Shown here one piece after another: positions 1 through 20,487 of a DNA stretch of 20,487 bases. This DNA is from a virus: the IMG/VR virus record IMGVR_UViG_3300025168_018229, positions 1 to 20,487 of that record; one strand, written 5' to 3'. Below the pieces are notes generated by a model. It worked only from the letters and a program-made list of their open reading frames with translations. It made no database searches and had not been told where the DNA came from. A program made the translations under genes and the position numbers. Each line of letters begins with the position of its first letter. The stretch's first letter is position 1.

Positions 1-501
1 ACAATAGTTAAATGGGCCGTTGATTATTCTAATATAGGAACTGGTAAAGTTTTCTTTAATACTGAAAACGTGGTTTTGCCTAGCCCTCCTTATACTTCCA
101 TAGATATTATTAGCGGCCCAAATGAATTAAGTACTGGTGCTTATATCTATAATGAGGCAACAGATAAATTTGACTATAGAGGTGATGTTGAATTTAATAT
201 TCAATTTAATGTTTATGGTAATGACTGCTTAAAAATAAGTGATCGGTTAATAGGTAGTCTAAGCGACCCTGATGTTAGAGCTTATTTTAAAACTAATAAT
301 GTAATTCAAACCAATGCATTTAATTTTGGGATTATACATGATGGAACTCTCCAAAATGTTAATTATTTAAAACGAAATGTTATTGAAATGAATTTTATAA
401 CAAATTCTATTTATGCTGGTATTAATCGTTTGGTTGAAATCACTATAGAGCCCGAAGACCAGTTAGAAAATAAGATGCAAACAATAGTACAAAATTTATA
501 A
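1..501 (+). CDS. Phage neck terminator-like protein (LIC_12616 family), 5' end missing
   Basis: The reading frame is open from the first base, so the gene begins outside the window; the GTG at 70 is probably internal. The visible 166 residues have alternating short beta strands (a V-E-F-N-I-Q-F-N-V-Y stretch, then V-E-I-T-I-E near the C-terminus) and no catalytic motif. Small proteins of this kind sit directly upstream of DUF3383 sheath genes in many myoviruses and belong to the neck/tail-terminator group, which closes the tail at the head-proximal end. The assignment rests on that position plus general resemblance to the LIC_12616 family. It ends 11 bases before the sheath start, whose AAGGAG Shine-Dalgarno overlaps its stop codon. 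Family membership is moderately sure; the exact role is inferred. Confidence 0.6.
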   Translation, partial: TIVKWAVDYSNIGTGKVFFNTENVVLPSPPYTSIDIISGPNELSTGAYIYNEATDKFDYRGDVEFNIQFNVYGNDCLKISDRLIGSLSDPDVRAYFKTNNVIQTNAFNFGIIHDGTLQNVNYLKRNVIEMNFITNSIYAGINRLVEITIEPEDQLENKMQTIVQNL

Positions 502-512
502 GGAGTCTTTTA

Positions 513-2096
513 ATGAATATTTCAAGAATTGCTCAAGTTAATGTCAGCCTTCAAACAGCAACATTATCACAGGCTGGATTTGGAACAATCTTAATATTAG
601 GTAATAGTTCTTCAATACAAGGAACAAAACAGGTTCAAACACTTACATTTGATGCTGATATAATTACAGGTAATAGTTTTACTATGAACGTAGACGGGGT
701 AACAATTGGAGCAGTTGGATTCAATGCTACTAATAACGATACGCTCGACGATATTGCTACAGCTATTGCAGCAGGCAATAATGTATTTAGAGCAGTAAGA
801 ATTAACACTAGAGCTATTGAAATAACTAGTGATAGTTACGAAGAAATAGTTTTGAGCGGAAACATAATAACAGGTGGTGCAACACAAGCAGGTTCAGTAT
901 TTACCGAAACTGTAGAGCAGCGTGACGAAATTAAGCGTTATACATCACTAGAAGGAGTTGCGGAAGATTTTTCTACTTCTACTATCGAATATCAAAAAGC
1001 AAATGCAGCATTTTCACAAACGCCAAGAATTGAAGAATTAAAGATTGGTAGACGACGTTCACCACAAGCGCAAGTATCAAACGTTGATATTACTACAGTA
1101 ACTGACGATACAGATTATACTGTTGTTCTAAACGGTGTAACAGCTACATTTAATTCAGGATTTGGAGCAACAGCAACAGCTATTTGCACAGGTTTAGTAG
1201 CCGCAGTAAACGCATTAAATGAGCCAGTAACACTTACTAATAATGGTACTGACTTTGATATAGCGGCAGATATTCCAGGTGAATCAATTATTCTTACTGC
1301 TACTTCTAACTTAACAACTTCTGTCACAACAGATAATAAAGGAATGGCGGATGACATTCTTAGAGCTAAACAAACAGACAATAACTGGTATTTCTTACTA
1401 ATTAACACTGAATTAGATTTAGACCTAAAAGAAGCGGCAAAGACAATTCAAACAATGGAAAAGCTTTTCTTTTGTCAGACTTCTGCAGCAGCTGTTAAAA
1501 ATAATGCAGCTGATAACATCGCGGCAGTATTAAAAGGAAAATCTTATACACGTACAATCTTAAGCTTTACAGATGACACTACAGAAAATAGAGATGCTAC
1601 TTACGCAGCAGCTGGAGCAACGTCTGATCCAGGTTCAATAACGTGGGTCTACAAGAAAGAAGCAGGTGTGACTGCTCCTGTATTAACGGCTGGTCAAGAA
1701 GCTAACTTAACTGCACTAAATGTTAACTACCAAGTAGTTGTTAAGGGAATCACTTTTTCTTTCACTGGTAAAGTTCTCGGTGGTGAATTTATAGATGTAA
1801 TGCGTGGTATCGATTTCTTTACAATTCGTTTACAAGAAGACTATTTAGAAGCACAACTAAATTCTCCTAAAATACCTTACACACAAGCTGGTATTGATAC
1901 TGTTTCACAGATCATTTCTACAAGAGCTGAACAGTGTATTGGTCAAGGGATTTTCGCATCATTTACAGTAACTTTACCAAGTTACTCTCAAACAACTGCT
2001 TCAGAAAGAGGTAATAGACTAATTACAGCTAAATTTAGCGGTGTGTTACAAGGTGCGATTCATAAATTAATTGTAAACGCGAATATAACTAACTAA
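513..2096 (+). CDS. Tail sheath protein (DUF3383 family)
   Basis: This is the contractile tail sheath subunit, which polymerises around the tail tube and contracts to drive it through the envelope. The N-terminus (MNISRIAQVNVSLQTATLSQ, then GFGTILILG) is typical of DUF3383 sheath proteins. The C-terminal third contains the conserved core, with a D-F-F-T-I-R-L-Q-E-D stretch and an Y-T-Q-A-G-I-D segment, and ends in a K-F-S-G-V-L-Q-G-A-I-H-K strand-helix. At 527 residues it is longer than a minimal sheath. The extra length looks like two beta-rich inserted domains at about residues 39-130 and 190-275. A strong AAGGAG site lies 7 bases upstream of ATG. The tube gene follows after 12 bases, as expected for a sheath/tube pair. 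Confidence 0.92.
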   Translation: MNISRIAQVNVSLQTATLSQAGFGTILILGNSSSIQGTKQVQTLTFDADIITGNSFTMNVDGVTIGAVGFNATNNDTLDDIATAIAAGNNVFRAVRINTRAIEITSDSYEEIVLSGNIITGGATQAGSVFTETVEQRDEIKRYTSLEGVAEDFSTSTIEYQKANAAFSQTPRIEELKIGRRRSPQAQVSNVDITTVTDDTDYTVVLNGVTATFNSGFGATATAICTGLVAAVNALNEPVTLTNNGTDFDIAADIPGESIILTATSNLTTSVTTDNKGMADDILRAKQTDNNWYFLLINTELDLDLKEAAKTIQTMEKLFFCQTSAAAVKNNAADNIAAVLKGKSYTRTILSFTDDTTENRDATYAAAGATSDPGSITWVYKKEAGVTAPVLTAGQEANLTALNVNYQVVVKGITFSFTGKVLGGEFIDVMRGIDFFTIRLQEDYLEAQLNSPKIPYTQAGIDTVSQIISTRAEQCIGQGIFASFTVTLPSYSQTTASERGNRLITAKFSGVLQGAIHKLIVNANITN

Positions 2097-2108
2097 GAGG
2101 AGTAAAGA

Positions 2109-2519
2109 ATGAGTACAATCAGTTTAAAAGATGTTTCCTTAATTATTGACGGTGCACCAGTTCAAGGACTGGCACCTGAAGGAGTTACTTTAGCATTTAC
2201 AAATGAAATTTTTACACATGTCCCAGGTGTAAATTCAACTACACGTTTAAAAAATGTAGATCCATCTGGAACAGTTGAAATTAACTTACTAAGCACTTCA
2301 TCTTCAAATAATACTTTTAAAGGAATTATTGATGAGGATATGTCAACTAATAATAAACGATTTGGTTTTAGCTTAGTAGATAATATTTCAGGTGAAAGCT
2401 ATCGAGGCGTTAACTGTTATTTTAACAAACGCTCAGATGCAGCATTTTCAAATGATTCCAACAACAGGGTTTACACATTTGTATGTCCTGAAATGATACA
2501 AGAGGCAGCAGCAGAATAA
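2109..2519 (+). CDS. Tail tube protein (DUF3277 family)
   Basis: This is the inner tail tube subunit, which stacks as hexamers inside the sheath and forms the DNA channel. It is 136 residues, the usual size. It opens with S-L-K-D-V-S-L-I-I-D-G and carries alternating strands with the pattern G-T-V-E-I-N-L-L, then F-G-F-S-L-V-D and R-V-Y-T-F-V-C-P-E, typical of DUF3277 (KPP10 ORF10-like) tube proteins. It lies directly behind the DUF3383 sheath and ahead of the tail assembly chaperone, the standard order. An AGGAG site precedes the ATG. The 23 bases after it contain two copies of AATAAGATAAG that supply the ribosome site of the next gene. Confidence 0.9.
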   Translation: MSTISLKDVSLIIDGAPVQGLAPEGVTLAFTNEIFTHVPGVNSTTRLKNVDPSGTVEINLLSTSSSNNTFKGIIDEDMSTNNKRFGFSLVDNISGESYRGVNCYFNKRSDAAFSNDSNNRVYTFVCPEMIQEAAAE

Positions 2520-2542
2520 AATAAGATAAGGAATAAGATAAG

Positions 2543-2980
2543 ATGAAAGAATTAAAACTAGATATACACGGAATTGATACAGCGATCTATAAGATGCGGG
2601 TTAAACCAGCTCACTTGTTATTTAATGAATTAATGGAAATAGCTTCAGGTGCATTTAAAGGTTCTTCTACTGAAATGGATATGATAGCTGGTTTTTTAAA
2701 CATCTTAGGTAATAGTGACACTATTAAAATTTATGAACAAATGATTAGTTCAATTTTTGTAGATGGTAAGCAAGTTAATTCACTTGATCAATTAGAAACA
2801 AGAATTGAAGACCGTGTTGATGTTTTAGTTTATTTAGATGATATTCTTTTAGAATTTATTAAATTCCAATTTGAGAATAGATTTAATAACGCAAAAAAGA
2901 AGCTCGGCCTGGAGGGCAATTTCAGTCTAACAGGCCTTATGAGCAACCAAAATTCGACGCCCGAATCTGGAGAGTCGTAG
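2543..2980 (+). CDS. Tail assembly chaperone, short (gpG-like) form
   Basis: This is the shorter product of a tail assembly chaperone locus, which in phages holds the tape measure protein soluble while the tube forms around it. It is 145 residues and mostly helical, with L-L-F-N-E-L-M-E-I-A-S-G-A-F-K-G and a long helix ending at R-F-N-N-A-K-K. No catalytic motif is present. It sits between tube and tape measure, exactly where gpG/gpGT-type chaperones are encoded. The last 26 codons after A-K-K are the zero-frame tail that is used only when ribosomes do not shift at 2893-2899. The frameshifted product is listed separately. Confidence 0.85.
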   Translation: MKELKLDIHGIDTAIYKMRVKPAHLLFNELMEIASGAFKGSSTEMDMIAGFLNILGNSDTIKIYEQMISSIFVDGKQVNSLDQLETRIEDRVDVLVYLDDILLEFIKFQFENRFNNAKKKLGLEGNFSLTGLMSNQNSTPESGES

Positions 2981-3129
2981 GAGATGAAGAATTATCGGCC
3001 TCATTATATGAAGTTCAGTATAAATGGGACCTAGATGATTTAGATGAAGCACATGCATATTTAGATTACAGAGATAAAGAACGTGAAAAATACCGTAAAA
3101 GAAACGAAAAGCTAAATGGAACTAAATAA
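2543..3129 (+). CDS. Tail assembly chaperone, -1 frameshift fusion (gpGT-like form)
   Basis: A second open frame, -1 relative to the short form, runs from 2890 to the TAA at 3127-3129, three bases before the tape measure ATG. Slipping at A AAA AAG (2893-2899) joins 119 zero-frame residues to 76 residues of the -1 frame, giving a 195-residue fusion. The extension reads E-Q-P-K-F-D-A-R-I-W-R-V-V-G-D-E-E and then Y-K-W-D-L-D-D-L-D-E-A. It finishes with a very charged helix rich in K, R and E. It fills what would otherwise be a 152-bp gap between tightly packed genes. Long-form chaperones with a tape-measure-binding T domain made by -1 slippage are known in many tailed phages. What is seen: slippery heptamer, open frame and stem-loop. 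What is inferred: use in vivo. Confidence 0.85.
2893..2944 (+). promoter_or_regulatory. Programmed -1 ribosomal frameshift signal
   Basis: In the chaperone frame the codons read gcA AAA AAG, so A AAA AAG at 2893-2899 is a textbook -1 slippery heptamer, the same as in E. coli dnaX. Six bases downstream GGCCTG (2906-2911) pairs perfectly with CAGGCC (2931-2936) across a 19-nt loop. GCTC (2902-2905) can extend the stem with GAGC (2941-2944) across a TTAT bulge. A GC-rich 6-10 bp stem in otherwise AT-rich DNA at the right spacing supports a stimulatory structure. Confidence 0.85.
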
Positions 3130-3132
3130 TAA

Positions 3133-4587
3133 ATGATTACAAGAGAACTAGTAACTAAATTAGGTTTTACTATAGATAAAAGAAAGTTCGATGCTTATGA
3201 AAGACTTGTTGCAAGACAAACTAAGAGTTTACGAAAACTAGGTGAAGAAAGTACTAAATTAGGTAAATCTTTATCTACTATGTTTAGTCTGCCTGCTATA
3301 GCATTAGGTGGATTCGCTGTTAAGTTAGCATCAGATGCCAATGAAATTGAAAGTAAATTTAGCGTAATTTTTAGATCTATATCTGAAGAATCAGAAAAGA
3401 CAGCACAAAGCTTAGCCAAAAATTTTGGCCTATCAATTGTGCAGTCTAAAGAGCTTTTAGGTAACACTGCTGATTTATTAACTGGTTTTGGATTTACACA
3501 GAAAAGTGCATTAGATTTAGCTAATCAAGTTAATGAGTTAGCAGTAGATTTAGCAAGTTTCAATAATTTTTCTGGTGGTGCAGAAGGTGCAAGTGCAGCA
3601 TTAACTAAAGCATTACTAGGTGAACGTGAGTCTGTTAAAAGTTTAGGTATACAAATTTCAGAAGATCTTGTTAAGAGACAAGTAGCAATAAACAATACTA
3701 AAGGTTTAACATTTGAAACTTTAAGACAGGCTAAAGCATTTGCGACACTACAAATAGCTCAAAGGCAATCATTAAATGCTGTTGGTGATTATTCTAGAAC
3801 ACAAAAAGAATTTGCAAATAGAACCAGAGAGTTAAGGGTTAGGTTACAAGATTTGGGAGTTGCGTTTGGTAAAATTTTATTGCCATTTGCTACTAAATTA
3901 TTAAATGTGACTATAAAATTAACAGAGTTTTTTACTAATTTGTCACCGACTACTAAAAAATTAATTTTAATTGTCACGGGCTTAACTATTGCTTTTGGTG
4001 GATTGCTTTTAACATTTGGTTTATTATCAGGTGCTTTTTTAACAACAACTGTAGCTATAGGTAAATTAGTAATAGGATTGAAAGCCTTTTCTATATCAGC
4101 ATTAGCGGCACAAGCATCAGCTTTAGCAATACCATTAGCAATAGCCGCTGGTGTTGCAGCTTTAGCTTTAGCCATTGAAGATATAATCTCATTTTTTCAG
4201 GGTAAGAATTCTGTTACTGAGATTATAGTAAATAAATTTAAAGAAGCATTTGATAAAGTAGGTAATCTAGCTAAGAATTTATTCAACAAAAGTATTTTTG
4301 GAAAAATTACTAATTTTTTAGTTAAGATGGGTGGTAGCATATCGCCTTCAGGTTTAATTACAGCAGTGCAGACAGAGCAGGCTATCCAAGCAGCACCTAT
4401 AATTCCAAATACCACAAATAGAAATCAAAATAATAATATAAGTGTAAAAATAGAAAGCCCTATAACTGTAGAGGGTAGTGGTGATCCACAAGCTACAGGA
4501 GAGGCAATAGCTAATAAATTAGCTGATTCGTTTAAGACACAGTTATTTAACGCTAATAGACAAAGTAATTTTGCAATGGAGTACTAA
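3133..4587 (+). CDS. Tail tape measure protein
   Basis: This protein sets tail length, fills the tail lumen during assembly and is ejected at infection. It has 484 residues: an N-terminal helical, Lys/Ser-rich part (T-K-S-L-R-K-L-G-E-E-S-T-K-L-G-K), then a TP901-like core with G-N-T-A-D-L-L-T-G-F-G-F and A-S-A-A-L-T-K-A-L-L-G-E. Two strongly hydrophobic segments follow at about residues 275-315 and 323-349, the usual membrane-active part of tape measures. At roughly 0.15 nm per residue it predicts a tail of about 70 nm, short for a myovirus. It starts three bases after the frameshifted chaperone frame ends, and its TAA overlaps the next ATG (TAATG). Confidence 0.92.
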   Translation: MITRELVTKLGFTIDKRKFDAYERLVARQTKSLRKLGEESTKLGKSLSTMFSLPAIALGGFAVKLASDANEIESKFSVIFRSISEESEKTAQSLAKNFGLSIVQSKELLGNTADLLTGFGFTQKSALDLANQVNELAVDLASFNNFSGGAEGASAALTKALLGERESVKSLGIQISEDLVKRQVAINNTKGLTFETLRQAKAFATLQIAQRQSLNAVGDYSRTQKEFANRTRELRVRLQDLGVAFGKILLPFATKLLNVTIKLTEFFTNLSPTTKKLILIVTGLTIAFGGLLLTFGLLSGAFLTTTVAIGKLVIGLKAFSISALAAQASALAIPLAIAAGVAALALAIEDIISFFQGKNSVTEIIVNKFKEAFDKVGNLAKNLFNKSIFGKITNFLVKMGGSISPSGLITAVQTEQAIQAAPIIPNTTNRNQNNNISVKIESPITVEGSGDPQATGEAIANKLADSFKTQLFNANRQSNFAMEY

Positions 4588-5285
4588 TGGCATTATTATC
4601 AGCATTTTTTCCAAGTAACAAACTAGTAAGCATAGAAAGCACAGCGTCAGATAATTCAACAATATATCTTGAAATAGATGCTGCACCTTCTGTATCTCAT
4701 ACACGTACCGCTAACGTCACATCATTTCCTGTAGAAACAGGTAGTAATATTAGTGATCACGTAACATTAAATAACAATGTTTTAGAGCTTAATTGCGTTG
4801 TTTCAGGTAATCCTTTTGAGTTTATTAATACTACAAGGCAGGTTTTTGATTTAGATCAAATTAGAAATCCTATGTCACGATTAGAAAAGTCAAAACGATT
4901 ATTAAGGCAGTTAGGATCTGTAGGTGATCTTTTACAACGTAACGAATCAAGAATTGAAAACGCTTATAGATATTTAACAGAATTACATAAAAACAGAAAC
5001 CCTATACGTTTAGTTACTGATTATGAGCTATATGAAAATATGGTTATGACTAATCTAAATATAAGTCAGACTGTACAGAGTGGTGATTCATTACAATTTA
5101 CAGCAACTTTTGAGCAAGTAAACATAGTTAGTAATCAATTAATAATAGCTAGCTTTGATAAGCCAGTAGCTGAAATAAATAATAAAAAATCTTCTAAGTT
5201 AGGTAAGCAAGCAACAGAAACACCGACTGAAGCTGTAAAAGAAAAAGGCTCAAGTATAGCCGTTAAGTTATTGGATTTAATTTAG
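4587..5285 (+). CDS. Dit-like baseplate protein (phage tail protein N-terminal domain)
   Basis: This is a probable baseplate/hub component at the distal end of the tail tube. The 232 residues have a beta-rich N-terminal half in which V-S-F-P-type strands (A-N-V-T-S-F-P-V-E-T-G-S-N-I-S-D-H-V) precede L-E-L-N-C-V-V-S-G. That is the signature order of Dit-like tail proteins, in which strands flank an S-D-H turn. A helical stretch around residues 85-135 leads to a second beta part (P-I-R-L-V-T-D-Y-E-L-Y, then L-Q-F-T-A-T-F-E-Q-V). The Lys-rich C-terminal tail has no recognisable domain. It directly follows the tape measure, the usual place. Its ATG shares one base with the tape measure stop, so translation is probably coupled. 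Confidence 0.75.
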   Translation: MALLSAFFPSNKLVSIESTASDNSTIYLEIDAAPSVSHTRTANVTSFPVETGSNISDHVTLNNNVLELNCVVSGNPFEFINTTRQVFDLDQIRNPMSRLEKSKRLLRQLGSVGDLLQRNESRIENAYRYLTELHKNRNPIRLVTDYELYENMVMTNLNISQTVQSGDSLQFTATFEQVNIVSNQLIIASFDKPVAEINNKKSSKLGKQATETPTEAVKEKGSSIAVKLLDLI

Positions 5286-5293
5286 GAAATGAA

Positions 5294-5614
5294 ATGGCAA
5301 TAGTACAAATACCCGTTAGATCAGACTTAGGCGCACATGAATTTAATATTACTATTCAAAATCAAGTATATCATTTTAAAATATTTTATAATTTACGAGC
5401 TTCTAAATGGAATTTATCCATTTTTGATACAAGACTAAACCCTATACTACAAAGTATCGTATTATTAACTGATACAGATGTTACTAGGCAATTTAGACAT
5501 TTAAATATACCTAAAGGTATTTTTCTAGTTATAGATAGTTTAAGCCAAGAATATAACCCGAAACAATTTGATTGGAATGATCGTAATTATTTTTTATATA
5601 ACGAGGCTAGTTAA
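5294..5614 (+). CDS. Baseplate plug protein (Pam3 gp18-like family)
   Basis: This small beta protein of 106 residues resembles the baseplate plug family, which closes the central channel of the baseplate before infection. It starts with the typical A-I-V-Q-I-P-V-R-S-D and has Q-V-Y-H-F-K-I-F-Y-N-L-R, then W-N-L-S-I-F-D, matching the family pattern of two paired strands, a loop, and a C-terminal strand reporting the local reference frame (G-I-F-L-V-I-D). An AGGAAAT ribosome site precedes the ATG. It lies between the Dit-like and hub genes, the conserved order. The TAA of this gene shares its last base with the ATG of the hub gene. Confidence 0.72.
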   Translation: MAIVQIPVRSDLGAHEFNITIQNQVYHFKIFYNLRASKWNLSIFDTRLNPILQSIVLLTDTDVTRQFRHLNIPKGIFLVIDSLSQEYNPKQFDWNDRNYFLYNEAS

Positions 5615-6486
5615 TGTCACAATTTATAAGAGAAGCAAGGGTTTTAGTTGCTAATCAAGATGGACTAGGTGTTGAGTTTTCAAACGTTCGTATCTTATTC
5701 CAAGTATTAAAAAGCAGTGATTCATCTAGCAACACAACAGAAATTAGTATTTATAATTTGAATAACGACACATCGACTTTTTTAGAGCAAAATAATTTAA
5801 CTATAGTTTTGATGTGTGGTTATAGATCTGCCTCAGACGATTTAAAAGTAATATTTGAAGGTGAGATTACAAATGCCGTGTCTACAATGAACGGTGCTGA
5901 TAAAATTACTACTATCTATGCTGGTGACGCTGATACAGGTATTAATTTATCTGAGTATCAAAAAACATATAGAGCTAACACTAAAATTAAAACAATAATT
6001 AAAGAGATAGCTATAAGTATGAATGTCATAGTTGAAGATCAAAACATTACTGATATACCTGAAACTAGTTTTATAAATAGCTATATAGCTGTAGGTAGTA
6101 CTAAAAAGCTTTTAGATGAGTTATTTAAAAAGATAGATCTAGAATGGTATATAAACGATGGTATCTTCTATGCACGTAAAAGAATAGACATCGAAAGCAC
6201 TAACGCAATGCTAATAAGCTCACAGACAGGACTTATTGGCTCACCAGCACGTAAAAACGAAAAAAGCACAGGGCATAACGAAACAGAGGCAGGTGTGTCG
6301 TTTACAAGCGTTTTAAATGCTGAGTTACAAGTTGGTGAGACTGTTAATATAGAATCGATTTATGCAGATGCTAAGACACAAGGATTATTTGTTATTAAAG
6401 AAGTTAAGTTTGAAGGAGATACACATGGCACACCATGGTATACAAAATGTTTATGTTTAGGAGAAAAACAAAATGGCTCTAAATAA
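5614..6486 (+). CDS. Baseplate hub protein (gp27/gpD-like)
   Basis: This is a probable central hub subunit that links the tail tube to the spike. It has 290 residues in a beta-helix-beta layout. Residues 1-100 contain paired strands (V-R-I-L-F-Q-V-L-K, T-E-I-S-I-Y-N-L-N, L-T-I-V-L-M-C-G-Y) like the first tube-like domain of hub proteins. Residues around 100-200 are mixed, with K-I-K-T-I-I-K-E-I-A, S-T-K-K-L-L-D-E-L-F-K-K and W-Y-I-N-D-G-I-F-Y-A-R, the part that in family members binds and orients the spike. A C-terminal beta domain follows. It overlaps the spike gene by 14 bases, consistent with hub and spike being made together. Confidence 0.75.
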   Translation: MSQFIREARVLVANQDGLGVEFSNVRILFQVLKSSDSSSNTTEISIYNLNNDTSTFLEQNNLTIVLMCGYRSASDDLKVIFEGEITNAVSTMNGADKITTIYAGDADTGINLSEYQKTYRANTKIKTIIKEIAISMNVIVEDQNITDIPETSFINSYIAVGSTKKLLDELFKKIDLEWYINDGIFYARKRIDIESTNAMLISSQTGLIGSPARKNEKSTGHNETEAGVSFTSVLNAELQVGETVNIESIYADAKTQGLFVIKEVKFEGDTHGTPWYTKCLCLGEKQNGSK

Positions 6487-7306
6487 AGTAGAGGAACCCA
6501 CTCTAGATAAGGTCATACAATCTTTTATAGATAAATCGCTATATCAAACTCATACATGTTTGCCTGGCATTATAGAAAGTATAGATATGGCTACAAAAAA
6601 AGCTGATATAAGAGTGGCCATTAAAACAAGAAACATACAGGAGCAAAAAGCAAAAGAGTTGCCGCTATTAGTTGATGTGCCAGTAACTTTCTTTCAAACA
6701 AGTAACACAATAATATCTGTACCAGTGAAAAAAGGTGATGATTGCTTAGTGCTTTTTAATGAGCGTTCACTAGATATTTGGAAGACAAATACGGTGACGA
6801 ATATTGAGCAAAGAATAGTTGATCCTAAAGACCCTAGAAAAAATAATTTATCTGATGGTTTTTGTATACCGATAGCAAAACCTATAGGTACAGGCTTAAC
6901 AGGTGATACTGATAAAATTAAAGTAGCCTATACCGAACAAAATCAACTTACAATAGATGAAGCAGGGCATTTAAAATATATAAATGCTGATGGTTCTATA
7001 TTTGAAATAAACGGTAACACGTTAAAATTTACTAGTTCTGATAATGCTATTTTAAAAGTTGAGGGTGATGTTATGAATTTTACTAACCCTGGTGGTGCTA
7101 ACTTTGATATCAATACAGCTGGTCAATTTGGTATAAGTAATACTAGTGGTAACGCATTCGGTGCTATATCAAGTTTTATGGGGAGTGCTATTTCAGCAAT
7201 TTCGACACTAGGTCCAATTGTTATGCCACCGCCATCACCTGGCGTTATAGCACAAGTAGCCGCAATGACAGCCGCACAAACTGAACTAGATGGAGTGAAA
7301 CAATAA
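6473..7306 (+). CDS. Membrane-puncturing spike protein (Gp138-like)
   Basis: This is the tail-tip spike that pierces the outer membrane. The N-terminal part (about residues 20-130) fits the Gp138/gpV OB-fold layout: L-P-G-I-I-E-S-I-D, A-D-I-R-V-A-I-K-T-R, L-P-L-L-V-D-V-P-V-T-F-F-Q and V-P-V-K-K-G-D-D-C-L-V-L-F-N-E-R-S-L-D. The latter part (about 160-240) has short repeated strand units such as G-H-L-K-Y-I-N-A-D-G-S-I-F-E-I-N-G-N and G-D-V-M-N-F-T-N-P-G-G-A, the kind that wind into the triple beta-helix needle. The C-terminus is Pro/Ala-rich. No lysozyme domain is present, unlike T4 gp5. The stop overlaps the ATG of the gp25-like gene by one base. Confidence 0.85.
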   Translation: MALNKVEEPTLDKVIQSFIDKSLYQTHTCLPGIIESIDMATKKADIRVAIKTRNIQEQKAKELPLLVDVPVTFFQTSNTIISVPVKKGDDCLVLFNERSLDIWKTNTVTNIEQRIVDPKDPRKNNLSDGFCIPIAKPIGTGLTGDTDKIKVAYTEQNQLTIDEAGHLKYINADGSIFEINGNTLKFTSSDNAILKVEGDVMNFTNPGGANFDINTAGQFGISNTSGNAFGAISSFMGSAISAISTLGPIVMPPPSPGVIAQVAAMTAAQTELDGVKQ

Positions 7307-7659
7307 TGGATATTAAAACTACTAATAACGATTTTGTCATAGTAAATAATAATTTAGTCTTAGTAGAGAGTAGAGATTTTGTACAACAGAATTTAAAGCA
7401 AAGACTACAGACACTACTAGGTGAATGTGAATTAGATACAGCACTTGGAGTACCTTATATTGAAGAGATATTAGGTAAAAGAAGACAGCAAAGTATTGTA
7501 GAAAACATTTTAAAAGATGCAATTTTATCGACTCCAGGTGTAATAAAATTAAATAGTTTTTCATTAGAATTCGAAGAAAGTACTAGAATTTTAACTGTAA
7601 ACTTTGAAGTGGCTTCTGAGAGTGGTACAATTATAATTAACGACGAGGTAGCACTATGA
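7306..7659 (+). CDS. Baseplate wedge protein, gp25/gpW family
   Basis: This wedge component forms the inner baseplate ring and starts sheath polymerisation. At 117 residues it is the usual gp25 size. The helical N-terminal part includes S-R-D-F-V-Q-Q-N-L-K-Q-R-L-Q-T-L-L-G-E, in which the family places the Q-N-L/R-L-L-T-L-G-E core. It is followed by E-I-L-G-K-R-R-Q-Q-S-I-V and a C-terminal beta pair (I-L-T-V-N-F-E-V-A-S, G-T-I-I-I-N-D-E). It lies between the spike and gpJ genes as in most contractile phages. It overlaps gpJ by 4 bases (ATGA type), so coupled translation is likely. Confidence 0.88.
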   Translation: MDIKTTNNDFVIVNNNLVLVESRDFVQQNLKQRLQTLLGECELDTALGVPYIEEILGKRRQQSIVENILKDAILSTPGVIKLNSFSLEFEESTRILTVNFEVASESGTIIINDEVAL

Positions 7660-9137
7660 CATTCGGTATAACAAGCACAGGCCCCAATTTACCTAATACG
7701 CAAGACTTAAGATCGCAGGCAGTTGCTAAGGCACAGGAGTTATTTGGCGATCAAATTAATACAGCAAGTAATAGCCCATTAGGAAACATCATAGATATAG
7801 ATGTTTTGACTGCTAATGAAATTTATGAAAAATTACTAGATGTATATAATTCGCAATATCCTGATACTGCCACAGGTACATCTTTAGATAATGCTTGCGC
7901 TTATACTGGTATAACTCGATTAGGTGCGGCTAAAAGTACAGTTACTGCTCGTATATTTGGGGACTTAACTACAGTAGTTCCAGTCGATTTTGGAGCTAGT
8001 GTAGTTGATGATCCTACAAGTGCATTTGTCACTGTAGAAAGCGGTACTATAACTACAGGTATTAATGAAGTACAGACAATAACCTTTTCAGGTACACCTA
8101 CAAGTGGGGTATTTAGACTCAACCATGAAGGAAATGAGACAGTTGATATTGCTTTTGACGATATTAATACAGATGTAGAAACAGCTTTAAATAATTTAGC
8201 TAGTTTAAGCGCTGTAACTGTTACAGGTGATTATACGACTGGTTTTGTCGTTACATTTGCTGGTGCTGATGGAAATCAAGAACAACCACTACTGACAGTC
8301 ACTAATAACTCATTAGATGATGGTGCGCCAGTTACTGTAAGTGTTGCTGAAACAACTAAGGGGTATGCCCCTTTTGTTGATTTACGCATGAACTCAGTAA
8401 ACACAGGTGCTATTTCGGCTAATGCTGGTACATTAACTGTTATTGATACACCGACGGCAGGCGTAACCTCTGTCACTAACTTATCAAACGCGGTTTTAGG
8501 TCGTGCTGTTGAATCTGATGTTGCTTTAAGACAAAGACGACAATTAAACTTGCAGACAACTCAAAACGGTACTGATGCAGGTATTAGAAATAAAATTTTA
8601 AATGTAGATAATGTGTTACAGGCTAAGGTTTCATCAAATAGAACAGGTGGCACTGTAAATGGAGTGCCTGGGCATAATATTTTTGCTGTAGTTTTAGGAG
8701 GTCTAGATGATGATATAGGTGTTGCTATAGAGTCAGCTAGACCGTGCGGTATTGATACATTTGGTTCAACCACAGTAACAGTTTCAGATAGCGAAGGCGA
8801 AGATGTAGATATATCTTTTTCAAGGCCAACACAGCAAGACATATATTTTGTTATAGATATAGTGCAAAATACAGATGCTAGTGAAGGAGCTTTATTTCCA
8901 GCCGATGGTGCTGATCAAATAAAAAATAAAATTATTGAATTCACTCAAAACTTTTTAATTGGACAAGATGTTATACAAAATCAATTTTATACGCCTATAA
9001 ACGAAGTTGCAGGCATAATCGGAATTGAGGTTTATCTTGGCACAACACCTGCGCCAGGTGGGCAAACTAATATTTCAATTGCTAATGATGAAATAGCCGC
9101 TTTTAGTAGTGCAAGAATTACTGTTAATGTCACATGA
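7656..9137 (+). CDS. Baseplate J-like wedge protein (gpJ/gp6 family) with inserted beta-domain
   Basis: This baseplate wedge protein links the inner baseplate to fibres and transmits contraction. It is 493 residues, longer than most gpJ homologues. Residues 1-125 and 240-493 fit the baseplate_J pattern: S-P-L-G-N-I-I-D-I-D near the N-terminus, T-G-T-S-L-D-N-A-C-A-Y-T-G-I-T-R-L-G-A-A, then V-E-S-D-V-A-L-R-Q-R-R and the R-T-G-G-T-V-N-G-V-P-G-H-N-I-F-A-V-V-L-G-G core. Residues about 135-235 are a separate beta-domain (E-V-Q-T-I-T-F-S-G-T-P-T-S-G-V-F-R-L onward) that resembles domains repeated in other phages' virion proteins. It overlaps the next gene by 4 bases. Confidence 0.9.
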   Translation: MTFGITSTGPNLPNTQDLRSQAVAKAQELFGDQINTASNSPLGNIIDIDVLTANEIYEKLLDVYNSQYPDTATGTSLDNACAYTGITRLGAAKSTVTARIFGDLTTVVPVDFGASVVDDPTSAFVTVESGTITTGINEVQTITFSGTPTSGVFRLNHEGNETVDIAFDDINTDVETALNNLASLSAVTVTGDYTTGFVVTFAGADGNQEQPLLTVTNNSLDDGAPVTVSVAETTKGYAPFVDLRMNSVNTGAISANAGTLTVIDTPTAGVTSVTNLSNAVLGRAVESDVALRQRRQLNLQTTQNGTDAGIRNKILNVDNVLQAKVSSNRTGGTVNGVPGHNIFAVVLGGLDDDIGVAIESARPCGIDTFGSTTVTVSDSEGEDVDISFSRPTQQDIYFVIDIVQNTDASEGALFPADGADQIKNKIIEFTQNFLIGQDVIQNQFYTPINEVAGIIGIEVYLGTTPAPGGQTNISIANDEIAAFSSARITVNVT

Positions 9138-9823
9138 TAAATTTAGACTCAAATATAGTACAAGAAGGAAAAGACAAATTAATCACACAATATTATCGAT
9201 CAGAAAATATTGAAAAGGTTTTAGAGATAGGCCTTGATTTACTTCAAGATGCTGAAACAATAGCGCATAGCCTTTATGAAAATAGAACTATTGAGGATGC
9301 GATAGGTGTGCAATTAGATGGTGTCGGTGCTATTGTTGGACAGCCTAGAAATGGTTTGACTGATGAAGTATACCGTTTACGAATTAAAGCAAAAATAGCT
9401 GAAAATAATTCAGAAGGTACTCGAGAAGAAATTATAAATATTGCTAAATTATTAACTAATGCAGAGCGTGTAATTGTTACAGAAAGACAAGCTGATTTTG
9501 ATGTAACTTTTTATAATATTACAAACCCGATTGCATCATGGGATGAAGTTAAACAAGCTATTACAAATGCAACATGTTCTGGAATAGGTGTAACTGTTGA
9601 AGAGTCTCAATATAGAATATTTAGATTCTTAGATCGTGATGGGAATATACCTTCTGATGGTGGTGGGTTTAGAAATTTATATAATTTAAGAAGACCTACT
9701 GATGTATTTCTTTTTGATACAAGTGGTTCCGGTTTTGACGCAGGTGAATTAGCTGAGATAGCAGTACATGACACTGGGAATGTACTAAATCCTGATGCAG
9801 GACACTTAGTAACAATAAAATAA
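9134..9823 (+). CDS. DUF2612 baseplate/tail protein
   Basis: This protein belongs to the DUF2612 group, which follows gpJ in many myoviruses and probably takes the place of gpI, joining wedge and fibre. Residues 1-100 are mostly helical, with L-L-Q-D-A-E-T-I-A and the characteristic A-I-G-V-Q-L-D-G-V-G-A-I-V-G-Q-P-R-N-G-L, then E-V-Y-R-L-R-I-K-A-K-I-A-E-N-N-S-E-G-T. The middle part is a small alpha-beta fold. The last about 75 residues (R-I-F-R-F-L-D-R-D-G-N-I-P-S-D-G-G-G to the end) are Gly/Asp-rich, look like an added C-terminal region, and could be where the fibre binds. It is the last gene before a candidate promoter at 9827-9855. Confidence 0.82.
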   Translation: MINLDSNIVQEGKDKLITQYYRSENIEKVLEIGLDLLQDAETIAHSLYENRTIEDAIGVQLDGVGAIVGQPRNGLTDEVYRLRIKAKIAENNSEGTREEIINIAKLLTNAERVIVTERQADFDVTFYNITNPIASWDEVKQAITNATCSGIGVTVEESQYRIFRFLDRDGNIPSDGGGFRNLYNLRRPTDVFLFDTSGSGFDAGELAEIAVHDTGNVLNPDAGHLVTIK

Positions 9824-9826
9824 TGT

Positions 9827-9855
9827 TTGAATTTAATGTTTTAATTTAATAAAAT
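9827..9855 (+). promoter_or_regulatory. Sigma70-like promoter upstream of the S74 tail fibre gene
   Basis: TTGAAT (9827-9832) and TAAAAT (9850-9855) are separated by exactly 17 bases. The site lies in the only real gap (52 bp) between the baseplate and fibre genes. An AGGAG ribosome site follows at 9862-9866. The whole gap is AT-rich, so a chance match is possible. Confidence 0.5.
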
Positions 9856-9875
9856 AAATATAGGAGTTTTTTAAT

Positions 9876-10736
9876 ATGTCATTACCTACAAAACCAACTT
9901 TTCATACAGAATTTGATACAAACCAAACAAACACACAACAACCAGCAGCATCGCTTACAACTGATGGTTATGTATTTGGTGACGCTCCAGCCTCACAGAA
10001 TTTTAATTGGATATTAAATAATCATTACCTATGGGAAGAATATTTCGATAATGTTTTTGATGTTTTATTACCACTTTTTCATTTTACTGATGCAAGTAAT
10101 CTTTTAGAAATAAAAAATAATGACGCTACATATACTGATTTTAAAATTAGAAATAATCAAGGCCATATGAAAGTAGAGGCTGGAAATGCAGCATTTATTA
10201 CTAATGTAATATTATCAGGAGATAATATAGTTTTAGAAACACAAACTAGCGGTAATATTAATCTAAACGCAGATAATGGAATTGTTAATGTTGATTCACC
10301 TATACATCCCAATAGTGATGACACTTATGATCTAGGTAGTGCAACTAAGAGATGGCAAGATATATATGCAACTAATGGGACAATTCAAACATCTGACAGA
10401 AATTTAAAAAGAGATATTATTGATTTACCGTTAGGTTTAGATTTTTTAAATCAACTAAGAACAGTTAGTTATAAATTTGTAGATACTGAAACTGTTACAC
10501 ACACGAGAAGACATTTTGGTCTTATTGCTCAAGAAGTTGAAGATTTATTGTCTGAAGAAGAAATATCAACAAACGATTTTGCAGCTTTAATAAGAAATGT
10601 AGATGAAGAAACAGGTGAAGAAAGATATGCAATGCGTTATACAGAGCTTATTCCTTTATGTATTAAAGCAATACAAGAACAATCAGAACAAATTACAGCT
10701 TTAGAGGCTAGAGTAACAGCACTAGAAAATGGATAA
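9876..10736 (+). CDS. Tail fibre with C-terminal peptidase S74 intramolecular chaperone
   Basis: This is a trimeric tail fibre or tailspike that ends in a self-releasing chaperone. Residues about 1-70 probably attach to the baseplate (T-K-P-T-F-H-T-E-F-D near the start, then a W-I-L-N-N-H-Y-L-W-E-E-Y-F-D helix). Residues 75-165 are beta-rich and end in Y-D-L-G-S-A-T-K-R-W-Q-D-I-Y, the usual lead-in to S74 domains. The domain begins at S173-D-R-N-L-K178-R, the Ser-Lys pair used for autocleavage, and holds G-L-I-A-Q-E-V-E-D-L-L and Y-T-E-L-I-P-L-C-I-K-A-I-Q. A C-terminal coiled coil (residues 266-284) follows. Cleavage before S173 would release about 114 residues. The receptor-binding part is short. 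Confidence 0.9.
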   Translation: MSLPTKPTFHTEFDTNQTNTQQPAASLTTDGYVFGDAPASQNFNWILNNHYLWEEYFDNVFDVLLPLFHFTDASNLLEIKNNDATYTDFKIRNNQGHMKVEAGNAAFITNVILSGDNIVLETQTSGNINLNADNGIVNVDSPIHPNSDDTYDLGSATKRWQDIYATNGTIQTSDRNLKRDIIDLPLGLDFLNQLRTVSYKFVDTETVTHTRRHFGLIAQEVEDLLSEEEISTNDFAALIRNVDEETGEERYAMRYTELIPLCIKAIQEQSEQITALEARVTALENG

Positions 10737-11001
10737 AGAGCTTACAAAATTACAGTATACAGAAACTTTGAATCTAATAAGATCAGAAGTAGATCAGCAA
10801 ATAAAACCTTTATCAAATCAGTTAAAAGATTTTACTGATAGACAAAATGAATTTAATAGTAAAGTCATGGACGCAGTGGAGCAGGTGGAGAAGTGTTTGA
10901 CGAAGTTTCAATTGCAATTAAATTGGCGGCAAGCCTTATTATCTTTTAGTGGTGGATTTTGTGCGATTTTATTAGGCATTATTATGGAAAGGTTTTTTTG
11001 A
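10729..11001 (+). CDS. Small coiled-coil membrane protein, XhlA-like holin candidate
   Basis: This 90-residue protein has a polar, heptad-like N-terminal helix (T-L-N-L-I-R-S-E-V-D-Q-Q-I-K-P-L, then D-A-V-E-Q-V-E-K-C-L) and one C-terminal hydrophobic segment at about residues 68-88 (A-L-L-S-F-S-G-G-F-C-A-I-L-L-G-I-I). That is the layout of XhlA-type holin-associated proteins. It precedes the M15 peptidase by one base, so lysis is the natural reading. It starts inside the last 8 bases of the fibre gene. What is seen: coiled coil plus one membrane helix. What is inferred: a holin or holin-like role. No antiholin is visible. Confidence 0.6.
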   Translation: MDKELTKLQYTETLNLIRSEVDQQIKPLSNQLKDFTDRQNEFNSKVMDAVEQVEKCLTKFQLQLNWRQALLSFSGGFCAILLGIIMERFF

Positions 11002-11002
11002 C

Positions 11003-11452
11003 TTGAAAGTTTCAAAAAATTTTATTGCACAAGAATTTATTTCAGAACCGCATTATTCTTATTTAATTGATCGATACAGTACTACTCATGGTTTTTTAGA
11101 TGCATTCTATAGGTATATTGAGTATGACACTGTTATTTTAGCCCAGAACGTACGCGATTTTTTAGGTTATAGTATTATAATAAATGATTGGTATTATGGC
11201 GGAAATTTCCAAAATAGAGGCTTTAGAACATCAGACTTTTATAATACTGACAATAAATTCAAATTATCACAACATCAAAGAGGTTTAGCAATAGACTTTC
11301 ATTCTAATTCAGACACTCCTGAAGAAATAAGAGATAAAATTATGCCAGCATATAAAGAATTAGGCTTTTGGCGAGTTGAAATGGACGTAAATTGGGTTCA
11401 TATTGATCGTTGTAGAGGTATTTCTGAAAAGCTTGTAAAATTTTATCCGTAG
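11003..11452 (+). CDS. M15-type zinc peptidase, probable endolysin
   Basis: This is a probable peptidoglycan-cleaving LD- or DD-type peptidase that opens the cell wall at the end of infection. The 149 residues carry the zinc-binding pattern H91-x6-D98 in S-Q-H-Q-R-G-L-A-I-D-F-H, followed by W-V-H133-I-D. These are the signatures of peptidase M15 (VanX/Ply-like, M15_3 group). The start is TTG at 11003; a GGAAAGG site lies upstream and there is no in-frame ATG nearby. There is no signal peptide, so it needs a holin for release, and the XhlA-like gene is directly upstream. It is a single domain with no cell-wall-binding extension, typical for Gram-negative hosts. A role in virion entry instead of lysis is less likely. 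Confidence 0.82.
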   Translation: MKVSKNFIAQEFISEPHYSYLIDRYSTTHGFLDAFYRYIEYDTVILAQNVRDFLGYSIIINDWYYGGNFQNRGFRTSDFYNTDNKFKLSQHQRGLAIDFHSNSDTPEEIRDKIMPAYKELGFWRVEMDVNWVHIDRCRGISEKLVKFYP

Positions 11453-11482
11453 TTGTAAAAGCATATACGTATATGTTATAAA
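11453..11482 (+). promoter_or_regulatory. Promoter candidate with an internal palindrome
   Basis: TTGTAA (11453-11458) and TATAAA (11477-11482) are 18 bases apart. Between them lies a perfect 14-bp palindrome, CATATACGTATATG (11462-11475). The layout, with a dyad between -35 and -10, suggests an operator. It lies in the 43-bp gap after the endolysin and would drive the genes at 11496 and 11930. AT-rich context lowers certainty. Confidence 0.4.
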
Positions 11483-11495
11483 TAGGAGTAAGATC

Positions 11496-11930
11496 ATGTA
11501 TATAAAATTAGTATTAAAATATTTAAAATCAGTGTGGAATTATGTAATTCATAACGAGTCATTAAGAACGGCACTTTATGAAATAGCAGTTTCAAAATAT
11601 GTTTTTGGTAATAAGGTTTTTAAAGACTTTATAGAAACAGAAAAAGTCGTAGAAAAATTAGAAGTAGCTCAACGACAACTAGACCGAGCAACAAGACTAT
11701 TAGATAACACAAGTACTGAAAAAGCCGTTAAATTTATAAATGCAGACACTAAAGGCCCATTTAAGGATATCATTGCTAAATTTGCAAAAAACCGTCATGC
11801 AGGCTCCAATCATGGTATTGAGTTGGGTTTTAATGGACAAATATCTGGGATGCCAGCAAAGCTTGGAATCGGGTTTGACGACGATAAAAAAGTTAAAATC
11901 GGAGTTGGACCACTTGAATTTAAATTCTGA
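11496..11930 (+). CDS. Protein of unknown function in the lysis region
   Basis: I do not recognise this 144-residue protein. The first about 80 residues are predicted helical and basic/amphipathic, with Y-I-K-L-V-L-K-Y-L-K-S-V-W-N-Y and V-V-E-K-L-E-V-A-Q-R-Q-L-D-R-A-T-R. The last 40 residues look like short glycine-containing beta strands (G-I-E-L-G-F-N-G-Q-I, A-K-L-G-I-G-F-D, V-K-I-G-V-G-P-L-E-F). There is no signal peptide and no convincing transmembrane helix. It has a GGAG ribosome site at the right distance and its own promoter candidate. The last base of its stop codon is the first base of the nuclease ATG. Its position beside lysis genes and a secreted nuclease suggests a late host-takeover role, but nothing more can be said. 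Confidence 0.8.
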   Translation: MYIKLVLKYLKSVWNYVIHNESLRTALYEIAVSKYVFGNKVFKDFIETEKVVEKLEVAQRQLDRATRLLDNTSTEKAVKFINADTKGPFKDIIAKFAKNRHAGSNHGIELGFNGQISGMPAKLGIGFDDDKKVKIGVGPLEFKF

Positions 11931-12343
11931 TGATTAAATATTTTGTACTACTTATTATTTTAGGTGTTACTATTACGGCACAGACACTTAGAGGTGATTC
12001 TGTTAGAATTGATAAGTTAGTACGTGTATATGATGGAGATACTATCTTCGTTGATATATATAACTTTCACCCTTTGTTAGGAAGTAATATAGGTGTAAGG
12101 TTAAGTGGTATAGATACCCCTGAACTACGTAAAAAAAATGAAAAAAAACGTGCCTTAGAGCTTAAATATATTCTTATTGATAAGCTAAGAAGTTGTAGGC
12201 AAATATTTTTAAAAAATATGAAGCGTGGCAAGTATTTTCGTATTGTTGCTGACGTGTACTGCGGTGATGAAAATGTAAATGAATATATGTTAAAGCAGCC
12301 TGATGTCTATGAATATCATGGCGGTAAAAAGCGCAAACGTTAA
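11930..12343 (+). CDS. Secreted staphylococcal-nuclease-like (TNase/SNc) nuclease
   Basis: This is a probable exported Ca2+-dependent nuclease. Residues 1-17 form a signal peptide (M-I-K-Y-F-V-L-L-I-I-L-G then T-I-T-A) with likely cleavage after A17. The mature part is an SNase OB-fold. Y-D-G-D37-T, R57 in G-V-R-L-S-G, and D62-T-P-E65 match the metal and catalytic residues D21, R35, D40 and E43 of staphylococcal nuclease. R104 in K-Y-F-R-I-V-A-D matches R87. All key residues are present, so the enzyme should be active. The domain is slightly short at the C-terminus, which ends in a K-K-R-K-R cluster. Export to the periplasm would place it away from phage DNA; it could act on incoming DNA, on DNA released at lysis or on host nucleic acids. 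Confidence 0.85.
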   Translation: MIKYFVLLIILGVTITAQTLRGDSVRIDKLVRVYDGDTIFVDIYNFHPLLGSNIGVRLSGIDTPELRKKNEKKRALELKYILIDKLRSCRQIFLKNMKRGKYFRIVADVYCGDENVNEYMLKQPDVYEYHGGKKRKR

Positions 12344-12344
12344 A

Positions 12345-12362
12345 GGTGTCGAATTCGACACC
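12345..12362. terminator. Bidirectional hairpin between convergent genes
   Basis: GGTGTCG-AATT-CGACACC is a perfect 18-bp palindrome (7-bp stem, AATT loop). It sits 1 base after the nuclease stop and 4 bases before the stop of the convergent CxxC gene. It is followed by ATTATTATT on the + strand; the T-tracts are weak on both sides. The position supports a shared terminator; a protein-binding site is the alternative. Confidence 0.65.
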
Positions 12363-12366
12363 ATTA

Positions 12367-12765
12367 TTATTCAGGTATATTTATAATAAACTTAGGGTAT
12401 TTCATTAAAAAGCTTATATGATCTTCAATATATTCAGCCACTAAATCTTCACTATACTTATCTTCAACCTCACAAGTGTAATACCCTAATTGGTGGGCTA
12501 TGTTATAAAACTCAAGGACATGATGTACATCAAATGTATAATGTGGAACGTCAATATTTACCTCATATTCTGTAAGAGCGTGCCAAGTCAATACCTCAAG
12601 CTTACATTTTTTAATCCACTCTTTATCGCATTCGACACAATTTTCATGTGGTATTAGATTGTTAGGTGACTCACAATTTATACAATCGCCATGTGTTAAA
12701 TTTAAAAGCCTTTCAATAAACTTTTTTGCTTCAGAACTGGCATTTAGGTAAATATCATTTAACAT
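12367..12765 (-). CDS. CxxC...CxxC protein of unknown function
   Basis: I do not recognise this 132-residue protein as a named family. Residues about 28-47 hold C-I-N-C followed after 11 residues by C-V-E-C, with a histidine (P-H-E-N) just before, a likely zinc knuckle or zinc ribbon. The rest is acidic and helical with many aromatic residues (Y-T-F-D-V-H-H-V-L-E-F-Y, L-G-Y-Y-T-C-E-V-E). It is the last gene of the minus-strand cassette. Its ATG lies inside the last 7 bases of the GIY-YIG gene, so the two are co-translated. Its partner could be the GIY-YIG protein, but that is only inferred from the coupling. Confidence 0.75.
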   Translation of the reverse strand: MLNDIYLNASSEAKKFIERLLNLTHGDCINCESPNNLIPHENCVECDKEWIKKCKLEVLTWHALTEYEVNIDVPHYTFDVHHVLEFYNIAHQLGYYTCEVEDKYSEDLVAEYIEDHISFLMKYPKFIINIPE

Positions 12766-13226
12766 AATTTAAGTTGTTTTTGATTCTTAAAAAAACTATC
12801 ACACATCTTTATTATAACATCAGAAGGACTTTCCATGCTTGATTTGTTAGCTTTATAATAATCCTGAATAATAAGCCTATATTCAAAAGGTATGTGATAA
12901 TTCATTTTAACTTTTTGATTAGTGCACGCACTATTATAAAGAGGTTTATGCTTATAAATAAATATTTTTTCGTAGGTTTGAGCTTGTGTAGTATTTTCAT
13001 AAAAATAAATATTAACTTCAGTAATCTTATTAGATAATAACAGATCTTCAATAAATAAACTCTGATTATAAAGCCTATTACCAATACTAGAGCTATATCC
13101 TATATAGATATAATCCTCTTTATGTTTAAAACAATAGACAGCATTACTACTGACCATATTAGCGTTTATTAACTTATTACATAAAATCTTATATTGATTT
13201 ATGTTTGTTATCTTTTCTTGTATCAT
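12759..13226 (-). CDS. GIY-YIG nuclease-like protein
   Basis: This is a single-domain GIY-YIG nuclease candidate. The family pattern is present: Y31 in V-Y-C-F, Y41-I-G43 in Y-I-Y-I-G-Y-S, R51 in G-N-R-L, E86 in Q-A-Q-T-Y-E-K, and N98 in K-P-L-Y-N. All catalytic positions are kept, so activity is likely. The C-terminal part (residues 105-155) is helical and basic, possibly a DNA-binding or partner-binding region. Phage members of this family are often homing endonucleases or host-DNA degrading enzymes. Its place in a small minus-strand cassette with an HTH gene, inserted between convergent late genes and a non-coding region, would fit a mobile (moron-like) element. It overlaps the HTH gene by 38 bases. 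Confidence 0.78.
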   Translation of the reverse strand: MIQEKITNINQYKILCNKLINANMVSSNAVYCFKHKEDYIYIGYSSSIGNRLYNQSLFIEDLLLSNKITEVNIYFYENTTQAQTYEKIFIYKHKPLYNSACTNQKVKMNYHIPFEYRLIIQDYYKANKSSMESPSDVIIKMCDSFFKNQKQLKLC

Positions 13227-13389
13227 TTATAGCCCATTTATATTCTATAGAAATTCTTATATTATTTCGTTTTTCATATGAATAGAGACCCGACCTTGTA
13301 ACTTTGAAATAGTCACACAGTTCTTTTTTTGATCCTAATTTATTTAAAACCCTGAGTAATTCTTCAGGTTTTTCTGGAAGTTTAGACAT
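13189..13389 (-). CDS. Small helix-turn-helix (Cro-like) DNA-binding protein
   Basis: This 66-residue protein, counted from the ATG at 13389, contains one helix-turn-helix: L-G-S-K-K-E-L-C-D-Y-F-K-V-T-R-S-G-L-Y-S-Y-E-K-R. The A-x3-G turn is replaced by C-D-Y-F-K-V, and the R-S-G-L recognition helix is followed by R-N-N-I-R-I-S, typical of Cro/YdaS-like repressors. The frame stays open to a TTG at 13413, but that would overlap the upstream 46-residue gene. ATG at 13389 lies 13 bases after that gene's stop, although neither start has a clear Shine-Dalgarno. The basic C-terminal tail (R-K-D-N-K-H-K) probably contacts DNA. It may regulate its own cassette or the divergent replication promoter; targets are unknown. 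Confidence 0.7.
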   Translation of the reverse strand: MSKLPEKPEELLRVLNKLGSKKELCDYFKVTRSGLYSYEKRNNIRISIEYKWAINDTRKDNKHKSI

Positions 13390-13402
13390 ATTAAAAAACG
13401 CA

Positions 13403-13543
13403 TTATTTACCAAATACTAGTGTACTAACAAAGACAATTAAACTCAAGCTTAAAAAGTTTTTTAAATAATTTGTTGGTTTTTTATTAATTTTATTCAAAA
13501 CATCATCATTGTAATTTAAGTGATAAATATTTTTTATTAACAT
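13403..13543 (-). CDS. Small single-span membrane protein
   Basis: This 46-residue open frame on the minus strand starts at the ATG whose complement is 13541-13543. It is preceded by an AAAGG ribosome site 8 bases away, better than any other start in the cassette. The N-terminal half is polar (K-N-I-Y-H-L-N-Y-N-D-D) and the C-terminal half is one hydrophobic segment (L-K-N-F-L-S-L-S-L-I-V-F-V-S-T-L-V-F-G) that can span the membrane. The stop is 13 bases before the HTH start. It is probably the first gene of the minus-strand operon. Function unknown; possible roles are membrane anchoring or superinfection exclusion, neither shown by the sequence. Confidence 0.6.
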   Translation of the reverse strand: MLIKNIYHLNYNDDVLNKINKKPTNYLKNFLSLSLIVFVSTLVFGK

Positions 13544-13566
13544 ATTATTTACCTTTTTTTTGGGCC

Positions 13567-13674
13567 GCCGAGACAAGGGGTGTATTTTTATCTAACTACA
13601 AAAATATATATTGGACTATAAATAATTGGGGAAAACTTCAAAAAAAAAAATATGGTTGGTTTCCTTGTCTCGGC
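13567..13674. repeat. Perfect 12-bp inverted repeat with 84-bp spacer
   Basis: GCCGAGACAAGG (13567-13578) is matched exactly by CCTTGTCTCGGC (13663-13674). Two further G-U pairs could extend the stem inward in RNA. The arms are GC-rich in an AT-rich region, and the spacer holds a run of 11 A bases (13640-13650). It lies just upstream of the start of the minus-strand operon. Confidence 0.8.
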
Positions 13675-13801
13675 ATAGGTGAGATGGTATTTTCTCAATG
13701 CGTTTATAAATATATATGCATATTAAATGCCAATTAAAAAAGGCCTAAAACGTATATATGTATGCACTTTATACAAAAACTATTACATAAAATACAATTT
13801 G

Positions 13802-13839
13802 ATAGGGGTCTGCGAGTTTAGTAACTGACAAACCCCTAT
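13802..13839. repeat. Inverted repeat ATAGGGGT / ACCCCTAT
   Basis: ATAGGGGT (13802-13809) pairs with ACCCCTAT (13832-13839) around a 22-nt loop. An inner GTTT/AAAC pairing (13816-13819 with 13829-13833 region) is an alternative fold. There is no T-tract on either side, so it is not a classical terminator. It could be an RNA hairpin or a dyad operator. Confidence 0.55.
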
Positions 13840-13881
13840 ACTATACCACTTTGTAGATAATTGTATCATTTACAAAAACAA

Positions 13882-13917
13882 AAAAAAACTACCGAACAGG
13901 GGAGTGGTAGTTTTTTT
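13882..13917. terminator. Bidirectional rho-independent terminator
   Basis: A run of A ending in CTACC (13882-13893) pairs with GGTAG followed by seven T (13906-13917). The loop is 12 nt. T-tracts exist on both strands, so it could stop transcription either way. Confidence 0.75.
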
Positions 13918-13991
13918 ATACAATAATAAATTATTGCTGTAATAATATAGTGTAAATTATAAATTTTAAGTTGTTAAATGTCAATTTATAT

Positions 13992-14019
13992 AAAAAAACC
14001 AGCTAGAAAACTAACTGGT
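13992..14019 (-). terminator. Rho-independent terminator on the minus strand
   Basis: ACCAG (13998-14002) pairs with CTGGT (14015-14019), with an inner TAG/CTA pair and an AAAA loop. On the minus strand the hairpin is followed by seven T (complement of 13992-13998). On the + strand there is no T-tract. Confidence 0.65.
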
Positions 14020-14062
14020 AAAACGTATTGAGTATTTTCATTATACTATTAATATATACAAC

Positions 14063-14091
14063 AAAACCACCGTAAAGGTGGCTTCGCTTTT
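14063..14091. terminator. CCACC/GGTGG hairpin with TTCGCTTTT tail (copy 1)
   Basis: AACCACC (14065-14071) pairs through CCACC with GGTGG (14077-14081) around GTAAA. It is followed by CTTCGCTTTT. On the minus strand it is followed by TTTTGTTGT. It shares stem and tail sequence with the hairpin at 14183-14210. Confidence 0.6.
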
Positions 14092-14174
14092 ATATATAAA
14101 ATGCGTTTTTATATATACTATGATTTATGGTTGGGACCATGGTTTCACGGATAAATAATAACATAAAAAAAGAA

Positions 14175-14216
14175 AAAAAGAAAACCACCTAACTTTTTTT
14201 ATAGGTGGTTCGCTTT
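14175..14216. terminator. AACCACCTA/TAGGTGGTT hairpin with T-tracts (copy 2)
   Basis: A perfect 9-bp stem (14183-14191 with 14202-14210) encloses a 10-nt loop. It is followed by CGCTTTTGTC on the + strand and by TTTTCTTTTTTTC on the minus strand, so it is strongest as a minus-strand terminator. Its stem and CGCTTTT tail repeat those at 14063-14091. Confidence 0.75.
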
Positions 14217-14262
14217 TGTCTTAACAATTGGATTTGAGAAATACCATCCAAAATATAATCTA

Positions 14263-14271
14263 ATTATAACA
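14263..14271 (-). promoter_or_regulatory. Extended -10 promoter candidate on the minus strand
   Basis: Read on the minus strand, TGTTATAAT is a perfect extended -10 (TGnTATAAT). A weak -35, TTTTCA, lies 17 bases upstream. Transcription would start near 14256 and meet the terminator at 14183-14210 after some 50-80 bases, suggesting a very short RNA or an attenuated leader. AT-rich context makes chance matches common. Confidence 0.35.
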
Positions 14272-14284
14272 AAAATTTTACTAT

Positions 14285-14313
14285 TTGAAAATACATAATT
14301 CATGTTATATAAT
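14285..14313 (+). promoter_or_regulatory. Near-consensus sigma70 promoter for the replication operon
   Basis: TTGAAA (14285-14290) and a perfect TATAAT (14308-14313) are separated by the ideal 17 bases. The likely start is near 14320. An AGGAG ribosome site lies just before the ATG at 14348. It is the best promoter match in the window and directs early genes by host RNA polymerase. Confidence 0.8.
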
Positions 14314-14347
14314 TTCATCTGTCTAAACAATTAAATAGGAGAACGCC

Positions 14348-15544
14348 ATGACAGGCTTTTTACAGCTCAAAAGAGAATTTTTAACTAGCGAATTTCGTCA
14401 GTCCTTAGATAGTAATACATTTGCTATCTATATGGATCTTCTTATAAATGCATATTTTGCTGATAGTGTTTATAAAAAAACTCCTATAAAAAGAGGGGAT
14501 GTCATAACGGGCCGAAAGGCTTTAGCAAAGCGCACTTTTCTTTCAGAACAAAATGTAAGAACTTGCATTTCTAAACTGACTAAAATGGGTGTGATATCTA
14601 AAAAATCAACCAACAGATTTTCAATAATAACCATCAAGAATTATGATGAATATACATTGCAAAAAAATGAAAAAATTGAGGCTAAAAACGACAAAAATAT
14701 AGTCGATAAGTTTTTACAAAAATCAGAAAAAAAAGTTCCTAAAAAGCAAATTAACCAGCAACATCAACCACAGAATAATAAGATCTCTAATAATAATATT
14801 AATATAACTAACGTTACTAATAGTAACTTAGTTACTCTAGTTGAAAAAAAGACATTTAGTTGTGATATAATTGAAAGTGAGGAAAGCAAGGTGAAATGGA
14901 AAGAATGCGAGACATATATCGAGAAATACGGTAATGAGTCAGAGGGTCGGTTAGTTTTTATTTATAATTTTTTAAATAAGCATATTAGCCAGAAGACAGA
15001 TTTAGCCGCATTTGCCGAAATAATGCGAAATGACAGCAGTTTATGCCTTGAGTTATCTAAGCATTGCTTAAAATCGCAAAAACAACGTAATATCGCAAAA
15101 AACAAACCAATAAGAAATTCACAAGCTTATCAGCAAAATATTCTATACGCACTTAGAGGTCAGAGAGAATGGGATGTAGACGATATGTTAAATCAAACAA
15201 AAGCTTTTTTAAGATCATTTATAGAAAAACGTGTTAAAACTTTAAAATCAGAAGAAAATCGTGTTTGCTCTAACAAACTTAATAAAAATGAGCGTGGTAG
15301 GTCTAATGAGTGGGCTGAAATTTATGATAATTTAGAAGTTGGTATAAAAGAAATTATTCGTGAAAAAGCTATAGACTCATTAAAATCAGAAAATAAATTT
15401 TATAACCCAAGACAAAATTGTATAATTTTAAGGAATGAAATGAATACCATACTTGAACGAGACACAACTTATGGCTTTATACTTGAAAAGGAACCCTATG
15501 GCGACTATGCCCCCAAAAATAAGAAAGTACTATCTGCCAGCTAA
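14348..15544 (+). CDS. Replication initiator-like protein with winged helix-turn-helix
   Basis: This is a probable phage replication initiator or replisome organiser. Residues about 1-100 form a DnaD/O-like winged helix: R-E-F-L-T-S-E-F, then R-G-D-V-I-T-G-R-K-A-L-A-K-R-T-F-L-S-E-Q-N-V-R-T-C-I-S-K-L-T-K-M-G-V-I plus the wing K-S-T-N-R-F-S-I-I-T-I. This pattern is common at the start of phage replication genes. Residues 105-175 are a Lys/Asn/Gln-rich linker with low complexity. Residues 180-398 are helical without a known catalytic motif. There is no Walker or primase site. A strong promoter precedes it and a short dyad cluster lies in the linker-coding part (14813-14836), as in lambda-type O genes where the origin is inside the gene. 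The small genes that follow form its operon. Confidence 0.72.
   Translation: MTGFLQLKREFLTSEFRQSLDSNTFAIYMDLLINAYFADSVYKKTPIKRGDVITGRKALAKRTFLSEQNVRTCISKLTKMGVISKKSTNRFSIITIKNYDEYTLQKNEKIEAKNDKNIVDKFLQKSEKKVPKKQINQQHQPQNNKISNNNINITNVTNSNLVTLVEKKTFSCDIIESEESKVKWKECETYIEKYGNESEGRLVFIYNFLNKHISQKTDLAAFAEIMRNDSSLCLELSKHCLKSQKQRNIAKNKPIRNSQAYQQNILYALRGQREWDVDDMLNQTKAFLRSFIEKRVKTLKSEENRVCSNKLNKNERGRSNEWAEIYDNLEVGIKEIIREKAIDSLKSENKFYNPRQNCIILRNEMNTILERDTTYGFILEKEPYGDYAPKNKKVLSAS
14813..14836. repeat. GTTACT dyad/iteron cluster inside the initiator gene
   Basis: GTTACT (14813-14818), AGTAAC (14822-14827) and GTTACT (14831-14836) are spaced by exactly 3 bases (AAT, TTA), giving two nested perfect inverted repeats. 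The 50 bp before it are almost only A and T with TAATAATAATATTAATA. The layout suggests a replication origin with initiator-binding iterons and an AT-rich unwinding element. Confidence 0.55.
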
Positions 15545-15767
15545 GTTAGGCGCTGGTATGACAAAGGCAGGTGTCAGATGGTATAGAAGATATAATCCTG
15601 GCTCAAAATTGCAAACAGCAGTTACAGAAAAAAATCCTAGTGAGGCCCGAAAGAAAAGAAGAAAAGCGTATTGTTCAAGATCACTAGGTCAAATGAAAAA
15701 GTTTCCTAAAGCGGCTAAAGACCCTAATTCAAGGTTAAGACAAGCTCGAAAAAGATGGAGATGTTAA
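15498..15767 (+). CDS. Small basic protein, DUF6321-like
   Basis: This 89-residue, very basic protein starts at the ATG at 15498, with an AAGGA ribosome site 5-6 bases upstream. An upstream in-frame ATG at 15453 lies inside the initiator gene and has no such site. It overlaps the end of the initiator gene by 47 bases. The C-terminal part shows R-R-K-A-Y-C-S-R-S-L-G-Q-M then D-P-N-S-R-L-R-Q-A-R-K-R-W-R-C. This Cys-plus-K-D-P-x-S-R-x4-A-x-R-x-W-x-C pattern resembles DUF6321-type proteins of marine and cyanobacterial phages. Its function is not established. Many Lys/Arg suggest nucleic-acid binding. Family call is from pattern memory and should be tested. Confidence 0.72.
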   Translation: MATMPPKIRKYYLPAKLGAGMTKAGVRWYRRYNPGSKLQTAVTEKNPSEARKKRRKAYCSRSLGQMKKFPKAAKDPNSRLRQARKRWRC

Positions 15768-15776
15768 GGATATAAG

Positions 15777-16046
15777 ATGAAGATAGATAAAGAAAATAAA
15801 GGTTTAATTTTTGCTAATACATTGAAAGAGAAAGAAAATCAGCCTGATTATAATGGCTACCTCAATATTGGCGGTAAGCAATATAAATTAGCGGCATGGA
15901 AAAACACATCTCAAAAAGACGGTAAGATGTATTTATCATGCTCTATAGAAGAAAACAAAGAAGAAGATCAGCAACAACAAAATAACTTTGAAAACAAATC
16001 AATGTCTGAACAAGGTGTTGAACTGCAAGAAGTGTCACCTTTTTAA
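15777..16046 (+). CDS. Small protein resembling DUF736/single-stranded DNA-binding proteins
   Basis: The first 58 residues (K-G-L-I-F-A-N-T-L-K-E-K, Q-P-D-Y-N-G-Y-L-N-I-G-G-K-Q-Y-K-L-A-A-W, K-M-Y-L-S-C-S-I-E-E) follow the DUF736-like pattern: a compact beta-sheet of about 55 residues in a small phage/conjugative protein family. Residues 59-89 are an acidic, Gln-rich tail that ends in S-P-F. This tail layout resembles the flexible acidic C-terminus of single-stranded DNA-binding proteins, whose last residues are I-P-F and bind replication partners. An AAGGA site precedes the ATG. The stop TAA shares its last base with the ATG of the next gene. SSB-like function is an inference; the DUF736-like fold is moderately sure. 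Confidence 0.68.
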   Translation: MKIDKENKGLIFANTLKEKENQPDYNGYLNIGGKQYKLAAWKNTSQKDGKMYLSCSIEENKEEDQQQQNNFENKSMSEQGVELQEVSPF

Positions 16047-16393
16047 TGAATCAAACGACTCTTCCATGCGTGCAAACTGTTATAGAACAAAATAACAAAG
16101 AAAAGATACATACAATACATTCAGAACTAAATATTAAATTCGAACAATTGCTATGTAATTTATCATTTAACGAGCAATTAAAAGTATCTGAACATGTACT
16201 ATCAGTCATTGATGGTTTTCTTTATTTAAAGAAAAATGGCTTTCATGGAAGCGTTACTGCAAGACGGTCAGATTTTAAAACGTGTCAAAAGGTAATAGTT
16301 AACGCAACACTTAAAAAAACCGTTAAAAATATAAATCAATCAGAAATAGTTACTTCTGAGCTAAAAATATTAGATAAACAATACAATAAATAA
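16046..16393 (+). CDS. Unknown protein of the replication operon
   Basis: I do not recognise this 115-residue protein. It is helical in the middle (I-K-F-E-Q-L-L-C-N-L-S-F-N-E-Q-L-K-V-S-E-H-V-L-S-V-I-D-G-F). It has a G-F-H-G-S-V-T-A-R-R turn near residue 70, followed by a Lys-rich part (K-K-T-V-K-N-I). No motif, signal peptide or membrane span is seen. It is translated in coupling with the SSB-like gene (TAATG overlap), so it probably belongs to replication or early host control. There is no ribosome site of its own that stands out. Confidence 0.75.
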   Translation: MNQTTLPCVQTVIEQNNKEKIHTIHSELNIKFEQLLCNLSFNEQLKVSEHVLSVIDGFLYLKKNGFHGSVTARRSDFKTCQKVIVNATLKKTVKNINQSEIVTSELKILDKQYNK

Positions 16394-16433
16394 ATGTATT
16401 AAAATGCCTTTATTTTTAATATAATAAATATAT

Positions 16434-16607
16434 ATGAAGTTCAATACATGTTGCCTTTGTTATAAAAAAACAAAAATATTATATAAATTAGCCCAAATTG
16501 ACAATAAAAATATTTGTGGGTATTGTATTACAAACAATTTTAAAAAAATATGGACTATAAATGAAACAAAAAAAACTAAAAGCGTTTTTAAAAGCATTGT
16601 GGCATGA
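16434..16607 (+). CDS. 57-residue zinc-ribbon-like protein
   Basis: The open frame encodes a Lys-rich 57-residue protein with two Cys pairs: C-C-L-C at residues 6-9 and C-G-Y-C at 28-31, about 18 residues apart. Such a pair is typical for a small zinc ribbon. Its start has no clear Shine-Dalgarno, which lowers certainty, but the paired Cys motifs are hard to explain by chance and the frame fills an otherwise empty stretch of a dense operon. It overlaps the next small frame by 47 bases. Function unknown; DNA or RNA binding is a guess. Confidence 0.5.
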   Translation: MKFNTCCLCYKKTKILYKLAQIDNKNICGYCITNNFKKIWTINETKKTKSVFKSIVA

Positions 16608-16671
16608 AAATAGTTATTACTCGTTTGATAAAAAACGGGTATTAATCCAATTTATTGAAAAAATAGTATGA
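16561..16671 (+). CDS. 36-residue basic peptide, translationally coupled
   Basis: This frame encodes a basic, helical 36-residue peptide (K-Q-K-K-L-K-A-F-L-K-A-L-W-H-E-N, then K-K-R-V-L-I-Q-F-I-E-K-I-V). Its stop overlaps the ATG of the 63-residue membrane protein by 4 bases (ATGA), the same coupling used elsewhere in this genome. A TGGA motif at 16551 is the only weak ribosome site. It could be a real peptide or a coupling leader. The amphipathic helix is compatible with membrane or nucleic-acid contact. Confidence 0.4.
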   Translation: MKQKKLKAFLKALWHENSYYSFDKKRVLIQFIEKIV

Positions 16672-16859
16672 AGAATTTAAGCTTTGGTCTTATTTTTGCA
16701 ATGGCAGGAGTAAACTATAGCTTACAAATGGATGATATTATTAGTAAATTTATATTTTTAAATCTCACGTTTTATCCAATTAGTTATTGGTGGTGGAACG
16801 TATATAGAAAGGATAAAAAAAAGCTAGATGAAAAAACAAACTCAGTTGACATTAGTTAA
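16668..16859 (+). CDS. Small membrane protein with two hydrophobic segments
   Basis: This 63-residue protein has two hydrophobic stretches: about residues 4-20 (L-S-F-G-L-I-F-A-M-A-G-V) and 28-46 (F-I-F-L-N-L-T-F-Y-P-I-S-Y-W-W-W). A Lys-rich tail follows (R-K-D-K-K-K), so both ends are probably cytoplasmic. No family is recognised. It is coupled to the upstream peptide (ATGA) and overlaps the start of the RHH-like gene by 32 bases. An early-infection membrane role such as superinfection exclusion would be usual for such genes but is not shown. Confidence 0.6.
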   Translation: MKNLSFGLIFAMAGVNYSLQMDDIISKFIFLNLTFYPISYWWWNVYRKDKKKLDEKTNSVDIS

Positions 16860-17073
16860 CGCCCAAAACACTCCCCCAAAAAAATTATCACATCATTCTT
16901 ACACACGTAATCGTGTTAGAAAACATATTTCTATTAGCAAAGAAACTCATGAAATTTTAGAAAGATATAAAAACGATGTAAATAATATGGCATATGTCAA
17001 AGATATATATCGAACAATTAGTTACAGCGATATTATAGATTATGCAGTTGCCAGTTTTTTAGATCAAAAATAA
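16828..17073 (+). CDS. Ribbon-helix-helix-like DNA-binding protein
   Basis: This 81-residue protein ends in an Arc/MetJ-like unit: a strand K-H-I-S-I-S-K-E-T, helix T-H-E-I-L-E-R-Y-K-N-D, then T-I-S-Y-S-D-I-I-D-Y-A-V-A-S-F-L. That order (strand-helix-turn-S-x-S-D/E-I-I-x-Y-A helix) is the ribbon-helix-helix pattern. The basic N-terminal extension (H-S-Y-T-R-N-R-V-R-K) can add DNA contacts. It overlaps the 63-residue gene by 32 bases and ends 66 bases before the fibre operon, where a promoter lies at 17080-17109. It may regulate that promoter or its own, but no operator is proven. No ribosome site better than AAGG at 16809-16812 is seen, so the start is uncertain. Confidence 0.6.
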   Translation: MKKQTQLTLVNAQNTPPKKLSHHSYTRNRVRKHISISKETHEILERYKNDVNNMAYVKDIYRTISYSDIIDYAVASFLDQK

Positions 17074-17079
17074 AATTTG

Positions 17080-17109
17080 TTTAAAAGTAACCTCCAAAGG
17101 GCATATAAT
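17080..17109 (+). promoter_or_regulatory. Promoter for the second fibre operon
   Basis: TATAAT (17104-17109) is a perfect -10. The best -35 is TTTAAA (17080-17085) with an 18-base spacer. An ATGGAG ribosome site (17125 region) follows, then the ATG at 17139. It lies in the 65-bp gap after the RHH-like gene, the only sizeable gap here. Confidence 0.6.
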
Positions 17110-17138
17110 ATATATGTAGTACTAATGGAGTTAGAAAA

Positions 17139-18665
17139 ATGGCAATTACAAAAATTCGCCAAGAACAAATGAAACAATCGAGGGCATATACGGATACTAT
17201 TGGGGCTGGTGAAGCTACATTAGTGACAGCCTCAACCGATTTAGAGTTCGATGCAAACGCAATAAGATCACAAATTAAAAGAGCGTATGGGGGATCTAAT
17301 TGGTATGATGATATCGCAACAGTCAACGGAAAAAAGCGAGCAATAAGTGGCTTGAATACAGGTCTAGATACAATAGAAACTAAAAAGTTCTTTGCTTTTA
17401 GACAGGTGATTACCGATATTACAGTGGCAACAGCGGAAAACTTTGTTGGGCTCAGTGTTGCAGGTAATGCCGCACCGACTCAAACGGCGGGTGTAACTTC
17501 GAATGGGGCAATTGTTGCAGTCCTTGCCGCCGCTGAATTTGGAGCTAATAGGCTTACCGAAGTTGTTGGGGCTAACGCACTGTCACCAAAAAATCTTGTA
17601 TTTATTCGTGATGCAGGAACTAAAGATGCGATTCGATCAGGTGAGTATCAAGTATATGGACTTCTACAGGCTGAAAACGGTGTCGTTCAGGGGGATACTT
17701 TTAATGATACTACTAAACGGGTCCAAATATCCTTTGTTATCAATTCAGGTACTGACACGCTAGTTGCGTGCCCAGTTGCGGATATTCAGGGAAAAACTAT
17801 TGAGTATGTGTATTCTGATAGGGTTAATTTTGAAGATCTTCCAGAAGATTCATCATTTCCATTTGTTACGTTTGGTGATATTGCTCTCAGTGGTGATAAT
17901 ACGCTATCGCAGGTAATGCAGAATCAGGGTGCAACTCCAGTTGTCTCAACTTCTAACACCTTTATAAAAATTAGTGATGGTAACGAATTTACATTTCAAA
18001 ACTCGGACGCGTCAGTCGACATATTTAGAGTAAGACATGATACCTTAGCAGGAGCGCAAATTAATAGAGTGAATTGCGGTGCATATTTAACGGTTGAGTC
18101 TGGCGGTGCTTTTCAAGAGGGTATTGAAGTTGATTCTAACGATCAGTCTATTCAAATTGGTGTTACTGCTGGACAAATTGACTCGGCTGGAAGTTTATCT
18201 TTGCTTACGACAGGTGCGACTTCTGATGTATCAATTTTTTCAAGTGGGGGTATTCTTTTTAATGATAAACACATTACAGCGTCAACATATACTGGAAATT
18301 TATCTTTAGCTACTACTACTCAAGAAATAACTGATTTTGTTAATAATTACGGGTCAGTATCTTTGATATCAGCTATCAACACAGCATCGAATACTGGTAA
18401 TAGTATTATTTTAGAAATTCTTTTGACTAGTGATGTTGCAAATACAACGAGTTTCGATCCTAATACGCAAACAAATATCAATAGTGCGGCGATACCAGAT
18501 TGGACAACCAATACAATTTCTACAGCCGTTATTTATATCAACGGAATCAGAAAGATTTATGGATCAGCATATGATTTTCAAGTAGGAACAACTGCAGCAG
18601 ATGGGCAAATTTCTTTTAGTAGTAATTTGTATTCAGGTGACGTAATAACAATTGAATACACATAA
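17139..18665 (+). CDS. Tail fibre/appendage structural protein with GC-rich patch
   Basis: This 508-residue protein is a virion appendage. The N-terminal part (M-A-I-T-K-I-R-Q-E-Q-M, then D-A-N-A-I-R-S-Q-I-K-R-A-Y-G-G-S-N-W-Y-D-D) is the attachment region common in tail-fibre and head-fibre proteins. The middle is beta-rich with Ala, Gly and Thr, and the C-terminal 45 residues (A-V-I-Y-I-N-G-I-R-K-I-Y-G-S-A-Y-D-F, Q-I-S-F-S-S-N, G-D-V-I-T-I-E-Y) match a motif found at fibre ends. The DNA at 17461-17580 has 65 G/C in 120 bases by hand count, while 18301-18360 has 17 in 60, so the gene looks mosaic. No S74 domain. It has its own promoter. Confidence 0.75.
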   Translation: MAITKIRQEQMKQSRAYTDTIGAGEATLVTASTDLEFDANAIRSQIKRAYGGSNWYDDIATVNGKKRAISGLNTGLDTIETKKFFAFRQVITDITVATAENFVGLSVAGNAAPTQTAGVTSNGAIVAVLAAAEFGANRLTEVVGANALSPKNLVFIRDAGTKDAIRSGEYQVYGLLQAENGVVQGDTFNDTTKRVQISFVINSGTDTLVACPVADIQGKTIEYVYSDRVNFEDLPEDSSFPFVTFGDIALSGDNTLSQVMQNQGATPVVSTSNTFIKISDGNEFTFQNSDASVDIFRVRHDTLAGAQINRVNCGAYLTVESGGAFQEGIEVDSNDQSIQIGVTAGQIDSAGSLSLLTTGATSDVSIFSSGGILFNDKHITASTYTGNLSLATTTQEITDFVNNYGSVSLISAINTASNTGNSIILEILLTSDVANTTSFDPNTQTNINSAAIPDWTTNTISTAVIYINGIRKIYGSAYDFQVGTTAADGQISFSSNLYSGDVITIEYT

Positions 18666-18679
18666 ATAAAAAAAAGATG

Positions 18680-18721
18680 ATATAATTTAATGGGAGTGTT
18701 TTGGGCTAGTTTTCTAGCCCA
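18680..18721 (+). promoter_or_regulatory. Extended -10 promoter and strong hairpin before the coiled-coil gene
   Basis: TGATATAAT (18678-18686) is an extended -10; no good -35 is present. A perfect hairpin TGGGCTAG-TTTT-CTAGCCCA (18702-18721) follows, 8 bases before the ATG at 18730. The ATG lacks a Shine-Dalgarno. The hairpin may stop read-through from the fibre gene, although no T-tract follows, or shape the leader of the next gene. Confidence 0.5.
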
Positions 18722-18729
18722 TACTTATT

Positions 18730-19173
18730 ATGATAAACGAAAAAGAACAACTATTATTATCTGTTAAATTAGATTTTGAAAAACGAATAAAAAACACAGA
18801 GCAAAATATTTTAATTACTACAAACTGTGTTTCACATTTAGAATCAATTATTAATCATTTGTCACAAGCATTTAAAAATACTTACAATGATAAACAGAAC
18901 AAAGAACGAAAAATCACTGATAGTGAGTTAAATTATATTCACGAAGTTTTTAATACCACACTTAATTTTCTTGTTTCTGATTTTGAACACAAAAAAATAG
19001 ATATACATAGGGCTGAAGGAAAAAGATTGCAGGCCATAGAAGCAATATCCTTACTTGAAAGCCAAATTTCAACATTAAAACATGCTGAAGAATACCAAAA
19101 AAAATCACAAGAAATTGACAAAAAAACAAGAAAAGCAAAACAGCCTAAAAAAAATAAAACTATAAAAAAATGA
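18730..19173 (+). CDS. Coiled-coil protein of the fibre operon
   Basis: This 147-residue protein is almost wholly helical, with heptad-like L/I spacing in L-L-L-S-V-K-L-D-F-E-K-R-I, L-E-S-I-I-N-H-L-S-Q-A-F and L-Q-A-I-E-A-I-S-L-L-E-S-Q-I-S-T-L-K. It ends in a very Lys-rich tail (residues 125-147). No family recognised. It lies between a fibre and a repeat-bearing virion protein, is preceded by a hairpin and no ribosome site, and overlaps the next gene by 4 bases (ATGA). A fibre chaperone, a fibre-linking trimer or a small scaffold are plausible, none proven. Confidence 0.75.
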   Translation: MINEKEQLLLSVKLDFEKRIKNTEQNILITTNCVSHLESIINHLSQAFKNTYNDKQNKERKITDSELNYIHEVFNTTLNFLVSDFEHKKIDIHRAEGKRLQAIEAISLLESQISTLKHAEEYQKKSQEIDKKTRKAKQPKKNKTIKK

Positions 19174-19769
19174 CAACTATCGTAGAAAATATTTCTAACC
19201 AAATACCAAATTTAGAAAGCATCTATACAACTACTAATATTTTAACTGATGGGGTGTTCATTACGTTAAATGGAATTGCTTTAAATCAAGATGCTGGTGA
19301 CTTTGAAATACGTACCCAAAAATCTTTCTTTTTAAATGCAGTTTTAGAAGCTGGTGAAGATGAGTTGATCGTTTTTTTTACAAGGAATATATATGATGTT
19401 TCTAGTCAAATTGACGGTAGTAGACGAATATTTAATGCTGTAGAAGGTGATATATCAAATTTGCCTTTTTTAGCAATTTATAACGGTCAATTTATAAATA
19501 CTACAGAAATATCTGATCAATCATTTAGTGTTGGTTTTATTCCTATACCTGGTGATTCCTTAAGATATATTCGTAGCTTACATGTGGTTTCAAATGATAA
19601 ATCTTTTTTAGTTACGGGTGAAGTAAAAAAAAACGATGTATTGGGAACTGTATCTAAAAACAATTTGACTGGTACTGTAAATTTAAATGAAATTAATGGT
19701 ACTATCGGTTATAATACAATTACAGGCACAGTAGAAAAGCAAACTTTAGTAGGTGAAATAGAAAAATGA
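19170..19769 (+). CDS. Virion-associated protein with C-terminal 9-residue repeats
   Basis: The first about 145 residues of this 199-residue protein are beta-rich (G-V-F-I-T-L-N-G-I-A-L, D-E-L-I-V-F-F-T-R-N-I-Y-D-V). They include a V-x-L-N-G-x-x-L motif often found in phage appendage proteins. The last 50 residues are five 9-residue repeats and a partial sixth with the pattern G-[T/E]-[V/I]-x-x-[N/Q]-x-[L/I/V]-x. The repeats suggest a beta-solenoid or fibre stalk. No catalytic motif. It is coupled at both ends (4-base overlaps). Baseplate, fibre connector or receptor-binding parts are all possible. Confidence 0.72.
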   Translation: MTTIVENISNQIPNLESIYTTTNILTDGVFITLNGIALNQDAGDFEIRTQKSFFLNAVLEAGEDELIVFFTRNIYDVSSQIDGSRRIFNAVEGDISNLPFLAIYNGQFINTTEISDQSFSVGFIPIPGDSLRYIRSLHVVSNDKSFLVTGEVKKNDVLGTVSKNNLTGTVNLNEINGTIGYNTITGTVEKQTLVGEIEK

Positions 19770-20155
19770 GTTGCAACAATATAAATTATTTAGAATACTA
19801 TCCAGGTGATAATAACGAAATTACAGTTGATATTGCATATTCTGATGGAACCTCTATCGATAATTTGCAAAATGACTTGGCAAACGTTATTTTTGAGGCA
19901 CAAAATAGTACTGGTAATGCTGTATTAACACTACAAATGACAGATGATCCAGCACGTATCGCTTATTCAAGACATCAAGGCAAGGACCGTTTAACAATTT
20001 CGCCACTTGTAGCAGATATGGCTATTGCTGTAGGTGAATACGATATATATTTAAAAATTATTTTAGAAGACCCTGATAGAAATCATCACATAAAAATGTT
20101 TAAAGATGGTGTTCAATTAACTAAATTAAAAATTTTAGTTGGTGGTATAGCTTAA
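19766..20155 (+). CDS. Beta-rich baseplate/fibre accessory protein (BppU-like N-terminal pattern)
   Basis: This 129-residue protein opens with Y-L-E-Y-Y-P-G-D-N-N-E-I-T-V-D-I-A-Y-S-D-G-T-S-I-D-N-L. This layout (Y-x-G-D, strand, D-G-x-x-I-D-L, then a V-I-F-E-A-Q strand) is typical of BppU-like and other phage baseplate upper-protein N-terminal domains. Two more strand pairs follow (A-V-L-T-L-Q-M-T-D, Y-D-I-Y-L-K-I-I-L-E-D) and a short C-terminal strand. It is likely an immunoglobulin-like structural domain that anchors appendages. It is coupled to the preceding gene. Its stop overlaps the stop of the minus-strand VRR-NUC gene by 2 bases, so transcription ends there from both sides. Confidence 0.65.
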   Translation: MSCNNINYLEYYPGDNNEITVDIAYSDGTSIDNLQNDLANVIFEAQNSTGNAVLTLQMTDDPARIAYSRHQGKDRLTISPLVADMAIAVGEYDIYLKIILEDPDRNHHIKMFKDGVQLTKLKILVGGIA

Positions 20156-20487
20156 AAATAATTAAAACAATCTTCATCTGTACCCCAACCCCCTATAGCA
20201 CCACTCTCTAGTGCATTATTTATAAACTCTAATTGGTCTCTAGTAGGCTTTTTACCATGACGTTTACATTCCCAAAATATAAATTTGCCATTGTCTGTAA
20301 AGCCTATAATATCTGGCTGTCCCTTAACTCCAAACTTAACAGTACGCCAAGATCCGTCTTTATTCTGATATTTACTAGCACCAGTATTATTGCGCCAGAC
20401 TGTATAACCTTTTTGTCTAAGGTAGTATAAACAGTTATTTAGTATTGCTGATTCAGGTATCTGTTTGAGGTAGTCTGCTTTGTTCAT
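20152..20487 (-). CDS. VRR-NUC domain nuclease
   Basis: This 111-residue nuclease of the PD-(D/E)xK superfamily belongs to the VRR-NUC group, known from phage and bacterial resolvase-like and repair enzymes. The pattern is E12 in P-E-S-A-I-L, G-Q-P-D59-I-I-G, and F-W-E73-C-K75 followed by R-H-G-K-K-P-T-R-D-Q-L-E-F-I. All key residues are present. Small phage VRR-NUC proteins cut branched or recombination DNA or serve with replication genes. The ATG is at the last base of the window; a longer upstream form cannot be excluded. It is the only minus-strand gene outside the 12367-13543 cassette and is convergent with the appendage operon. Confidence 0.85.
   Translation of the reverse strand: MNKADYLKQIPESAILNNCLYYLRQKGYTVWRNNTGASKYQNKDGSWRTVKFGVKGQPDIIGFTDNGKFIFWECKRHGKKPTRDQLEFINNALESGAIGGWGTDEDCFNYF

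Follow-up and report, generated by a model that had tools for sequence, protein, structure and literature searches.

The spike protein gp5 of phage T4 carries at its C-terminus a short repeat of a hydrophobic residue, any residue and a glycine; its VxGxxxxx units form a triple-stranded beta-helix, which is locked by a small separate protein, gp5.4, that binds the last strand (as described in excerpts of PMC4576200). The BppU_N-type domain (PF10651) forms the N-terminus of fibre polypeptides: it anchors BppU, for instance of phage TP901-1, onto Dit, and a domain of this type is predicted at the start of the neck passage proteins, which are borne on the collar (excerpts of PMC9692632).

Here, we describe an array of 9-residue units at the C-terminus of a 199-residue protein, encoded by a contractile-tailed phage. 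The window, i.e., the whole stretch of DNA analysed, comprises a single IMG/VR virus record with a length of 20487 bases. The array resembles the gp5 repeat in having a short hydrophobic-x-G unit at the end of the polypeptide; however, the unit is nine residues long instead of eight (18 of 42 positions are identical at a lag of nine, 2 of 43 at a lag of eight), the partner is presumed to be Ig-like and not a PAAR protein, and a trimer is a prediction here. The likeness to BppU_N lies in the neighbouring gene, which reaches the PF10651 cut-off in two further loci, L225 (4e-10) and L026 (7.5e-6), although here it is a small gene of its own, located downstream of the fibre gene. RTX nonapeptides have a glycine-containing period of nine residues too, but their signature, GGxGxDxUx, is absent from all six units of the window, as is an Asp ladder. 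By sequence, the complete repeat protein has no match in the PDB, while the array alone has two (E 0.75 and E 6.7), the latter, to hemolysin/adenylate cyclase, being the only one of RTX type. The Toastrack proteins (DUF4097, PF13349) of L082 and L083, caught by the same DNA pattern as the phage arrays described below, also have a 9-residue period with G-x-[VI]; these are cellular proteins, with a long domain and an N-terminal region of their own. Solved Toastrack examples are named in excerpts of PMC11237479; searching the PDB with the L082 protein retrieved no Toastrack entry, and the window protein does not match PF13349 at E ≤ 1. A collagen-like Gly-X-Y repeat was rejected, as there is one glycine per nine residues (with an extra one in unit 4), not one in every third position. 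In a limited literature search, we found no description of a repeat tail paired with an adaptor gene.

The repeat gene and its cassette

The window encodes a DUF3383 sheath, baseplate J and baseplate hub proteins and a fibre with an S74 chaperone. The features relevant to the repeat gene are:

513 to 2096, + strand: DUF3383 tail sheath, sharing 45% identity with that of the L264 phage
17139 to 18665, + strand: fibre-like protein of 508 residues heading the cassette; its residues 3-87 match the N-terminus of L365:585-1064 with 48% identity
18730 to 19173, + strand: upstream gene, 147 residues, by eye apparently helical or coiled-coil with a basic tail
19170 to 19769, + strand: repeat protein, 199 residues; N-terminal domains at residues 1-147, array at residues 148-199
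19611 to 19766, + strand: nonapeptide array read from the sequence, five full units and one partial unit, down to the stop
19637 as the last base of unit 1, from 19611: VTGEVKKND
19638 to 19664: unit 2, VLGTVSKNN
19665 to 19691: unit 3, LTGTVNLNE
19692 to 19718: unit 4, INGTIGYNT
19719 to 19745: unit 5, ITGTVEKQT
19746 to 19766: partial terminal unit, LVGEIEK
19767 to 19769: stop codon of the repeat gene
19766 to 20155, + strand: partner gene, 129 residues, presumed Ig-like, with weak similarity to BppU_N-type adaptors

Unit coordinates follow the register of the original prediction. The genes at 18730-19173, 19170-19769 and 19766-20155 each overlap the next by four bases (ATGA). Neither the repeat protein nor its partner has a Pfam or PHROG match at E ≤ 1. 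Residues 1-147 look like two tandem domains of about 70 residues and of one type when both halves are aligned by eye with both halves of the homologous L264 protein; the duplicated pattern, encoded in 19170-19610, reads xxQxDGxxxxF ... NG ... GDxL.

Two more contigs come from the same phage: L004, with an identical hub, and L002, which overlaps the 3' end of the window and extends it. This continuation encodes a repeat protein at L002:1432-2400, which we take to be pentapeptide-like, and at L002:2691-3521 a 276-residue protein of leucine-rich repeats (CSGLTEITIPESVTTIG), presumably BspA-like. Elsewhere in the window, a 13-base repeat of 2.3 copies (9821-9850) is located at the end of, or just behind, a 229-residue gene that follows baseplate J and precedes the fibre gene.

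The array occupies the last 52 residues of the protein and has the consensus [LIV]-x-G-[TE]-[VI]-x-x-[NQ]-x, polar residues dominating its variable positions. Both the glycine and the V/I are present in six of six units. It had been proposed from the letters that five and a half strictly periodic units were kept as protein while their DNA diverged, and both statements were borne out. Identity of the array with itself is 18/42 at lag 9 and 13/33 at lag 18, with at most five identities at every other lag from 1 to 24. Shuffling the array region 20,000 times gave at most 16 identities at the best of lags 2-20, and shuffling the complete protein 2,000 times gave at most 14, so that 18 was never reached. 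At the DNA level, lag-27 identity is 70/126 (56%), distributed over the three codon positions as 22/42, 28/42 and 20/42, so that conservation is highest at position 2 and lowest at position 3; three different codons encode the six glycines, and Tandem Repeats Finder at score 30 does not list the array. Since the lag-9 periodicity of the protein is strong and the DNA of the units has diverged, the protein pattern has outlasted the DNA repeat.

A homologous cassette in a related phage

Back-translated peptides of the window protein found no close relatives, and a tblastn search with the protein against 50,697 phage records gave no matches at E ≤ 1. As Pfam, PHROG and the phage records offered no relative, viral contigs were scanned with a degenerate DNA pattern of the unit. 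One homolog was found, encoded at L264:2970-3560, 30% identical over its full length (200 columns, E 6e-28) and likewise without a Pfam match. It carries the array, as five full units plus a partial one, so that the absence of the repeat from relatives, named in the original prediction as evidence against it, was not observed. Variation of repeat number had been suggested as a check: between the two homologs the number is nearly equal (5.6 units in the window, 5.4 in L264), while it ranges from 2.4 to 6.8 among the other arrays described below.

The gene next to the repeat gene is also conserved, with 31% identity between the two phages (E 1e-19). The L264 phage is a contractile-tailed relative, as the sheath identity given above shows, and a gene in the L264 record has an N-terminus 48% identical to that of the 508-residue window protein. 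Taken together, the matching sheath, 508-residue protein N-terminus, repeat gene and next gene mean that a cassette of at least three genes was inherited by two related phages. Upstream within the homologous cassette of the L264 phage lies L365:585-1064; its product and that of window:17139-18665 have an N-terminus of about 87 residues in common, and the remainder is without a match. By sequence comparison, the fibre-like protein that opens the cassette thus appears as a conserved anchor with its distal part replaced.

Within an array, units agree on average in 3.7 of nine residues (window) or 3.2 of nine (L264), compared with 2.0 of nine between units at the same position in the two phages. 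A unit-by-unit positional orthology is not significant, 10 of 120 permutations being as good. Units are therefore more alike within arrays than between phages; thus the motif has been kept, with its units homogenised or expanded in each lineage.

The same tail on other phage proteins

Scans of viral contigs with the degenerate pattern gave 55, 36, 43 and at least 119 stretches. In at least 12 further contig families, otherwise different proteins end in an array of the 9-residue unit:

L026: protein of 57 residues (3.7 units)
L026: the next protein, 291 residues, with a short terminal array (about 1.5 units)
L060: protein of 401 residues
L061: protein of 323 residues, cut
L064: protein of 55 residues
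L068: protein of 70 residues
L225: protein of 1027 residues, cut
L269: protein of 106 residues
L283: protein of 48 residues
L293: protein of 158 residues, irregular array
L311/L348: protein of 98 residues, cut
L312/L272: protein of 27 residues (2.4 units)
L052: protein of 296 residues, cut

L311 and L348 are 99.8% identical, and L312 and L272 100% identical, over the stretch compared, so each pair was counted once. The arrays span 2.4 to 6.8 units, and most stop inside a partial unit. In an alignment of 13 arrays, from which the irregular one of L293 was excluded, the glycine is present in 58/59 units, V/I two residues further on in 51/59 and L/I/V/F at the third key position in 48/49; the arrays had been picked for the pattern, so these counts are descriptive. 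The repeat-tailed protein of L060 has a weak match to a minor-tail PHROG (E 0.0028); no PHROG match better than E 0.05 was obtained for the small repeat proteins encoded in L026, L064 and L068. The smallest example, at L312:3629-3712 and identical in L272, is a 27-residue ORF (MSNLEGTIETIELYGVIDTQEIIGYIE) between a holin-like and a BppU_N-like gene; if expressed, it would perhaps be among the smallest virion proteins.

In L202 (718-1509), L214 and L223, larger proteins carry similar 9-residue arrays at their N-terminus or close to it, and a Pro-rich stretch comes next. A different 9-residue unit (FSGxVxxNT/S; ISGxI in L079) forms long arrays inside phage proteins of L051, L055, L071 and L079; these apparently constitute a separate kind of beta-helix-like repeat and were set aside. 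Collagen-like, low-complexity and antisense frames among the pattern matches were judged unrelated by reading, as was a chance terminal array in L300/L320, on a protein we take to be YopX-like. A scan of genome_contigs gave at least 120 matches, many of them Toastrack-like or low-complexity frames by eye (two were tested against Pfam). In the phage records, tblastn with the L060 partner, L202 and L293 queries retrieved no records; the L026 partner found one record, the L225 partner three and the L264 repeat protein one (E 0.7). In the two records inspected, Phass-1 (L200) and CF418P1 (L253), no neighbour has a repeat tail.

The gene downstream of the array

A gene of 100-136 residues follows on the same strand in the window and in L264, L026, L061, L064, L068, L225, L269, L293, L311, L312 and L052 (in L026, this is the gene behind the second repeat protein; for L269, the 121 residues are as read in L367). 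In L060, a 124-residue gene is the second one on, with one gene intervening, and in L283 (230-563) a BppU_N-like frame behind the 48-residue repeat protein is broken by a frame change, which may be real or a sequencing error. The array gene overlaps the next gene in five families, i.e., by four bases (ATGA) in the window, L026, L225 and L269 and by 13 bases in L293; five others (L064, L068, L311, L312 and L052) have gaps of 7 to 14 bases. The gap is one base in L061 and 115 bases in L264. A portal or terminase gene follows the pair at once in L026 and L052 and within three genes in L283 and L060; in the L264 record, terminase and portal are located about 4 kb downstream of the cassette.

We searched 11,422 ORFs with a seed profile of seven BppU_N-like proteins, none of which came from the repeat scans. 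Its best non-seed matches were from L312/L272, L311/L348, L225, L014 and L026, and, except for that of L014, each of them comes immediately after a gene with a repeat tail (of about 1.5 units in L026). With a profile free of pair members, the next genes of L312/L272 (4e-13), L026 (4e-11), L311/L348 (1e-10), L225 (4e-10) and L064 (4e-7) matched; those of L052, L293 and L264 matched only when pair members were included in the profile, the L264 partner having no match to the pair-free profile at E ≤ 0.01. The window partner has no PF10651 match at E ≤ 10, let alone one above the gathering score, and aligned weakly with the BppU_N-like set in hhalign (probability 60%, 44 columns). From this match and from its homology to the L264 partner, it is presumed to be BppU_N/Ig-like. 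For the next small genes of L060, L061, L068 and L269, profile tests for BppU_N or Ig likeness failed, and they are therefore not counted as BppU_N-like; for several partners, the Ig reading is a presumption from size and place.

The pairing is enriched at terminal arrays. Among the scan matches listed, a BppU_N-like gene by the broader, pair-free profile comes next in 6/33 terminal arrays with at least 150 bases behind them, compared with 0/144 arrays that do not reach the stop (Fisher p 2.8e-5). Merging duplicates leaves 4/31 terminal versus 0/144 internal arrays (p 8e-4, the internal set not being deduplicated). The definition of "terminal" was tightened once; the earlier, looser one gave 6/60 versus 0/117 (p 1.3e-3). 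L026, L264 and loci with an unproven partner count as misses in this test. Of the terminal arrays among the matches listed, 27/33 have no pair-free profile match next, and many of these look like low-complexity or simple-sequence frames or antisense frames.

Seen from the other side, 37 BppU_N-like genes, known pairs included, have a two-unit array at most 360 bases upstream in eight cases and none in 29, the latter comprising, among others, all eight Bacteroidota-phylum loci and an Achromobacter phage. The adaptor is thus used more widely, the repeat tail being one of its partners. The eight loci come from searching phrog_1084 in 296 genomes from the phylum to which a Fulvivirga genome belongs. 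Seven of these genomes were positive, and three frames upstream of each locus held no two-unit array. PF10651 was found in 12/291 genomes of one class and in 0/398 of one phylum, and the 13 places were rejected, being in frames of 267-767 residues and not of the stand-alone type.

The pairing with a presumed Ig-like partner could also mean that each unit inserts a beta-strand into one such partner, the number of units setting how many are recruited and the array being a scaffold rather than a helix. The variation from 2.4 to 6.8 units would fit, as would genes that encode little beyond the array (27 residues in L312, 55 in L064, 57 in L026). However, donor-strand systems usually provide one strand per subunit, no missing strand has been demonstrated in the partner, and the near-equal unit number in the homologous pair is compatible with strand donation but does not demand it. 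We consider this quite improbable.

Structure prediction

A single-sequence AF2 model of the window protein contains some strands, without confidence (pLDDT 29.6). With a 14-row alignment, overall confidence is still low, and residues 161-199 have the best values of the model (block-mean pLDDT 66-77), so the array is not scored as plainly disordered, the outcome that had been named as speaking against a structured repeat; DSSP assigns no strand within the array of this model. Foldseek returned no match at E ≤ 0.001. Tail fibre proteins, those of T7 type among them, turn up repeatedly in the weak BFVD matches, where TM-scores normalised by query length stay below 0.3.

The lack of modelled strands, together with the polar residues at the variable positions, would suit a flexible or extended linker that arose by slippage and has no specific structure. 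This is the least probable of the readings considered: the glycine and two hydrophobic positions are kept although the DNA has diverged, also in a homolog of 30% identity, the array has the highest pLDDT within the model, and the arrays end at the C-terminus, so there is nothing further to link.

The original prediction held that so short a period suits a beta-solenoid stalk or a fibre. The pattern is kept at the protein level, also in the L264 homolog, and recurs in otherwise different phage proteins, and the neighbours fit a virion fibre module: the upstream 508-residue protein, whose N-terminus is common to the L264 cassette, and the presumed Ig-like gene downstream. Beta-structure of the array is not seen in the alignment-based AF2 model. 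A monomeric solenoid would have two units per turn and about 2.75 turns, extending the N-terminal domains as a stalk with no special tie to the downstream protein, and the unit does resemble the 9-residue G-x-[VI] ladder of Toastrack. Single-chain solenoids are usually modelled well by AF2, however, and arrays of 2.4 units (L312, 27 residues) or 3.7 units (L026, 57 residues) would seem too short to fold alone. The solenoid would also leave the pairing with a BppU_N-like gene unexplained, and we regard it as rather unlikely.

Proposed function

In our preferred reading, to which we give a probability of about one half, the array serves a surface protein of the virion (fibre or adhesin) as its C-terminal assembly tail and works with a separately encoded adaptor. 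The short period would also suit an assembly or docking peptide, and the gene pairing favours such a peptide over a plain stalk. We infer that each 9-residue unit would form one short beta-strand, with the [LIV]...[VI] pair pointing inwards and the obligatory glycine making the turn. The units of several chains, probably three, would be wound or stacked to form a short beta-helical plug, and the small Ig-like or BppU_N-like adaptor encoded immediately downstream may receive or cap its end. The adaptor may then hold the fibre on the virion, perhaps in the neck or collar region. An oligomeric plug is favoured because the tail is at the C-terminus, the adaptor-like gene that often follows is near head or packaging genes, BppU_N domains have the role described above and gp5 offers a precedent.

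More tentatively, the pair may constitute a mobile two-gene virion module of tailed phages, not named so far, in which nearly every kind of fibre or adhesin domain could receive a C-terminal tail of [LIV]xGx[VI]xxxx units, matched by a separate BppU_N/Ig-like socket; the tail could also exist by itself, as a mini-protein of 27-57 residues. If so, unrelated phages could swap surface fibres behind a common plug. If plug and socket are real, fibre or adhesin genes of uncultured phages that resemble no known ones would be recognisable from their last 30 residues and the gene that follows, and the tail would provide a natural assembly tag of very small size, down to a 27-residue ORF in the smallest example.
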